Assembly: GCA_947178575.1 (NCBI GenBank)
Contig: CAMWYX010000003.1
Location: forward strand, 1 to 64,000
Source of the DNA: an uncultured Ruminococcus sp.
GTDB lineage: Bacteria; Bacillota; Clostridia; Oscillospirales; Ruminococcaceae
Length of the DNA stretch: 64,000 bases
Direction: 5' to 3'
Shown: one piece after another, positions 1 to 64,000 of the stretch
How the letters are laid out: every line of letters begins with the position of its first letter
Numbering within the stretch: position 1 is the first letter of the stretch
Made by a program: the position numbers and the translations under genes
The notes under the pieces: model-generated
Seen by the model: only the letters and a program-made list of their open reading frames with translations
What the model was told of the DNA's origin: nothing
The model's database searches: none

Positions 1-6
1 ATCTCT

Positions 7-34
7 ATTATATATCATTTTTATTTTTTGTCAA
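7..34 (-). promoter_or_regulatory. Promoter reading off the left edge
   Basis: On the minus strand TTGACA (29-34) and TATAAT (7-12) are separated by 16 nt. The transcript would leave the window to the left, so its gene is not visible. The boxes are consensus; use is inferred. Confidence 0.5.
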
Positions 35-130
35 GTGCTTATGTGAACACGCTCTTATTAAGGACGGCAAAAAAGTAAGTGAAATTCATTCAGCAATAAA
101 ACCCTATACTAAGACGCTTCCTGTATCATG

Positions 131-169
131 AAAAAATCCCCCTGTTATTCAAATTGAATAACAGGGGGA
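131..169 (-). terminator. Second terminator behind tRNA-Arg
   Basis: A nearly perfect inverted repeat has two 15-nt arms (138-152 and 154-168) around a single unpaired base. On the minus strand six T residues (131-136) follow it. It is a strong Rho-independent terminator and lies downstream of another one at 191-227. Confidence 0.8.
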
Positions 170-190
170 AACAATATAAAAGTTATTCAG

Positions 191-227
191 AAAAGAAAGA
201 GACCCATACAGAATCCTGTACAGGTCT
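191..227 (-). terminator. First terminator behind tRNA-Arg
   Basis: A 12-bp stem (200-211 with 216-227, two G-T pairs) with a 4-nt loop is followed on the minus strand by a T-rich run. It lies 26 nt past the 3' end of tRNA-Arg. Confidence 0.75.
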
Positions 228-253
228 TTTGAGTATCATCATGAACATTTGAG

Positions 254-327
254 CGTGCCTGGAGGGATTCGAACCCCCGACCTACTGGTTCGTAGCCAGT
301 CACTCTATCCAGCTGAGCTACAAGCAC
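254..327 (-). tRNA. tRNA-Arg (anticodon ACG)
   Basis: The minus strand folds into a 74-nt cloverleaf. A 7-bp acceptor stem pairs GTGCTTG with CAGGCAC. The D arm contains AGCTCAGCTGGATAGAG and the T arm contains GGTTCGAATCC. The anticodon loop CTACGAA gives ACG, which decodes CGU/CGC/CGA after A34 deamination. CCA is not encoded. A consensus promoter lies 23 nt upstream. Confidence 0.95.
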
Positions 328-349
328 ATTTGACGTTCACAACAATATT

Positions 350-378
350 ATTATACACTAAGATTCCGAAAAAGTCAA
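350..378 (-). promoter_or_regulatory. Promoter of tRNA-Arg
   Basis: TTGACT (373-378) and TATAAT (350-355) on the minus strand are 17 nt apart, just upstream of the tRNA. Confidence 0.75.
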
Positions 379-475
379 GAGCTTTTTTTGAAAAATATAT
401 ATTTCGGCGATTTATACTAAATTTTATGATATTATTTTATTATTTTATGGAAAAGAATGATTTTTGAAATTTCTC

Positions 476-504
476 TTGACAAATCCAAAAAAGCATGATA
501 TAAT
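476..504 (+). promoter_or_regulatory. Promoter of tRNA-Lys
   Basis: TTGACA (476-481) and TATAAT (499-504) are 17 nt apart, with TGA directly before the -10 box as an extended element. This is a full-consensus housekeeping promoter 39 nt upstream of the tRNA. Confidence 0.8.
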
Positions 505-542
505 GTTAAAGGTGTTCGGGATTGAGACATCAAATTGAATAT

Positions 543-615
543 GAGACATTAGCTCAGCCGGTAGAGCATACGCCTTTTAAGCGTAGGGTCGAGGGTTCAA
601 ATCCCTCATGTCTCA
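543..615 (+). tRNA. tRNA-Lys (anticodon TTT)
   Basis: This is a 73-nt cloverleaf. The acceptor stem pairs GAGACAT with ATGTCTC, the D arm contains AGCTCAGCCGGTAGAGC and the T arm contains GGTTCAAATCC. The anticodon stem TACGC/GCGTA encloses the loop CTTTTAA, giving anticodon TTT. The discriminator is A and CCA is not encoded. Confidence 0.96.
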
Positions 616-621
616 CTTTGG

Positions 622-652
622 CGGTATACAGTTTTCTGTATACCGTTTTTGT
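622..652 (+). terminator. Terminator of tRNA-Lys
   Basis: CGGTATACA (622-630) pairs with TGTATACCG around a short loop and is followed by a T5 run. Confidence 0.85.
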
Positions 653-676
653 TTCGGGATAAGATTTTATAAAATA

Positions 677-718
677 AACTCCGGAGAACTGAAATATTTC
701 AGTTCTCCGGAGTTTTTT
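677..718. terminator. Bidirectional terminator between tRNA-Lys and the dockerin gene
   Basis: A 19-bp inverted repeat (677-695 with 696-714) with essentially no loop has a T6 run on the plus side and a T-rich tract on the minus side. It separates convergent transcription and almost touches the stop codon of the minus-strand dockerin gene. Confidence 0.8.
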
Positions 719-2216
719 ATTTATTAGAAACGGCAATAAAATAATTTCCCTGTGTGAAATTCCTGACAGTAATTGTATTGTTTTCAGTATCGACAACAGA
801 ATCGCATTTTGTTATTGAAGCGTTTTTGTTTACATATCTGTAAACTCCGATATTATCCTCAGAGCCATTGATAAAGCTTTCGTCATATGTGAAAATGACT
901 TCGGCATACGAAATTTTATCATCGAGGAAAAAGTCCATACGACCGCCGAGAACTTCAAAGCCTTTTTCCTCCATAGGCTTATTATACTCATCTGATACAA
1001 TATACATATCGGCGTGTCTGTCGAGATTTCCGGCACAGTCGGCGATTATGTCAACAGAAATGATTCCTTTGTTCTTGAGTGCGGAATATGATTCTGTTTT
1101 AGTCTGTCTGCGTACAGTTTTGTCGATATAGTCAAATGTATATGAATATTCCTTATCGGCGGTGAACCGAAATTCCACGGAATCATCACCCCATATTATT
1201 TCACCGTTTGAGCCGTCCTCGTCGAATGGGATTACAGTATCAGGAGTCAGTATTTCCAGTTCTTCGAGTGTATTATATCCGTCATATGTGGTGTAGAAAT
1301 GCAGTTTAATTTTGCAGTCGCTGTCCTGATACTGTAGAATATCCTGACTGACGCAGAACGTCTGAGAGCCGTCCGGAGATGTATATTTGAATGTATCAGA
1401 AGTAGAAATTACTGGTTCTTCTCTGATAATTTCGATAAATTTACTCCAGTCTCTTTCGCCGTAATTCCAGACAGTTTCTTTATCTGATATTTCTCGCGGA
1501 ACTGCAACCTGCATAAGTATCGGCGTATCGATAAAATAGTCCTCGTTCTTTTCCTCATCACTTGAATCATAGTTATATGTGTAGTCTATCATGATTTTTT
1601 CGTCCTCAATCCAGACTTTGCTTATATCATAATATATATCGTTGTATTCCTCATGCTGGATAATCGGTTTAATCAGGAGGATATTTTTTTCAAAAAATTC
1701 GTCCGTATATGTTGAATCAAAAAAGCTTTCATATGTGAAAGGTGAATCTTCAGAATCTGTATCTTCAATATCTGCTCCGGAATAAAGGGGCTGAATAAAA
1801 TTGTTCAGTTCATCGGCGGAGCTGAAAATTATTTCATCATCATTCAGACTGCCGGAATTTTCGGTAAGCGGAAGTGCGTTTACAGATGTTTTTATTACAG
1901 GGCGGTTATTTCCGTTTATAAGGTCCTGACGTATAAGAACCATATCAAATATATCAACTTTTCCGTCAAGATTAAGGTCGCCGGAATTAACAGCGAAATC
2001 AACGCAGTTCAGGATTTTCGCATTGCGTCCGGAAAAACTGTTCAGCAGAATTTGTTGTAAAATCAGCATATCAGCAACGGTTTCTTCTCCGTCGCCGTTT
2101 AAATCTCCCGAACCGAAATCCGCCGACGTATTCGTAAAGAATGCAGTACATGAACTCAATGACAGTACAGCGATTGAAATACCGGCAAGGGCAAGAAGTT
2201 TTTTCAGATTTTTCAT
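717..2216 (-). CDS. Dockerin-containing lipoprotein
   Basis: This 499-residue protein starts with a lipoprotein signal peptide with lipobox LSSC (Cys23), so it should be anchored to the outer face of the membrane. Directly behind the anchor are two type I dockerin repeats, SGDLNGDGEETVADM (about residues 36-60) and SGDLNLDGKVDIFDM (about 78-103). Each has the Asp/Asn calcium-loop pattern and a following helix. The remaining 390 residues are acidic and match no enzyme family I recognise. Dockerins normally bind cohesins in cellulosome-like assemblies. Here the module is N-terminal and membrane proximal, which is unusual. The start is supported by GGAGG 7 nt upstream. The gene appears monocistronic. 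Confidence 0.85.
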   Translation of the reverse strand: MKNLKKLLALAGISIAVLSLSSCTAFFTNTSADFGSGDLNGDGEETVADMLILQQILLNSFSGRNAKILNCVDFAVNSGDLNLDGKVDIFDMVLIRQDLINGNNRPVIKTSVNALPLTENSGSLNDDEIIFSSADELNNFIQPLYSGADIEDTDSEDSPFTYESFFDSTYTDEFFEKNILLIKPIIQHEEYNDIYYDISKVWIEDEKIMIDYTYNYDSSDEEKNEDYFIDTPILMQVAVPREISDKETVWNYGERDWSKFIEIIREEPVISTSDTFKYTSPDGSQTFCVSQDILQYQDSDCKIKLHFYTTYDGYNTLEELEILTPDTVIPFDEDGSNGEIIWGDDSVEFRFTADKEYSYTFDYIDKTVRRQTKTESYSALKNKGIISVDIIADCAGNLDRHADMYIVSDEYNKPMEEKGFEVLGGRMDFFLDDKISYAEVIFTYDESFINGSEDNIGVYRYVNKNASITKCDSVVDTENNTITVRNFTQGNYFIAVSNK

Positions 2217-2341
2217 ATAAATTCCTCCGCATTATATAAAATTTGTTTTTCTATATAGTACAACGCAGGGAGAATATAAAATGAGCAGAAAAAATATTAA
2301 GTTAATGTTAATTTAATATGAATTTTCTGTAAATTTTCGGA

Positions 2342-2379
2342 AATAAAAAATCCGGTATCTGAAATCGTGATACCGGATT
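2342..2379 (-). terminator. Terminator of the glycogen operon
   Basis: AATCCGGTATC (2349-2359) pairs with GATACCGGATT (2369-2379) around a 9-nt loop. On the minus strand TTTTTTATTT follows. It lies 8 nt past the glgA stop codon. Confidence 0.85.
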
Positions 2380-2386
2380 TTATTGT

Positions 2387-3805
2387 TTATTCGTTTATCA
2401 AATCTTCAAAGATTTTTATATATTCAAGAGCCGACTGACCCCAGCCGAAATCGCAGTTCATTGCACGGATTACAAGTTCATTCCAGATTGTTTTATTTTC
2501 GTAATCACATTTTGCACGGCGAACAGCGTCCGCCATATCCTGAGCATCATATGACTGGAAAGTGAATCCGTTTCCGTTTATTCCGCCGTTATCACGTACA
2601 GTATCACGCAGACCGCCCGTTTCGTGAACTATCGGGATAGTTCCGTACTTCATGGCAATTATCTGTGCAAGTCCGCATGGTTCGCTCTGGGACGGCATAA
2701 GGAACATATCAGAACCGGCATATATTTTTGATGCAAGTTTTGAATTGTAGTCGGTTGTAACTGATACACGTTCCGGAAAACGTCTTGAAAGTTCGATGAA
2801 AAATTCCTCGTACATACGTTCACCGACACCAAGAACCACGAATTTTACGCCGGATTTGATAATTTCCTCAGCTGAAGCCCTTATAAGGTCGATTCCTTTA
2901 TGTTTCACCATACGGGTGACGATTCCGACAACAGGCTCGTCATTCAGTGGTAGTCCGAGTTCATCAAGAAGATTTTCACGGCACTTTGATTTTCCGGACA
3001 AATCGTCCTTTGAGAAGTTGCAGAATATATCAGGGTCGGTATTCGGATTATATCTTGCCGTATCGATACCGTTGAGGATTCCTTTCAGCTTATGCTGTTT
3101 TGTAACGAGTATACGGTCGAGACCGTGTGAATACCACGGTTCAAGGAGTTCACGGGCATATGTCGGGGAGACGGTAATTATTATATCGGCGGTCTCGATA
3201 GCTCCCTTGAGCATATTTATATAGCCGTCATATTCAAGAAGTCCGGCATTGTAGGGAGGAATGCCCATGAGTTCGCTGAGAACCTCTTTTCCGTATTTTC
3301 CCTGATATTCAATATTATGTATTGTAAGGGTAATTTTAAGATTGCTGTAGCCCTGCTGATATTTATAATAAAGCTGATAGTAGACCGGTATCAGAGATGT
3401 CTGCCAGTCATTACAGCTTATAATATCAGGTCTGAAGCTGATATATTTCAGCATTTCGAGGACGGCACGTGAAAAGAAAACAAATCTTTCGCAGTCGTCA
3501 TAGAATCCGTACATACCATCTCTGCAGAAATAGTATTCATTATCTATGAAATAGTAAAGTATTCCGTCTTTTTCGGCACTGAAAATTCCGCAGTACTGCT
3601 TACGCCATGATACATCAACCGTTATATTTGCGATAAATGTCAGACCGGAACGCAGTTCTTCCGGAATCTGTTTATACAGCGGAATCACAACAGCACATTC
3701 GTGATTTTCCACATCAATAGCTTTCGGGAGAGAGCCTATGACATCTGCCAGACCGCCGGAGGCGGCAAAAGGTGCAGCCTCACTGGCGGCGAAAAGAATA
3801 TTCAT
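2387..3805 (-). CDS. glgA: Glycogen synthase
   Basis: This 472-residue GT5 enzyme transfers glucose from ADP-glucose to the non-reducing end of alpha-1,4-glucan in the cytoplasm. The N-terminal glucan-binding motif reads ASGGLADV, where KTGGLADV is usual, so the conserved Lys is Ser. The C-terminal lobe has SEPCGLAQIIAMKYG and IPIVHETGGLRDTV, typical of bacterial glycogen synthases. Length is normal. It is the last gene of glgB-glgC-glgD-glgA, 24 nt after glgD, with AAGGAG before its ATG. Confidence 0.95.
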   Translation of the reverse strand: MNILFAASEAAPFAASGGLADVIGSLPKAIDVENHECAVVIPLYKQIPEELRSGLTFIANITVDVSWRKQYCGIFSAEKDGILYYFIDNEYYFCRDGMYGFYDDCERFVFFSRAVLEMLKYISFRPDIISCNDWQTSLIPVYYQLYYKYQQGYSNLKITLTIHNIEYQGKYGKEVLSELMGIPPYNAGLLEYDGYINMLKGAIETADIIITVSPTYARELLEPWYSHGLDRILVTKQHKLKGILNGIDTARYNPNTDPDIFCNFSKDDLSGKSKCRENLLDELGLPLNDEPVVGIVTRMVKHKGIDLIRASAEEIIKSGVKFVVLGVGERMYEEFFIELSRRFPERVSVTTDYNSKLASKIYAGSDMFLMPSQSEPCGLAQIIAMKYGTIPIVHETGGLRDTVRDNGGINGNGFTFQSYDAQDMADAVRRAKCDYENKTIWNELVIRAMNCDFGWGQSALEYIKIFEDLINE

Positions 3806-3829
3806 ATAGTTGATACTCCTTTGGTGAAG

Positions 3830-4960
3830 TTAAAATACTCTGTTCTTTTCGAGAAGCATCGGATACAAATCCGAACCCATAGCAGTTTTGCCGTCGCTTA
3901 TTTCAACGTTTTTATCTGTAATTACATTGACAACCTGACAGTCGTTTCCGATAACAGTTCCCTGCATGATGATAGAATTTTTCACAACAGTATCCTTGCC
4001 GATTTTAACGCCTCTGAAGATTATTGAATTTTCAACAGTTCCTTCGATTACACAGCCGTCGGCGATGAGTGAATTTTTGATATTTGATTCAAGACCGTAT
4101 TTTGCCGGTGCACTGTCTCTTACCTTTGTATATACAGGAATATCGGGTTTGAAAAGAGCGTTTCTCTTATCGGCATCAAGGAGAGCCATATTTGCGGCGT
4201 AGTAATTATCAGTGCTGTCTATGCGTACAAAGAAATCCTTATGCTCATAGCCCATGATTTTGTACTCATCTTTTCTGTTCTGGAGGATTTCTCTTGTAAA
4301 GCTGCTTACATTGCTTGTATCGGCATAGTGAACGATTTTATCAAGAACGTCTTTTCCTATGATAACCATTTCGAGCCACTGACAGCATTCGCCGGATATT
4401 GCCGGAGAAACAAGAACGTTTTTCAGTGTGCTGTCCTCGTTAAATTCAAGAATAGTGCCGGATTTGTCTTTTTTGGAATCGTACATTCCCTTGCTGTAGA
4501 TAAGAGTGATGTCGGCGTTGCTTTCCTTATGCTGACGGAGTGCCGGAGCGAAATCGATTGTAGTAACTACATCGCAGTTAGCCATAATCACATACTGTGC
4601 CTTGGAATGTTCAACACAGCTCCATATATTGCGGAGAGCGTCAAGTCTGCCGGTATACATTCCGCCGTTGTATTTCTGACTGTAAGGCGGAAGAAGGTGC
4701 AGACCGCCGTTTTTACGTGACAAATCCCAGTCACGACCCGAACCTACATGGTCAAGGAGCGAAGCATAATTTGACTTTGTGATAACGCCTACTTCAACAA
4801 TTCCGGAGTTCACGAAATTGGAGAGCGGGAAATCAATAAGTCTGTAGCGACCGCCGAAAGGGATAGAACCCATAGTTCTTTTTTCTGTAAGTTCTATGAT
4901 GTTTGAATCGTGCATACTTGCGAATATCAAACCTAAAACATTATAATTAACACTGCTCAT
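3830..4960 (-). CDS. glgD: GlgD-type ADP-glucose pyrophosphorylase subunit
   Basis: This protein of about 376 residues is a homologue of the GlgC next door. It has the nucleotidyltransferase fold up to about residue 240, then a left-handed beta-helix rich in hexapeptide repeats. The signature loop GGxGxRL of GlgC is replaced here (LIFASMHDSNIIELTEKR), so catalysis is likely lost. In Firmicutes such GlgD subunits form heterotetramers with GlgC and change its activity and effector response. ATG at 4960 fits GGAGG 10 nt upstream. The ORF track uses an in-frame TTG at 4966, which is also possible. It follows glgC closely. Confidence 0.93.
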   Translation of the reverse strand: MSSVNYNVLGLIFASMHDSNIIELTEKRTMGSIPFGGRYRLIDFPLSNFVNSGIVEVGVITKSNYASLLDHVGSGRDWDLSRKNGGLHLLPPYSQKYNGGMYTGRLDALRNIWSCVEHSKAQYVIMANCDVVTTIDFAPALRQHKESNADITLIYSKGMYDSKKDKSGTILEFNEDSTLKNVLVSPAISGECCQWLEMVIIGKDVLDKIVHYADTSNVSSFTREILQNRKDEYKIMGYEHKDFFVRIDSTDNYYAANMALLDADKRNALFKPDIPVYTKVRDSAPAKYGLESNIKNSLIADGCVIEGTVENSIIFRGVKIGKDTVVKNSIIMQGTVIGNDCQVVNVITDKNVEISDGKTAMGSDLYPMLLEKNRVF

Positions 4961-4977
4961 GTTCAAGATACCTCCAC

Positions 4978-6204
4978 TCAGATGTTTTCGCCGACTATAT
5001 CCTGCGGTTCAACGGATTTTCCGCTTGAAACCGTTACATTATGACCGACTACCGCAATACCCCACTTATCTCTGTCGGGAACTTGTTCGGGGCTTTTTCC
5101 GATATGCGAACCGCTTTCGATAACGCAGTCACTTCCGACGATGGCATATTCAACGACTGCTCCGGATTTGATAACAGTACCAGGCATAACGATGCTATAT
5201 TTTACTGTTGCACCCTCCTCAACGGTAACGCCGGCAAAGAGGATTGAGAAGTCAATAGAACCGTCAACAACGCTTCCCTCGGCTATCATTGAATTTTCAA
5301 CCTGTGCATTATCACCGAGATACTGCGGAGGCATATAATTACTGCGTGAATATATACGCCAGCTCTTGTCGTAAAGGTCAAGCGGAACACTTGGACTGAG
5401 AAGGTCCATATTTGCTTCCCAGAGAGAATCAAGAGTTCCTACATCTTTCCAGTAGCCCTCGAACTCATAGGCAAAGAGACGCTGTTTGTCACGGAGCATT
5501 GAAGTAATAATATCCTTACCGAAATCCTTTGACCACGGCTCACCCTTTTCACGTTTGGCGTTTGCATCGTTTTCGTTTTCGATGAGGTATTTTTCGAGTT
5601 TTTTCCAGCTGAACACATAGATACCCATAGAAGCAAGAGTAGACTTCGGCTCTTTTGGTTTTTCAACGAAATCAGTAACCTGATTCTTGTCGTCACAAAT
5701 CATGATTCCGAAACGTGAAGCCTCTGCAAGCGGAACATCTATAACGGAAATAGTGCAGTCTGCATTGTTTGCGATATGAAAGTCAACCATTTTGGAATAG
5801 TCCATTTTATATATATGGTCACCGCCGAGAACGACTACATATTCGGGATTGTAGCGTCTGATAAAATTCATGTTCTGATATATTGCGTTTGCAGTACCCT
5901 CGTACCATGAAGCACCTGTCTGTGATTCATAAGGCGGAAGAACATGAACTCCGCCGTTCATTCTGTCCAAATCCCACGGCTCGCCGTTGCCGATATATTC
6001 GTTGAGGACGAGAGGCTGATACTGGGTAAGAACTCCGACTGTATCTATTCCGGAGTTGGTGCAGTTTGAGAGCGGGAAGTCAATCAGACGATATTTACCG
6101 CCGTACGGAACGGCAGGCTTTGCGACATTTTTTGTCAGAGCGTACAATCTGCTTCCCTGACCGCCTGCAAGGAGCATTGCCACAACTTTTTTCTTGGTGT
6201 ACAT
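4978..6204 (-). CDS. glgC: Glucose-1-phosphate adenylyltransferase, catalytic subunit
   Basis: This 408-residue enzyme makes ADP-glucose and PPi from ATP and glucose-1-phosphate, the committed step of bacterial glycogen synthesis. The pyrophosphorylase signature [20 protein letters not shown] is intact. [13 protein letters not shown] carries the active-site Asp, and FVEKPKEP and YWKDVGT are also present. A beta-helix C-terminus follows. AGGAGG lies 8 nt before the ATG. It is 116 nt behind glgB and 17 nt ahead of glgD. Confidence 0.96.
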
Positions 6205-6320
6205 ATAGATTCCTCCTGATAGTATAAATTGTATGATAATCCAAGATTACAGACCGGTACGGATTTCCGGATACCGGTATATATCGAGATTTATTACTGT
6301 AAGGCAGATGACAGTGATTG
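6205..6320 (-). other. Intercistronic gap glgB-glgC with a hairpin
   Basis: The only long gap in the glycogen operon holds an inverted repeat, ACCGGTA with TACCGGT, around a 12-nt centre. No T-run follows, so it is more likely a processing or stability element than a terminator. I see no consensus promoter in it. Confidence 0.35.
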
Positions 6321-8321
6321 TTATTTTTCACTGACCGCCGGAGTTTTTTTCCGTGGTCTTCCGACTTTTCCGGTTTTACGTGGTGATGTTTTTACGGTTT
6401 CCTCAGCCGGCTTTGTATTTTTCTTGCGTGTAGATGTTTTGAGATACATTACCGAAAGAGGAGCGAGAGTCATGGAAATACTCTGGTCGAAGCCGTGCAT
6501 GGGTTCTTTTTCAGCCTTGTATGATTTTGCGGAAACTCCCGAACCGCCGAACTCTGCATCATCTGTATTGAATACGACTTTATAAGTACCCTTGTACGGA
6601 ACGCCGATTCGGTAGTCGTCACGCTGAACGGGAACAAAATTGCAGACAGCGATTATTTCGTTTCCGTCGTCGTCAATACGTCTGAATGCAATTATGCTTT
6701 GTTTGTAGTCATCGTTGGAAATCCAGCTGAAACCTGCCCACGAGTCATCATTCTGCCAGAGAGGCGAATTTTCGACATAGAATTTATTGAGTTTTTCTAT
6801 GAATTTCACAATCCGCTCATTGAATATGTTATCGGTTCTGAGATTCCAGTCGAGCTGAGTTTCGTAATTCCACTCATTATACTGGGCAAATTCCTGACCC
6901 ATGAACAGGAGTTTCTTTCCGGGGTGAGCCATCATATATGCAAGGAACGCACGGTATGACGAGAATTTAGGTTCGCCGTCGCCGGGCATCTTGTTTATCA
7001 TGGAACATTTTCCGTATACTACTTCATCATGTGATATAGGCAGGATATAATTTTCGGAGAATGCATAGAAGAACGAGAATGTAAGTTTATCATGGTTGAA
7101 TGAACGGTATATGGGGTCGAGCGACATATAGCTGAGCATATCGTTCATCCAGCCCATATTCCACTTGAAATTGAATCCGAGACCGCCTATATCGGTAGGT
7201 TTGGTAACCATAGGCCATGCGGTTGATTCTTCGGCTATCATCAATGCGTCGGGGTGCATGGAAAAAACAGCTTCATTGAGCCGTTTAAGAAATTCAACGG
7301 CTTCAAGGTTTTCATTTCCGCCGTTTATATTTGCAGTCCATTCGCCGTCTGGTCTGTCGTAGTCGAGATAGAGCATTGAGGCTACCGCATCGACTCTGAG
7401 ACCGTCGACGTGCATTTCTGTAAACCAGAAATTTGCACTTGAGATAAGGAAAGAGCATACTTCGGGCTTGCCGTAGTCGAAAACATGAGTACCCCAGTTT
7501 TTATGTTCTTTTTTGCGGACGTCGGTATATTCGTAACAGCAAGTGCCGTCAAATTCATAGAGACCGGCGGCATCTTTCGGGAAGTGTGCCGGAACCCAGT
7601 CAAGTATAACGGATATGCCGGCTTCGTGGAACATATCAACCATACGGCGGAAGTCATCGGGAGTGCCGTATCGTGATGTAGGAGCATAGTAACCTGTTAC
7701 CTGATAGCCCCATGAGCCGTCGTAAGGAAATTCTGTAAGAGGCATAAACTCGACATGAGTATATGACATTTTTTTGAGATACGGAATAATATCCCTTGCG
7801 AAGTTTATATATGATGTAAAGACATTTTCTTCGCCTGTATTTTTCCATGAATTGAGGTGAACCTCATATATATTCATCGGACTTTTATAAACGGATTTTT
7901 CTTTTTTCTTTTTGTACCATTCGGCATCATTCCATTTATAGTCGCTGACGTAGAGTTTTGATGCCGTTCCCGGACGTGTCTCGAAGTGAGGTGCATACGG
8001 GTCGGATTTAAGCAATATTCTGCCGTCTTTGGTTTCAATGCTGTATTTATATATATCAAACTGGTCAAGCTTGGATATTTCAGTTTCCCACACACCGTCG
8101 GAGATAAGTTTCATGGGATTTTTATTACGGTTCCAGTCGTTGAAATCGCCTACTACTGAAATGCTTACAGCATTAGGAGCCCATACTCTGAACGTATAGA
8201 TTCTTCCTCTGCCTTTTCTTCTTAGATGTGCCCCGAAGAATTTCCAGGCTTCATAGTTTTTTCCCTGATAGAACAGGTAAAGCGGGAAATCGTTGGGATT
8301 GTTGTTATTATTAACTGACAT
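6321..8321 (-). CDS. glgB: 1,4-alpha-glucan branching enzyme with basic tail
   Basis: This 666-residue GH13 enzyme forms alpha-1,6 branches in glycogen. A CBM48-like N-terminal domain (FRVWAPNAVSISVVGDFNDW, about 45-125) precedes the TIM barrel. The nucleophile region is GLRVDAVASMLY, the acid/base region is MIAEEST, and the transition-state region is LPISHDEVVYGK. The last 35 residues form an unusual Lys/Arg/Pro/Thr-rich tail with the AT-hook-like core GRPRKK. This tail lies outside the family fold. It is the first gene of the glycogen operon, with a promoter at 8387-8415 and AAAGGGGG before the ATG. Confidence 0.95.
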   Translation of the reverse strand: MSVNNNNNPNDFPLYLFYQGKNYEAWKFFGAHLRRKGRGRIYTFRVWAPNAVSISVVGDFNDWNRNKNPMKLISDGVWETEISKLDQFDIYKYSIETKDGRILLKSDPYAPHFETRPGTASKLYVSDYKWNDAEWYKKKKEKSVYKSPMNIYEVHLNSWKNTGEENVFTSYINFARDIIPYLKKMSYTHVEFMPLTEFPYDGSWGYQVTGYYAPTSRYGTPDDFRRMVDMFHEAGISVILDWVPAHFPKDAAGLYEFDGTCCYEYTDVRKKEHKNWGTHVFDYGKPEVCSFLISSANFWFTEMHVDGLRVDAVASMLYLDYDRPDGEWTANINGGNENLEAVEFLKRLNEAVFSMHPDALMIAEESTAWPMVTKPTDIGGLGFNFKWNMGWMNDMLSYMSLDPIYRSFNHDKLTFSFFYAFSENYILPISHDEVVYGKCSMINKMPGDGEPKFSSYRAFLAYMMAHPGKKLLFMGQEFAQYNEWNYETQLDWNLRTDNIFNERIVKFIEKLNKFYVENSPLWQNDDSWAGFSWISNDDYKQSIIAFRRIDDDGNEIIAVCNFVPVQRDDYRIGVPYKGTYKVVFNTDDAEFGGSGVSAKSYKAEKEPMHGFDQSISMTLAPLSVMYLKTSTRKKNTKPAEETVKTSPRKTGKVGRPRKKTPAVSEK

Positions 8322-8343
8322 AATTCAGTCCCCCTTTGTTTCG

Positions 8344-8379
8344 GGTAATCTGACGGCATAGGCACCGAGCAGAATTACC
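8344..8379 (-). promoter_or_regulatory. 5'-terminal stem-loop of the glg mRNA
   Basis: The predicted transcript starts at about 8380 with GGTAAT, which pairs with ATTACC 24 nt later. CTG/CAG and CGG/CCG pair within. The hairpin would occupy the extreme 5' end of the mRNA. Confidence 0.4.
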
Positions 8380-8386
8380 TATATAC

Positions 8387-8415
8387 ATTGTAGCAGAAAT
8401 GGCAGAAATTATCAA
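8387..8415 (-). promoter_or_regulatory. Promoter of the glycogen operon
   Basis: TTGATA (8410-8415) and TACAAT (8387-8392) on the minus strand are 17 nt apart. The start would be near 8380, leaving a leader of about 59 nt before glgB. Confidence 0.7.
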
Positions 8416-8562
8416 GCCTTTTTGCATCTCTGCACAAAATTTCAGATAAAATGATAAATACAAGTTGACTTTTTTGTTCAATTTGCTATAAAAACGACAG
8501 GTTTTAAATAAATATATGTTAATGTAAGCAAACAAATTAACCTGATTCTGACGGCAGATTTT

Positions 8563-10755
8563 TCATTTCAGGTTATCTTTTATTTTTATTCCGATAACGG
8601 TTACATCGTCGGGACGGTCAGCCTGATTAAAAACTTCTGCTTTTGAGGCTATTTCCTGAACCATCTCACGGATACTGCTTCCGTGTATAAGGAGTTCTTT
8701 TATAAACAGATAAGCGTTTTCGCTTATGCCGTCGGAGAACATTATAATCATATCGCCGTCGCTGAATTTATTTTCCGATATTGTGAGTTCGGCTTCTTCT
8801 ACTATTCCTATAGGAAATGTTGAAGATGTAAGCTTTATTACATCATTTCCCTTGCGGATTATTGTAGGTGCAGCTCCGGATTTTACAGAAACTGCACAGC
8901 ATAAATCGGGGTCAAATTCAAGAACGTCGAGAGTTGCGAATGATTCTTCACGTGATTTTGTTATCATAAGCGAATTGATAAGACGTACAGCCGGTTTGAG
9001 TTCCATACCGCTGCATATGAGACGGCGGAACAGATTTATTACCATACGGGAATCCACAGCTGCCGATTTTCCGCTTCCCATTCCGTCGGAAAGAATTACA
9101 AAATTTTTTCCGGAGCTTCCGGTAAATACGGCGTGACTGTCTCCGCTCATAGATGAACCCTTTGCACATACGGAAGCGGTATATATATCAAGTTCATAGC
9201 GAGGAGGTTCATAAACTCCGGTTTTTATTTCTGACGATGAACTTACCATATCGGAGGGAAGAAGTTTTTTTTCGAGTTCGTCGGAAATCAGACTGCATAT
9301 TCTTTCATTGGAATCCGGTGTGTCTTCAATATCAAAGAATATTTCAGCAATCAGTCTGTTTGCGGAATTATATCCGGCGGTTGCTCTCAGCGGATTGAAT
9401 CCATATGATTTCAGTTTCTGCAATATTTTTTTGCTTACGGAGGCGGAATAGCGGAAATCCTCCTGTTTTCCTGCTCCACGCATAAGTTCCTCAGTAATTT
9501 TAAGATGTTCGTTCATGAGTTTGAGGTCTTCCGAATATCGCAGGTGCATAAGCTGACGGGCGGTTCTGTTTCTCAGTTCAATTTCGAGATTTTTCAGAAC
9601 TTCCTGTTTATGTGCACAGTCTGCCGGAAGTATCGGTATAAGCTCGTCCGATATTTCGGACATCTCGTTACTGCAAAGACCTCTTTTGTAACAGCTTCTG
9701 CAGATTGCTCCGGCGGTTCTTTTGATTGATATATCATCATCATTTACAGCGGACAGTGCGGCTGATATTTTCTGCGAATCAAGTCTTACGGCTTCTATTG
9801 CACCGGAAAGGAAATTCTGTTTTATTTCTCTCAGATTAGGAATATTGTTGTTTCCTGTTGTATCGGTATGTATCCATTTATCGGAGTAGTACGGTGCAGT
9901 GGCGACAAATACAGATGCTCCCAATATTATATTCATGGTAAGCTCTGCCGATGCGGATTCGCCCAAAAGAACTGTCAGCATAAATATTGTAAGAGAAAAA
10001 AATACGGCAGAAAAAAATATTTTTCCTCGGAAAGCAATACCGGATATGAATCCTGCAAGCGGAAGTACAGATGCAGTCAGACCGATTTCGGAAGAAGCAA
10101 GAACTGCTCCGCCGGCAGTGAGTGCACCGCATATTATTCCGCCCATACTTCCATGGAAGTATGAGCCGGCTAAAGTTACGGAAGCTCCGAGAATCAGACC
10201 GGCGTTAAGGTACGGAATATCCGCCGAACATAATGCAGAAATCAGAACGACATACAGTATTCCGCAGGCACAGCCGGATATTCCCTGAAGTTCCACGATT
10301 CCTTTTTTTGAGATACTGCGGATAAGTTCCGATGCCGAATATGCCGTAAATCCCGATATTATGCCGTACAGAGCATAGAAAAGAATCTTTTCGGGAAATT
10401 CATCTATGAGAAGTGAAACGGCAAGTCCGGACAGAACAACACCGACAGCTGTCGATATACCGCACCCGACAGGACGACTGCTTCCGGCGGAAAACATTTT
10501 AACTATGACGATTATTGACATTGCTCCGATTTTTACAATGCTTTTTCCGATTGAATTGCTGACGATACAGCGGACTATTGCTCCGATGAAAACCGCCACA
10601 CTGTACGGAAAGCTGACAGCTCCGGCAAGAGATATATCGGCAAAAGAAGCGATTCCGGCTATTGTCGTTCCCGAAAATGCAAAACCTCCCGCAAAGGAAA
10701 AAAGAAGTCCGAATATAGCGGAAACGGCTTTATTTCTTAAAATTTTTTTAATCAT
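8563..10755 (-). CDS. spoIIE: SpoIIE-type membrane PP2C phosphatase
   Basis: This 730-residue protein has about ten hydrophobic helices in residues 1-310, a linker, and a C-terminal PP2C/SpoIIE phosphatase domain. Metal-site motifs include LSDGMGSGKSA and IIMFSDGI. A Cys cluster (CRSCYKRGLC) lies in the linker. In endospore formers SpoIIE dephosphorylates SpoIIAA at the asymmetric septum and so activates sigma-F. The size and architecture match full-length SpoIIE, not a generic phosphatase. ATG 10755 is preferred over the ORF-track start because GGAGG lies 7 nt upstream. The gene is alone; no spoIIA operon is in the window. Confidence 0.88.
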   Translation of the reverse strand: MIKKILRNKAVSAIFGLLFSFAGGFAFSGTTIAGIASFADISLAGAVSFPYSVAVFIGAIVRCIVSNSIGKSIVKIGAMSIIVIVKMFSAGSSRPVGCGISTAVGVVLSGLAVSLLIDEFPEKILFYALYGIISGFTAYSASELIRSISKKGIVELQGISGCACGILYVVLISALCSADIPYLNAGLILGASVTLAGSYFHGSMGGIICGALTAGGAVLASSEIGLTASVLPLAGFISGIAFRGKIFFSAVFFSLTIFMLTVLLGESASAELTMNIILGASVFVATAPYYSDKWIHTDTTGNNNIPNLREIKQNFLSGAIEAVRLDSQKISAALSAVNDDDISIKRTAGAICRSCYKRGLCSNEMSEISDELIPILPADCAHKQEVLKNLEIELRNRTARQLMHLRYSEDLKLMNEHLKITEELMRGAGKQEDFRYSASVSKKILQKLKSYGFNPLRATAGYNSANRLIAEIFFDIEDTPDSNERICSLISDELEKKLLPSDMVSSSSEIKTGVYEPPRYELDIYTASVCAKGSSMSGDSHAVFTGSSGKNFVILSDGMGSGKSAAVDSRMVINLFRRLICSGMELKPAVRLINSLMITKSREESFATLDVLEFDPDLCCAVSVKSGAAPTIIRKGNDVIKLTSSTFPIGIVEEAELTISENKFSDGDMIIMFSDGISENAYLFIKELLIHGSSIREMVQEIASKAEVFNQADRPDDVTVIGIKIKDNLK

Positions 10756-10904
10756 GGCATATCCTCCGGTTTTTATTAATATAATTGTAATCATATCCAT
10801 AATTATATCATATATAAAATGTAGTTTTTTGTCGTTTAATATATTTAAATAATTTTATTTGAATGATGTGATATAGAATGCTAACAAAAATATTTTGACG
10901 GATA

Positions 10905-10933
10905 TTGACAATTTTTAGACAATATGATATAAT
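10905..10933 (+). promoter_or_regulatory. Promoter of the flotillin gene
   Basis: Full-consensus TTGACA (10905-10910) and TATAAT (10928-10933) are 17 nt apart, with a TGA extended element. The start would be near 10940. Confidence 0.85.
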
Positions 10934-10939
10934 AGTATC

Positions 10940-11040
10940 AGTATCATCAATGGGGTAGATGATACTCTGCACACCGCATTGTGCAGAAGTACAAGGTTCT
11001 GTGAACTCGGGTTCTCAGTTCCGCAGATTCAATGATATGG
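10940..11040 (+). promoter_or_regulatory. Structured 5' leader of the flotillin mRNA
   Basis: The leader of about 110 nt begins at a hairpin, GTATCATC with GATGATAC (10941-10965), and abuts a second, TCTGCACA with TGTGCAGA (10966-10987, loop CCGCAT). A third imperfect one, CTGtGAAC with GTTCtCAG around TCGG, lies at about 10999-11018 and can extend outward to GG/CC pairs. No T-run follows any of them. I do not recognise a riboswitch class. Confidence 0.5.
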
Positions 11041-11051
11041 AGGATTTTTTT

Positions 11052-12539
11052 ATGGGAATTATTTTATCTCTGCCGGTTGTTGCCGCTATTGTTGCGGCTG
11101 TACTGCTTATAGTCATATTGTCTATGGGCTACATCAAAGCTCCGCCCGATACGGCATATATCATTTCGGGCTTAAGGAGAAAAATCGTAATAGGAAAGGC
11201 AAGTATACGTGTTCCGTTCTTTGAACGTGTCGACAAGCTGAAACTTCAGCTCATTGCCGTCGATGTAAAGACTTCGAGTGCCGTTCCTACTGCCGATTAC
11301 ATCAATATCAACGTTGACGCAAACGTAAATATCAAGGTAAGCAGTGACCCAGTACTTATAAAGCTCGGTGCTGAAAACTTTCTCAATAAAGAGCCTGCTT
11401 ACATAGCAAAAGTTGCCCGTGAGGTTCTTGAAGGCAATATGCGTGAAATCGTCGGACAGATGCCCCTTGAAGCAATGGTGAACGACAGAAAGGCTTTTGC
11501 GGAAAAGGTTCAGGAGAATGCAGCTCCCGACCTCAACAGAATGGGTCTTGAAATTGTTTCGTTCAACGTCCAGAATTTCACCGACGACCAGAATCTTATC
11601 GAAAATCTCGGTATAGACAACACCACAAAAATTCAGAAAAAAGCGGCTATCGCAAGAGCCGAGTCCGAAAAGGAAATAGAAATCGCAAAGGCACAGGCGA
11701 AAAAAGAAGCCAATGACGCACGGGTTCTCGCCGAAACCGAAATAGCACAGAAAAACAATCAGCTTGCAATAAAACAGGCTGAACTCAAAAAAGAATCGGA
11801 TACGCAAATGGCAATCGCAGACGCGGCTTACGAAATTCAGAAAGAAGAACAGAGACGCACAATAGAAATCACAAAGGCTAATGCAAATATCGCAGCCTCG
11901 GAAAAGGATATCGAACTCAAAACCCGTGAAGCCGAAGTAATGGAAAAATCCCTTGATGCCGAAGTAAAGAAAAAGGCCGAAGCAGAACGATATAAGGCTC
12001 AGCAGGAAGCAGATGCAAAACTTTATCAGCTTAAAAAAGAAGCCGAAGCCGACCGTTTCCAGCGTGAACAGGAAGCAGAAGCCCAGAAAGCAGAGGCAGA
12101 AGCTCAGAAATACGCCAAAATGCAGGAGGCGGAAGGTATCGCCGCCGTAGGTCAGGCGGAAGCCGATGCTATCAGGGCGAAAGGTCTCGCAGAAGCCGAA
12201 GGTATCAACGCTAAGGCGGAAGCAATGAAAAAATACGGCGAAGCAGCTGTACTGGAAATGTACTTCAAAGCCTTGCCCGATATTGTGAAAAATGCCGCTG
12301 CTCCGCTTGAAAACGTCGACAGAATCACAATGTACGGAGACGGAAATTCAAGCCGTATGGTAGGCGATATAATCAGTTCAACCACAAGAATTACGGACGG
12401 ACTTTCCGAAGCCACAGGCGTTGATATACGTGGGATTCTTTCGGGATTTCTTAATTCAAAAATGAATCCGGAAAAACCTTCCAGCAATGAAGATGCCGGA
12501 ATTATTCCGGAATCTTTCGAGGAAGTGCCTATAAAATAA
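11052..12539 (+). CDS. Flotillin-like SPFH protein
   Basis: This protein of about 495 residues has one N-terminal membrane helix (about 5-27), an SPFH/band 7 domain (about 35-200), and a long Ala/Glu/Lys-rich coiled coil (about 205-400). A short C-terminal region follows. This is the flotillin layout; bacterial flotillins assemble in membrane microdomains and scaffold membrane proteins. The ORF-track start at 10959 lies inside the structured leader. ATG 11052 has GGAGG 9 nt upstream and starts directly at the membrane helix. It appears monocistronic, with a strong promoter and terminator. Confidence 0.88.
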   Translation: MGIILSLPVVAAIVAAVLLIVILSMGYIKAPPDTAYIISGLRRKIVIGKASIRVPFFERVDKLKLQLIAVDVKTSSAVPTADYININVDANVNIKVSSDPVLIKLGAENFLNKEPAYIAKVAREVLEGNMREIVGQMPLEAMVNDRKAFAEKVQENAAPDLNRMGLEIVSFNVQNFTDDQNLIENLGIDNTTKIQKKAAIARAESEKEIEIAKAQAKKEANDARVLAETEIAQKNNQLAIKQAELKKESDTQMAIADAAYEIQKEEQRRTIEITKANANIAASEKDIELKTREAEVMEKSLDAEVKKKAEAERYKAQQEADAKLYQLKKEAEADRFQREQEAEAQKAEAEAQKYAKMQEAEGIAAVGQAEADAIRAKGLAEAEGINAKAEAMKKYGEAAVLEMYFKALPDIVKNAAAPLENVDRITMYGDGNSSRMVGDIISSTTRITDGLSEATGVDIRGILSGFLNSKMNPEKPSSNEDAGIIPESFEEVPIK

Positions 12540-12548
12540 TAATAATAA

Positions 12549-12590
12549 ATAACAGACAGTTATGCGGAACTGTCTGTTATTTTTTTATTT
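12549..12590 (+). terminator. Terminator of the flotillin gene
   Basis: AACAGACAGTT pairs with AACTGTCTGTT around ATGCGG, followed by ATTTTTTTATTT. Confidence 0.9.
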
Positions 12591-12650
12591 ATAAAAAATT
12601 GACTTTTCAGAGCTTTCAGACGTATTACAGTTAAAGGGAGGTGAGAAATC

Positions 12651-13124
12651 TTGTCTGCAAAGGAACGGCTTGAAAATGCTATGGAGAAATACGGAGATAC
12701 AATTTTCAGAATATGTCTGCTGACATTGAAAAATTATGCCGATGCCGAAGATGCCACACAGGAAACTTTTATAATCTATTTCAGGAAATCCATGAGTTTT
12801 GAAAATTCCAGACACGAAAAAGCGTGGCTTATTTCCGTTGCTATGAACAAGTGCAGGGATATTTTAAGATTCAATAAACGTCACCGCACTGAACCGGAAG
12901 ATGTATTTTTATTTCTTGCCGATAAATCCGGTAAAGATACCGGGATTCTGGAAGCACTTGCGGAAGTTCCCGAAAAATTCAGAATTGTTCTGACACTGCA
13001 TTATATCGAGGGATATAAAGTAAACGAAATAGCACGGATTATCGGGAAATCGCCGTCGGCAGTCAAAATGCGTCTTTCAAAAGGTCGGGAACTTCTCCGG
13101 ACAATCTATGAACACAATTATTAA
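12651..13124 (+). CDS. ECF-type RNA polymerase sigma factor
   Basis: This 157-residue protein has a sigma-70 region 2 (about 12-75, with YADAEDATQETFIIYF) and region 4 (about 100-150, with EIARIIGKSPSAVKMRLSKG). A short linker joins them, as in extracytoplasmic-function sigma factors. It should direct RNA polymerase to its own promoter set. The start codon is TTG, supported by AAAGGGAGGTG about 8 nt upstream. The next gene, 43 nt away, encodes a membrane protein that is the likely cognate regulator. Confidence 0.9.
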   Translation: MSAKERLENAMEKYGDTIFRICLLTLKNYADAEDATQETFIIYFRKSMSFENSRHEKAWLISVAMNKCRDILRFNKRHRTEPEDVFLFLADKSGKDTGILEALAEVPEKFRIVLTLHYIEGYKVNEIARIIGKSPSAVKMRLSKGRELLRTIYEHNY

Positions 13125-13167
13125 ATAAGAAGACAGCGTTGACAATACAGAAAGGAGTTCATGAAAA

Positions 13168-14424
13168 ATGATTGAAAAGAAACTTAAAAAATCGGCGGAT
13201 AAAATCAGAATGTCCGCCGAACTGAAAGAACGTATTCTGAATGAATGCGGAAACGAAGATGTTCCGGAAGATGTTTCCGAAAATATCGGGGAACAGCATA
13301 TTTTCACGGTTGAACCGGAAAAATCACGCACGGCGTTCAGGATAATATCTTCTGTGGCGTGTGTAGCCGGTATATCCGGAATTGTTCTTTCCGGAATTTT
13401 CATAGGCGGAGGACAGTTTGCGGATATTCCGAACGATGAAAGCGAACTGACAGACACAACAGAGGAAAGTGAAGCCCTGCTTGTTTCTCCTGATGCGGAT
13501 AAACTTACAGACAGAACAGAAGAAAGTGAAATCATGACGGATATTCCGGAATCAGCCACGGAAGAAATCAGCAGTTATACGGAAGAACCGGAAAATAATA
13601 TTCCGTTTGCGGATTCGTCGGGGAATATAGTATTCAGCGGATTCCGGAATATTCCGCCCTACAATGAATCAACGGAAAATCTTCTTGACGAAGAAAAATC
13701 ACAGAATATCCGGAATATTCTTGCAGGGCTCGAATGGGAGGAGATAGATGTATCTGAATACAGTACGGCGTATTACGGAAATGTCGATACTATGAATTTT
13801 TATGCTCCTGATGATGAAAGACGATGTACGCTCTCAATAAATATGGACGGAAGCAATACGGCTATGTATTCTGAAGCATATATCTATCTGGGAGATGATA
13901 CGTTCCGTACAATTCCGCCTAAATATTACAGAGTTGATGCGGATAAAATATTCAGCGGAATGACAGAATATATTTATAATTTTTATAATAATTATCCGCC
14001 GTTCGGCTCGATATATAAGCAGACGGATAAAATTTACTGTTCATGCGATAAATACAACGGATATATTTCGGACGAAAATTTGCAGGCTTTAAGCCGTGCA
14101 TTTATCGGCTGGCAGTGGGATAATGAAGAAATCGTTGACGTTCCGATGCATGAGGAAACCGGAACACAGGCATTTGTTACATTTACTATGGACGGTATGC
14201 ATAATACCGATGAATATATCGTATATCCTGACGGAACGGTTGAATGGGTTGAGCGTCCATGGAATAATGAGTTAAGCGATTATGATTCCGAGATTATCCA
14301 CCGTTACTATGATGTTGACGGCGAGGACGACCCTAATCAGCCCACAGGCGGATTATGCCTGATGCTGAACAGAGTTATTACAGAAAATGTTTTAGGCGGA
14401 AGTATAGTTCAGAAATCATGGTAA
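13168..14424 (+). CDS. Membrane-anchored partner of the ECF sigma factor
   Basis: This 418-residue protein has a short charged cytoplasmic N-terminus (about 1-50), one membrane helix near residues 57-80, and a Glu/Ser/Thr-rich extracytoplasmic stalk in which a segment recurs (LTDTTEESE and LTDRTEESE). An outer domain of about 270 residues follows. I recognise no family in the outer domain. Position behind an ECF sigma gene and the topology suggest an anti-sigma factor. The HxxxCxxC zinc motif of ZAS anti-sigmas is absent. GGAG lies 11 nt upstream of the ATG. Confidence 0.65.
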   Translation: MIEKKLKKSADKIRMSAELKERILNECGNEDVPEDVSENIGEQHIFTVEPEKSRTAFRIISSVACVAGISGIVLSGIFIGGGQFADIPNDESELTDTTEESEALLVSPDADKLTDRTEESEIMTDIPESATEEISSYTEEPENNIPFADSSGNIVFSGFRNIPPYNESTENLLDEEKSQNIRNILAGLEWEEIDVSEYSTAYYGNVDTMNFYAPDDERRCTLSINMDGSNTAMYSEAYIYLGDDTFRTIPPKYYRVDADKIFSGMTEYIYNFYNNYPPFGSIYKQTDKIYCSCDKYNGYISDENLQALSRAFIGWQWDNEEIVDVPMHEETGTQAFVTFTMDGMHNTDEYIVYPDGTVEWVERPWNNELSDYDSEIIHRYYDVDGEDDPNQPTGGLCLMLNRVITENVLGGSIVQKSW

Positions 14425-14464
14425 AAAAAGGCTGACTGAAAATAAATTCAGTCAGCTGTTTTTT
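14424..14464. terminator. Bidirectional terminator between convergent genes
   Basis: GCTGACTGAA (14431-14440) pairs with TTCAGTCAGC (14447-14456) around AATAAA. A-rich and T-rich runs flank both sides, so it can stop both the sigma operon and the AI-2E gene. Confidence 0.85.
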
Positions 14465-15735
14465 TATTCTTTATCCTGATTTTTGTTCTGATTTTTATTC
14501 TGATTTTTATTTTTCATTTTTTTCTGGATTTTCCGGCTTACGTTTTCGGCAACCGGTTCGGGAGTGTAGTCGGCAGTAACAGTTGACATCTCCTTGTTTT
14601 CGAGAAGGTAGGAAATAAATTCACTGGTTAGCGAATATCCCACGGCAAATATCGGAACTCCGAGAATCATTCCGCCGAATCCGAAAAGTCCTCCGCCGAC
14701 GAGAATCGCAAACAATACCCAGAATGCGGATATACCGGTTGACTGACCGAGAATTTTAGGCCCTATGATATTTCCGTCAAGCTGTTGTATTATCAGTATG
14801 AGGATAACGAATGGTATGACCTGTTTCGGCGATGATACAAGCAGAAGTATTGCACTTGGTACAGCTCCGAAAAACGGTCCGAAGAACGGGATAATATTTG
14901 TAACTCCGACTATTACCGATATGAGAACGACGAAATTGAGTTTCATAACAGTCATGCAGATAAAGCAGAGACAGCCGATAATAAGTGAATCGATTAATTT
15001 TCCTGATATGAAACCGCTTATCGAATCGTTAATCTGTGAGCATATTCTGAAAAAAGTGGGAGTTCTTTTTTTCGGGAGCAGGGCGCAGAAGAATTTTTTA
15101 AGCTGTGCCTGAAAATGTTCTTTATCGAAAAGAAAATATATAGCGACTATGATTCCTATGAAGAAATCTTTCAGGGATACAAGGAAACTAAGTGTTCCGT
15201 CGGTAATTTTCATCATAATATCGCCGACTTTCGGGACGATATTATTTATAAATTCCATGATTGTTTTTTCTATGTTGTTTATCTGTGCGTTTACCTGATG
15301 CAGGAGTTCGGGATATTTTTCAAGAATAGCGTCAATCCAGTTCTGAAAGTTATTGATGTATGTGCTGATATTGTTTATAATTCCGGTGATACTTTCGACT
15401 ACCTGAGGCAGAATAATAGCGGCAACAGCAGATATGCACGCAAGAAAAATCATCATTGAAAGTGTAAGTGTTATTATCCGGTTGAGTTTAGGGTGGGGCT
15501 TGTTTTTTTCTGTTATTTTTTTTATGCGTTTTTCGAGCCACATCATTATCGGATTAACGAGATACGATATTACCAGACCCCACAGCACAGGAGCTATAAT
15601 ATCAAGGAACTGATTTACATAGTCGCCGATTATGGTAAAATTGAAAATTATTCCGTACACAATCAGGCAGGCGGAAAAGGTAATTACAGTATATACAGAT
15701 ACTGTGTTATATTTTGTATTCCAGCGTATTTTCAC
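14464..15735 (-). CDS. AI-2E family transporter
   Basis: This protein of about 423 residues with seven or eight membrane segments belongs to the AI-2E/YdiK/PerM permease family. It includes the conserved region VTNIIPFFGPFFGAVPSA. Members include putative AI-2 exporters and sodium/proton antiporters, so the substrate cannot be assigned. GTG at 15735 is preferred because AGGTG lies 6 nt before it; the ORF-track TTG start at 15753 lacks a good site. The C-terminus ends in repeated Asn-Lys-Asn-Gln units coded by 12-bp tandem repeats. Confidence 0.85.
   Translation of the reverse strand: MKIRWNTKYNTVSVYTVITFSACLIVYGIIFNFTIIGDYVNQFLDIIAPVLWGLVISYLVNPIMMWLEKRIKKITEKNKPHPKLNRIITLTLSMMIFLACISAVAAIILPQVVESITGIINNISTYINNFQNWIDAILEKYPELLHQVNAQINNIEKTIMEFINNIVPKVGDIMMKITDGTLSFLVSLKDFFIGIIVAIYFLFDKEHFQAQLKKFFCALLPKKRTPTFFRICSQINDSISGFISGKLIDSLIIGCLCFICMTVMKLNFVVLISVIVGVTNIIPFFGPFFGAVPSAILLLVSSPKQVIPFVILILIIQQLDGNIIGPKILGQSTGISAFWVLFAILVGGGLFGFGGMILGVPIFAVGYSLTSEFISYLLENKEMSTVTADYTPEPVAENVSRKIQKKMKNKNQNKNQNKNQDKE
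14471..14518 (-). repeat. 12-bp tandem repeats in the 3' end of the AI-2E gene
   Basis: About three copies of a 12-bp unit (CTGATTTTTATT on the plus strand) code for NKNQ repeats. The tract is low complexity and likely variable in length between strains. Confidence 0.75.
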
Positions 15736-15867
15736 TTCTATCACCTGTTTCAAGATTAATACAAATATTATAACATCATTTTTTTACAAATGCAATAGAA
15801 AATCAGAAGATAAATTAATTTTCAAAATACTATCACAATACCTTATTAAAATTTATTTTTGCGGTTA

Positions 15868-15896
15868 TTGCAATTTCTGATTTGATGTGATATAAT
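15868..15896 (+). promoter_or_regulatory. Promoter of the queuosine precursor operon
   Basis: TTGCAA (15868-15873) and TATAAT (15891-15896) are 17 nt apart with a TGA extended element. The leader is only about 24 nt, too short for a preQ1 riboswitch. Confidence 0.7.
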
Positions 15897-15926
15897 AATA
15901 TGGATATTATACAGAGGAGATGGATT

Positions 15927-16364
15927 ATGTACTATTTAAAAACAACAGCTTCATTTGATTCTGCACATTTTCTTGCCGGATACAGCGGAAAATGCAGGAA
16001 TATTCACGGTCACCGCTGGAACGTCGAGGTATGCGTATGCGGTGAGGAACTTCAGGAATCCGGCGAAAAACGTGGAATGATAGTGGATTTCGGAGACCTT
16101 AAAAAAGCGGTCCGGAATATTGCGGACAATCTTGACCACGCACTCATATACGAAAAAAACAGTCTTAAACCGTCTACTGTTATGGCACTTGAAAGCGAGG
16201 ATTTCCGGCTTGTTGAAGTTGATTTCCGCCCGACCGCTGAAAATTTTGCCTGCTATTTCTGCGAACTTCTTTCGCTTGACGGATTTAATATAAGTTCTGT
16301 TGCTGTATACGAAACGCCGGAAAACTGTGCAGTATACGAAGCAGGACGTTCAGACGGGGAATAA
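15927..16364 (+). CDS. queD: 6-carboxy-tetrahydropterin synthase
   Basis: This 145-residue enzyme converts 7,8-dihydroneopterin triphosphate to 6-carboxy-5,6,7,8-tetrahydropterin, the second step to preQ0. It has the zinc-binding His motifs of the PTPS fold (SAHF and NIHGHRW) and the catalytic Cys in SGKCRNIHGH. ATG 15927 follows GAGGAG. The ORF-track start 27 nt upstream lies at the predicted transcription start and is unlikely. It is the first gene of queD-queE-folE-queC-queF. Confidence 0.93.
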   Translation: MYYLKTTASFDSAHFLAGYSGKCRNIHGHRWNVEVCVCGEELQESGEKRGMIVDFGDLKKAVRNIADNLDHALIYEKNSLKPSTVMALESEDFRLVEVDFRPTAENFACYFCELLSLDGFNISSVAVYETPENCAVYEAGRSDGE

Positions 16365-16367
16365 ATC

Positions 16368-17030
16368 ATGAAATATCCGGTAGTTGAAAGATTCGTAAGT
16401 ATCAACGGTGAAAGCACACGAGCCGGAGAACTTGCGGTGTTTATAAGATTCAGGAAATGCAATATGAAATGTACATACTGCGATACAACATGGGCGAATG
16501 ATGAAAGTGCATCGGCGGAGATGATGACAGCCGAAGAAATCGCCGGATACGTCAGCGGTACGGGAATACGCAATGTCACGCTTACAGGCGGAGAGCCTCT
16601 TTTGCAGAGCGAATTGAACATACTCACAGAAATGCTTATCCGTCAGGGAAACCGTGTCGAAATAGAAACAAACGGCAGTATATCGATTAAAGAACTCAGC
16701 GAGCAGGAATACAGACCGGTATTCACTCTTGACTATAAACTTCCGGCAAGCGGTATGGAAAATAATATGCTTACAGATAATTATGAATATCTTGATTCGG
16801 AAGATACCGTAAAATTTGTTGCCGGAAGCAGATACGACCTTGAGCGTACAGCGGAAATAATAGAAAAATATAATCTTTCCGCAAAATGTCATGTTTATAT
16901 AAGTCCTGTTTTCGGAATGATAGAACTGGCAGAAATAGTAAATTTCATGGCGGAAAAGAAACTCAACGGCGTGAGATTACAGTTGCAGATGCACAAATTT
17001 ATATGGAATCCTGATAAAAGGGGTGTATGA
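16368..17030 (+). CDS. queE: 7-carboxy-7-deazaguanine synthase
   Basis: This 220-residue radical SAM enzyme contracts 6-carboxytetrahydropterin to 7-carboxy-7-deazaguanine. The cluster motif is CNMKCTYC (CxxxCxxC). The substrate region GESTRAGE and the SAM-binding TLTGGEPLLQ are present. The gene starts 3 nt after queD. Length is typical of the shorter clostridial QueE form. Confidence 0.93.
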   Translation: MKYPVVERFVSINGESTRAGELAVFIRFRKCNMKCTYCDTTWANDESASAEMMTAEEIAGYVSGTGIRNVTLTGGEPLLQSELNILTEMLIRQGNRVEIETNGSISIKELSEQEYRPVFTLDYKLPASGMENNMLTDNYEYLDSEDTVKFVAGSRYDLERTAEIIEKYNLSAKCHVYISPVFGMIELAEIVNFMAEKKLNGVRLQLQMHKFIWNPDKRGV

Positions 17031-17031
17031 T

Positions 17032-17592
17032 ATGGACAGAGAAGCTATTGAGTTTCATATACGGGGACTTCTTGAAGCAATAGGCGAAAATCCCGACAGA
17101 GAGGGACTTATTGAAACGCCGAAGCGTGTTGCAGGTATGCTTGAAGAAGTTCTGGAGGGTACGGCATATACAAATCATGAAATTGCACAGATGTTCGGAA
17201 AGACGTTCTCCGCCGAAGATACAGGCGTACAGGAAGCCGTTGTGATGAAAGATATAACAGTATTCAGTTACTGTGAACATCATCTTGCATTAATGTACGA
17301 TATGACGGTAAATGTTGCATATATTCCGCACGGCAGAGTTCTGGGGCTCAGTAAAATCGCACGCATATGCGATATGGCGGCGAAACGTCTGCAATTGCAG
17401 GAACGCCTCGGACGTGACATTGCGGAAATTATATCGGAAGCATCAGGTTCTGAGGACGTTGGCGTAAAGATAGTGGGTTCTCACAGCTGTATGACGGCAC
17501 GTGGAATCCGCAATCCGTCCGCACGTACAGAGACAAAAACCTTTATCGGAGCATTCAGAAATAACAGAGATTTGCAGAATTTACTTGACTGA
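17032..17592 (+). CDS. folE: GTP cyclohydrolase I
   Basis: This enzyme of about 186 residues converts GTP to 7,8-dihydroneopterin triphosphate, the entry substrate for QueD and for folate. Zinc and active-site motifs YCEHHLAL, PHGRVLGLSK and GSHSCMTARG are intact. ATG 17032 is preferred over the in-frame GTG at 17023 because AAGGGGTG lies just before it. The queE stop is 2 nt upstream, so translation is probably coupled. Having folE inside the que operon makes the pathway from GTP to preQ1 complete in one transcript. Confidence 0.95.
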   Translation: MDREAIEFHIRGLLEAIGENPDREGLIETPKRVAGMLEEVLEGTAYTNHEIAQMFGKTFSAEDTGVQEAVVMKDITVFSYCEHHLALMYDMTVNVAYIPHGRVLGLSKIARICDMAAKRLQLQERLGRDIAEIISEASGSEDVGVKIVGSHSCMTARGIRNPSARTETKTFIGAFRNNRDLQNLLD

Positions 17593-17602
17593 GGTGAAAA
17601 TT

Positions 17603-18298
17603 ATGGAGAATATAAAAGCGTTGGTATTATTCAGCGGAGGAGTTGACAGCACGACTTGTCTCGGAATGGCTGTAGACCGGTACGGAGCAGAAAATGTTAT
17701 AGCTCTTTCCGTATATTATGGGCAGAAGCACGACAAGGAAATCAAGTCGGCGGAAAAAATCTCACAGTATTACGGAGTAATATGGAAGACTCTTGACCTT
17801 ACCACGATTTTTGCAGATTCGGACTGCTCACTTCTTAACAGTTCGGAAAGGGATATTCCGCAGGAGAGCTATGCGGAACAGCTTTCAGAAACAGGCGGAA
17901 AACCGGTTTCAACATACGTGCCGTTCAGGAACGGATTATTTATAGCATCTGCGGCGAGCATTGCTCTTTCCAATGAATGCAGTGTGATATATTACGGAGC
18001 TCACAGTGATGATGCGGCAGGAAATGCTTATCCCGATTGCAGTGAATCATTCAATAAGGCAATGAATGATGCAGTTTATATCGGAAGCGGAGAACAGCTC
18101 CGGATTGTTGCACCTTTCGTGGAAATGACAAAGGCTGATATTGTAAAAAAAGGTCTTGAACTCAGTGTTCCGTATGAGCTGACGTGGAGCTGTTACGAGG
18201 GCGGAGACAAGCCGTGCGGAGTATGCGGAACGTGCCGTGACAGAATAAAAGCATTTGAATTAAACAACGTTTCCGACCCACTTATGAAAGGAATCTGA
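17603..18298 (+). CDS. queC: 7-cyano-7-deazaguanine synthase
   Basis: This protein of about 231 residues is an ATP-dependent ligase turning 7-carboxy-7-deazaguanine and ammonia into preQ0. The PP-loop is [13 protein letters not shown] and the C-terminal zinc knuckle is [15 protein letters not shown]. The ORF track extends upstream into folE. ATG 17603, after GAGGTGA, gives the normal N-terminus. Confidence 0.95.
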
Positions 18299-18299
18299 C

Positions 18300-18791
18300 A
18301 TGAGAGAAAAAAATGAAATGGGAGATATTACTCTTTTAGGAAATCAGAACACAAAATATCCGTCTGATTACAATCCCAATGTACTGGAAACTTTTGATAA
18401 TAAACACCCCGACAGGGATTATTTTGTAAAATTCAACTGTCCGGAGTTCACAAGTCTTTGTCCGATTACGGGACAGCCGGATTTTGCCACGATTTACATA
18501 TCATACGTACCGTCGGTAAAAATGGTTGAAAGCAAATCGCTGAAACTGTATCTTTTCAGTTTCCGCAATCACGGCGATTTTCATGAAGACTGTGTAAATA
18601 TAATCATGAATGATTTAATTAAACTTATGAATCCGAAATATATAGAAGTATGGGGAAAATTCCTCCCACGTGGAGGAATTTCAATTGACCCGTACTGCAA
18701 TTACGGTCAGTCCGGAACAAAATGGGAACAGGTTGCATGGGACAGGCTTTCACATCATGATATATATCCGGAATCCATTAATAACCGCTGA
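18300..18791 (+). CDS. queF: NADPH-dependent 7-cyano-7-deazaguanine reductase
   Basis: This 163-residue unimodular QueF reduces the nitrile of preQ0 to the amine of preQ1. The catalytic Cys is in [11 protein letters not shown], and the QueF motif [15 protein letters not shown] is intact. It starts 2 nt after the queC stop. Tgt, QueA and QueG are not in the window, so the later steps must be encoded elsewhere. Confidence 0.95.
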
Positions 18792-18852
18792 ATATTAATC
18801 TGATACACGCACATACTATTTTTGTGAAATTCAACAGAAAGGAGTGCGTGTT

Positions 18853-19032
18853 GTGGATAATTTTAATATGCCCGTGAGCTTCGGAATGGCACTTGCAGTC
18901 AATCCGGAAGCAAAGCAGAAATTTTCAATGCTTCCCGACGAAAAGAAATGGCAGATAGTCAGCGGAACTCATGCAGTGGAATCCCGTGAGCAAATGCGCC
19001 GGTATGTCGAGAATATCATAACAGCTTATTAA
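18853..19032 (+). CDS. Small conserved hypothetical protein
   Basis: This 59-residue protein opens with NFNMPVSFGMALAVNPEA and has predicted helices throughout. No Cys or metal motif and no membrane segment are present. Similar short proteins, with a 'fGMALA.n..A...F..L...' start, occur in many Firmicutes with no known function, from memory. GTG 18853 is chosen because AAAGGAG lies 8 nt upstream; the ORF-track start overlaps that site. It lies 61 nt after queF and ends just before a terminator, so it may be the last gene of the que transcript. Confidence 0.7.
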   Translation: MDNFNMPVSFGMALAVNPEAKQKFSMLPDEKKWQIVSGTHAVESREQMRRYVENIITAY

Positions 19033-19040
19033 TCCGCAAA

Positions 19041-19084
19041 AAAGGCATCACTCTGCATTTCTGCAAGGTGATGCCTTTGATTTT
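19041..19084. terminator. Bidirectional terminator
   Basis: AAAGGCATCAC (19041-19051) pairs with GTGATGCCTTT (19068-19078), with TGCA/TGCA inside. T-rich runs lie on both strands. It separates the que side from glnN. Confidence 0.8.
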
Positions 19085-19117
19085 CGGCATTAATTCTGAA
19101 TTATAACATTTAATTAT

Positions 19118-21208
19118 TTAAACATTATAGATTATTTCCGAATATGTCGGAATCGGATAGAATCTGCTGGGCATATTTATTTCTATTTCATCGGCGATAC
19201 TACGCATTATATTCATTTCTGCGAGAACGTAGTCGTGGAAAAATTCCGCCTGTTTCTGAATATTTTCAATAGTACAGGCATCGGCGACTATTTTTTCAAG
19301 GCGTTCGATTGAATCATAGAAAGCATCGGCGAGGGAATTAAGTTTGCCGGCGATTTTTTCCTCTGTTTTTGAGGTCATGCCGATTGATTTTTTATTTGCG
19401 ATTGATTTGCAGAGAGTATCAAGATATTCAAGAGCAGCCGGAAGAAGCTGACGGCGAGCCATTTCAATCATGGTACGTGCTTCAATACGACGTGTTTTTG
19501 AATATTTTTCGAGATGTATTTCTGTACGTGCGGTCAGTTCGTCACGGTTGAATATTCCGAATTTGCGGAGTATACGGAGATTTTTTTCATCTGTGTAGTG
19601 GGGCATACAGTCCACGACAGAAGGATAGTTCGGGAGTCCACGTTTTGCGGCTTCGATTACCCATTCATTTGAATATCCGTCGCCGTTGAATATAATACGT
19701 CTGTGTTCTCTGAGGACTTCTTTGAGGAGATTTTTTACTTCGGATTCAAAGCAGTCGCTTTCTCTGAGGGGTTCAAGACGGTCAGCGAACCAGCTGAGTT
19801 CCTCCGCCACGATTGTATTGAGGAGAGCATTGGGACAGCCTATATTATCGGACGAACCCACCATGCGGAACTCAAATCTGTTTCCGGTAAAGGCAAAAGG
19901 AGATGTACGGTTTCTGTCGGTGGAATCTTTCGGGAATGATGGAAGTGCATTTACTCCGATTTCAAAAGAATGTGCCTGAGTTTTATATACACCGTCCTCC
20001 TCGATTGCTTTGAGAACTGTATCGAGTTCTTCGCCGAGGAACATTGAAATTATAGCAGGCGGAGCTTCATCAGCACCGAGTCTGTGGTCATTTCCGGCGG
20101 AAGCGGCGGAAAGACGCATAAGGTCGGAATATTCATCAACGCCCTTTATGAGTGCACAGAGTATAGTCAGAAACTGGAGATTTTCGATAGGCGTATCCCC
20201 TGGGTCGAGGAGATTCTGACCGTCATTTGTTGACATTGACCAGTTGTTATGTTTTCCCGAGCCGTTTATGCCCTCGAACGGTTTTTCATGGAGGAGACAG
20301 ACGAGATTATGCCGGAGTGCGACTTTTTCCATAACTTCCATAGTGAGTTCGTTTTGGTCTGCTCCGAGGTTTGAAGTGGTGAAGATAGGAGCCATTTCAT
20401 GCTGTGCCGGAGCGACTTCGTTATGTTTTGTTTTGGAGTATATACCCAGTTTCCAGAGTTCTTCATCGAGGTCTGCCATATATGCAGCGATTCTCGGTTT
20501 AAGGTTTGCAAAATACTGGTCGTCGAGTTCCTGACCTTTCGGGGGTTTTGCTCCGAAAAGCGTGCGTCCGGTAAGAACGAGGTCTTCACGCTGGTCATAT
20601 TTTTCTTTATCGATAAGGAAATATTCCTGTTCTGCTCCGACCGTTGAGGTTACACGGGTTACATTTTCATTGCCGAAGAGTTTGAGGAATCTTACAGCCG
20701 AACGGCTGAGAGCGTCCATTGAACGCAGAAGCGGAGTTTTTTTATCGAGGGTTTCGCCGGTATAAGATACGAAAACAGTCGGGATATACAGACTTCCCTC
20801 TTTTACGAAGCAGTATGAAGTCGGGTCCCACGCTGTGTATCCTCTTGCGGAGCTGGTACGCCGGAGACCTCCGGACGGGAATGACGAAGCATCGGGTTCG
20901 CCCTTGATTAGGGCTTTTCCGGAAAATTCCATAAGGGCAGTGCCGTCTTTTCCGGTACTGATGAAAGAATCGTGTTTTTCGGCGGTAGTTCCGGTCATTG
21001 GCTGAAACCAGTGTGTGTAGTGGGTCGCACCTTTTTCTATTGCCCAGTCTTTTATTGCGGTTGCGATAACGTCGGCTGTTTCGAGGTCGAGCGGTTCGCT
21101 CTTTTCCATTGTACGTCTGAGTTTCTTATAGATATTTTTCGGCAGTTTTTCTTTCATAACGGATTCGTTGAATACGTTACAGCCGAAAATTTCAGGAATA
21201 TTAACCAT
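19118..21208 (-). CDS. glnN: Glutamine synthetase type III
   Basis: This 696-residue enzyme makes glutamine from glutamate, ammonia and ATP. The length of about 700 residues is characteristic of GSIII and distinguishes it from the ~450-residue GSI. Recognisable blocks include [21 protein letters not shown] and [10 protein letters not shown]. The start has GGGGAGG 9 nt upstream. It is monocistronic, with its own promoter at 21264-21292. GSIII is common in Ruminococcus and Bacteroides. Confidence 0.95.
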
Positions 21209-21231
21209 AAAAATAACCTCCCCTGATTAAG

Positions 21232-21251
21232 AATTTGTTTTTTAACAAATT
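21232..21251 (-). promoter_or_regulatory. Stem-loop at the 5' end of the glnN mRNA
   Basis: AATTTGTT and AACAAATT form an 8-bp stem with a 4-nt loop, starting about 6 nt into the predicted transcript. Confidence 0.4.
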
Positions 21252-21263
21252 ATCGACTACATA

Positions 21264-21292
21264 ATTATAGCATATTTTTTCCATACGGTCAA
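21264..21292 (-). promoter_or_regulatory. Promoter of glnN
   Basis: TTGACC (21287-21292) and TATAAT (21264-21269) on the minus strand are 17 nt apart, with TGC before the -10 box. Confidence 0.75.
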
Positions 21293-21369
21293 TATTCCGG
21301 AGACAAAAAAAATAAAATGGCAGGTGCTACAGATTTATTTATTATGATTGAAAAAAATCTGTAAAACTA

Positions 21370-21398
21370 TTGCAATATTTATTTGTTTCTGATATAAT
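21370..21398 (+). promoter_or_regulatory. Promoter of the GH3 gene
   Basis: TTGCAA (21370-21375) and TATAAT (21393-21398) are 17 nt apart with a TGA extended element. The leader is about 70 nt. Confidence 0.7.
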
Positions 21399-21476
21399 TT
21401 AGGAGAAACATGAATTTGTTTTCAGTAAAAATAAAATCAGGATTTATGTTATATTTTTATGGAATGAGGAAAATCT

Positions 21477-24230
21477 ATGAATAAAATTCTTGACTGGGAG
21501 AAATATCTCCGTACTGCTTCCGATACGGTAGCAGAGGGAATTGTAATGCTGAAAAATGAAAATGAAGCTCTTCCTCTGAATACCGATGAAACTGTATCTG
21601 TTTTCGGACGGATTCAGCTCCATTACTATAAAAGCGGAACAGGTTCGGGCGGAATGGTAAATGTATCATACGTAAAGAATATTATTGACGGACTTCGTGA
21701 CAACGGCGTGAAGCTGAACGAAAAGCTGTATGGAATATACACGGAATGGGTTGAAAAAAATCCCTATGATGTCGGCACAGGCTGGGGAGCAGAGCCATGG
21801 GCTCAGGAAGAAATGCCTCTTGATGAAGAAATCGTTGCAGAAGCAGCCGACATCAGCGGAACAGCCGTTGTTATAATCGGCAGAACCGCCGGCGAGGAGC
21901 AGGACGTTAAATATAAAGCCGGTTCGTTTTTACTGACGGATACGGAAAAGGATATGCTGATTAAAGTCCGCCGGAATTTCAGAAAAGTTGTTGTACTTCT
22001 TAATGTAGGGGGACTGATAGACCTTAATTTTATCGAGGAATGCAATCCCGATGCTCTGATGTATGTATGGCAGGGCGGAATGACCGGAGGAACAGGCACA
22101 GCTGATGTTCTTACCGGTAAAGTATCGCCTTCCGGCAGACTTCCCGATACCATTGCATACAATATTGAAGATTATCCGTCGCATAAATTTTTCGGTGATT
22201 TGAATAAAAACCGCTACAGCGAGGATATTTACGTCGGATACAGATATTTTGATACATTTGCTCCCGAAAAAGTCCGCTATCCTTTCGGCTACGGATTGTC
22301 ATACACGACTTTTGAAACAAAATATCTTTCGTCTGATGACAGTCAGTACTCTGTAACTGTATACGTTCAGGTTACGAATACCGGAAAATTCAGCGGAAAA
22401 GAAGTCGTTATGCTTTATGCCGAAAAGCCGTGCGGAAAACTCGGACAGCCGAAAAGAGTTCTGTGTTCGTATGCCAAAACAAAAACTCTTGCCCCGAATG
22501 AAACAGAGATTTTAACTCTTGAAACAAATCTGAAAGAACTTGCATCTTACGATGATTCCGGAGTTACAGGTCACAAAAACTGCTGGGTACTTGAAAAGGG
22601 TGATTATGATTTCTATATTTCGGGTCATTCCGAAAGATGTGTAAGAATAGGCATATCTTCCGATATTGTTGTAAAGGAATGTAAACAGGCACTTGCTCCG
22701 GTTGAGCTGTTCGAGCGTATGGCAAATCACGGCGGACTTGTTTATGAATCCGTACCGCTCAGCGAGGTTGACGAAAACGCACGGCGAACCGAAAATCTTC
22801 CTGCCGAACTTGAATATACCGGAGACAGAGGAATAAAACTTTCAGACGTATATTCCGGAAAAAATACGATTGATGAATTTATATCACAGCTTTCGGACGA
22901 GGAACTTTCCTGTATCATAAGAGGCGAGGGCATGGGAAGTCCCCGTGTTACAGCAGGGACGGCGAGTGCATTCGGCGGAGTTGCCGATTGTCTCACAAAA
23001 TACGGAATCCCTGCCGCCTGCTGTTCGGACGGACCTTCCGGAATGCGTCTTGACTGCGGTACAAAGGCATTCAGTCTGCCTAACGGAACGCTGATTGCAT
23101 CGACTTTCAATACCGAACTTATCGAAGAACTTTTTGAACTTCTGGGACTTGAAATGACTGCAAACAAGGTTGATACGCTACTCGGACCAGGAATGAATAT
23201 TCACCGCCACCCGCTTAACGGACGTAATTTTGAATATTTTTCGGAAGACCCGTATCTCACCGGAACAATGGCGTCAGCCGAACTCCGTGGACTGCATAAA
23301 TCCGGAGTTACCGGAACTATCAAGCATTTCTGTGCAAACAATCAGGAGACAAACCGGCATTTTGTTGATTCTGTTGTCTCGGAACGTGCACTCAGGGAAA
23401 TATATATGAAAGGCTTTGAAATTGCCGTAAAATCAGGAAACGCTGACAGTATAATGACGGCATACGGAAGTATAAACGGTCTGTGGGCTGCCGGAAATTA
23501 TGATTTAAATACTCAGATTCTGCGTAATGAATGGGGATTTGACGGCATAACAATGACAGACTGGTGGGCGAATATCAGCAGACGTGGCTGTAATCCGGAC
23601 AAGACCGATTTTGCAGCAATGGCAATGGCTCAGAACGATTTGTATATGGTATGTGCAGACGGCTCGGAAAATGATGACAATACTCTTGAAAGTCTCGGAA
23701 CGGGAGAACTCAGACGCAGTGAACTTCAGCGTAATGCCTCGAATATCTGCCGTTTCCTGCTCCACACAAACGCATTGAAACGGACTATGGGAATCGCTGA
23801 TACAATCGAGATAATAAACCGTCCGGAAGAAGATATTTCATCGGGAGAACCCGTGGAATATCACGAATGCGACAAGAATTTTACTCTTGATTTAAGCAAT
23901 ATAAAATCCGAAAAAGGAAAGGATTACAGTTTCGGTCTGATTGTAAATAATGCAGGCTGGTATAAGATTACGGTTACGGCATCTTCAGAGCAGAGCGAAC
24001 TTGCACAGATACCGCTTACCATATTCACAATGGGAACTGCAAGCGCGTCATTCACATGGAACGGCACAGGGGGAAAGCCTGTTTCATTCAGCAAGGAAAT
24101 ACCGATGTTCTCACATTTTACAGCTGTACGTCTGTATTTTGCACAGAACGGACTTGATTTGATTAATATACGCTTTGAGATGACCGACCGTACTGTTTCG
24201 CCTACAGAACTCACAACGGAGGACTTATGA
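21477..24230 (+). CDS. GH3 beta-glucosidase with permuted domains
   Basis: This 917-residue enzyme has the GH3 modules in reversed order. The alpha/beta sandwich domain comes first, starting at GIVMLKNENEALPL (residue ~20). A fibronectin III-like region follows (~290-400). The TIM barrel starts near residue 460 and carries the nucleophile Asp in GFDGITMTDWW. SNP-like GIPAACCSDGPSG and TIKHFCANNQE are also in the barrel. A further beta-rich domain ends the protein. This order is known from Ruminococcus albus and Butyrivibrio beta-glucosidases. There is no signal peptide, so it should act on cellodextrins or other glycosides inside the cell. ATGA overlaps the next gene. Confidence 0.92.
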   Translation: MNKILDWEKYLRTASDTVAEGIVMLKNENEALPLNTDETVSVFGRIQLHYYKSGTGSGGMVNVSYVKNIIDGLRDNGVKLNEKLYGIYTEWVEKNPYDVGTGWGAEPWAQEEMPLDEEIVAEAADISGTAVVIIGRTAGEEQDVKYKAGSFLLTDTEKDMLIKVRRNFRKVVVLLNVGGLIDLNFIEECNPDALMYVWQGGMTGGTGTADVLTGKVSPSGRLPDTIAYNIEDYPSHKFFGDLNKNRYSEDIYVGYRYFDTFAPEKVRYPFGYGLSYTTFETKYLSSDDSQYSVTVYVQVTNTGKFSGKEVVMLYAEKPCGKLGQPKRVLCSYAKTKTLAPNETEILTLETNLKELASYDDSGVTGHKNCWVLEKGDYDFYISGHSERCVRIGISSDIVVKECKQALAPVELFERMANHGGLVYESVPLSEVDENARRTENLPAELEYTGDRGIKLSDVYSGKNTIDEFISQLSDEELSCIIRGEGMGSPRVTAGTASAFGGVADCLTKYGIPAACCSDGPSGMRLDCGTKAFSLPNGTLIASTFNTELIEELFELLGLEMTANKVDTLLGPGMNIHRHPLNGRNFEYFSEDPYLTGTMASAELRGLHKSGVTGTIKHFCANNQETNRHFVDSVVSERALREIYMKGFEIAVKSGNADSIMTAYGSINGLWAAGNYDLNTQILRNEWGFDGITMTDWWANISRRGCNPDKTDFAAMAMAQNDLYMVCADGSENDDNTLESLGTGELRRSELQRNASNICRFLLHTNALKRTMGIADTIEIINRPEEDISSGEPVEYHECDKNFTLDLSNIKSEKGKDYSFGLIVNNAGWYKITVTASSEQSELAQIPLTIFTMGTASASFTWNGTGGKPVSFSKEIPMFSHFTAVRLYFAQNGLDLINIRFEMTDRTVSPTELTTEDL

Positions 24231-24568
24231 TACAGATTTTCGGAACAAAAAAGTGCAGTGATACCCGCAAGGCAGAACGATATTTCAAAGAGCGAGGTAT
24301 AAAATATCAGTTCATTGATATGAAAGAAAAAGGCATGAGCAGAGGCGAATTTAATTCCGTTATACAGTCAGCAGGCGGTATTGATGAAATTATCAACGAA
24401 AATGCAAAGGATAAACAGACGCTTACACTTATGCGTTATTTATCCGAAAGCGACAGGACAGAAAAACTGTTTGAAAATCAACAGCTTATCAGAACTCCGA
24501 TTGTTCGGAGCGGAAAAAAATCTTGTGTGGGATATTGTTCCGATGTCTGGAAAAATTATATCGAATAA
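24227..24568 (+). CDS. ArsC/Spx-family thioredoxin-fold protein
   Basis: This 113-residue protein of the ArsC/Spx/YffB family has the N-terminal Cys in the context GTKKCSDTRKAERYF. The C-terminal segment is LFENQQLIRTPIVR, typical of the family. The second Cys of Spx-type CxxC is absent. The ArsC Arg triad cannot be confirmed by eye, so arsenate reductase activity is not assured. It overlaps the GH3 stop codon by 4 nt, so the two are translationally coupled, although I see no functional link. Confidence 0.82.
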   Translation: MIQIFGTKKCSDTRKAERYFKERGIKYQFIDMKEKGMSRGEFNSVIQSAGGIDEIINENAKDKQTLTLMRYLSESDRTEKLFENQQLIRTPIVRSGKKSCVGYCSDVWKNYIE

Positions 24569-24597
24569 TTCTGAAATGTAAAATTTGTTATAAACAC

Positions 24598-24626
24598 TTG
24601 CAGTTATTTCTGATTTGTGTTATAAT
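24598..24626 (+). promoter_or_regulatory. Promoter of the SPFH/zinc-ribbon gene
   Basis: TTGCAG (24598-24603) and TATAAT (24621-24626) are 17 nt apart. Confidence 0.7.
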
Positions 24627-24645
24627 GATTAAAGCAATAAAAAAT

Positions 24646-24680
24646 CGGAATCTGTTTTTGGATTCTGAAAACAGATTCCG
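24646..24680 (+). promoter_or_regulatory. Leader hairpin of the SPFH/zinc-ribbon mRNA
   Basis: A 13-bp perfect stem, CGGAATCTGTTTT with AAAACAGATTCCG, encloses a 9-nt loop. It lies about 14 nt into the predicted transcript and 12 nt before AGGAGG. No T-run follows, so it is not a terminator. Confidence 0.5.
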
Positions 24681-24706
24681 TAAATAAATTACAGGAGGTT
24701 TTTGTT

Positions 24707-26068
24707 ATGGGACTTATTAAAGCTGCTGTTTCGAGTATCGGTTCAACGCTCGGCGATACATGGAAAGATTATTTCTGCTGTGATTCTATGCCTCCGAACG
24801 TTCTGATGATGAAAGCAACAAGAAAATCCGGCAAGGGTTCATCAAACAAAAAAGGAAACGAAAACATCATCACAACAGGAAGTGTAATCGTTGTCAATGA
24901 GGGTCAGTGTATGATAATTGTAGACCAAGGTCAGATTGTGGAAGTCTGTGCCGTTCCGGGAGAATATACTTATGATGCTTCAACTGAACCGAGTATTTTC
25001 GTGGGCGGATTCAACGGAATAAAAGAAACTTTCAGGACTATCGGAAAACGTTTTACTTTCGGCGGAACAGCTGCACATGACCAGCGTATTTACTATTTCA
25101 ACATGAAAGAAATCACCGATAACAAATTCGGAACTCCGACAGCTGTTCCATTTCGTGTTTCATATCAGGATATAGGCAGGTCTTTTACGGTAGGGCTTCG
25201 CTGTAACGGAATGTATTCGTACAAAATAGCCGACCCGCTTCTTTTCTATAAGAATGTATGCGGAAATTCGGCAGGTTCATATACACGTGAACAGCTTGAC
25301 AACACATTGTACAGTGAATTTATGTCACAGCTTGCTCCGGCGTTTGCTAAAATTTCTTCTACAGTAAGATATGACGAGCTTAACACAAATACGCTTGCAA
25401 TCACTAATGCCATGAAAGAGATTATGACTGCCGAATGGCGTAATCGCCGTGGAATCGAAATATGCAGTGTTGCCATACGTTCTGTTTCCATTCCGAAAGA
25501 GGACGAGGATAAAATCAAGCAGTATGAGGATATGGCTTGGAACAGAGATGCCGGAAATGCTGCTGCAAAAATGGTTGAATCTCAGGCACAGGCACTCCGT
25601 GATGCCGCAAACAACAGAAACGGTACGGCTATGGGATTCTACGGAATGAATATGGCTCAGCAGATGGGCGGTCTCAATGCTCAGAATCTTTATAATATGG
25701 CTGTTCAGCAGCAGAATGCAAACAGCTGGAATTGTTCATGTGGTACGGTGAATACTGCTAAATTCTGTGCAAACTGCGGAAAACCAAAGCCGGCAGTATT
25801 AGGAAGCTGGTCATGTTCGTGCGGTACTCAGAACAGCGGTAAATTCTGTGCAAACTGCGGTAAGCCAAAGCCGGCAGACGGCTGGAGCTGTTCATGCGGT
25901 ACGGTAAACAAAGGAAAATTCTGCTCTGAATGTGGTAAGCCGAAGCCGGCGGACGCTCCGCTTTACAGGTGCGATAAGTGTGGCTGGGAACCTGACGACC
26001 CTATGAATCCGCCTAAATTCTGTGCGAACTGCGGTGACCCGTTCAATGAAGCCGATATTGTTAAATAA
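24707..26068 (+). CDS. SPFH-domain protein with tandem zinc ribbons
   Basis: This 453-residue protein has an SPFH-like domain (about 45-270) without a clear membrane helix. A Gln/Asn/Met-rich linker follows, then three near-identical zinc ribbons of the form CSCGTxNxxKFCxxCGKPKPA. A fourth, divergent Cys4 module ends the protein (CDKCGWEPDD, CANCGDPF). The layout matches the YdjI-type 'virion core protein-like' family often found in Firmicutes; its role is unknown. It is a separate transcription unit with a strong ribosome site AGGAGG. Confidence 0.85.
   Translation: MGLIKAAVSSIGSTLGDTWKDYFCCDSMPPNVLMMKATRKSGKGSSNKKGNENIITTGSVIVVNEGQCMIIVDQGQIVEVCAVPGEYTYDASTEPSIFVGGFNGIKETFRTIGKRFTFGGTAAHDQRIYYFNMKEITDNKFGTPTAVPFRVSYQDIGRSFTVGLRCNGMYSYKIADPLLFYKNVCGNSAGSYTREQLDNTLYSEFMSQLAPAFAKISSTVRYDELNTNTLAITNAMKEIMTAEWRNRRGIEICSVAIRSVSIPKEDEDKIKQYEDMAWNRDAGNAAAKMVESQAQALRDAANNRNGTAMGFYGMNMAQQMGGLNAQNLYNMAVQQQNANSWNCSCGTVNTAKFCANCGKPKPAVLGSWSCSCGTQNSGKFCANCGKPKPADGWSCSCGTVNKGKFCSECGKPKPADAPLYRCDKCGWEPDDPMNPPKFCANCGDPFNEADIVK
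25728..25956 (+). repeat. Triplicated zinc-ribbon coding repeat
   Basis: Three copies of about 70-75 bp encode the CSCGT-KFC-CGKPKPA module. Sequences such as AAATTCTGTGCAAACTGCGG recur exactly or nearly so, which points to recent internal duplication. Confidence 0.8.
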
Positions 26069-26166
26069 TATCTGTTTTCACATGAGAATGTGGATATATT
26101 CTGAAATTTCTGATATTCAGAAGTATTCAGTAAAATATTTCAATATAAGAAAGAGAGGTTATTAAT

Positions 26167-28005
26167 ATGTGCGGAATAGTCGGATTTACAGGCGACCATC
26201 AGGCTGCCCCGATACTGCTTGACGGTCTTTCAAAACTTGAATACAGAGGATATGATTCAGCCGGAATCGCTGTACGTGACGGCAATAACGAAACCGTTGT
26301 AATCAAGGCAAAGGGAAAGCTTGAGGAACTGAAAAAAATGACAAATGACGGTGAAGCCGTAAGCGGAAGCTGTGGTATCGGTCATACAAGATGGGCTACT
26401 CATGGCGAACCATCTACGCTTAACGCTCACCCCCATTCAAGTGATGATGAAAATGTAGTTGCTGTTCATAACGGCATTATCGAGAATTATCAGGAACTCC
26501 GTGAAAAGCTCTGTCACTGCGGTTATACTTTCAAATCACAGACAGACACGGAAGTTGCTGTAAAGCTGATTGATTACTATTACAAGAAATATAATGAAGG
26601 CCCTGTCAGTTCAATTGCACGTGCAATGGTGCGTATACGTGGTTCATATGCTCTCTGCGTGATGTTCAGGGATTATCCGGAAGAAATATATACTGCACGT
26701 AAGGACAGCCCAATGATAATCGGAATCACGGGCGGTGAGACATATGTTGCCTCCGATGTTCCTGCTGTTCTTAAATATACAAGAAACGTGTACTATATCG
26801 GAAATATGGAAATCGCAAAGCTCTCTAAGGGAAACGCTGTTTTCTATAATATTGACAGTGAGAAAATCGAGAAAGAACCCGTTGAAATAAAATGGGACGC
26901 AGAAGCTGCCGAAAAAAGCGGATACGAGCATTTTATGCTCAAGGAAATCCATGAACAGCCGAAAGTTATTCGGGACACTATAAATTCTGTTGTCAAAGAC
27001 GGAAAGATTAATTTCGGCGAACACGGTCTGACAGATGAAGAAATGAAATCAATACAGCAGATATATATTGTTGCCTGCGGTTCTGCGTATCATGTGGGAA
27101 TGGCTGTTCAGTACGTCATTGAGGAATTTACTTCAATTTCGGTACGTGTCGAACTGGCATCGGAGTTCCGCTACAGAAAAATGAAACTTGCCGAAAACAG
27201 TCTTGTAATCATTATCAGTCAGTCGGGAGAGACGGCGGACAGTCTTGCGGCTCTCAGAATGGCTAAGGACAGAGGAGTAAAGACATTTGGCATAGTCAAT
27301 GTAGTTGGTTCGTCGATTGCCCGTGAAGCCGACAGTGTTTTCTATACACTTGCCGGACCGGAAATTTCTGTTGCTACTACAAAGGCATACAGCACACAGC
27401 TTGTCGCAGGTTATCTTCTTGCGATGCAGTTTGCTCTTGTAAGAGGCGAGATGGAGCAGGAGGAATATGACAGACTTCTTGCTGAAATAAATACGATTCC
27501 CGATAAGATTGAGGAAATTCTGAAAGATAAGGAACGCATACAGTGGTATGCAAACAAGCTCGCAGGCTGTAAAGATGCATTCTTTATCGGACGTGGAATT
27601 GATTACGCTATCGGTCTTGAGGGAAGTCTCAAGATGAAAGAGATAAGCTATATTCATTCCGAGGCATATGCGGCAGGAGAACTCAAACACGGTCCAATCA
27701 GCCTTATTGAACATGAAATTCCGGTTATCGGAATACTGACCCAGCCGGAACTTTATGAAAAAACTGTAAGCAATATGGTTGAGGTGAAAAGCCGTGGAGC
27801 ATCTCTTATGGGACTTACGACATACGGCAACTACAATATGGAAGATTTAGCCGATTTCACGGTATATATTCCGCAGACAGACCCGCATTTTGCCGGAAGT
27901 CTTTCTGTAATACCCCTTCAGCTTTTAGGATATTATGTATCTGTGGCAAAGGGATATGATGTTGACAAGCCGAGAAATCTTGCAAAGAGCGTAACGGTTG
28001 AATAA
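26167..28005 (+). CDS. glmS: Glutamine-fructose-6-phosphate aminotransferase
   Basis: This 612-residue enzyme makes glucosamine-6-phosphate for peptidoglycan. The class II amidotransferase domain starts with MCGIVGFTG (Cys at the mature N-terminus) and includes GHTRWATHGEPS. Two SIS domains follow (ACGSAYHVG and ISQSGETADS in the first). The C-terminus AKSVTVE is the family hallmark. The 98-nt upstream gap has no glmS ribozyme core, so GlcN6P feedback by self-cleavage is not expected here. Confidence 0.96.
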   Translation: MCGIVGFTGDHQAAPILLDGLSKLEYRGYDSAGIAVRDGNNETVVIKAKGKLEELKKMTNDGEAVSGSCGIGHTRWATHGEPSTLNAHPHSSDDENVVAVHNGIIENYQELREKLCHCGYTFKSQTDTEVAVKLIDYYYKKYNEGPVSSIARAMVRIRGSYALCVMFRDYPEEIYTARKDSPMIIGITGGETYVASDVPAVLKYTRNVYYIGNMEIAKLSKGNAVFYNIDSEKIEKEPVEIKWDAEAAEKSGYEHFMLKEIHEQPKVIRDTINSVVKDGKINFGEHGLTDEEMKSIQQIYIVACGSAYHVGMAVQYVIEEFTSISVRVELASEFRYRKMKLAENSLVIIISQSGETADSLAALRMAKDRGVKTFGIVNVVGSSIAREADSVFYTLAGPEISVATTKAYSTQLVAGYLLAMQFALVRGEMEQEEYDRLLAEINTIPDKIEEILKDKERIQWYANKLAGCKDAFFIGRGIDYAIGLEGSLKMKEISYIHSEAYAAGELKHGPISLIEHEIPVIGILTQPELYEKTVSNMVEVKSRGASLMGLTTYGNYNMEDLADFTVYIPQTDPHFAGSLSVIPLQLLGYYVSVAKGYDVDKPRNLAKSVTVE

Positions 28006-28020
28006 AAATCAGATAAAATA

Positions 28021-28068
28021 AAAAACTGCGGAATGGTTTACAACACCATTCCGCAGAAATTTTTTAAT
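28021..28068. terminator. Bidirectional terminator
   Basis: CTGCGGAATGGT (28026-28037) pairs with ACCATTCCGCAG (28045-28056). AAATTTTTTAAT follows on plus and TTTTTATTTTATC on minus. It stops both glmS and the rubrerythrin operon. Confidence 0.85.
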
Positions 28069-28085
28069 ATTGATATTACACCGAA

Positions 28086-28637
28086 TTAACCGAAATATCT
28101 CTTGAGGAGACCCTCGAAAGCTTTGCCGTGTCTTGCTTCGTCCTTAGCCATTTCGTGAACTGTATCATGAATAGCGTCGAGATTAAGTGCTTTCGCTCTC
28201 TTTGCGAGGTCGAGCTTACCCTGTGTAGCACCGTGTTCGGCAGCGACTCTCTTTTCGAGATTTTCTTTTGTTGAAGATGAAACGACATCGCCGAGGAGTT
28301 CAGCGAATTTTGCGGCGTGTTCAGCTTCTTCGTATGCAGCTTTTTCCCAGTACATACCGATTTCCGGATAGCCCTCTCTGAAAGCTACTCTTGCCATAGC
28401 GAGATACATACCTACTTCTGTGCATTCGCCGTTGAAGTTAGCGTTAAGACCGTCGATAATTTCCTTATCCTCAACAGCCTTTGCGATACCTACTTCATGC
28501 TCGCAGGCGAAAACAAGTTTTTCGTCCTCTTTCTTTTCGATGAACTTTGAGCCGGGAACACCGCACTGAGGGCATTTTTCGGGAGCAGAATCTCCTTCGT
28601 GAACATATCCGCAAACGGGACAAACATATTTAGCCAT
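28086..28637 (-). CDS. rbr: Reverse rubrerythrin
   Basis: This 183-residue protein has the rubredoxin domain first ([12 protein letters not shown] and CPQCGVPG, residues 1-40). The four-helix diiron domain follows, with Glu/His ligands in [22 protein letters not shown] and DEARHGKAF. This order defines reverse rubrerythrin, an NADH-linked peroxide and oxygen scavenger in clostridia. ATG 28637 has GGAGGT upstream and gives the normal N-terminus. It is 36 nt behind the small gene at 28674, so they form one operon from the promoter at 29023-29051. Confidence 0.92.
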
Positions 28638-28673
28638 GATAATTACCTCCATAAAAATATGATGAATCAGGAA

Positions 28674-28937
28674 TCAGACTGTGTGTTTTATTCTGTCATG
28701 TTCTTCGGCACGTTTTCCGTCATTGAAGCGGTCGAGAGTACCGACGAGATAACCTGTAATACGTCTTATCCTGTCAAAAGGGACATTGTTGAAATCAAAT
28801 TTCAGGTCAACGAAATCGCCGTCGAGTGTGACAGTCATTTCTCTTATTTCACGGTCGGGATATTTTTTTTCGCCGTAATCTATGTAGGCATCTATTTCAC
28901 TCTGTGAGAGTGTTCCGCCGACAACTTTAACATTCAT
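28674..28937 (-). CDS. Small protein of the rubrerythrin operon, class III RNR tail-like
   Basis: This 87-residue protein is acidic and lacks Cys. Its C-terminal half (RRITGYLVGTLDRFNDGKRA) resembles, from memory, the tail after the glycyl-radical site of anaerobic ribonucleotide reductases. Neither the glycyl-radical motif nor the zinc Cys are present. Stand-alone proteins of this kind are often annotated as anaerobic reductase in clostridia; function is unproven. ATG 28937 is preferred because GAGGTG precedes it; the ORF-track GTG is part of that site. Confidence 0.65.
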   Translation of the reverse strand: MNVKVVGGTLSQSEIDAYIDYGEKKYPDREIREMTVTLDGDFVDLKFDFNNVPFDRIRRITGYLVGTLDRFNDGKRAEEHDRIKHTV

Positions 28938-29022
28938 ATTATTCACCTCGTAAAATTAAAACAAACAAATAAATTGAATAAAATGTATAATTTATCAGTC
29001 TCTGAAAACCTGATTTATGTAT

Positions 29023-29051
29023 ATTATATCATCTTGTCCTGAATTTGTCAA
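29023..29051 (-). promoter_or_regulatory. Promoter of the rubrerythrin operon
   Basis: TTGACA (29046-29051) and TATAAT (29023-29028) on the minus strand are 17 nt apart, with TGA before the -10 box. Confidence 0.8.
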
Positions 29052-29076
29052 TAGGATTTTTGTTTGCACCGTATAA

Positions 29077-29098
29077 CAAACAGGAATATTCCTGTTTG
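29077..29098. promoter_or_regulatory. 22-bp palindromic operator between divergent promoters
   Basis: CAAACAGGAATATTCCTGTTTG is perfectly self-complementary. It overlaps the first bases of the uppP -35 box (29096-29101) and lies 25 nt upstream of the rubrerythrin -35 box. This is the expected position for a repressor of uppP. The site does not match LexA, Rex, Fur or BlaI consensus sequences known to me. Confidence 0.6.
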
Positions 29099-29124
29099 AC
29101 ATATCATTATAAATATGTTATAAT
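29096..29124 (+). promoter_or_regulatory. Promoter of uppP
   Basis: TTGACA (29096-29101) and TATAAT (29119-29124) are 17 nt apart, a full consensus. Confidence 0.82.
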
Positions 29125-29163
29125 ATACCTGTTTATAATTTCCGCAAAAGAAAGGATTTTTTT

Positions 29164-30048
29164 ATGATTATTGAATTTATAAAATCGATTATCCTCGGCA
29201 TAGTTGAGGGAATCACGGAATGGCTTCCGGTGAGCAGTACGGGGCATCTGATACTGGTTAATGAATTTCTTAAACTCAATGTAAGCGGTGACAGTAATGT
29301 CAATGATTCATTTATTGAGATGTTTGATGTTGTAATACAGCTCGGAGCGATTATGGCGGTTGTGCTGATATTCTGGAAGAAACTTTTTCCGTTCGGGAAG
29401 AAAAACAATGCACACCCTCTTAAACCGGAGGGGTTCGGGGCATATATCAAGACCGATATTTTCGTTATGTGGTTCAAGGTACTTGCGGCGTGCATACCGG
29501 CAGCGGTTATCGGTCTGATTCTTGATGACTGGATTGATGAACACTTCTATAATCCGTGGGTTGTTGCGATTGCACTTATTGTGTTCGGCGTGGCATTTAT
29601 TGTGGTCGAGAGCCGAAACAAGAACAAAAGGGCGAAAGTCAACAGTATTGACAATCTGACATATAAAGCAGCGTTTATAATCGGTATGTTTCAGCTTATT
29701 GCGGCACTTTTCCCCGGAACATCACGTTCAGGAGCGACAATAGTCGGTGCACTTCTTATCGGAATTTCCCGGACTGTAGCGGCTGAATTTACATTTTATC
29801 TTGCAGTTCCGGTAATGTTCGGAGCAAGTCTGCTGAAACTTCTTAAATATGACGGCGGATTTACGGGGATTCAGCTCGGCATTCTTGGTGTGGGAATGAT
29901 TACAGCGTTTATTGTTTCGGTATTTGTTATCAAGTTTCTTATGGACTACATCAAGAAGCACGATTTCAAGGCATTCGGCTGGTATCGCATAATTCTTGGC
30001 GGACTGGTGCTGATTTATTTCGGTGCAATGAGATTTATAAATTCATAA
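29164..30048 (+). CDS. uppP: Undecaprenyl-diphosphatase
   Basis: This 294-residue polytopic membrane enzyme of the BacA family recycles undecaprenyl diphosphate to the monophosphate for cell-wall synthesis. It can raise bacitracin tolerance. Signature motifs are EGITEWLPVSSTGHLIL (residues ~17-33) and PGTSRSGATI. GAAAGG precedes the ATG. Its promoter overlaps a long palindrome, so expression is probably regulated. Confidence 0.95.
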   Translation: MIIEFIKSIILGIVEGITEWLPVSSTGHLILVNEFLKLNVSGDSNVNDSFIEMFDVVIQLGAIMAVVLIFWKKLFPFGKKNNAHPLKPEGFGAYIKTDIFVMWFKVLAACIPAAVIGLILDDWIDEHFYNPWVVAIALIVFGVAFIVVESRNKNKRAKVNSIDNLTYKAAFIIGMFQLIAALFPGTSRSGATIVGALLIGISRTVAAEFTFYLAVPVMFGASLLKLLKYDGGFTGIQLGILGVGMITAFIVSVFVIKFLMDYIKKHDFKAFGWYRIILGGLVLIYFGAMRFINS

Positions 30049-30054
30049 TTTCTG

Positions 30055-30083
30055 ACCGGCGGGCATAGTCTGCCGGTTTTTTG
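30055..30083 (+). terminator. Terminator of uppP
   Basis: ACCGGC (30055-30060) and GCCGGT (30072-30077) pair, followed by a T6 run. Confidence 0.75.
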
Positions 30084-30157
30084 TGAATACCGGTTCTGAT
30101 AACGTTAATTCCGGAATAAGATATAATATCATTGTTTATTTCGGGAGTGATATATAT

Positions 30158-30631
30158 ATGAAAAAACGTTCTGTGAATAAGCTGATATTCTACATTGTAT
30201 CTGCCGAAGCGGTCGGATTTCTTTCGGCGGTTTTTTCAGGCGGATTCAATGATTTTTACCTGAGCCGTGAAAAACCTCCTCTTCTTCCGCCTGCGTGGGT
30301 ATTTCCTTTAGTATGGATAATCCTGTATGCTGTCATGGGATTTTCTGCTGGTCTGATTCAAAACTCGGACAGTGAGGGTTATGAGAAAAAACAGGCTCTG
30401 CGGTTATACTGGATTCAGCTTTTTGTTAATTTTTTGTGGAGTATATTTTTCTTCCGGTTTGAAGCACTGACGATGGCATCAGTAACAGTGATTATACTTT
30501 TTATTCTTATTCTTATGATGATATATCTTTTCAGGAAAATCATTCCCTTGTCCGGAAATATCAACATACCATATCTGGTATGGACTGCATTTGCGACGTA
30601 TCTGACGATATACATAAGCATACAGAACTGA
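30158..30631 (+). CDS. tspO: TspO/MBR family membrane protein
   Basis: This 157-residue protein has five membrane helices and the family's Trp/Pro-rich segments (PPLLPPAWVFPLVW, LFVNFLWSIFFFR). TspO proteins bind porphyrins and related hydrophobic ligands and are linked to stress or tetrapyrrole handling. ATG 30158 with GGGAGTGA upstream is preferred to the ORF-track start 75 nt earlier. A TATAAT lies at 30122-30127 without a good -35 box. Confidence 0.88.
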   Translation: MKKRSVNKLIFYIVSAEAVGFLSAVFSGGFNDFYLSREKPPLLPPAWVFPLVWIILYAVMGFSAGLIQNSDSEGYEKKQALRLYWIQLFVNFLWSIFFFRFEALTMASVTVIILFILILMMIYLFRKIIPLSGNINIPYLVWTAFATYLTIYISIQN

Positions 30632-30651
30632 AATATCTGACTGACAGAACA

Positions 30652-30695
30652 TTAAAAAATTCCGTATCTTTTATTCAGATACGGAATGTATTTTT
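30652..30695. terminator. Bidirectional terminator of tspO and the candidate RNA
   Basis: ATTCCGTATCT (30659-30669) and AGATACGGAAT (30677-30687) pair around 7 nt. On the minus strand TTTTTT follows immediately; on plus GTATTTTTAT follows. The minus side is stronger. Confidence 0.8.
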
Positions 30696-30918
30696 ATATC
30701 TCAGAACCTGTATCAACAGATGATTCACCTGCCTTTCGCAAAAATTTATGTTCAGGGATTCACGAACAAATAAGCTGTTAATCAGCTGTTGATACAAGCT
30801 CTGATTTTTTAATGCCGGCAAGAGAGGTGAGCCGACGGCGGATTTCATTGGTGACGGTCATAATCAGTGCTTAAATAATGACCGCCTTTTTATACGAGAT
30901 TTTTCTATCTCTTAACTT
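30655..30918 (-). ncRNA. Candidate structured RNA
   Basis: The 367-nt gap between tspO and the lysozyme gene reads on the minus strand as a plausible RNA unit. An extended -10 (TGCTATAAT, box 30925-30930) is present with only a weak -35. A small hairpin follows (GAGAT/ATCTC), then GGTCAT/ATGACC, then GCCGTCGGC/GCCGGC. Next is a long imperfect helix whose arms both contain TATCAACAG or its complement (30710-30718 and 30786-30794). A strong intrinsic terminator ends it. It is not RNase P, tmRNA or SRP RNA. Overlapping short ORFs of 27 and 58 codons exist but lack ribosome sites. Confidence 0.4.
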
Positions 30919-30998
30919 GTATACATTATAGCACGGAACAGACTTTTATAACACCTCTGAAATCCGATATTTCACAATAAAAAAACGCTGATTCTGAT

Positions 30999-31691
30999 TT
31001 ACAGTAAAAATTCCTGATTTCTTATTATTGTTTTGCCGTCGATTATGACTGTCAGACGGTGCGGAGCTTCGGCATCTGATTTAAGACCGTTCAGACCGGC
31101 GGCACGGATTATTGACGGATAGTCCTCATATGCTTCATCGAGGTCAACACTTCCGCTTATTCCGTCGACAGAACCGGTTGAAGATTTCTGCCACATTCCG
31201 TATGTTCCGCCGTAATTTGGCTTGGAAACGCCGTATTCCGCTATCCAAAGTGCATAGCGTTCACGGATATACTCCTCAGTGTATGCCGTGAGATTATATG
31301 AAGACATATAAAGACCGGCGAAATATCCGGCATTCTCCAGCGTATCGATAAATGAGCGGATTATTGCGCTTACTCTTGTTCGTCCAAGGCTGAATATCCC
31401 GCTTTCCTCGACATCGTAATACATAGGATATTCAAAGCGTTTGCCCTTTACGACTTCAAGGAACGCATTGGCTTCCTGAACAGCTTCTTCGGCAGAGGTT
31501 GCATAGCTGTACCAGTACGCACCCATCGGTATGCCGTTTTCCGAACAGCCTTTGTAGTTGGCTTCAAACCGTCTGTCAGTCTGTGAGGCAAGTCTGCCGT
31601 ATCCGGCACGGAGAACAGCGAAATCTGTTTTTACATTTTCCCAGTTGATTATTCCCTGCCATTCCGATACATCGATTCCGTTTCTTATCAT
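30999..31691 (-). CDS. GH25 lysozyme-like muramidase
   Basis: This 230-residue protein has a GH25 domain starting directly at the N-terminus: GIDVSEWQG (catalytic Asp), YYDVEES (catalytic Asp/Glu pair) and LWIAEYG. The family cleaves the MurNAc-GlcNAc bond of peptidoglycan. A C-terminal extension of about 30 residues follows (LTVIIDGKTII). No signal peptide or wall-binding repeat is seen. ATG 31691 is chosen because AAAAGGAG lies 6 nt upstream; the ORF-track start lies 54 nt earlier. No phage genes flank it. Confidence 0.88.
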   Translation of the reverse strand: MIRNGIDVSEWQGIINWENVKTDFAVLRAGYGRLASQTDRRFEANYKGCSENGIPMGAYWYSYATSAEEAVQEANAFLEVVKGKRFEYPMYYDVEESGIFSLGRTRVSAIIRSFIDTLENAGYFAGLYMSSYNLTAYTEEYIRERYALWIAEYGVSKPNYGGTYGMWQKSSTGSVDGISGSVDLDEAYEDYPSIIRAAGLNGLKSDAEAPHRLTVIIDGKTIIRNQEFLL

Positions 31692-31820
31692 ATCGTACTC
31701 CTTTTGATTATTATTATTTGCAGGAGATATTATTACAGTCTCCACGATAAATTGTATGCCCTGACTTCCGGATATATGTGTTCTGATTGTTGCGGTAAGT
31801 TCAAATCACAGCATTTCTGC

Positions 31821-31849
31821 TTGACTTTTCAGAACAGATAATGTATAAT
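31821..31849 (+). promoter_or_regulatory. Promoter of hpt
   Basis: TTGACT (31821-31826) and TATAAT (31844-31849) are 17 nt apart, about 28 nt before the start codon. Confidence 0.75.
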
Positions 31850-31876
31850 AATTCTAAGAGAAAGGGTGCGTAAAAA

Positions 31877-32392
31877 GTGAACAATAAAATAACAACGCTG
31901 ATAACAGAACAGGAAATCAATGCGAAAATCCGTGAAGCCGGAAATTATATCAGCCGGAAATATTCCGGCAATCCCTTGCTTGTCGTGGGAATACTGAAAG
32001 GCTGTTTCATGTTCATGGCGGAACTTGCAAAAAATATTACAGTTCCGTGTGAATTTGGGTTCATGTCAGCCGAAAGCTACTGCGGAACGGAATCAACAGG
32101 CAGTGTAAATATAACGCTGGATTTGAAACAGGATATATCAGAATATCACGTAATAATTGCGGAAGATATAACAGATACCGGACGAACTCTGAAAAATATC
32201 AAAAAAATTCTTGAGGAACGCAGTCCGCTTTCATTATCGGTCATAACCCTGCTTGACAAGCCCGAACGCCGTGAAGTTGATTTTGTGCCGGATATGGCGT
32301 TGTTTACCATACCGGATATATTTGTTGTCGGATATGGTCTTGATTACAATGAATATTACAGAAATCTTCCGTATATCGGAAAACTTGAATAA
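31877..32392 (+). CDS. hpt: Hypoxanthine phosphoribosyltransferase
   Basis: This 171-residue enzyme salvages hypoxanthine (and usually guanine) with PRPP. The PRPP motif IIAEDITDTGRTLKNI and the early GILKGCFMFMAEL loop are intact. The start is GTG with AGAAAGGG about 11 nt upstream. ldh follows after 72 nt with no clear promoter, so the two may be cotranscribed. Confidence 0.93.
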   Translation: MNNKITTLITEQEINAKIREAGNYISRKYSGNPLLVVGILKGCFMFMAELAKNITVPCEFGFMSAESYCGTESTGSVNITLDLKQDISEYHVIIAEDITDTGRTLKNIKKILEERSPLSLSVITLLDKPERREVDFVPDMALFTIPDIFVVGYGLDYNEYYRNLPYIGKLE

Positions 32393-32464
32393 ATCGGAAT
32401 AAAACGGCATCTGCCGGTTATGCGGTATGCCGGAATTTAATAAATCTTAAAGGAGAATTTAATT

Positions 32465-33415
32465 ATGAATGCAGACAGAAGAAAAGTAGTGCTTATCGGC
32501 ACAGGAATGGTTGGAATGAGTTTCGCCTATGCTCTCGTTAATCAGGGCGGAATATGCAACGAACTTGTGCTCATTGACGTGAACAAGGAAAGAGCTATGG
32601 GCGAGGCTATGGATTTGAATCACGGTCTTGCTTTCGGAAAATCGAATATGAAAATATACGCCGGTGAATACAGCGACTGTAAAGATGCTGATATTGTGGT
32701 TATCGCTGCCGGAGTTGCACAGAAAGACGGCGAAACACGTCTTGACCTGCTCCAGAGAAATGCCGCTGTTTTCCGTTCTATAATAACTCCGGTTGTAAAA
32801 TCCGGATTTGATGGAATTTTCCTTGTTGCCACGAATCCGGTTGATATAATGACACGTGTTACATATGAACTTTCACGCTTCGGAGCGTCACGTGTTATCG
32901 GTACGGGAACATCGCTCGATACTGCACGTCTGCGGTATCTTCTCGGCGACTATTTCATGGTTGACCCGAAAAATATTCATGCGTATGTAATCGGTGAACA
33001 CGGAGACAGCGAATTTGTTCCTATGTCGCAGATGATGCTTGCAACAAAGCACGTTTCCGAGATTCTTGATGATGAACGCAACGATTACTGTATTGACGAT
33101 ATGAAGAAAATCGAGGAGCAGGTCCGCACAGCCGCATATAAGATAATCGAGGCAAAACGTGCGACATATTACGGAATCGGAATGGCTATAACAAGAATTG
33201 TAAAAGCTATTCTCGGAGATGAAAACAGCGTTCTGACTGTATCGGCAAAACTTTGCGGAGAATATGACAGCAGAAATGTATTTGTCGGAGTTCCATGTAT
33301 TATCGGCAGAAACGGCGTAAAGGAAATACTTGAACTTTCTCTCACGGACGAGGAAAAAGAAAAATTCAAACAGTCTGTGGAAATACTGGATAACAGCTTT
33401 AACGGCGTAATTTAA
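32465..33415 (+). CDS. ldh: L-lactate dehydrogenase
   Basis: This 316-residue enzyme reduces pyruvate to L-lactate with NADH. The Rossmann motif is IGTGMVGMSFAYAL. ATNPVDIMT and the catalytic-His region GEHGDSEF mark an LDH of the LDH/MDH superfamily, and GTGTSLDTARLRYLL is typical of L-LDH. AAAGGAG precedes the ATG. A GC-rich inverted repeat (CGGCAT/ATGCCG, 32404-32431) lies between hpt and ldh without a T-run. I found no Rex operator (TTGTTAANNNNTTAACAA). Confidence 0.94.
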   Translation: MNADRRKVVLIGTGMVGMSFAYALVNQGGICNELVLIDVNKERAMGEAMDLNHGLAFGKSNMKIYAGEYSDCKDADIVVIAAGVAQKDGETRLDLLQRNAAVFRSIITPVVKSGFDGIFLVATNPVDIMTRVTYELSRFGASRVIGTGTSLDTARLRYLLGDYFMVDPKNIHAYVIGEHGDSEFVPMSQMMLATKHVSEILDDERNDYCIDDMKKIEEQVRTAAYKIIEAKRATYYGIGMAITRIVKAILGDENSVLTVSAKLCGEYDSRNVFVGVPCIIGRNGVKEILELSLTDEEKEKFKQSVEILDNSFNGVI

Positions 33416-33452
33416 GAACCGTAAAATATACCGGTTCTGTGAGGGGGTTATT

Positions 33453-34553
33453 ATGGGAAAATCAAAAATTATACCGGCGGTGACGGCGGTTCTGATTTTA
33501 AGTGGCTGTACGGATTTTTATGAAGTAGAAATTACGTCAAATCAGATAGAACCGCCGGTCAGACCGGTACAGAACATCATGCCGGAAGTAAAATGCGTTG
33601 CCAATGAAATCCATGATACAGAATGGTATTGGATTATGTGCGACGCATTCAGAGAGGGCAAAAAAAAGGCGACAGTTCCGGTTAAAGTCAAAAACGGCGA
33701 TGTCAAAAAAGCATTGGCGGTTATTAATGTGGATTATCCGGAAATATTCTGGCTCGGCGGAACATACTATGCATCAACCGCCACGGACGGCTCGGAAGTA
33801 AGCGTGGATTTTCTGAAAAATTTTGATACCGATAAAATTCCGGAAATGCTCAAAGAACTGGAATCCGCCGGCGATAAGCTGATTGACGCAATACCGGACG
33901 GAAGCAGTGATTATGAAAAAATACTGTATGTTCATGATTACATTGCCGAGAATACAGAATATGATTATGAAGGTGCAGATGCTCCGGAATTTGGATTATG
34001 GGGTTCATCATATGGCTGTCTTGTTCAGGGGAAAGCCGTATGCAGCGGATATGCCGAGGCGTTCCAGTATATAATGAACAGACTGGGCATAGAATGCGGA
34101 ATATGTACCGGTTCAAATCACGAATGGAACTATGTAAAGGTTGACGGCGAATATTACTGGACGGATATTACATGGGACGACACCGGCGACGATGTAAGTC
34201 ATACATATCTGCTTTTCAATACAGACCAGCTTCTCCGGACACGCACGTTCATGACGGTTCAGGGAGATGTGCCGGAATGTACATCTCTTGAAAAAAGTTA
34301 TTTCATGATGAACGGCGGATATTTTGAAACGTATGACGAAAAGGCTGTCATTGATTATATTGACAGCTGTTCCGGAAAAAGTCAGTGCGAAATGATGTTC
34401 GGGAGCTTTGAAGCCTATGAGGAAGCACTGACGGAGCTGATAGGTTCGGGAGCGGTAAAAAAATCAGAAGCCGTCGGAAGTTCCGGCGTTAAATATGTCC
34501 GTAATGACGATATGTTTGTGCTTGATATAGTATTCAAGGAGGCTGACATTTGA
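33453..34553 (+). CDS. Transglutaminase-like lipoprotein (copy 1)
   Basis: This 366-residue protein has a lipoprotein signal peptide with lipobox LSGC. The core is a transglutaminase-like cysteine-protease fold: Cys in GKAVCSGYAEAF, His in SNHEWNYVKV, Asp in YYWTDITWDD. Such bacterial domains act as peptidases or remain uncharacterised. The protein should be surface exposed. A short hairpin (AGAACC/GGTTCT) lies between ldh and this gene. Its stop codon overlaps the TTG start of a paralogue. Confidence 0.87.
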   Translation: MGKSKIIPAVTAVLILSGCTDFYEVEITSNQIEPPVRPVQNIMPEVKCVANEIHDTEWYWIMCDAFREGKKKATVPVKVKNGDVKKALAVINVDYPEIFWLGGTYYASTATDGSEVSVDFLKNFDTDKIPEMLKELESAGDKLIDAIPDGSSDYEKILYVHDYIAENTEYDYEGADAPEFGLWGSSYGCLVQGKAVCSGYAEAFQYIMNRLGIECGICTGSNHEWNYVKVDGEYYWTDITWDDTGDDVSHTYLLFNTDQLLRTRTFMTVQGDVPECTSLEKSYFMMNGGYFETYDEKAVIDYIDSCSGKSQCEMMFGSFEAYEEALTELIGSGAVKKSEAVGSSGVKYVRNDDMFVLDIVFKEADI

Positions 34554-35641
34554 AAAAAATAATCTGTCTGATTATGCTCTGCTGTATGATGACCGGCTGT
34601 ATCGAGGAAATAACGGAAATGCCGGTATCAGATGAACCGGAATCAGTTCCGTCCGAAGAACTGTACAGCGGTATTCTTGAAAGTCTCCGGAATATGTCTG
34701 ATTTTTCGGAATACAAAGGCTATGTTTCCGCCGATGATGCACAGTCTGCCGTTGAAAAAATATGCCGTGAATATCCTGAATTTTTCTGGATAGACGGATA
34801 CACGGTCAAGAGCGGTCAGCGGAAATCTTCAATTGAATTTGAACTCCTTAACGGTGTCGAAGCGGAAAATCTCGGAGATATGAGAAAAAAATTCAGCGAA
34901 TCGGCAGACAGAGTGCTGAATGAGATTTCTCCGGAACTTGACGACTATGAAAAAATAGTAAGCGTGCACGATTATCTGATAAACAATACGGTATATGACC
35001 ATGACGGAGTTGAATCCGACGGAAACGGTCTGTGGGGAACGGCTTACGGCTGTCTTGTGGACGGAAAGGCAGTATGTCAGGGATATTCCGAAGCGTTCAA
35101 ATACATAATGGACAGACTCGGAATAGAATGCGGAATCGTTACCGGAACTGCCGGAACTTCCGACCCTTACGGAGACAGCGGAAATTCCGAACCTCTGCCC
35201 CATGCGTGGAATTATGTCCGCCTTGACGGTATGTATTACTGGATTGACGTGACATGGGACGACCCTGACGATAAAGTTTCCGGAATGCCGGTCATGCACA
35301 CGTATTGTCTGATTGATGATGAACGAATAAAACGCACACGCATTTTTGATTCCGGTCAGGGATTTATTCCGTCATGTTATTCAATGGACGATAATTATTA
35401 TGTCAGAAACGGAGCATATATAAAATTCTGCAATGATGAGGCAGTGAGTTCGGCAATTTTATCGAGCCCGTACAGCGGGGAAGCCGAACTTATGTTTTCG
35501 GATTCAGATGTTTACAACAAATCCCTGAAAATGCTTTTTCAGGACGGCGGACTCTGGAATATAGCGGAATCTGCCGGAATAGGCGAGTCGGTCAGCTACA
35601 CGACCGACGATATTATGTATACCCTTAAAATAAGCTATTGA
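34550..35641 (+). CDS. Transglutaminase-like lipoprotein (copy 2)
   Basis: This 363-residue paralogue of the preceding protein has its own lipobox (MTGC). The same triad is present: Cys in GKAVCQGYSEAF, His in LPHAWNYVRL, Asp in YYWIDVTWDD. A loop insertion rich in Gly/Ser/Asp sits between Cys and His. The start is TTG, overlapping the previous stop by 4 nt. The pair looks like a tandem duplication that has diverged considerably, especially outside the catalytic core. Confidence 0.87.
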   Translation: MKKIICLIMLCCMMTGCIEEITEMPVSDEPESVPSEELYSGILESLRNMSDFSEYKGYVSADDAQSAVEKICREYPEFFWIDGYTVKSGQRKSSIEFELLNGVEAENLGDMRKKFSESADRVLNEISPELDDYEKIVSVHDYLINNTVYDHDGVESDGNGLWGTAYGCLVDGKAVCQGYSEAFKYIMDRLGIECGIVTGTAGTSDPYGDSGNSEPLPHAWNYVRLDGMYYWIDVTWDDPDDKVSGMPVMHTYCLIDDERIKRTRIFDSGQGFIPSCYSMDDNYYVRNGAYIKFCNDEAVSSAILSSPYSGEAELMFSDSDVYNKSLKMLFQDGGLWNIAESAGIGESVSYTTDDIMYTLKISY

Positions 35642-35642
35642 G

Positions 35643-35684
35643 AATCTGCCTGCACAGAAATTTTCTTGTGCCGACAGATTTTCA
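35643..35684 (+). terminator. Terminator behind the transglutaminase pair
   Basis: AATCTG and CAGATT form the base and GCACA/TGTGC the upper stem; TTTTC follows. Confidence 0.55.
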
Positions 35685-35710
35685 AAGCTGTTTCTTTTCG
35701 CAGGAAATAC

Positions 35711-35739
35711 TTGCAAAAAATAATCAGATATGATATAAT
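35711..35739 (+). promoter_or_regulatory. Promoter of the topoisomerase operon
   Basis: TTGCAA (35711-35716) and TATAAT (35734-35739) are 17 nt apart with a TGA extended element. Confidence 0.75.
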
Positions 35740-35780
35740 CTAAATCTGAATAACTATTTTTTCGTTGAAAGGATTATATT

Positions 35781-37760
35781 ATGGCAAAGAAAAAGGATTA
35801 TGGCAACGATAGTATCACCATGCTGAAAGGTGCTGACAAGGTTCGCAGGAGACCGGCGGTCATATTTGGTTCGGACGGTCTTGACGGCTGTGAGCATTCT
35901 GTTTTTGAGGTTATTTCAAATTCCATTGACGAAGCCCGTGCGGGTTACGGCGAAAGGATAATAATTACCTGTTTCCGTGACAATGTTATTGAAGTCGAGG
36001 ATTTCGGGCGTGGCTGTCCCGTTGATTTCAACAACAACGAACAGCGTTACAACTGGGAACTTGTATACTGCGAACTTTATGCCGGCGGAAAATATGATTC
36101 TTCTTCCGAATCGTATGAATATTCCCTCGGTCTTAACGGTCTCGGACTTTGTGCCACGCAGTTTGCATCGGAATTTATGGACGTTGAGGTAATAAGGGAC
36201 GGTTTCAGATATAATCTGCATTTTGAAAAGGGCGAAAATATCGGCGGACTTATGAAAGAACCCTGCGGAAAAAATCAGACCGGCACGAAAACACGCTGGA
36301 GACCTGATTTGGAAGTTTTTACGGATATTAATATTCCGGAAGATTTTTTTCATGATATTCTGAGACGGCAGGCGGTAGTCAATCCGGATATACTTTTTGT
36401 TCTTCGCTATGAGAATGAGGACGGAATATTCAATGAAACGGAGTTTATCTATAAAAACGGAATAACCGATTACGTCATGGAAACAGCAGGCGGAAATTCT
36501 CTTACCTCGGTACAGCACTGGACTGCCGAAAAACGAGGAAAAGACCGTGACGACAAGCCTGAATATAAAGTAAAATTAGATGTTGCACTGACTTTTTCAA
36601 ACAAGGTTAAACTGACGGAATATTATCACAATTCAAGCTTCCTTGAACACGGAGGCTCTCCGGAAGATGCCGTGAAACGTGCATTCACCGCACAGATAGA
36701 CAGCTATATAAAGTCTGTGAACGGCTATCAGAAAAACGAAAGCAAAATAAAATATGAAGATATTGAAGAATGTCTGATTCTTGTTTCGTCATCTTTTTCA
36801 ACTCAGACATCATACGAAAATCAGACGAAAAAGGCGATTACAAACAAGTTTATCCGTGAAGCAATGACGGAATTTCTGCGTCATCAGCTTGAAGTATATT
36901 TCATTGAAAATCCTGACGAAGCCAACAAGATTGCGGAGCAGGTTCTTTTAAATAAAAGAAGCCGTGAAAATGCAGAAAAAACCCGTCTGAACATGAAAAA
37001 GAAACTCTCCGGAACTATCGACCTTGCAAACAGCGTGGAAAAATTCGTTGACTGCCGTACAAAAGATATATCACGGCGTGAAATATATATCGTTGAGGGT
37101 GATTCTGCTCTCGGTTCTGTAAAGCTCGCCCGTGATGCGGAATTTCAGGCGGTTATACCGGTTCGTGGAAAGATACTCAACTGCCTTAAAGCAGAATATT
37201 CAAAGATTTTCAAAAGCGAGATAATAACCGATTTGATAAAAGTTCTCGGCTGTGGAGTTGAAGTGACAGCAAAAGCCAATAAGGAACTCTCAACTTTTGA
37301 TATAAACAATTTCCGCTGGAACAAAATAGTAATATGTACAGATGCGGACGTTGACGGATTCCAGATACGGACGCTGATTTTAACAATGCTGTATCGGCTC
37401 ACGCCCACGCTTATCGAGCAGGGATATGTATTCATTGCGGAATCTCCGTTGTTTGAGATAACGACTAAGGATAAGACATATTTTGCATATACGGAACAGG
37501 AAAAACAGCGTATATTGAAGAAAATCGGCAATAAGAAACATACAATACAGCGTTCAAAGGGTCTCGGCGAAAACGAACCGGATATGATGAATCTTACTAC
37601 AATGAATCCCGATACACGCCGTCTCATAAGAGTTACGGCTGACGATATACGTGAATCCGCCGAAGTTTTTGAAATGCTTCTCGGAGACGATTTACAGGGA
37701 CGAAAGGATTATATTTCGCAGTACGGTGCGGATTATCTTGAATTTGCTGACATTTCTTGA
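35781..37760 (+). CDS. parE: Divergent topoisomerase IV subunit B
   Basis: This 659-residue GyrB/ParE-family ATPase subunit has a GHKL ATP site: EVISNSIDEARAG, EDFGRGCPV, SLGLNGLGL and the Lys of TGTKTRW. A transducer and a TOPRIM domain (IVEGDSALGS, TDADVDGFQIRTL) follow. Compared with standard GyrB/ParE, EGDSAGGS reads EGDSALGS, DVDGAHIR reads DVDGFQIR, and SGGLHGVG reads LGLNGLG. The protein therefore belongs to a divergent branch that is likely a second type IIA enzyme beside gyrase. parC follows after 25 nt. Confidence 0.85.
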   Translation: MAKKKDYGNDSITMLKGADKVRRRPAVIFGSDGLDGCEHSVFEVISNSIDEARAGYGERIIITCFRDNVIEVEDFGRGCPVDFNNNEQRYNWELVYCELYAGGKYDSSSESYEYSLGLNGLGLCATQFASEFMDVEVIRDGFRYNLHFEKGENIGGLMKEPCGKNQTGTKTRWRPDLEVFTDINIPEDFFHDILRRQAVVNPDILFVLRYENEDGIFNETEFIYKNGITDYVMETAGGNSLTSVQHWTAEKRGKDRDDKPEYKVKLDVALTFSNKVKLTEYYHNSSFLEHGGSPEDAVKRAFTAQIDSYIKSVNGYQKNESKIKYEDIEECLILVSSSFSTQTSYENQTKKAITNKFIREAMTEFLRHQLEVYFIENPDEANKIAEQVLLNKRSRENAEKTRLNMKKKLSGTIDLANSVEKFVDCRTKDISRREIYIVEGDSALGSVKLARDAEFQAVIPVRGKILNCLKAEYSKIFKSEIITDLIKVLGCGVEVTAKANKELSTFDINNFRWNKIVICTDADVDGFQIRTLILTMLYRLTPTLIEQGYVFIAESPLFEITTKDKTYFAYTEQEKQRILKKIGNKKHTIQRSKGLGENEPDMMNLTTMNPDTRRLIRVTADDIRESAEVFEMLLGDDLQGRKDYISQYGADYLEFADIS

Positions 37761-37785
37761 TTTTATTTCTTTATAAGGAGAGACT

Positions 37786-40026
37786 ATGGCACGAAAGAAA
37801 AATACCGGAAAACCTGCTGTATTCAGGCACGAAGCCTATATAGAGGGTTCCGGCTCTGTTGTTGATGAAAAAATATCGGATACGCTCAAAAAAAATTATA
37901 TGCCCTACGCCATGAGCGTTATAATATCACGGGCATTGCCTGAAATTGACGGATTCAAGCCCTCGCACCGCAAGATACTCTATATGATGTATAAGCGTGG
38001 ACTGCTTAATCCGGAACGTGAACGTTCAAAGTCGGCAAACGTGGTAGGCGAGACAATGAAGCTTAATCCACACGGCGACCAGGCAATATATGAAACTCTT
38101 GTGCGTCTTACACGTGGAAACGAAGCACTTCTGCACCCTTATGTCGATTCAAAGGGAAATTTTGGAAAGCAGTATTCGTCCCGTATGCGTGCGGCGGCAT
38201 CACGTTATACGGAAGTAAAGCTGGAAAAGATATGCAACGAGCTTTTCCGTGATATTGACAGGGAAACAGTTGATTTTGTCCCGAACTATGACAATACCAT
38301 GCAGGAACCTACGCTCCTGCCGGCAACGTTTCCGACTGTTCTGGTCAACTCAAATACCGGAATCGCCGTATCTATGGCAAGCAATGTATGTCCGTTCAAT
38401 CTTGCGGAAATATGCGAGACCACAATTGCACTTATGAAAAATCCGGAGCATGATATTATAAAAACACTTAAAGGTCCGGATTTCCCCGGCGGCGGATTTC
38501 TTCTTTATGATGAGGACGAACTGAATAAAGTGTATGAAACAGGACGGGGAAGTATAAAGCTACGGTGTAAATACATCTATGACAAGCCGTCAAATTGCCT
38601 TGAAATCACGGAAATTCCGTATACTACCACTATCGAGGCTATTATTTCAAAGGTTGCGGAACTTGTCAAATCCGGCAAACTGCGTGAAGTATCATATATC
38701 CGTGACGAAACCGGTATTGACGGTCTTAAGATTGCCATAGACCTTAAACGAGGCACTGACCCCGAAAAGCTTATGCAGAAACTTTACAGGCTGACACCGT
38801 TGCAGGACAGTTATCCGTGCAACTTCAACATACTTATAGCCGGAACTCCGAAAGTCATGGGAGTAAGGGAAATACTTTCGGAATGGACGGCTTTCCGTGA
38901 GGAATGCGTCAAACGCCGTACTTATTTTGATTTGCACAGAAAAAAGGAAAAACTTCATCTTCTGGAAGCTTTGGCGAAAATACTTCTTGACATCGATAAG
39001 GCGGTAAATATAATCCGTGGAACGGAAAACGAGGACGAAGTTGTGCCGAATCTTATGGCAGGATTCGGAATCGACGAGGTTCAGGCGGAATATGTCGCAG
39101 AAATAAAGCTCCGGAACATCAACCGGCAGTATATTCTCCGCCGTATCGAGGACGTTGATGTTCTCAGAAACGAAATCGCAGAGCTTGAGGAAATACTCGG
39201 AGACAGAAACAAGATAAGACGTGTGATTATCGGCGAACTTAAAAAAGTTGCGAAAACATACGGAAAACCAAGAAAAACGCAGTTCTACTATAAATCCGAT
39301 GAAGAAGAATCGGTTGATATTGATGATACGCCGGATTATCCTGTAAATATATTTGTGACGGACAGCGGATATTTCAAGAAGATAACTCCCCAGTCCCTCA
39401 GAATGAGCGGTGAACAGAAGCTTAAAGAGGGAGATTATATTCGTCAGATAATCGAGGCAACAAATAAGACGGAGCTTATTTTCTTTACAGACAAAGCACA
39501 GGCTTATAAATCAAAAGCGAGTTCGTTTGACGACAGCAAGGCGAGTATTATGGGTGATTATCTTCCGGCAAAGCTTGGATTTGACGAGGGAGAATCGCTT
39601 AAAATACTTGTTCCGACTACAGATTACAGCGGATATATGATATTCTTTTTTGAAAACGGAAAAGTAGCAAAAATTCCGCTTGATTCATACGCAACCAAAA
39701 CCAACCGGCGGAAGCTGACAAAGGCATTTTCGGAAAAGTCTGTCCTTATTTCGGCGGTTTTCGTTGCAGGTGATACAGATGTTCTGCTCCGGACATCAGA
39801 CGGTCATGCACTTGTTTGTAATACCGGAATGATACTTCCTAAATCAACAAGGGACTCTCAGGGAGTTCAGGTAATCAGTCTCCGCAGGAATGCTGTTCTG
39901 GAATCGGCGGAGGTTATTCCGGAAGAAAAAGCCAATGAGTTTGAAAAATATCGTGTATCAACAGTTCCGTCAGCCGGAAAGCCGGAAAAGGACACCGGCG
40001 AGGCAAATCAGCTTACATTTGTTTAG
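37786..40026 (+). CDS. parC: Divergent topoisomerase IV subunit A
   Basis: This 746-residue GyrA/ParC-family cleavage subunit carries the catalytic Tyr in AAASRYTEVKL. DNA-gate motifs include MPYAMSVIISRALPEIDGFKP. The tower and coiled coil follow. The C-terminal domain (about 500-746) has beta-pinwheel blades but no GyrA box (QRRGGKG-like). That fits topoisomerase IV better than gyrase. It is cotranscribed with parE; ribosome site AAGGAGAG. Confidence 0.88.
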   Translation: MARKKNTGKPAVFRHEAYIEGSGSVVDEKISDTLKKNYMPYAMSVIISRALPEIDGFKPSHRKILYMMYKRGLLNPERERSKSANVVGETMKLNPHGDQAIYETLVRLTRGNEALLHPYVDSKGNFGKQYSSRMRAAASRYTEVKLEKICNELFRDIDRETVDFVPNYDNTMQEPTLLPATFPTVLVNSNTGIAVSMASNVCPFNLAEICETTIALMKNPEHDIIKTLKGPDFPGGGFLLYDEDELNKVYETGRGSIKLRCKYIYDKPSNCLEITEIPYTTTIEAIISKVAELVKSGKLREVSYIRDETGIDGLKIAIDLKRGTDPEKLMQKLYRLTPLQDSYPCNFNILIAGTPKVMGVREILSEWTAFREECVKRRTYFDLHRKKEKLHLLEALAKILLDIDKAVNIIRGTENEDEVVPNLMAGFGIDEVQAEYVAEIKLRNINRQYILRRIEDVDVLRNEIAELEEILGDRNKIRRVIIGELKKVAKTYGKPRKTQFYYKSDEEESVDIDDTPDYPVNIFVTDSGYFKKITPQSLRMSGEQKLKEGDYIRQIIEATNKTELIFFTDKAQAYKSKASSFDDSKASIMGDYLPAKLGFDEGESLKILVPTTDYSGYMIFFFENGKVAKIPLDSYATKTNRRKLTKAFSEKSVLISAVFVAGDTDVLLRTSDGHALVCNTGMILPKSTRDSQGVQVISLRRNAVLESAEVIPEEKANEFEKYRVSTVPSAGKPEKDTGEANQLTFV

Positions 40027-40046
40027 AGTCTGATTTCACGGGAGTT

Positions 40047-40075
40047 TTGATATAAAATCGAAATAACTTTATAAT
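40047..40075 (+). promoter_or_regulatory. Promoter of the FHA-SEDS-PBP operon
   Basis: TTGATA (40047-40052) and TATAAT (40070-40075) are 17 nt apart. The leader is about 100 nt and very purine-rich. Confidence 0.7.
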
Positions 40076-40077
40076 AT

Positions 40078-40098
40078 GCGGAGAACAGAGTTCTCCGC
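40078..40098 (+). promoter_or_regulatory. Hairpin at the 5' end of the FHA operon mRNA
   Basis: GCGGAGAAC pairs with GTTCTCCGC around a 3-nt loop. It lies at the predicted transcription start. It has no T-run, though it could alternatively be the tail of a terminator for parC. Confidence 0.45.
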
Positions 40099-40182
40099 TA
40101 ATCTGACAATAATGACAGAAAATAAAAAAAGACACGGATAAGTAAAAAGAGATAAAAACAGACGGAAAGAGAGGTAAAAACG

Positions 40183-40587
40183 ATGGACAACAGTATTGTA
40201 ATGATTGCAATAGCAGTACTTGATATATGTGCTCTTGTACTCATGATAACATCATGTGTTGAACGTCATTCGGGGCGGAAACGTTGGAGCAAGATGACTT
40301 CTGATATGGAACTTGCGGAAAATGACAGGATATTCCCTCTTGAATGCGATGAAATATTGATAGGGAGACACGCTTCGGCAGATATACGTATTCAGGATAT
40401 GTCGGTATCACGTTACCACGCAATGCTTAATGTAAGCGGTGGGAAATGGTCTGTTACTGATTTAAATTCCAAATCCGGAATATATGTCAACGGAAGAAAG
40501 GTTCAGAATATAAGGCTTTATGAAGGAGATGTAATAGTTCTCGGGACACGCCGGCTTGTTTTCAGGAGAAAGGAGTTACAGCGATGA
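40183..40587 (+). CDS. Membrane-anchored FHA-domain protein
   Basis: This 134-residue protein has one N-terminal membrane helix (about 4-22), a basic stretch and an FHA domain (about 50-130). The phosphothreonine-binding motifs are intact: IGRHASADI, SRYHAML and NGRKV. FHA domains read Ser/Thr kinase marks. The stop overlaps the ATG of the SEDS gene by 4 nt. By analogy to actinobacterial fha-rodA-pbpA clusters it may link phosphorylation to wall synthesis. No kinase is in the window. Confidence 0.88.
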   Translation: MDNSIVMIAIAVLDICALVLMITSCVERHSGRKRWSKMTSDMELAENDRIFPLECDEILIGRHASADIRIQDMSVSRYHAMLNVSGGKWSVTDLNSKSGIYVNGRKVQNIRLYEGDVIVLGTRRLVFRRKELQR

Positions 40588-41864
40588 GTAATCCGGTATC
40601 ATACTTTTTTTCATGTCTTTTTGTGCTTGCTGCTCACGGAACAATGCTTTTCAGTGTGTTTTCCAACGGAAAATACAGCAGTGTAAATGATGTGGTCATA
40701 CTTGCGGCGGCGGTTATCGGGCTTGATTTGTTGTATTTCATAGTAATGCCGTTTTTCCGGCAAAAAACATACGCCGTTGATTTCATGCTTGTTCTTATTC
40801 TGAATATGAGTATTATATTTCAGTCATGTTTCGGAGGAGTAAAGCTTGATGTGAAGCATTTTGTGACCTGTATAACAGCTCTTGCCTCATGCCGTGCAGG
40901 ATATATCCTGTGCTGTGACCACCGCTGGATAGAGAGCAAGAAAAAATTTATATGGGCAGGAATCGGCATACTTATGGTGATAATCCTGCTGTTTACCGGA
41001 AGTCGCAGTATGTGGATAGATTTGGGATTCATGACAATACAGCCGTCAGAATTTATAAAACCTCTGCTGATACTTGCCTGTGCCACATCGGTTTCGGAAC
41101 AGCAGAACAAGCATCAGATATGGAAATTCAATATAGTATACGATAACCTGATAATTTTCGGAATCACAGCGGTGGTACTGTTGTTCCAGTGGTGGTGCAG
41201 GGATTTGGGAAGTATACCGACTTTCGGAGCGATATATGCTTCGGGATTTATTCTGCGTATCTGTTATCCGAAAGCAAAATATTCCAAAAAGACTCTTATA
41301 ATCGCCGGAATCTGTGTTGCGGTTCTGGGAATTGTGGCAATTATAGTTGCTCCGCCGTATGTCAAGGAACGTATATTCGTGAATATCTGGGACGATACAA
41401 GCGGAACAGGCTATCAGCAGTCAAAAGCGTTAATCGGAATAGCCGAGGGAGGCTGGTTCGGCAAGGGAGCAGGAAACGGAATGCTCCATGATGTCTTTGC
41501 AAGCGAAAGCGATATAGTATTTGCAACTATATGCGAGGAATGGGGACTTCTCTTTGCACTTATGATGATTCTCATGCTCCTGATAATGACCGCAATGCCG
41601 TTGATAAATCCTCCACGTTCATATTATCACGGAAATATCTGTGCCGGAGTATGTGCGGCATTCACGGTACAGATGGCACTTAATATTTTTGGTTCGTGCA
41701 ATATGATACCGTTTACCGGAGTAACGTTGCCGTTTATATCGGAGGGCGGAAGTTCAATGGTTACAAGCGGATTCATGATAGGAATGATAGTAGCGTCACA
41801 GTCTCCGGAGTTTAATCAGGCTGTCCGCAGTACGGGAACTACGAGAACTATGAATCGGGGTTGA
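40584..41864 (+). CDS. SEDS-family peptidoglycan polymerase (FtsW/RodA type)
   Basis: This 426-residue protein has about ten membrane helices and SEDS motifs: CRDLGSIPTF (the PDLGT-like motif), GGWFGKGAG, DIVFATICEEWG and PFTGVTLPFISEGGSS. SEDS proteins polymerise glycan strands from lipid II together with a class B PBP. FtsW, RodA and SpoVE cannot be told apart by eye. It lies between the FHA gene and the PBP with overlapping ends, so the three are translationally coupled. Confidence 0.9.
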   Translation: MSNPVSYFFSCLFVLAAHGTMLFSVFSNGKYSSVNDVVILAAAVIGLDLLYFIVMPFFRQKTYAVDFMLVLILNMSIIFQSCFGGVKLDVKHFVTCITALASCRAGYILCCDHRWIESKKKFIWAGIGILMVIILLFTGSRSMWIDLGFMTIQPSEFIKPLLILACATSVSEQQNKHQIWKFNIVYDNLIIFGITAVVLLFQWWCRDLGSIPTFGAIYASGFILRICYPKAKYSKKTLIIAGICVAVLGIVAIIVAPPYVKERIFVNIWDDTSGTGYQQSKALIGIAEGGWFGKGAGNGMLHDVFASESDIVFATICEEWGLLFALMMILMLLIMTAMPLINPPRSYYHGNICAGVCAAFTVQMALNIFGSCNMIPFTGVTLPFISEGGSSMVTSGFMIGMIVASQSPEFNQAVRSTGTTRTMNRG

Positions 41865-41869
41865 TTGTC

Positions 41870-43240
41870 ATGAAAAGTATAAGAAGATGCCAGCATATTA
41901 TCACAGTTTTCCTGTCTGTCTTTATTATCGGAACTGTAATTCTTGTCCTGCGGATAAACAGGGAAGCACCGTTTTATATGAGTCATTCCGAAAATTACGA
42001 GCTCGGCATGGTTTACGACAGAAACGGAGATGTTCTGTTTGACGGACTGGGAAAGGGAGAATATCCGGACAATCATTTTATAGATGTGGGAAATCTTATC
42101 GGCGACGACAAGGGGCAGATGGAAAATACTCTTGTGGCAAAGAATATAGACAAACTCAATAATTACAGCTTTTCAGCCGGAATCGTCCGTGAGGGCGGAA
42201 AAGCGGCTATATATACAACTCTTGACCATTCGGCAAACCGTGCCGTATATAATGCGTATATGGGAGCAAAAGGCTGTGCCGTGGCTTATAACTACAAAAC
42301 CGGCGAGATACTGGTATGCACAAGTCTCCCTAATATCGACCCGACAAAAGGATACGGAAATATCGGAAATATGGAATCCGGTACGCTTATTTCAAAGGCA
42401 ATGTACGGAACAGTCCCAGGTTCTACGCAGAAAGTCAGCACGGTTATTTCGGCAATGGAGATAATGGGAAAGGAAAAACTTTTTTCAAAAAAATACAGCT
42501 GTCAGGGATTCTATATAAACGGAACAGACGGGAAAATAGATTGTCATAACTCATACGGTCACGGTGAACAGAATATACAGCAGGCTGTCGAAAACAGCTG
42601 TAATCCGTTTTTCGCTCAGCTTGTCGAGGACGAGGATATGTCTCTTGAAAAGATAAAGGATATGTATACAAAATTAGGATATGCAGTAAGCGACGGCGAA
42701 AATGATGCGGAAATGAAGTACATAGACATCAACGGAATAGAATGTGAAAGAGCATCAACAACACTTACGGATTCCGCTGATTTTTCCACGCAGTGGGGCT
42801 GTATCGGACAGGGCGAAACTCTTGCCAGTCCGGTTCAGCTGATGATGTGGCAGAGTGCAGTCGCCAACGGAACAGGAAAGATGACTATGCCGTATCTCAT
42901 AGAACGTGTTACCGATGTATACGGCGATGAAACAGAAAGTTCTGAAACAAACTACAGCGAACAGCTTTTCAGTTCCGAAACCGCCGAAACAGTAAAACAG
43001 ATACTTCTTACCAACGGTGAAAATCACTATGCATATTCTATCCCCGGATATAATGTCGCAATAAAGAGCGGTACTGCTCAGGTAAAGGACGGAGCAGAGG
43101 AAAATGCACTCCTTGTGGGATTTGTAAACGATACAGCAAATCCTATAGCATTCTGCGTTGTGCTGGAAAACAAATACAGTACTCCCGCAGTTGCGGAAAA
43201 TATCGTAACAACCATGCTGAATAATTTATGCAGTAACTGA
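41870..43240 (+). CDS. Class B penicillin-binding protein, PbpA-like
   Basis: This protein of about 456 residues has one N-terminal membrane helix, a short N-terminal domain and a transpeptidase domain. The active-site motifs are STQK (in PGSTQKVS), SCN (in VENSCNPFF) and KSGTAQ. It cross-links peptides and is the presumed partner of the SEDS protein. The short pedestal resembles actinobacterial PbpA more than FtsI. ATG 41870 is used; the ORF track offers a TTG at 41861 that overlaps the SEDS stop. Confidence 0.9.
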   Translation: MKSIRRCQHIITVFLSVFIIGTVILVLRINREAPFYMSHSENYELGMVYDRNGDVLFDGLGKGEYPDNHFIDVGNLIGDDKGQMENTLVAKNIDKLNNYSFSAGIVREGGKAAIYTTLDHSANRAVYNAYMGAKGCAVAYNYKTGEILVCTSLPNIDPTKGYGNIGNMESGTLISKAMYGTVPGSTQKVSTVISAMEIMGKEKLFSKKYSCQGFYINGTDGKIDCHNSYGHGEQNIQQAVENSCNPFFAQLVEDEDMSLEKIKDMYTKLGYAVSDGENDAEMKYIDINGIECERASTTLTDSADFSTQWGCIGQGETLASPVQLMMWQSAVANGTGKMTMPYLIERVTDVYGDETESSETNYSEQLFSSETAETVKQILLTNGENHYAYSIPGYNVAIKSGTAQVKDGAEENALLVGFVNDTANPIAFCVVLENKYSTPAVAENIVTTMLNNLCSN

Positions 43241-43305
43241 TTTGTTGAATCCTACAAAAATGCAGAAAAATATTGTATAAAATAAACAAAAATATCAAAA
43301 AGCCC

Positions 43306-43334
43306 TTGTAAAATTTGTTTTATTGTGTTATAAT
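43306..43334 (+). promoter_or_regulatory. Promoter of hpf
   Basis: TTGTAA (43306-43311) and TATAAT (43329-43334) are 17 nt apart. In the leader CTTGA-TTCG-TCAAG (43385-43398) can form a small UUCG-capped hairpin. Confidence 0.65.
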
Positions 43335-43420
43335 GTAGTCATGGTAATTCACAGATGTGCAATGCCGTATCATTAAACTTTTGTCTTGATTCGTCAAGGT
43401 CAAAAAGGAGGACTACAATT

Positions 43421-43948
43421 ATGAAAATTACTATCGCAGCAAAAAAAATGCAAGTTCCGCAGAACTTCACTGAATACGCAGAATCAAAACTCGATGCAAA
43501 ACTCGGAAAATTTTTCGGCGATGAAGCCGATGCCAAAATCGTGATGTCTGAAGTTAAAAATCAGATAGTCATTGAGCTTACAGTTAAATATAACAGCATT
43601 ATCTATCGTGCAGAGCGTTCAGCCGTTGACAAGAACGCCGCTCTTGACGATGCTATCGATAAAATTATCAGACAGATACGCAAGAATAAGACAAAGGTCG
43701 AAAAGAAACTCAAGGACTCCGCATTCAAGCAGTCATTCACAGAGCCTGTTGAGGAAATCGCACATTACGATGTCATCAAGGAAAAGAAGTTCAAGCTCCG
43801 TCCTATGGATACGGAAGAAGCTGTACTCCAGATGAATCTTCTGGGTCATACATTCTTTATGTTCCTCAATGCCAAGACAGGTGCGGTAAATGTGGTGTAC
43901 AAGCGTGCCGACGGAACTTACGGTCTGCTTTCACCGGATAACAACTGA
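43421..43948 (+). CDS. hpf: Ribosome hibernation promoting factor, long form
   Basis: This 175-residue protein has an N-terminal HPF/YfiA domain (about 1-100) that binds the 30S decoding region. A linker follows, then a C-terminal domain (about 120-175, with KFKLRPMDTEEAVLQMNLLGH) that dimerises 70S ribosomes into 100S particles. The ORF-track start is 66 nt too early; ATG 43421 has AAGGAGG upstream. Confidence 0.94.
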   Translation: MKITIAAKKMQVPQNFTEYAESKLDAKLGKFFGDEADAKIVMSEVKNQIVIELTVKYNSIIYRAERSAVDKNAALDDAIDKIIRQIRKNKTKVEKKLKDSAFKQSFTEPVEEIAHYDVIKEKKFKLRPMDTEEAVLQMNLLGHTFFMFLNAKTGAVNVVYKRADGTYGLLSPDNN

Positions 43949-43963
43949 TAATAATTCCAAAGC

Positions 43964-44006
43964 CTGTACCGACAGTGTATTCATAGACCGTCGGTACAGT
44001 TTCTTT
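43964..44006 (+). terminator. Terminator of hpf
   Basis: CTGTACCGAC (43964-43973) and GTCGGTACAG (43990-43999) form a 10-bp stem followed by TTTCTTT. Confidence 0.65.
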
Positions 44007-44023
44007 AGGTAAGGAGAATTTAT

Positions 44024-44692
44024 ATGGATGAAAACAAAAGAATTGTAATCGAAAAGAGAATAAACAGAACAGGAGAGAATCTCCGGAAGAATAATATGGA
44101 GTTCTATTATGCTCCTACCAGTGCAGAAGTAAAGGATATTGTAAAATCTCTGCTCAAAGAGGGAGATACTATTACTCACGGCGGTTCTGTTTCCATGAAA
44201 GAATGTGGCATTTCAGAGCTTATCAGTTCGCCGGAATATAATTACATGGACAGAACAAAAGTTCCGCCGGAAGAAATCAAGGATTTCTACAGAAAATCTT
44301 TCTTTGCAGATGTCTATATTTCGAGTGCAAATGCAATTACAGAGGACGGCGTGCTGTACAACGTTGACGGAAACAGCAACAGAATCGCCGCTATTGCATA
44401 CGGCCCTGAAAGCGTTATCATAATTGCAGGATATAATAAAATTGTTAAAAATCTTGAGGAAGCTGAAATCAGAGTAAAGACAGAAGCAGCTCCGCCGAAC
44501 TGCGTCCGCCTGAACTGTAAGACATACTGTGCCGAAACAGGCGAATGTGTATCGCTTTCAAAATCCGGCAGACAGATTCCGGACGGCTGTTCAGGAGACG
44601 GACGCATATGCTGTAATTATCTTATTTCGGCACAGCAGAGACACAAGGGTAGAATCAAGGTTATCATTGTCGGAGAAGAACTGGGATATTAA
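44024..44692 (+). CDS. LUD-domain protein (LutC/YkgG-like)
   Basis: This 222-residue protein has a LUD domain, seen in LutB/LutC lactate-utilisation proteins: DTITHGGSVSMKE, ANAITEDGVLYNVDG and RIAAIAYGPESVIIIAG. A Cys-rich patch near the C-terminus (CKTYCAETGECV) could bind a cluster or metal. LutA and LutB partners are not adjacent, so a lactate role is not supported by context. AAGGAG precedes the ATG. Confidence 0.85.
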   Translation: MDENKRIVIEKRINRTGENLRKNNMEFYYAPTSAEVKDIVKSLLKEGDTITHGGSVSMKECGISELISSPEYNYMDRTKVPPEEIKDFYRKSFFADVYISSANAITEDGVLYNVDGNSNRIAAIAYGPESVIIIAGYNKIVKNLEEAEIRVKTEAAPPNCVRLNCKTYCAETGECVSLSKSGRQIPDGCSGDGRICCNYLISAQQRHKGRIKVIIVGEELGY

Positions 44693-44742
44693 TTGAGTTA
44701 GTATAGTATAACTTTGATTCCGGTTTTATTTATAAAAAATGC

Positions 44743-44771
44743 TTGATTAAAATAAGCAGATGTTGTATAAT
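44743..44771 (+). promoter_or_regulatory. Promoter of the GGGtGRT operon
   Basis: TTGATT (44743-44748) and TATAAT (44766-44771) are 17 nt apart. Confidence 0.7.
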
Positions 44772-44782
44772 ATTATTGTATG

Positions 44783-44802
44783 TGGAACGGATTTACGTTC
44801 CA
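44783..44802 (+). promoter_or_regulatory. 5'-terminal hairpin of the GGGtGRT operon mRNA
   Basis: TGGAACG pairs with CGTTCCA around a 6-nt loop, a few nt after the predicted start of transcription. Confidence 0.4.
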
Positions 44803-44826
44803 AATATCTGAAAGGAGTATTGAAAA

Positions 44827-45519
44827 ATGATTTATTCTCACGAAGTTGAAACAATGTGCCCTATCGCTCAGGGCGTTGCTCACGGTGCAGCTCCGATTCC
44901 GGAGGAGGCAAAATGGGTAAAGGCTAAGGAAATCAAGGATATTTCCGGTTTCACTCATGGTATCGGCTGGTGCGCACCTCAGCAGGGTACTTGTAAACTT
45001 ACTCTCAATGTCAAGGAGGGCGTTATTCAGGAAGCTCTCGTTGAGACTATCGGCTGTTCCGGTATGACACATTCGGCAGCTATGGCAGCAGAAATTCTCC
45101 CGGGCAGAACTATCCTCGAAGCTCTTAACACAGACCTCGTATGCGATGCTATCAACACAGCTATGAGAGAACTTTTCCTCCAGATAGTTTACGGACGTTC
45201 ACAGTCTGCTTTCTCTGAGGGCGGTCTCGTTGTAGGTGCAGGTCTTGAAGACCTCGGAAAAGGTCTCCGTTCACAGGTTGGTACAATGTACGGAACTCTT
45301 GCAAAAGGCCCTCGTTATCTCGAAATGACAGACGGCTATGTTACCGGTATTGCACTTAACGAAGAAAACGAAATAATCGGCTATAAGTTCGTAAACTTCG
45401 GCAAGATGATGGACTTCATCAAGGCAGGCGACGACGCAAATACTGCTTTTGAGAAGGCTCAGGGTCAGTACGGCAGAGTTGCTGATGCAGTTAAGATTGT
45501 TGACCCCAGAAAAGAATAA
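44827..45519 (+). CDS. NifU/IscU-like scaffold protein paired with GGGtGRT
   Basis: This 230-residue protein contains an IscU/NifU-like segment (ETIGCSGMTHSAAMAAEILPG, about residues 78-98, then TILEALN). Further Cys sit in ETMCPIAQG, GWCAPQQGTC and LVCDAI. The family is annotated as iron-sulfur assembly scaffold in many anaerobes and is regularly found beside GGGtGRT genes. Codon use is strongly biased to a small set of codons, suggesting high expression. It is 14 nt ahead of its partner. Confidence 0.8.
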   Translation: MIYSHEVETMCPIAQGVAHGAAPIPEEAKWVKAKEIKDISGFTHGIGWCAPQQGTCKLTLNVKEGVIQEALVETIGCSGMTHSAAMAAEILPGRTILEALNTDLVCDAINTAMRELFLQIVYGRSQSAFSEGGLVVGAGLEDLGKGLRSQVGTMYGTLAKGPRYLEMTDGYVTGIALNEENEIIGYKFVNFGKMMDFIKAGDDANTAFEKAQGQYGRVADAVKIVDPRKE

Positions 45520-45533
45520 GGAGGATATACAAA

Positions 45534-46532
45534 ATGGCTTTATTTGAATCATACGAGAGACGTGAAAAGCAGATTCTTGATGTAATCAAGGCTTACGGAA
45601 TCGATACTATCGAACAGTGTGCTGATGTCTGCAAAGAAAAAGGTCTCGATATTTATAAGCTCGTTGAGGGCATTCAGCCTATCTGTTTTGAAAATGCAAA
45701 ATGGGCTTACACTGTAGGCTGTGCTATCGCTATCAAGAAGGGCTGTACAAGAGCTGCTGACGCTGCTGCTGCTATCGGCGAAGGACTTCAGGCTTTCTGT
45801 ATTCCGGGTTCTGTAGCAGACCAGAGAAAAGTTGGTCTTGGTCACGGAAATCTTGGAAAAATGCTCCTTGAAGAAGAAACAGAATGTTTCGCATTCCTTG
45901 CAGGTCACGAATCATTTGCAGCTGCTGAGGGTGCTATCGGTATCGCTGAAAAGGCAAACAAGGTACGTCAGAAGCCTCTCCGTGTTATTCTTAACGGTCT
46001 CGGAAAGGACGCCGCTCAGATTATTGCAAGAATCAACGGCTTTACATATGTTGAAACAGAAATGGATTACCATACAGGCGAAGTAAAAGAAGTATTCCGC
46101 AAGGCATATTCAGAAGGTCTCCGTTCTAAGGTAAACTGCTATGGTGCAAATGATGTTACAGAGGGCGTTGCTATCATGTGGAAAGAAAATGTTGATGTTT
46201 CTATCACAGGAAACTCCACTAACCCGACACGTTTCCAGCACCCCGTTGCAGGAACTTATAAGAAAGAGCGTACAGATGCCGGCAAGAAGTATTTCTCAGT
46301 AGCTTCAGGCGGCGGTACAGGACGTACACTTCACCCTGACAATATGGCAGCAGGTCCTGCTTCATACGGTATGACAGATACTATGGGACGTATGCACTCA
46401 GACGCACAGTTTGCAGGTTCTTCATCAGTTCCGGCACACGTTGAGATGATGGGTCTTATCGGTATGGGTAATAACCCGATGGTAGGTGCTACAGTAGCTT
46501 GCGCAGTTGCTGTTGAGGAAGCTATGAAGTAA
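45534..46532 (+). CDS. GGGtGRT family protein
   Basis: This 332-residue protein carries the family's namesake SGGGTGRTLHPDNMAAGPAS near residues 258-277, followed by YGMTDTMGRMHSDAQFAG. The function is unknown; the family occurs in anaerobic Firmicutes and some other anaerobes. Gly-rich and nucleotide-like motifs hint at a ligand-binding site, but no reaction is assigned. AAGGAGG lies before the ATG. A strong terminator ends the operon. Confidence 0.92.
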   Translation: MALFESYERREKQILDVIKAYGIDTIEQCADVCKEKGLDIYKLVEGIQPICFENAKWAYTVGCAIAIKKGCTRAADAAAAIGEGLQAFCIPGSVADQRKVGLGHGNLGKMLLEEETECFAFLAGHESFAAAEGAIGIAEKANKVRQKPLRVILNGLGKDAAQIIARINGFTYVETEMDYHTGEVKEVFRKAYSEGLRSKVNCYGANDVTEGVAIMWKENVDVSITGNSTNPTRFQHPVAGTYKKERTDAGKKYFSVASGGGTGRTLHPDNMAAGPASYGMTDTMGRMHSDAQFAGSSSVPAHVEMMGLIGMGNNPMVGATVACAVAVEEAMK

Positions 46533-46549
46533 GATTTATATAATAATTA

Positions 46550-46583
46550 ATCCCCTGAATTACGCATTCAGGGGATTTTTTTG
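46550..46583 (+). terminator. Terminator of the GGGtGRT operon
   Basis: ATCCCCTGAAT pairs with ATTCAGGGGAT around TACGC, followed by T7. Confidence 0.92.
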
Positions 46584-46624
46584 AACTGTAAGAAACAATC
46601 TGTTTTAATTATAGTGTTCTGTTA

Positions 46625-46924
46625 TCATAGTTTATTTTTCTGTTTCAGTCTGTCAAAAACGATATTATATCCGTCGCTTCCGTCCTGCAATGAACGGTTC
46701 ACACGGCTGATAGTAGCGGTACTTGCGCCGGTTTCGGAGACGATGCTGTTATATACACGATGTTCATCTAACAGACGTGCAACGTGAAAACGCTGTGCAA
46801 ATGATTTGAGTTCGATTGTAGTGCATAGGTCTGTAAAGAACTTGTAGCAGTCATCAACGGTTTCGAGGGTGAGGACGGCTTCAAAGAGCATATCCATATT
46901 TTCTGATTTTATTTTATCATTCAT
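46625..46924 (-). CDS. YerC/YecD family TrpR-like DNA-binding protein
   Basis: This 99-residue all-helical protein of the TrpR/YerC superfamily has the typical YKFFTDLCTTIELKSFAQR segment and the helix-turn-helix ETGASTATISRVNRSLQ. YerC proteins are small regulators whose targets are mostly unknown. The gene is alone on the minus strand, between the GGGtGRT terminator and rnpB. Confidence 0.9.
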   Translation of the reverse strand: MNDKIKSENMDMLFEAVLTLETVDDCYKFFTDLCTTIELKSFAQRFHVARLLDEHRVYNSIVSETGASTATISRVNRSLQDGSDGYNIVFDRLKQKNKL

Positions 46925-47004
46925 CTGATTAACTCCAGTCTGCTCATGTGAGCGAATATTTTCATATATTATTTTAGCACAATAATGTGTGAAAGTAAAG
47001 TGAA

Positions 47005-47041
47005 TTTGAAAAAAATAAAGAGGAAAGAAGAATCTTTCCTC
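47005..47041 (-). terminator. Terminator of rnpB
   Basis: GAGGAAAGA and TCTTTCCTC form a 9-bp stem with a 4-nt loop; TTTATTTTTTTC follows on the minus strand. Confidence 0.85.
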
Positions 47042-47047
47042 GTTAAG

Positions 47048-47395
47048 ATGACCAGACCGATAAGCCGGGTTCTGTCGGGTGCGGCAATTTATCTACACTT
47101 ATCGTTGCCGATAAGTTCAAGCCGTCATTACTGAATATCCGCCGAGCAGACGTTAAGATATTCAGCACCAATAGACGTTGCATCGGATAGGGTTTACATG
47201 GCAGTGCAGTCTCCTGCACTCCGGTGAGCTTTTACCTCGCCTTTCCACCTTTACCTGAAGATATATCAGGAAGTTTATTTCTGTTGCACTTGCCCTAAGG
47301 TCGCCCTCGGCTGTCGTTAACAGCTATCCTGCTCTGTGATGCCCGGACTTTCCTCATAAACATAAAACGTTTCCGCTGCCGCATAGTCTGCTCAC
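47048..47395 (-). ncRNA. rnpB: RNase P RNA
   Basis: The minus strand shows the conserved 5' element GAGGAAAGTCCGGGC and the 3' element ACAGAACCCGGCTTAT of bacterial RNase P RNA. CCTAAGG-like and CACTGCCATG-type segments lie between them. The ends can pair into P1 (GAGCAGAC with GTCTGGTC, one mismatch). The predicted promoter places the 5' end at 47395. Length is about 348 nt. It processes the 5' leader of tRNAs as the catalytic subunit of RNase P. Confidence 0.95.
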
Positions 47396-47401
47396 GGTGA
47401 T

Positions 47402-47430
47402 ATTGTAACATAAAAAATCAAATTTGTCAA
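47402..47430 (-). promoter_or_regulatory. Promoter of rnpB
   Basis: TTGACA (47425-47430) and TACAAT (47402-47407) on the minus strand are 17 nt apart, 7 nt before the RNA 5' end. Confidence 0.8.
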
Positions 47431-47513
47431 GTGAATCATTAAGATTTTATGGAAATAAATTTCCGATACATAATTTTTTATTCAAATATTAAGTATAAAA
47501 AATAATATTTAAT

Positions 47514-48302
47514 CTAAATCAGATTGAAATGCCGGAGAGCATTATATATACCGTCTTCGTGCAGAGGAGCTGTTATGTATGATACATAGGGATAAATAGA
47601 TTCCGCACCTCCCATGGCGATACTGTTCGGAACAGCAGTAAGCATAGGGAGGTCATTGGCACTGTCTCCTATGGCGTAGGCGTTTTCAAGCGGAATATCA
47701 AGTTTTTCAAGAATCAGATTTATTGCGGTAGCTTTGGAAAATCCTTTCGGTACATTTTCATAGAATCCGTGACCACGGTCGATAATGTCAAAATTTTTAC
47801 CGGTTTCACGGAGGAAAAGTTCAAAATTGCAGTTTTCATTTTTCCATACCACGAATTTGTCAAACATGAAATTTTCGTCCTCGACACGCCGGCTTATATC
47901 TATGCCGGATTCAACGAAATTTTTCAGGAAATCTTCAAGCTGAGCGTTTACGGGAGCAAGATTATCAAAGAAATATCCGTCCTTATGCTCATATACCGGA
48001 GTAACACCGCATTTCCGCATAAGACGGGCAGTTTCACGGCAGAAATCCTGTTCAAGTCTGTTGTACAGCAGAATATCGCCGTTGTATTCAATATAAGTTC
48101 CGCACCCGCATATAATCCCGTCGAAACCGAGGGAACGGACATTTTTATTTACGTTGAATGCAGTTCTTCCGGTATTTATAAAAGTAACACAGCCGTTTTT
48201 CCTTGCGAGTGATATTGCGGTTCGGGTGCTTTCCGGAATAGTCATAAGTCCGTCTTCAGAAACAAGAGTACCGTCAATATCAAAAAATATAACAGATTTC
48301 AC
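47514..48302 (-). CDS. HAD-superfamily phosphatase (Cof type)
   Basis: This 262-residue Cof/IIB HAD hydrolase has motif I FFDIDGTLV, motif II FINTGRT, a cap domain, and motif IV IGDSANDLPML. Members dephosphorylate sugar phosphates, FMN/PLP or similar small metabolites; the substrate cannot be predicted. The start is GTG at 48302, with AAAGG upstream at a long spacing. Confidence 0.88.
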   Translation of the reverse strand: MKSVIFFDIDGTLVSEDGLMTIPESTRTAISLARKNGCVTFINTGRTAFNVNKNVRSLGFDGIICGCGTYIEYNGDILLYNRLEQDFCRETARLMRKCGVTPVYEHKDGYFFDNLAPVNAQLEDFLKNFVESGIDISRRVEDENFMFDKFVVWKNENCNFELFLRETGKNFDIIDRGHGFYENVPKGFSKATAINLILEKLDIPLENAYAIGDSANDLPMLTAVPNSIAMGGAESIYPYVSYITAPLHEDGIYNALRHFNLI

Positions 48303-48426
48303 AAAATCAACCAGCCTTTCAGAAAAAATTTACAATGTGTACGGCTTATTTATTATAACATAATATACAGCAGTTGTCAAAGAGAGAAAAAAATATAGTT
48401 TCGTGAAAAGTTGATGAATAAAATGC

Positions 48427-48455
48427 TTGCTTTTTTTTATGAAATATAGTATAAT
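48427..48455 (+). promoter_or_regulatory. Promoter of lon-engB
   Basis: TTGCTT (48427-48432) and TATAAT (48450-48455) are 17 nt apart. No CIRCE or CtsR-like heptad repeat was seen nearby. Confidence 0.65.
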
Positions 48456-48545
48456 GTAATATAGCCGTTATTATCGTTTTTTAACCCGGCGATTTTGCGG
48501 TATTCATTCACACAAACGATAACCATAAAAAGTGGAGAATATCAT

Positions 48546-50915
48546 ATGGAACAGACTATCAAAAGCAGTAAGAACACAGAAAACGGCAATACCTTTTACG
48601 CTATTGCCATGAGAGGTCTTGTTGCATTCCCGAAAATGGTAATGCACTTCGATGTATCAAGAGATAAGACAGTTGAGGCCGTCGAGAGGGCAGTCAAGGA
48701 AAATGAAAAAATTTTCCTCGTTGCACAGCGTGAGATATGTGTCGAGAATCCGAAAGCGTCCGACCTGTATAAAGTAGGTGTGGTTGCGGAAATAAAACAG
48801 GTTCTCAGACTTCCGGATAATGTCATGAAAATAATCGTTGAGGGAGTTTACAGGGCTAATCTTGTACATCTTATTGATGACGGAGAAGTTCTGCGTGCCG
48901 AAGTAAAACGTACGGCTACATATTCACGGGGCAAAGTTGACAAGATAGAAGCAGAAGCTCTTATGCGTTCTGTAAAAGACGTTTTTGAACGCTATATGTC
49001 TTTCTTTCCTCGTGTACCAGATGAACTTCTTTCATCAGTTGTCACACAGAACGACCCGGTAAGACTTTTTGAATCTGTAGCTTTCAATGTCAATATTAAC
49101 TACAAGGACAAGCAGATGCTTCTTGAAGAATCAGGCGTACTGAGCAAACTTTCAATACTTTATTCAAGCCTTACTTCTGAAGTTGAAATACTGGAACTTG
49201 AAAATCTTATAAATGAACAGACAAAAAAGAGCATTGACAAGGGACAGAAAGAATACTATCTCCGTGAACAGATGCGTATTATTCAGGAACAGCTCGGCGA
49301 GGACGATGCGGAAGAAGTTTTTAATATCACCAATCAGATAATGGAACTGAAAATCGATGAAAAAAGCCGGGATAAACTTCTTAAGGAAGCAGACCGGCTC
49401 GGAAAAATGCCTCCGGCATCGCAGGAAGCATTCGTTATAAAAAATTATCTTGATACCGTTCTTTCACTTCCGTGGGGAAAATATACAAAATCAAAACTTT
49501 CCATGGAAAAAGCGGAGGCGGTTCTTGATAAAGAACATTACGGTCTGAAAAAAGTAAAGGAACGTATACTGGAATTTTTAGCAGTTCATATGCTCAACCC
49601 CGATATAAAGGGACAGATAATATGTCTTGCAGGCCCTCCCGGTATCGGAAAGACTTCTATAGCGAGGTCGGTCGCCAAGGCTATGGGCAGAAAATATGTA
49701 CGTGTTTCGCTTGGCGGTGTAAGAGATGAGGCGGATATAAGAGGTCACAGAAAAACATATGTCGGAGCTATGCCGGGACGTATAATCACGGCTCTCCAGC
49801 AGGCAGGCTCGGCGAATCCGCTTATACTTTTCGATGAAATTGACAAGCTGTGCAGTGACATAAAGGGAGACCCGGCGTCTGCTATGCTCGAAGTCCTTGA
49901 CAGCGAGCAGAATAAGGATTTCCGTGACCATTTCCTTGAAGTGCCGTTTGATTTGAGCAAGGCGGTATTTATTACTACGGCAAATAATGTGGGCGATATT
50001 CCTGCTCCTCTTCTTGACCGTATGGAACTTATCGAACTTCCCAGCTATACCGCAGAAGAAAAATTCCATATAGCCAAGGAACATCTTCTCCCGAAACAGC
50101 TTAAAGAACACGGCTTGAAAGGAACACAGCTGAAAGTGCAGGACAATGCAATGCACGATATTATAGGATTCTACACCAAGGAAGCCGGAGTTCGTACTCT
50201 TGAACGCTGTATCGCATCGCTTTGCAGAAAGACAGCAAAGAAAATTGCCGACGGAACGGCAAAACGCATTACGGTAAAGGCTGAGGAAATTGAAAACTGG
50301 CTCGGTACAAGAAAATATACATCTGACCTCGTATCAAAGGAAAATCAGGTCGGTGTTGTAAACGGTCTTGCATGGACTTCGGTCGGCGGAGTTCTTATGC
50401 CTCTTGAAGTAATTATCCTTGAGGGAACAGGCAAGATTGAAGTTACTGGTTCTCTCGGCGATGTCATGAAGGAAAGTTCACGGATTGCCGTGAGTTACGT
50501 CAGAAGTCTTGGGGACAGATACGGCATTGACAAGGATTTCTATAAAAATAAAGATATGCACATTCATGCTCCGGAGGGTGCAGTTCCGAAAGACGGCCCG
50601 TCGGCAGGAGTTACAATGACTACGGCTGTAGTATCTGCATTGTCAGGCAGAAAAGTGCGTTCCGATACTGCAATGACCGGAGAAATAACTCTGCACGGAA
50701 AAGTCCTCCCGATAGGCGGACTCCGTGAAAAGACCATGGCTGCATATAAATCAGGAATAAAACGAGTTATTATTCCGATTGACAATAAGCCGGATTTGGA
50801 AGAAGTTGACGATTCCGTGAAAAATTCACTTGAATTTATATTTGCGGAAAATCTCGCAGATGTTCTTGAAAATGCCCTTGTTCCGGAGGAAAATCTCAAT
50901 GAAGCTGAATTATAA
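48546..50915 (+). CDS. lon: ATP-dependent protease Lon
   Basis: This protein of about 789 residues degrades misfolded and regulatory proteins in the cytoplasm. The N-terminal substrate domain (about 15-210) is followed by a coiled coil. The AAA+ module carries Walker A GPPGIGKTS and Walker B LILFDEIDKL. The C-terminal protease domain has catalytic Ser in DGPSAGVTM and Lys in the segment GGLREKTMAAYKSG. ATG 48546 has GGAGA upstream, 51 nt after the ORF-track start. engB overlaps its 3' end by 17 nt. Confidence 0.95.
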   Translation: MEQTIKSSKNTENGNTFYAIAMRGLVAFPKMVMHFDVSRDKTVEAVERAVKENEKIFLVAQREICVENPKASDLYKVGVVAEIKQVLRLPDNVMKIIVEGVYRANLVHLIDDGEVLRAEVKRTATYSRGKVDKIEAEALMRSVKDVFERYMSFFPRVPDELLSSVVTQNDPVRLFESVAFNVNINYKDKQMLLEESGVLSKLSILYSSLTSEVEILELENLINEQTKKSIDKGQKEYYLREQMRIIQEQLGEDDAEEVFNITNQIMELKIDEKSRDKLLKEADRLGKMPPASQEAFVIKNYLDTVLSLPWGKYTKSKLSMEKAEAVLDKEHYGLKKVKERILEFLAVHMLNPDIKGQIICLAGPPGIGKTSIARSVAKAMGRKYVRVSLGGVRDEADIRGHRKTYVGAMPGRIITALQQAGSANPLILFDEIDKLCSDIKGDPASAMLEVLDSEQNKDFRDHFLEVPFDLSKAVFITTANNVGDIPAPLLDRMELIELPSYTAEEKFHIAKEHLLPKQLKEHGLKGTQLKVQDNAMHDIIGFYTKEAGVRTLERCIASLCRKTAKKIADGTAKRITVKAEEIENWLGTRKYTSDLVSKENQVGVVNGLAWTSVGGVLMPLEVIILEGTGKIEVTGSLGDVMKESSRIAVSYVRSLGDRYGIDKDFYKNKDMHIHAPEGAVPKDGPSAGVTMTTAVVSALSGRKVRSDTAMTGEITLHGKVLPIGGLREKTMAAYKSGIKRVIIPIDNKPDLEEVDDSVKNSLEFIFAENLADVLENALVPEENLNEAEL

Positions 50916-51489
50916 TAAGGCAGAATATGTCGCCTCATACGGAACATTTTCGCAGATACCGGATTCCGACAGAATCGAAATAGCTTTTGCAGGTCATTCA
51001 AATGTGGGAAAATCAACGCTGATAAATAAACTTTTCAACCGCAAGAATCTTGCAAGAGTAAGCTCTGTACCAGGAAAAACAGCGACAATAAATTTTTACG
51101 GTCTGGAAAATATATATTTTGCAGACCTCCCCGGTTATGGATATGCAAAGGTTGCAAAATCCGAAAAAGAACGCTGGGCAGGTCTGATTGACGGCTATCT
51201 CGGCTCGGAAAGAAATATAAGGCTTGTATTTATGCTTGTTGATATGCGTCATGCTCCCACAAAGGACGACATAAAAATGATAGATTATCTTATTGACACG
51301 GAAATGCCCTTTGTACTGGTTCTGACGAAAGCTGACAAGCTGAAAAAAAATGAACGCATAAAGCGTATGGAAGCGTTCAGGACAGAAATACCATGTTTCG
51401 ATGATATGCACGTGATTCCGTTTTCCTCCATGACTTTCGAGGGCGTGGAGGAACTCCGGAACATAGTGGAAGAAATATGCGAGGATTAA
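50899..51489 (+). CDS. engB: Ribosome biogenesis GTPase EngB
   Basis: This 196-residue YihA/YsxC-type GTPase is needed for 50S assembly. GTP motifs are G1 GHSNVGKST, G3 DLPGYGYAKV and G4 TKADK. ATG 50899 lies inside the 3' end of lon with GGAGG upstream, so the ORF-track extension is not used. The lon-engB order is conserved in many Firmicutes. Confidence 0.95.
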   Translation: MKLNYNKAEYVASYGTFSQIPDSDRIEIAFAGHSNVGKSTLINKLFNRKNLARVSSVPGKTATINFYGLENIYFADLPGYGYAKVAKSEKERWAGLIDGYLGSERNIRLVFMLVDMRHAPTKDDIKMIDYLIDTEMPFVLVLTKADKLKKNERIKRMEAFRTEIPCFDDMHVIPFSSMTFEGVEELRNIVEEICED

Positions 51490-51529
51490 AAAATCATAAA
51501 AATCAGGAAAATCGGAAAGGAAGTAAAAT

Positions 51530-52828
51530 ATGCTTGTATCGGAGAATTTAAGCATAAACGAAAACGGAAATCTTGTAATCGGCGGTGCTGATACGGTCGA
51601 ACTCGCCGGAAAGTACGGAACTCCGCTTTATGTAATGGACGAACAGCTTGTCAGAAAAAACTGTCGCCGTTTCAATGAGAGTATAAAAAAATTCTACGGC
51701 GAAAAGGGTCGTGTGCATTATGCAAGCAAGGCACTTTCATGTATGGAAATGTGCCGTATTGTCGGAAGCGAGGGACTCGGTCTTGATGCCGTCTCCATAG
51801 GCGAACTCTATACCGCCGTAAAATCCGGATTTGATGCGTCAAAAATCGGATTCCACGGAAACAACAAGACAGATGCAGAACTTGAATACGCTGTCGGAAT
51901 CGGTGTGGGACATATCATAGTTGACAATATCAGCGAACTCCACAGACTTGAAAAAATCGCACAGGAAAAGGGAAAGAAACCGCATATCATGTTCCGGATA
52001 AAACCCGGAATAGATGCACATACTCACGATTTCGTGAAAACAGGTCAGATAGACAGTAAATTCGGATTCGCACTTGAAACAGGTGAAGCCTTTGAAGCAG
52101 TAAAAGAAGCCGTATCGTGCGAAAATGTCGAGCTTTACGGCGTACACTGTCATATCGGTTCACAGATTTTTGATATAGACCCATTCGAGGAAGCCGCTAA
52201 GGTAATGCTTGAATTTATCGCCAAAATCAAAAACGAACTGAATTATGAAATCAAGGGTCTTAATCTCGGCGGAGGATTCGGAATAAAATATCTTAATGAG
52301 CATGACCCTCAGCCGTTTGAAGTATTCATGGAACGTGTTGCCGGAGTTGTTTCCGCTGAATGTGAAAAGCTGAATATTTCCCGTCCTTTTATTTACATAG
52401 AACCCGGTCGCTCAATCGCCGCACCTGCCGGAATCACACTTTACACGGTCGGAGCTCGCAAGGAAATCCCGAATATCAGAACGTATGTTTCCGTTGACGG
52501 AAGCATGGCGGACAGTCCGAGATATATTCTTTATAAATCGGAGTATGAGGCAATCGTTGCAAACAAGGCGGACGAAGAACGTACAGAACGTGTTACAATC
52601 GCCGGAAAATGCTGTGAAAGCGGTGACTTAATCGGCGAGAATATGCCGTTACAGCACGCCGAAGCAGGAGATATAATCGCAGTCTGTGCGACAGGTGCGT
52701 ATAATTACTCAATGTCATCAAACTATAACAGACTCCAGAAGCCTGCCGTTGTGTTCGTGAACAACGGCGAATCAAGAATTGCTGTAAAACGTGAAACTCT
52801 TGACGATATTATCAGAAACGATATTTAA
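51530..52828 (+). CDS. lysA: Diaminopimelate decarboxylase
   Basis: This 432-residue PLP enzyme of the alanine racemase-like fold III converts meso-diaminopimelate to L-lysine. The PLP Lys is in HYASKALSC. GVHCHIGSQ, the phosphate-binding LGGGFG and EPGRSIAAPAG, and CCESGD at the dimer active site are present. GGAAAGGAAG precedes the ATG, 40 nt after engB. Confidence 0.94.
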   Translation: MLVSENLSINENGNLVIGGADTVELAGKYGTPLYVMDEQLVRKNCRRFNESIKKFYGEKGRVHYASKALSCMEMCRIVGSEGLGLDAVSIGELYTAVKSGFDASKIGFHGNNKTDAELEYAVGIGVGHIIVDNISELHRLEKIAQEKGKKPHIMFRIKPGIDAHTHDFVKTGQIDSKFGFALETGEAFEAVKEAVSCENVELYGVHCHIGSQIFDIDPFEEAAKVMLEFIAKIKNELNYEIKGLNLGGGFGIKYLNEHDPQPFEVFMERVAGVVSAECEKLNISRPFIYIEPGRSIAAPAGITLYTVGARKEIPNIRTYVSVDGSMADSPRYILYKSEYEAIVANKADEERTERVTIAGKCCESGDLIGENMPLQHAEAGDIIAVCATGAYNYSMSSNYNRLQKPAVVFVNNGESRIAVKRETLDDIIRNDI

Positions 52829-52843
52829 ATTAAATAATTTTGT

Positions 52844-52875
52844 AAAACAGTTCTGAGAAATCAGGGCTGTTTTAT
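52844..52875 (+). terminator. Terminator of the lon-engB-lysA unit
   Basis: AAAACAG and CTGTTTT pair, with CTGA/TCAG inside; a T-rich run follows. Confidence 0.65.
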
Positions 52876-52924
52876 TATGCTAACAAATATGAAAGTCATA
52901 ACTGATTTTTACATTGTTTATTTA

Positions 52925-52953
52925 TTGACAAACTTGCTGAAATGGTGTAAAAT
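52925..52953 (+). promoter_or_regulatory. Promoter of aconitase
   Basis: TTGACA (52925-52930) and TAAAAT (52948-52953) are 17 nt apart. Confidence 0.7.
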
Positions 52954-52985
52954 ATAAGTATCAAAACCGAAAGGAATGATTTTAA

Positions 52986-54923
52986 ATGGGTTCAACACTC
53001 ACAGAAAAAATATTAAAGGCTCACCTTGTTGACGGAGAGTATGTCAAGGGTCAGGAAATCGGTATTAAAATCGACCAGACTCTCACTCAGGACGCTACCG
53101 GTACTATGGCTTACCTCGAATTTGAAGCCATGGGCGTACCAAGAGTAAAAACAGAGCGTTCTGTTGCCTATATAGACCATAACACGCTCCAGAGCGGTTT
53201 CGAGAATGCCGACGACCACAGATTTATCGGCAGTGCCGCCAAAAAGCACGGTATCTACTTCTCACGTCCGGGAAACGGTATCTGTCATCAGGTTCACCTT
53301 GAAAGATTCGGCGTTCCGGGAAAAACTCTCATCGGTTCTGACAGCCATACCCCTACCGGCGGTGGTATCGGTATGATTGCAATCGGTGCAGGCGGACTTG
53401 ATGTTGCCGTAGCTATGGGCGGAGGTGCTTATTACATAACCTGCCCGAAAGTTGTTAAGGTAAATCTTACCGGAAAACTCAGACCGTGGGTATCGGCAAA
53501 AGATGTTATTCTTGAGGTTCTTAAAAGAATGTCCGTCAAGGGCGGTGTCGGAAAAGTTATCGAATACGTCGGAGAAGGCGTGAAGACCCTTTCTGTTCCC
53601 GAACGTGCAACTATAACAAATATGGGTGCTGAACTCGGTGCAACAACCTCGATTTTCCCGTCAGATGAGATTACAAAGCAGTTCCTTAAAGCTCAGAAGC
53701 GTGAGGAAGTATGGCAGCCCCTTTCAGCCGATGATGATGCAGAGTATGACGAAGAACTCAATATCAATCTCAGCGAACTCGTTCCGCTTGCCGCCTGTCC
53801 GCATTCTCCGGACAACGTAAAGAGCGTTGAGGAAATCGGAAATCTTAAGATTGACCAGGTATGTATCGGCTCATGTACAAACTCGTCACTTCTTGATATG
53901 CTCAAAGTGGCTCATATATTAAAAGGAAAGACCGTTCACCCTGATGTATCTCTTGCAATTGCACCCGGTTCAAAGCAGGTGCTTAATATGATGGCTGAAA
54001 ACGGTGCATTGTCTGTTCTGATTGATGCGGGTGCAAGAATCCTCGAAAGTGCCTGCGGTCCGTGTATCGGTATGGGACAGTCACCCAATTCAAAGGGAAT
54101 TTCCCTCCGTACATTCAACAGAAACTTTGAGGGACGTTCCGGAACAAAGGACGGTCAGATTTATCTTGTATCTCCCGAAATGGCTGCAATTTCGGCAATA
54201 AATGGTTATCTTACCGACCCACGTGAAATCGGGGAAATGCCGGAATTCAAGCTTCCGGAAGAATTTACAATAAATGATAACATGGTTGTTCCGCCTGCTC
54301 CTGTTGAGGAAATGGACAGTGTTGAGATTCTCAGAGGTCCGAACATCAAGCCTTATCCGGAGACTGCACCGCTTCTTGATACAATTGATGCTCCGGTATC
54401 GCTTAAAGTCGGCGACAATATCACTACAGACCACATTATGCCGGCTGGTTCAAAGATACTTCCGCTCCGTTCAAATGTTCCGAAGATTTCGCAGTATTGC
54501 TTTGCCGTATGTGATGAAAGTTTCCCGAAACGTGCTGAACGTCTCGGAAAGAGCATTATTGTCGGCGGTTCAAACTACGGACAGGGTTCATCACGTGAGC
54601 ACGCTGCACTTGCTCCGCTCTATCTCGGAGTAAAGGCTGTACTTGTTAAATCATTTGCAAGAATCCATCGTGCAAATCTTATAAATGCCGGTATTCTTCC
54701 GCTTACGTTTGTCAATGAAGCCGATTACGACAAAATCAGCGAGGGCGATGAACTTCTTCTCGCCGATGTAAGAAATGCCGTTGCAGAGGGTAAAACGGAA
54801 CTCACGGTAGTTGACAAGACAAACGGTGCTGAAATCCCTGTTCTCTGCGAACTTTCCGGACGTACAAAGGATATTATCCTTGCCGGCGGACTTCTTGACT
54901 ATACAAGAGAATCAATGAAGTAA
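52986..54923 (+). CDS. acn: Aconitate hydratase
   Basis: This 645-residue 4Fe-4S enzyme isomerises citrate to isocitrate. Cluster Cys lie in IGSCTNSS and ACGPCIGMG, and SRTFNRNFEGRSG-like residues are seen as LRTFNRNFEGRSG. The C-terminal swivel domain has GGSNYGQGSSREHAALAP. The short length of about 645 residues separates it from the ~900-residue AcnA and marks the compact type found in clostridia. A 47-residue ORF and icd follow. Confidence 0.93.
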   Translation: MGSTLTEKILKAHLVDGEYVKGQEIGIKIDQTLTQDATGTMAYLEFEAMGVPRVKTERSVAYIDHNTLQSGFENADDHRFIGSAAKKHGIYFSRPGNGICHQVHLERFGVPGKTLIGSDSHTPTGGGIGMIAIGAGGLDVAVAMGGGAYYITCPKVVKVNLTGKLRPWVSAKDVILEVLKRMSVKGGVGKVIEYVGEGVKTLSVPERATITNMGAELGATTSIFPSDEITKQFLKAQKREEVWQPLSADDDAEYDEELNINLSELVPLAACPHSPDNVKSVEEIGNLKIDQVCIGSCTNSSLLDMLKVAHILKGKTVHPDVSLAIAPGSKQVLNMMAENGALSVLIDAGARILESACGPCIGMGQSPNSKGISLRTFNRNFEGRSGTKDGQIYLVSPEMAAISAINGYLTDPREIGEMPEFKLPEEFTINDNMVVPPAPVEEMDSVEILRGPNIKPYPETAPLLDTIDAPVSLKVGDNITTDHIMPAGSKILPLRSNVPKISQYCFAVCDESFPKRAERLGKSIIVGGSNYGQGSSREHAALAPLYLGVKAVLVKSFARIHRANLINAGILPLTFVNEADYDKISEGDELLLADVRNAVAEGKTELTVVDKTNGAEIPVLCELSGRTKDIILAGGLLDYTRESMK

Positions 54924-54930
54924 AAAATTG

Positions 54931-55074
54931 ATGGATAATAATGAACCCGAAAACGATGACAAAATAATTGATAAAGCCATAAAAGAAGATATTTCAGGGC
55001 TTGCGGAACAGATGAAAAAGTTACAGAGACGGATAGCTGTTCCGGTTGCTGTATTTTCTGAATTGAGAGACTGA
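54931..55074 (+). CDS. Small ORF between aconitase and isocitrate dehydrogenase
   Basis: This 47-codon ORF is too short for the supplied track. It begins MDNNEPENDDKIID, then forms a probable amphipathic helix (AEQMKKLQRRI) and a hydrophobic end. It starts 7 nt after the acn stop and ends 54 nt before icd. No strong Shine-Dalgarno sequence is visible, so it would depend on coupling to acn. It is charged and cytoplasmic if made; the role is unknown. Confidence 0.45.
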   Translation: MDNNEPENDDKIIDKAIKEDISGLAEQMKKLQRRIAVPVAVFSELRD

Positions 55075-55128
55075 AAAAATAAAAATAATCTGATGTCTGT
55101 CAGAAATAAAATAAGAGGTAAAAAATTA

Positions 55129-56340
55129 ATGTCAAAAATTATTATGAAAACACCGCTCGTCGAAATGGACGGCGACGAAATGACCCGAATCCTCTGGAAG
55201 TGGATAAAGGAAATTCTGCTTGAACCTTATGTCGAGCTTAACACAGAATATTATGACCTCGGACTTCAGCACCGTGAGGAGACCAAGGACAAGGTTACTA
55301 TGGATTCCGCAGAAGCTACAAAGAAATACGGCGTTGCTGTAAAATGTGCCACTATCACGCCGAATGCAGCCCGTATGCCGGAATATAATCTCACTCAGAT
55401 GTGGAAATCCCCCAACGGAACTATCAGAGCAGCTCTCGACGGAACTGTTTTCAGAACTCCGATTATCGTTAAGGGAATCGAGCCGTATATCCCGACATGG
55501 ACAAAGCCGATTACTATCGCCCGTCACGCTTACGGTGATGTATATAAAAATACCGAAATGCGTGTGGAAAAGGGCTGTAAAGCAGAACTCGTAGTTACTG
55601 ACGAAAACGGAAACGAAACACGTGAGCTTATTCACGATTTTACAAAATCGGACGGAATAATTCAGGGACTTCACAATCTTGACGATTCAATCGCCGGATT
55701 TGCAAGAGCGTGTCTGAATTATGGTCTTGATTTGAAACAGGACGTATGGTTCGCAACAAAGGATACTATCTCAAAGAAGTACGACCACAGATTCAAGGAT
55801 ATTTTTGCCGAAATCTACGAAAACGAGTACAAGGAAAAATACGAGGAAGCAGGAATTGAATATTTCTACACTCTTATTGATGATGCGGTAGCAAGAGTAA
55901 TCCGTTCAAACGGAGGATATATCTGGGCGTGCAAGAACTATGACGGTGATGTTATGTCCGATATGGTTTCAACTGCATACGGTTCGCTGGCAATGATGAC
56001 TTCCGTGCTTGTTTCTCCGGACGGAATATATGAGTACGAAGCCGCTCACGGTACTGTACAGCGTCATTATTATAAGTATCTCAAAGGCGAGGAAACTTCT
56101 ACAAATTCCGTTGCTACTATTTTTGCATGGAGCGGAGCTCTCCGCAAGAGAGGCGAACTCGACAACACTCCGGAACTGTGCGAATTTGCCGGCAAACTTG
56201 AAAAGGCTACAGTTCAGACTATCGAAAACGGCGTGATGACCGGTGACCTTTATCTTATCTCAAAACTTGAAAACAAGAAAAAGGTTGATTCAAAGACTTT
56301 CCTTGAGGAAATCAAGCTGAATCTGGATAAACTCATGTAA
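55129..56340 (+). CDS. icd: NADP-dependent isocitrate dehydrogenase
   Basis: This 403-residue enzyme decarboxylates isocitrate to 2-oxoglutarate with NADP+. The sequence matches the eukaryote-like (type II) dimeric form: [37 protein letters not shown] and [16 protein letters not shown] 55129 follows AAGAGG; the ORF track starts 36 nt earlier. With aconitase it supplies 2-oxoglutarate for glutamate and for GSIII. Confidence 0.94.
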
Positions 56341-56344
56341 CTGA

Positions 56345-56395
56345 AAATTCCATTTTTCCGTCTGCCGGCCTTTCCGGCAGAATGGGAAATATGGC
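56345..56395 (+). other. Inverted repeat between icd and rex
   Basis: TCTGCCGG and CCGGCAGA pair around CCTTT, with outer CCAT/ATGG. No proper T-run follows directly, so it may be a weak terminator or an mRNA processing element. Confidence 0.4.
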
Positions 56396-56421
56396 TTTTT
56401 CGTGAATGGAAGGACAGAAAA

Positions 56422-57057
56422 ATGCCAAAAGATTCAATATCAAATTCTGTTATCAGGCGGCTGCCGAGATATTACCGTTTTCTCGGCGAACTTGAAATCA
56501 GTGGATATGTCCGTATATCATCGAGAGAACTGGCTGAAAAAATGGGACTTACAGCGTCGCAGATACGTCAGGATTTCAACTGTTTCGGTGAATTTGGACA
56601 GCAGGGTTACGGTTACAACGTGAACGATTTGAAAAATGAAATCGGCAGAATACTTGGTCTTGACGATATAACCCCGATGATACTTCTCGGAGCAGGAAAT
56701 TTAGGCAGGGCAATTGCGTCACATATTGATTTTAACAGCAAGGGATTCGCTCTTATAGGCATATTTGACTCCAATCCCGAAATGATAGGAGATAGAATAG
56801 GTGATATTATTGTTTCGGATATAGCGGAACTTGAAAAATTCTGTCAGAAAAATCGTCCGGACGGAGCTATACTCTGTATACCTAAAGAGGAAGCGGCACG
56901 TGAAACCGACAGGCTGATAAGTCTGGGAATCCGTGCGTTCTGGAATTTCACACACTATGATTTGCGTATTGAGCATAAGGATATAGCAGTTGAAAATGTA
57001 CATCTTGGTGACAGCCTTGCTACACTTTCTTACAGGCTTAATTCATCATGCAAATAG
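56422..57057 (+). CDS. rex: Redox-sensing transcriptional repressor Rex
   Basis: This 211-residue protein has an N-terminal winged helix (about 1-80, with LPRYYRFLGEL and SRELAEKMGLTASQIRQDF) and a Rossmann domain sensing NADH/NAD+ (LLGAGNLGRAIASH). A C-terminal swap helix ends it. Rex represses fermentation and redox genes until NADH rises. It sits between icd and fumC, directly ahead of the Hdr-Flx block, its plausible regulon. I did not find a consensus Rex site in the local gaps. Confidence 0.95.
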   Translation: MPKDSISNSVIRRLPRYYRFLGELEISGYVRISSRELAEKMGLTASQIRQDFNCFGEFGQQGYGYNVNDLKNEIGRILGLDDITPMILLGAGNLGRAIASHIDFNSKGFALIGIFDSNPEMIGDRIGDIIVSDIAELEKFCQKNRPDGAILCIPKEEAARETDRLISLGIRAFWNFTHYDLRIEHKDIAVENVHLGDSLATLSYRLNSSCK

Positions 57058-57138
57058 TTGCTGAAAAATTAATCATACATAATGCGGTGGAAACTGTTGC
57101 TTTCTGCCGGAAATATTTATACAAAGGTGGTAATTACA

Positions 57139-58515
57139 ATGGATTATCGTATTGAACATGATTCCATGGGCGAAGTAAAAGTGCCGGCCGACAAATACTG
57201 GGCTGCACAGACCGAAAGAAGCCATGAGAATTTTCTTATCGGTGTCGGAATAGAAACAATGCCCCGTGAGATAACTCATGCTTTCGGTATACTTAAAAAA
57301 GCAGCGGCGACAGCCAATCACAAGCTGAAGCCCGAAAGAATGACTGATGAAAAACTTTCCGCAATCTCACAGGCGTGCGATGAAGTTATAAGCGGTTCTC
57401 TCAATGAGCATTTTCCGCTTGTTGTCTGGCAGACCGGAAGCGGTACTCAGTCGAACATGAATGCCAATGAAGTTATTGCCAACAGGGGAAATGAAATAGC
57501 CGGAAAAAAACTGCTCCACCCAAACGACGATATTAATATGAGTCAGTCGTCAAATGATACATTTCCGACTGCTATGCATATTGCCGCCGTTATCGCTCTG
57601 GAGGATAAAGTTATACCAGCCGTTGATACACTTATTGATACATTCGTAAGACTTGAGGCTGAAAACGAGGGAATCGTAAAGAGCGGACGTACACATCTTC
57701 AGGACGCTACCCCGATTAAATTTTCTCAGGAAATAAGCGGTTGGAGAGCTTCCCTTGAAAAGGATAAGAAAATGATTCTCAGTGCCTGTGAGGAACTCAA
57801 GGAACTTGCTCTCGGCGGAACTGCTGTAGGTACAGGTCTTAATGCTCCGGCAGGATTTGCAGAGGAAGCCGCAAAGGCAGTCAGCGAACTGACCGGAAAA
57901 GACTTCGTTACAGCTCCGAACAAGTTCCATGCTCTCACATCAAAAGACGAGATTGTTTTTGCTCACGGTGCTCTCAAAGCTCTTGCGGCAGATATGATGA
58001 AGATTGCAAATGATGTACGCTGGCTTGCATCAGGTCCACGTGACGGACTTGGAGAAATATTCATTCCGGAAAACGAACCTGGTTCATCTATTATGCCCGG
58101 AAAGGTAAATCCCACACAGTGCGAGCAGGTTACAATGGTTGCAGTACAGGTTATGGGAAATGATGTTGCGGTCGGAATGGCGGCATCTCAGGGAAATTTT
58201 GAACTCAATGTATTTATGCCGGTATGTGCATACAATTTCCTGCAGTCTGCCCGTCTGCTTGCAGAGTCAATTTTATCATTCAACAGGAACTGTGCTGTAG
58301 GAATAAAGGCAAACACTGAAAAAATGCATCATAATCTCCATAATTCCCTTATGCTGGTTACTGCACTCAATCCGTATATCGGATATGAAAATGCCGCAAA
58401 GACTGCCAAAAAGGCATTCAAGGACAATATTTCGCTTAAAGAAGCCTGCGTTGAACTTGGATTCCTGACAGCAGAAAAATTTGATGAAGTTTTCCATCCC
58501 GAACAGATGGTATAA
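57139..58515 (+). CDS. fumC: Class II fumarate hydratase
   Basis: This 458-residue enzyme interconverts fumarate and malate without a cluster. SGRTHLQDATPI and the superfamily signature GSSIMPGKVNPTQCEQ are present; HQ-type QTGSGTQSNMNANEV supports fumarase and not aspartase. ATG 57139 has AGGTGG upstream; the ORF track is 57 nt longer. hdrB follows after 14 nt, so it is in the same transcript. Confidence 0.93.
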   Translation: MDYRIEHDSMGEVKVPADKYWAAQTERSHENFLIGVGIETMPREITHAFGILKKAAATANHKLKPERMTDEKLSAISQACDEVISGSLNEHFPLVVWQTGSGTQSNMNANEVIANRGNEIAGKKLLHPNDDINMSQSSNDTFPTAMHIAAVIALEDKVIPAVDTLIDTFVRLEAENEGIVKSGRTHLQDATPIKFSQEISGWRASLEKDKKMILSACEELKELALGGTAVGTGLNAPAGFAEEAAKAVSELTGKDFVTAPNKFHALTSKDEIVFAHGALKALAADMMKIANDVRWLASGPRDGLGEIFIPENEPGSSIMPGKVNPTQCEQVTMVAVQVMGNDVAVGMAASQGNFELNVFMPVCAYNFLQSARLLAESILSFNRNCAVGIKANTEKMHHNLHNSLMLVTALNPYIGYENAAKTAKKAFKDNISLKEACVELGFLTAEKFDEVFHPEQMV

Positions 58516-58529
58516 GAAAGGAAGATATT

Positions 58530-59324
58530 ATGCAGACTTTTACGTATTATCCCGGCTGTACGCTGAGAACCAAGGCAAAAGACCTTGATTTGTATGCAAG
58601 AGTCTCGGCGGAAGCACTTGGCATAAGCCTTGTTGAGCCGGAAAACTGGCAGTGCTGCGGAGGCGCTTACACTACTGCCACAAATGAAGTCGCCACAAAG
58701 CTTTCGGCAGTCAGAACGCTTATGGCAGCAAAGGATTCCGAAGGACTTATTACTGTATGTTCTGCGTGTCATAATGTAATAAAGCAGACCAATTATGACA
58801 TTTCCCGCAATGAATCAATGCAGAACAAAGTCAGACAGTATCTTGACCTCGGCGAAGCTTACACAGGAGATACCACAGTGTATCACTATCTTGAAATGCT
58901 CCGTGATGTAGTAGGTTTTGAGAATCTCAAATCAAAGGTTGTAAAGCCGTTCAAGGGAAAGAAGATAGCGGCATATTATGGCTGTCTGCTTCTCCGTCCC
59001 TCAAAGGCTCTTGCAATGGACAATCCGGAAAATCCGTCGATAATGGAAGATTTCATCAAAGCTATAGGCGGAACTCCGGTTATATATGCACAGCGTAACG
59101 AATGCTGCGGAGGATATATCACACTTGAAGACAAGAATCAGGCATCAAAGAGAAGCGGAGCTGTTATGGATTCTGCCGAAAATGCAGGAGCTGATATGAT
59201 TATAACTGCGTGTCCGCTCTGCCTGTACAATCTTAAGAAAAATTCCGGAAGCAGTCTGCCTGTGTACTATTTTACGGAGCTTCTTGCGGAAGCACTTGGT
59301 CTCAAGGAGGACAGCAATGAATAA
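58530..59324 (+). CDS. hdrB: Heterodisulfide reductase subunit B homologue
   Basis: This 264-residue protein has two CCG domains: YYPGCTLRTKAKD, CCGGAYT and CSACH in the first, then YYGCLLLRP, CCGGY and CPLC in the second. In methanogens HdrB holds two noncubane 4Fe-4S clusters that reduce a disulfide. Bacteria lack CoM-S-S-CoB, so the acceptor is unknown here. The stop overlaps the start of hdrC. Confidence 0.93.
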   Translation: MQTFTYYPGCTLRTKAKDLDLYARVSAEALGISLVEPENWQCCGGAYTTATNEVATKLSAVRTLMAAKDSEGLITVCSACHNVIKQTNYDISRNESMQNKVRQYLDLGEAYTGDTTVYHYLEMLRDVVGFENLKSKVVKPFKGKKIAAYYGCLLLRPSKALAMDNPENPSIMEDFIKAIGGTPVIYAQRNECCGGYITLEDKNQASKRSGAVMDSAENAGADMIITACPLCLYNLKKNSGSSLPVYYFTELLAEALGLKEDSNE

Positions 59325-59700
59325 AAATCTGAAAGACTGGATAGACATCACCAGCGGTGTCAATGTCCGTAAATGCATGAGATGCGGAAAATGTACGGCG
59401 ACCTGTCCGTCATATAATGAGATGGAATATCACCCTCACCAGTTTGTATACATGGTGGAACGTGGTGAAATAGAACCTCTTATCAATTCCGAATCGCTTT
59501 ACAAATGCCTGACCTGCTTTGTCTGCGTGGAACGTTGCCCCCGTAATGTAGAGCCGGCAAAAGTTGTGGAGGCTGTACGTCTTGCGGCAGTACGCCGTCA
59601 GGGAAAAAATCATCTTTCTGCGGAACAGATTCCGCCGGCTCTTGACGATGATATGCCTCAGCAGGCAATTGTAACGGCATTCAGAAAATATACAAAGTAA
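59317..59700 (+). CDS. hdrC: Heterodisulfide reductase subunit C homologue
   Basis: This 127-residue protein has two 4Fe-4S motifs, CMRCGKCTATCP and CLTCFVCVERCP, and passes electrons from HdrA to HdrB. ATG 59317 has GGAGG upstream and overlaps hdrB by 8 nt; the ORF track starts 33 nt earlier. Length is short for HdrC but complete for both clusters. Confidence 0.92.
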   Translation: MNKNLKDWIDITSGVNVRKCMRCGKCTATCPSYNEMEYHPHQFVYMVERGEIEPLINSESLYKCLTCFVCVERCPRNVEPAKVVEAVRLAAVRRQGKNHLSAEQIPPALDDDMPQQAIVTAFRKYTK

Positions 59701-59712
59701 GGAGGAGCAGAA

Positions 59713-61704
59713 ATGCAGAGAATAGGTGTTTTTGTATGCCACTGCGGTACAAATATCGCTGCTACGGTAGATGTAAAGGCAGTAGCAGAAGCTCTCGGCC
59801 ATGAAGCCGGAGTTGTTATCTCACAGGATTATCAGTATATGTGCTCCGAATCGGGACAGAATCTTGTAAAAAACGCTATAAAGGAACATAAGCTCACCGG
59901 AGTTGTTGTATGTTCGTGTTCACCCCGTATGCACGAAAATACATTCAGAAAAGCAGCGGCATCGGCAGGACTTAATCCATATCTGGTGGAGATAGCAAAT
60001 ATACGTGAACAGTGTTCATGGATTCACAAGGATATTGCATCGGCAACAGAAAAGGCGATAATTCTGGGAAGAGCGGCAATTGCCAAAGTTCACCTCAATA
60101 CGCCTTTAACATCAATGGAAAGTCCGGTTGTAAAGCGTGCACTTGTAATCGGCGGAGGAATTGCCGGAATCCAGACTGCACTCGATATTGCCGAAGCAGG
60201 ATTTGAAGTTGATATAGTTGAGAAAGAACCGACAATCGGCGGAAAAATGGCTCAGATTGACAAGACTTTTCCGACGCTTGACTGTGCGGCTTGTATACTC
60301 ACCCCGAAAATGGTTGAAGCATCACAGAATGAAAAAATCACAATACATTCGTTCAGCGAAGTCAGCGATGTAAAGGGATTCGTGGGCAATTTTACTGTCA
60401 CAATAAAGAAAAAAGCACGTTATGTCGATGAGACAAAATGTACCGGCTGTGGATTGTGTACAGAAAAATGTCCGATGAAAAAAGTTCCTAACGAATTCAA
60501 TATGGGACTTGACAACAGAAGAGCCGTATATATTCCGTTTGCTCAGGCAGTTCCGAAGGTTGCGACTATCGACCCGAATTACTGTATGATGCTTAAAAAC
60601 GGCAAATGCGGAGTATGTTCAAAGGTATGTTCGGCAGGTGCGATTGACTACAAGCAGACAGACAGATTCGTCGAGCAGAAATACGGTGCAATCGTTGTTG
60701 CAACCGGATTCAACCCGATTAAGCTTGATAAGTACGACGAATTTGCATACAGCTATTGTCCGGACGTTGTGACATCTCTCGAACTCGAAAGACTTATGAA
60801 TGCGGCAGGTCCGAACGGCGGAACACTTCTCAGACCGTCAGACAAAACTCACCCTCATACCATTGTATTTGTACAGTGTGTAGGTTCAAGATGCGACGAC
60901 GGCAAGGGAAAACAGTACTGCTCAAAAATATGCTGTATGTATACCGCAAAGCACGCAATGCTTATCCGTGAAAAATATCCTGATACGGAAGTATATGTAT
61001 TCTACATAGATGTGCGTACTCCGGGCAAGAATTTCGATGAATTTTATCGCCGTGCCGTTGAACAGTACAACGTACACTATATAAAGGGAATGGTCGGAAA
61101 GGTATCACCGAAAGCAGACGGAAAGATTGATGTTCAGGCATCAGACCTTCTTGCCGGCGAACAGCTTCATATCAATGCGGATATGGTTGTTCTTGCGGCT
61201 GCTATCGAGCCGGATAAAACAGCCCGTCCGCTTGCGACAATGCTCACAACTCAGATGGATACAAATGATTTCTTTACAGAGGCACACCCGAAGCTCCGCC
61301 CTGTGGAATCCGCAACAGCAGGCATATTCCTGTCAGGAGCCTGTCAGGGTCCGAAGGATATTCCGGAAACGGTTGCTCAGGCAAGTGCGGCAGCGGCAAA
61401 GGCAATAGGACTGCTCTGCAAGAACAGCATCACGTGCAATCCGTGTGTTGCCCATTCGGACGAACTCATGTGCAACGGCTGCTCAGCCTGTGAAAAGGTA
61501 TGTCCTTACGGTGCTATCACTTATCAGGATAAAGAATTCAGAATGCCCAACAGAACAACAGCTGTACGCCGTGTAGCAAGCGTAAATCCTGCGGTATGTC
61601 AGGGCTGCGGAGCTTGTACTGTAGCTTGTCCGTCGGGTGCAATGGATTTGAACGGATTCTCAAATAGTCAGATTATGGCGGAGGTAGACGCAATATGCAA
61701 GTAA
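59713..61704 (+). CDS. hdrA: Heterodisulfide reductase subunit A homologue
   Basis: This 663-residue FAD protein is the proposed electron-bifurcating core. The N-terminal Cys region includes VFVCHCGTNI and VVCSCSPRMHE. The FAD Rossmann motif is VIGGGIAGIQTALDIAEAG. An inserted ferredoxin region has CTGCGLCTEKCP and CGVCSKVC. The C-terminal ferredoxin domain has CNGCSACEKVCPYG and CQGCGACTVACPSG. AAGGAGG precedes the ATG. It overlaps the next gene by 10 nt. Confidence 0.95.
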   Translation: MQRIGVFVCHCGTNIAATVDVKAVAEALGHEAGVVISQDYQYMCSESGQNLVKNAIKEHKLTGVVVCSCSPRMHENTFRKAAASAGLNPYLVEIANIREQCSWIHKDIASATEKAIILGRAAIAKVHLNTPLTSMESPVVKRALVIGGGIAGIQTALDIAEAGFEVDIVEKEPTIGGKMAQIDKTFPTLDCAACILTPKMVEASQNEKITIHSFSEVSDVKGFVGNFTVTIKKKARYVDETKCTGCGLCTEKCPMKKVPNEFNMGLDNRRAVYIPFAQAVPKVATIDPNYCMMLKNGKCGVCSKVCSAGAIDYKQTDRFVEQKYGAIVVATGFNPIKLDKYDEFAYSYCPDVVTSLELERLMNAAGPNGGTLLRPSDKTHPHTIVFVQCVGSRCDDGKGKQYCSKICCMYTAKHAMLIREKYPDTEVYVFYIDVRTPGKNFDEFYRRAVEQYNVHYIKGMVGKVSPKADGKIDVQASDLLAGEQLHINADMVVLAAAIEPDKTARPLATMLTTQMDTNDFFTEAHPKLRPVESATAGIFLSGACQGPKDIPETVAQASAAAAKAIGLLCKNSITCNPCVAHSDELMCNGCSACEKVCPYGAITYQDKEFRMPNRTTAVRRVASVNPAVCQGCGACTVACPSGAMDLNGFSNSQIMAEVDAICK

Positions 61705-62135
61705 ATGAAAACTTCAAGCCTGTAATAGTCGCATTCTGCTGTAACTGGTGTTCGTATGCAGGTGCAGACCTTTCAGGAACGAACAGACTTAATTATCCGG
61801 CAAACGTAAAGATTATACGTGTGCCTTGCTCATGCAGAGTAAATCCGATGTTTATACTGCGTGCATTCCAGAAAGGTGCGGACGGCGTTATAATATGCGG
61901 CTGTCACCCGGGAGACTGTCACTATACATCAGGAAACTATTTCACAAGAAGAAGAATCACACTTCTTTACAGTATGCTTGATTTCCTCGGAATAGAGCGT
62001 AAAAGAACAAGACTTGAATGGGTATCGGCGGCAGAAGGTGCAAAGTTTGCGTCCGTAATGGAACAGTTCGTATCCGATGTGCAGAAGCTCGGACCCAACA
62101 GAAGATTGGAGGATTTACGATGCAGGAAGCAATGA
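61695..62135 (+). CDS. flxD: MvhD/FlxD-like electron-transfer protein
   Basis: This 146-residue protein of the MvhD family (methyl-viologen hydrogenase delta) links an electron donor module to HdrA. The Cys pattern includes FCCNWCSYAGAD, VPCSCRVNP and CGCHPGDCHY. In HdrABC-FlxABCD systems this subunit is FlxD. It overlaps hdrA at its start and the next gene at its end. Confidence 0.9.
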   Translation: MQVNENFKPVIVAFCCNWCSYAGADLSGTNRLNYPANVKIIRVPCSCRVNPMFILRAFQKGADGVIICGCHPGDCHYTSGNYFTRRRITLLYSMLDFLGIERKRTRLEWVSAAEGAKFASVMEQFVSDVQKLGPNRRLEDLRCRKQ

Positions 62136-63091
62136 TTAAAAGAGCAGTTCAGCTCCTTGCAGACGGCACTGTAAACCGTGTAATGGGCTGGAAAAGGGGC
62201 GAATTTGTTTACGATATAACCCCCGCTGTGTTTACAACCGCCGAAGAACTTGAAAAAGATTTCGTCTGCGATGATTTTACTCAGGCGAATTTATCGAAAT
62301 ATCTCGTGAAAGAATCGAGAAAAGAGGGAAAAATTCTTGCTTTCCTCAAGCCGTGCGATACGTACAGTTTCAATCAGCTTGTAAAGGAACACAGAATTAT
62401 CCGTGAGAATGTCTATGTAATCGGTATTCCCGGCGGTCCTAAGCTCGATATTGAAAAAATCAAGGCAAAGGGAATAACAGGTATACTCAGCGTTGAGAAT
62501 GAAAATTACACGCTTAAGATAGAAACAATTTATGGAACTGAAACAATGCCTTTCAGCGAAGCAGTCAGCGGAAAATGTTCCGGCTGTAAGAGCAAGAAGC
62601 ACGTTGCATATGATGAACTCATCGGCGATGACGGCGAAGTTCTCGATTCAAACCGTTTCGATATGGTTGCAAAGCTTGAGAATATGACATCTCAGGAACG
62701 CTTTGATTTCTGGCGTGGTGAACTTTCAAAATGTATACGCTGTAATGCGTGCCGTAATGTATGTCCGGCTTGTACGTGCGAAAACTGCGTGTTTGACAAC
62801 CCGAAATCAGGCATAGACCAGAAAGCGGCAGCAGACAGCTTTGAAGAAAAGATGTTCCACATTATCCGTGCTTTCCACGTTGCCGGAAGATGTACGGACT
62901 GTGGCGAATGTTCAAGAGTATGTCCGCAGAATATTCCGCTTCATCTTCTCAACAGAAAATTCATAAAGGATATAAATGAACTTTACGGTGAATATCAGGC
63001 AGGTGCGGATACAACTTCAAGAGCACCGCTCAATAATTATAATGCCGATGACTGCGAACCGTCTGTGGTACACGAAAGGGGAGTTGAGTAA
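62120..63091 (+). CDS. flxC: FlxC-like 4Fe-4S protein
   Basis: This 323-residue protein has two ferredoxin-type motifs in the C-terminal half (CIRCNACRNVCP and CTDCGECSRVCP). Additional Cys lie in LKPCDTYSF and CSGCKSKKH. The N-terminal half resembles F420-hydrogenase beta-like dicluster proteins. The ORF track begins 102 nt too early in the flxD frame overlap; ATG 62120 follows GGAGG. Position between flxD and an AsrA-like gene fits FlxC. The subunit name is inferred from gene order. Confidence 0.78.
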   Translation: MQEAMIKRAVQLLADGTVNRVMGWKRGEFVYDITPAVFTTAEELEKDFVCDDFTQANLSKYLVKESRKEGKILAFLKPCDTYSFNQLVKEHRIIRENVYVIGIPGGPKLDIEKIKAKGITGILSVENENYTLKIETIYGTETMPFSEAVSGKCSGCKSKKHVAYDELIGDDGEVLDSNRFDMVAKLENMTSQERFDFWRGELSKCIRCNACRNVCPACTCENCVFDNPKSGIDQKAAADSFEEKMFHIIRAFHVAGRCTDCGECSRVCPQNIPLHLLNRKFIKDINELYGEYQAGADTTSRAPLNNYNADDCEPSVVHERGVE

Positions 63092-64000
63092 TGCTTAAAA
63101 TTTCTGCCGACAGGCTGAACGACCTGTTTAATAGAATCGCTTCGGAACAGACTCTTTATATTCCCGTTGACCGTGAACCGAATACGGCTGAATACCGGAA
63201 ATATGAAGACGGCATGAAGCTTTCGGAATCGCTGAATACCGTCAGAAGTGCAAAGGATTTCTTTTTTCCGCAGACCGAAAACCTTGCAGAATTTAAGGTA
63301 GAGGGAAAAAATATCGAAATAAAGGATATCCGTGAGGAATCCGGAGATTTCGTTGTTTTCGGAGTTCGTGCCTGCGATGCACGCAGTTTCTCGATACTTG
63401 ACAAAGTTTTCCTCAGCGAGCCGGTTGACAGTTTCTATAAAAACCGCCGTGAACACGGAACTATAATAACAATGGCTTGTACACGACCTTCTGAAACCTG
63501 TTTCTGTACGGCTTTCGGAATCGACCCGACAGCTCCGGAGGGAGATGTTGCTGTATTTGCCGACGGTGAAAATTATTTCTTCCTTGACCGCACCGAAAAG
63601 GGAAAGAAGTTCATTGAATCAGTTGCCGATATGCTTGAGGACGGCGACACTTCAAAACTGGAAGAAGTTAAGGAAAAGACACGTGAAATCATGAAAAAAC
63701 TTCCGCTTGCCGGACTCGGAACAGATTCATTCGGCGGAGACAAGCTGAACGAACTTTTCAATTCCCCGAAATGGGCTGAACTTTCAGAATCATGTCTCGG
63801 CTGTGGTACTTGTACATTTGTATGTCCGACTTGTCAGTGCTATGATATACGTGATTTCAATACGGGTAACGGAATCAGACGTTTCCGCTGCTGGGATTCG
63901 TGTATGTATTCCGATTTCACAAAGATGGCTCACGGAAATCCCAGACTGTCACAGCTTGAACGTTTCCGTCAGAGATTTATGCACAAGCTTGTATATTTTC
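63091..64000 (+). CDS. flxB: FlxB/AsrA-like 4Fe-4S protein, cut by the window edge
   Basis: The visible 303 residues resemble the anaerobic sulfite reductase A / sulfhydrogenase beta family: FGVRACDARSFSILDKVF, ACTRPSETCFCT and the ferredoxin motif CLGCGTCTFVCPTCQCYD. The second cluster motif would lie past the edge. The ATG overlaps the flxC stop (TAATG). In complete loci FlxB is followed by FlxA, a flavin/NAD-binding protein; I predict flxA just beyond 64000. The 3' end is missing, so the length is unknown. Confidence 0.78.
   Translation, partial: MLKISADRLNDLFNRIASEQTLYIPVDREPNTAEYRKYEDGMKLSESLNTVRSAKDFFFPQTENLAEFKVEGKNIEIKDIREESGDFVVFGVRACDARSFSILDKVFLSEPVDSFYKNRREHGTIITMACTRPSETCFCTAFGIDPTAPEGDVAVFADGENYFFLDRTEKGKKFIESVADMLEDGDTSKLEEVKEKTREIMKKLPLAGLGTDSFGGDKLNELFNSPKWAELSESCLGCGTCTFVCPTCQCYDIRDFNTGNGIRRFRCWDSCMYSDFTKMAHGNPRLSQLERFRQRFMHKLVYF

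What the first reader, a model, noticed from the sequence alone, without database searches (positions are those of the whole stretch)
30655..30930. Candidate 260-nt structured RNA between tspO and the lysozyme gene
The minus strand has an extended -10, successive stem-loops, a long helix built from two distant TATCAACAG-type arms, and a strong terminator. No track ORF covers it. It matches no common RNA class that I can recognise. A 58-codon and a 27-codon ORF overlap across an A6 run, so a frameshifted gene remnant is the main alternative.
Basis: inference. Interest (0 to 1): 0.6.

Follow-up and report, generated by a model that had tools for sequence, protein, structure and literature searches.

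The report
Probable small RNA built around transposon palindrome
A short stretch between two ordinary genes of a Ruminococcus-like gut bacterium very probably encodes a folded non-coding RNA, but its most striking part, the long helix, looks like the remnant of a small transposon-derived palindrome rather than a new RNA class.

Summary
Window 30655-30922, minus strand, folds far better than shuffles (z -9.6), has an extended -10 (TGCTATAAT), three small stem-loops, a 28-nt-arm long helix and a terminator. It matches no Rfam family and no protein family. Both domains fold better on the minus strand than on the plus strand, as expected if the minus-strand RNA is the product.

Related sequences split it into two parts. 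(1) The long helix (30701-30804) resembles an IS5-type MITE. Its arm GAACCTGTATCAACAG differs by two transitions from the end (GAACCTGTACCAATAG) of an insertion sequence present at least seven times in the same genome. It shares terminal AGAACCTGT, inner motifs and folding strand with a palindromic ~162-bp MITE family found in 52 of 125 genus genomes. (2) The 5' half resembles two intergenic RNA-like loci in other species (33 of 38 positions). Its loop UCACCUCUCUU looks like an anti-Shine-Dalgarno. This homology is suggestive only (genus-wide E about 0.05-0.3) and no fourth member was found. The terminator doubles as tspO's.

Best reading: a transcribed, MITE-containing small RNA, like the MITE-derived sRNAs of Coxiella. 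No expression data exist here. The gene-remnant alternative is disfavoured.

The parts
30925..30933 (-). extended -10 promoter element TGCTATAAT; predicted start of transcription near 30918
   Evidence: read directly from sequence; weak -35, not listed by the sigma-70 scan; no transcription data
30896..30911 (-). stem-loop 1, GAGAU-AGAAAA-AUCUC
   Evidence: MFE and centroid fold
30853..30886 (-). stem-loop 2, GGCGGUCAU...AUGACCGUC; G141 and G018 have CGGCGGC...GCCGCCG in the same order
30812..30846 (-). motif shared with intergenic RNA-like loci G141 (L148) and G018 (L149): GAAATCCGCCGTCGGCTCACCTCTCTTGCCGGCAT, 33 of 38 alignment columns identical; holds stem-loop 3
   Evidence: suggestive, genus-wide E about 0.05 to 0.3
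30820..30830 (-). loop UCACCUCUCUU of stem-loop 3 (30814-30836), resembling the 16S rRNA anti-Shine-Dalgarno tail
   Evidence: fold; similar sequence in G141 and G018, UUCCACCUCUCCUU; the resemblance to 16S rRNA is from general knowledge
30701..30804 (-). long hairpin; degenerate IS5-type MITE palindrome with terminal repeat GAACCTGTATCAACAG, flanks TCA / TGA (TNA-type)
30659..30687 (.). bidirectional intrinsic terminator; ends the predicted minus-strand RNA and probably tspO (+)
   Evidence: the same terminator type occurs elsewhere in the genus
30158..30631 (+). tspO (TspO/MBR family), convergent neighbour
   Evidence: Pfam PF03073, E 6.5e-40
30999..31745 (-). glycosyl hydrolase 25 (lysozyme-type) gene upstream of the RNA, same strand
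   Evidence: Pfam PF01183, E 6e-24

Best explanation
A free-standing non-coding RNA of about 264 nt is transcribed from an extended -10 promoter near 30925-30933 (minus strand), reads through a 5' domain of three small stem-loops and then through a degenerate IS5-type MITE palindrome, and stops at the bidirectional terminator shared with tspO. The MITE supplies the long stable hairpin, which would protect the RNA and separate the 5' domain from the terminator. The working part is most likely the 5' domain: the C-rich loop UCACCUCUCUU of stem-loop 3 could pair with Shine-Dalgarno sequences (AAGAGAGGUGA-like) of target mRNAs and block translation, as the C-rich regions of RsaE/RoxS do. Shown: sequence features, fold, strand bias, MITE-like ends, similarity to two other loci. 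Inferred: transcription, the transcript ends, loop-RBS pairing, targets.
For: Fold z -9.6, with both domains better on the minus strand thanks to G-U pairs (hairpin: 5 G-U on minus, 0 on plus). A single-sequence model reaches an intergenic MITE in G136 over its full length; that MITE is one of a family in 52 of 125 genus genomes with TNA-type duplications (TTA/TTA, TCA/TCA, TAA/TAA). The arm matches 14 of 16 bases of an IS end found 7 times in the own genome, always at contig ends; the IS encodes an IS5-type transposase. The 5' domain is collinear with intergenic loci in G141 and G018 that have promoter-like sequence upstream and an intrinsic terminator right after; the R2 model built from those two finds the window locus as the best hit in its genome (27.8 bits, next 20.4). 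Precedent: Coxiella sRNAs CbsR3, CbsR13 and CbsR16 arose from MITEs, CbsR3/13 with promoters upstream of the insert and CbsR16 with a shared bidirectional terminator (PMC5896051). C-rich regions pairing with ribosome-binding sites: RsaE/RoxS (PMC4409812).
Against: No expression data. No good -35. The 5'-domain homology rests on two near-identical loci and a 38-column motif (expected 0.05 to 0.3 such matches over the genus); coding sequences reach similar model scores (G060, 28.7 bits); nothing in 398 family genomes. Stem-loop 3 alone is not more stable than shuffles (z 0.5), and G141 has a competing fold. The MITE profile itself scores the window hairpin no better than chance (nhmmer E 10), so the MITE call rests on terminal-anchored similarity (shuffle p 2e-4 to 3e-2 for single comparisons).
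Confidence: 0.5

Rival explanations
1. An inert IS5-type MITE relic lying next to the tspO terminator: DNA palindrome and terminator together give the strong fold, and no dedicated RNA exists.
For: The long hairpin and terminator give most of the folding energy; MITEs of this kind are abundant in the genus; the terminator is bidirectional; no close homolog of the whole region in 125 genus genomes.
Against: The 5' domain lies outside the MITE and folds with minus-strand bias (z -3.5 against -0.3); extended -10 placed just upstream; 5'-domain similarity to two other loci.
Confidence: 0.32
2. A 3' UTR or transcription-insulating element of the GH25 lysozyme gene (minus strand): no own promoter, only read-through that ends at 30655.
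For: GH25 ends at 30999, the RNA follows on the same strand within 80 nt.
Against: Extended -10 between the two; none of the 29 tspO loci fetched from relatives has GH25 next to it, so the pairing is not conserved.
Confidence: 0.12
3. A frameshifted gene remnant (57- and 27-codon ORFs overlapping at the A6 run).
For: Two overlapping ORFs exist.
Against: No Pfam match, no tblastn match for the 57-aa ORF in plasmids, no Shine-Dalgarno, start codon and frame not kept in G141/G018 (indels of 2 and 1 within the motif), and a 28-nt inverted repeat inside the ORF.
Confidence: 0.04

Closest known systems
MITE-derived sRNAs CbsR3, CbsR13 (QMITE1) and CbsR16 (QMITE2) of Coxiella burnetii (PMC5896051)
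   Same: sRNA whose body is or contains a MITE palindrome; promoter outside the insert; bidirectional terminator in one case; very stable long hairpin
   Different: There transcription is proven and the MITE is the body of the sRNA; here no expression data, and the 5' domain is a separate module; different transposon family
RsaE/RoxS C-rich-loop sRNAs of Firmicutes (PMC4409812)
   Same: C-rich loop that can pair with Shine-Dalgarno sequences
   Different: Different sequence and architecture; no Rfam match; targets and regulation not tested
IS5-type MITEs (IS5 family, TNA target duplication)
   Same: Terminal repeat related to a resident IS5-type element, short palindrome, TNA-like flanks
   Different: The window copy is degenerate (arms 86% complementary, flanks TCA/TGA not identical) and shorter (104 bp against about 162 bp)
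Palindromic candidate structured RNAs of human microbiomes (PMC8040213)
   Same: Intergenic palindromes in gut bacteria predicted to form RNA hairpins
   Different: That paper's main text names no Ruminococcus and no transposons; its motif tables were not searched

Membership tests
IS5-type MITE (long hairpin only) | terminal inverted repeats related to a resident autonomous IS | tested here: met
   GAACCTGTATCAACAG against own IS end GAACCTGTACCAATAG, 14 of 16; IS end present 7 times in own genome; transposase IS5-type in relatives' copies
IS5-type MITE (long hairpin only) | target-site duplication (TNA) | tested here: inconclusive
   family copies show TTA/TTA, TCA/TCA, TAA/TAA; window copy has TCA and TGA, one base different
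IS5-type MITE (long hairpin only) | several copies in the genome | tested here: not met
   no second copy of the window palindrome in the own genome; only the IS ends recur. Hence called a relic resembling the family, not a confirmed member
MITE-derived sRNA (Coxiella type) | MITE sequence within a transcribed sRNA | not testable with these tools
   no transcriptome for this genome
RsaE/RoxS sRNA family | Rfam model match | tested here: not met
   no match at gathering score, and not among the matches up to E 10
C-rich-loop, RBS-pairing sRNA (works like) | single-stranded C-rich loop able to pair with SD | tested here: inconclusive
   loop UCACCUCUCUU unpaired in the window MFE fold; similar loop sequence in G141/G018, where a competing fold exists; targets not tested
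Any Rfam 15 family | covariance-model match | tested here: not met
   window; L148, L149; MITEs
Protein-coding remnant | homologous protein or codon conservation | tested here: not met

The most novel reading that the evidence does not exclude
A new family of anti-Shine-Dalgarno-loop sRNAs in Ruminococcus (5' domain shared by G000, G141 and G018 at different chromosomal sites), whose 3' half is exchanged: own terminator in G141/G018, IS5-type MITE plus a borrowed terminator here. The MITE family itself may be shaped by RNA-level pairing on one strand.
Probability: 0.2. Interest if true: 0.6.

Novelty: new member of a known kind. Interest (0 to 1): 0.4.

Why it matters
If transcribed, it is a Firmicute counterpart of the MITE-derived sRNAs known from Coxiella and shows how a transposon palindrome becomes the body of a small RNA. 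The loop that resembles the 16S rRNA tail makes a direct, testable prediction about targets. It also warns that a very strong fold in gut-bacterial intergenic DNA can come largely from a mobile palindrome.

Tried and rejected
DNA similarity of the whole region: no homolog in 125 genus genomes, phages or plasmids; short hits such as L002/L003 are only the common terminator. The nhmmer hit in L037, syntenic-looking near GH25, reads as coding sequence (asparagine synthase-like, from its sequence) and was rejected. Weak R1 hits L097-L102 are terminators or noise, except L099, which led to the G141 locus. R2 hits in G060, G116, G118, G028 look like coding noise. MAFFT would not place the gaps in the 5'-domain alignment; a CM-based alignment was used. 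Scan of a viral collection with an arm pattern: nothing. Identification of the IS from plasmid records failed. Synteny of tspO and GH25 in relatives: none. 6S RNA and riboswitch readings: no Rfam match, and no gene downstream on the same strand.

Full report
The finding lies in a Ruminococcus-like metagenome-assembled genome (most relatives found by the lysozyme gene are titled Ruminococcus sp. or Clostridia), between tspO (30158-30631, +) and a GH25 lysozyme-type gene (30999-31745, -).

Observation. The minus strand of 30655-30930 folds to -90.1 kcal/mol against a shuffle mean of -51.6 (z -9.57). The inverted repeat 30701-30728/30777-30804 is real. A terminator-like hairpin at 30659-30687 scores on both strands, so it may equally be tspO's. 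An extended -10 (TGCTATAAT, 30933-30925) is visible, without a convincing -35. No Rfam family matches and the small ORFs have no protein relatives in the sets searched and no Shine-Dalgarno.

Strand. Folded separately, the 5' domain has z -3.5 on the minus strand and -0.3 on the plus; the long hairpin -7.1 and -3.7. The difference comes largely from G-U pairs (hairpin: 5 on minus, 0 on plus). A pure DNA palindrome would not need this bias, but the changes in the arms are too few to prove selection.

Long hairpin. A covariance model made from the window sequence alone found a full-length intergenic hit behind recR in G136 (the gene name is read from its sequence). As DNA, that hit proved to be one of many copies of a palindromic ~162-bp element with ends AGAACCTGTCCACATAG, present in 52 of 125 genus genomes and flanked by TNA duplications. 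The window arm reads AGAACCTGTATCAACAG. Variants in between exist: AGAACCTGTATTCATAG (G141) and AGAACCTGTATCAACATATACGTATGATACAGGTTCT (G096). In the own genome the closest other sequence is GAACCTGTACCAATAG, the end of an insertion sequence found seven times, each time at a contig end, as expected of a multicopy element that breaks the assembly. Copies in relatives encode an IS5-type transposase C-terminus. Single pairwise comparisons with the window hairpin have shuffle p-values from 2e-4 to 3e-2, and the 162-bp profile does not pick out the window copy; the case rests on agreement at the termini, in the inner CTTTCG..AAAATTT block, in TNA-like flanks (TCA and TGA) and in folding strand. It is a degenerate copy, not a textbook one.

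5' domain. The same model also hit an intergenic region of G141. There and in G018 (90% alike over 118 bases) the sequence GATAGAAAA (AATAGAAAA in G018), a GGCGGC/GCCGCC hairpin and GAAATCTGCCGTCGGCTTCCACCTCTCCTTGCCGACAT occur in the window's order, between promoter-like sequence and an intrinsic terminator, between a glycosidase gene and a response-regulator gene with its own promoter-like sequence. Local alignment with the window gives 33 of 38 columns. Two null models expect 0.05 and 0.3 such matches over the genus. A model of the G141/G018 pair ranks the window locus first in its genome (27.8 bits, next 20.4), but coding noise elsewhere reaches 28.7, and 398 family genomes add no member. 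I take the homology as likely, not shown.

Mechanism. The loop of stem-loop 3, UCACCUCUCUU, resembles the tail of 16S rRNA that pairs with Shine-Dalgarno sequences (general knowledge). The simplest mechanism is pairing with ribosome-binding sites, as for RsaE/RoxS (PMC4409812). The MITE hairpin would serve as stabiliser and spacer. Small RNAs derived from MITEs, with promoters outside the insert or sharing a bidirectional terminator, are documented in Coxiella (PMC5896051; review PMC10969869). Transcription here is inferred.

Verdict. Observation confirmed; interpretation partly supported; a probable small RNA with a transposon palindrome as its main body, new member of a known kind. Interest 0.4.

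Noticed in passing
L118-L139 (relatives), e.g. L118:1509-1670: A 162-bp palindromic MITE family (ends AGAACCTGTCCACATAG) in 52 of 125 genus genomes. In 19 aligned copies 23 of 60 pairs show more than one Watson-Crick type, and on one strand G-U cells outnumber A-C cells 58 to 16; that strand folds better in all 19 copies (mean difference 13 kcal/mol). No Rfam match. Copies are related by descent, so counts are not independent.
   Followed up: partly
own genome, contigs C17, C27, C38, C65, C68, C76, C79 (G000); L187, L188: The same insertion-sequence end (GAACCTGTACCAATAGGCTAAAAACG) sits at seven contig ends, so an IS5-type element fragments this assembly; in C65 it appears to interrupt a dockerin-like ORF.
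   Followed up: partly
L260:82-2072 (G027): Two inverted copies of this IS end flank about 2 kb with a polysaccharide deacetylase/dockerin-type gene and no intact transposase, possibly a cargo-carrying non-autonomous element.
   Followed up: no
L149 about 1650-1730 (G018): A truncated MITE end (GGAACTTGTCTTCATAGGC...) lies just behind the terminator of the G018 RNA-like locus, so MITEs adjoin this RNA in two genomes.
   Followed up: no
window 47045-47394 (-): RNase P RNA class A, a clear ordinary match.
   Followed up: no
window 13172-13235 (+): Weak second hit of model R2 (20.4 bits) made of an AT-rich lead and a CGGCGGA/UCCGCCG hairpin; probably a terminator or chance.
   Followed up: no
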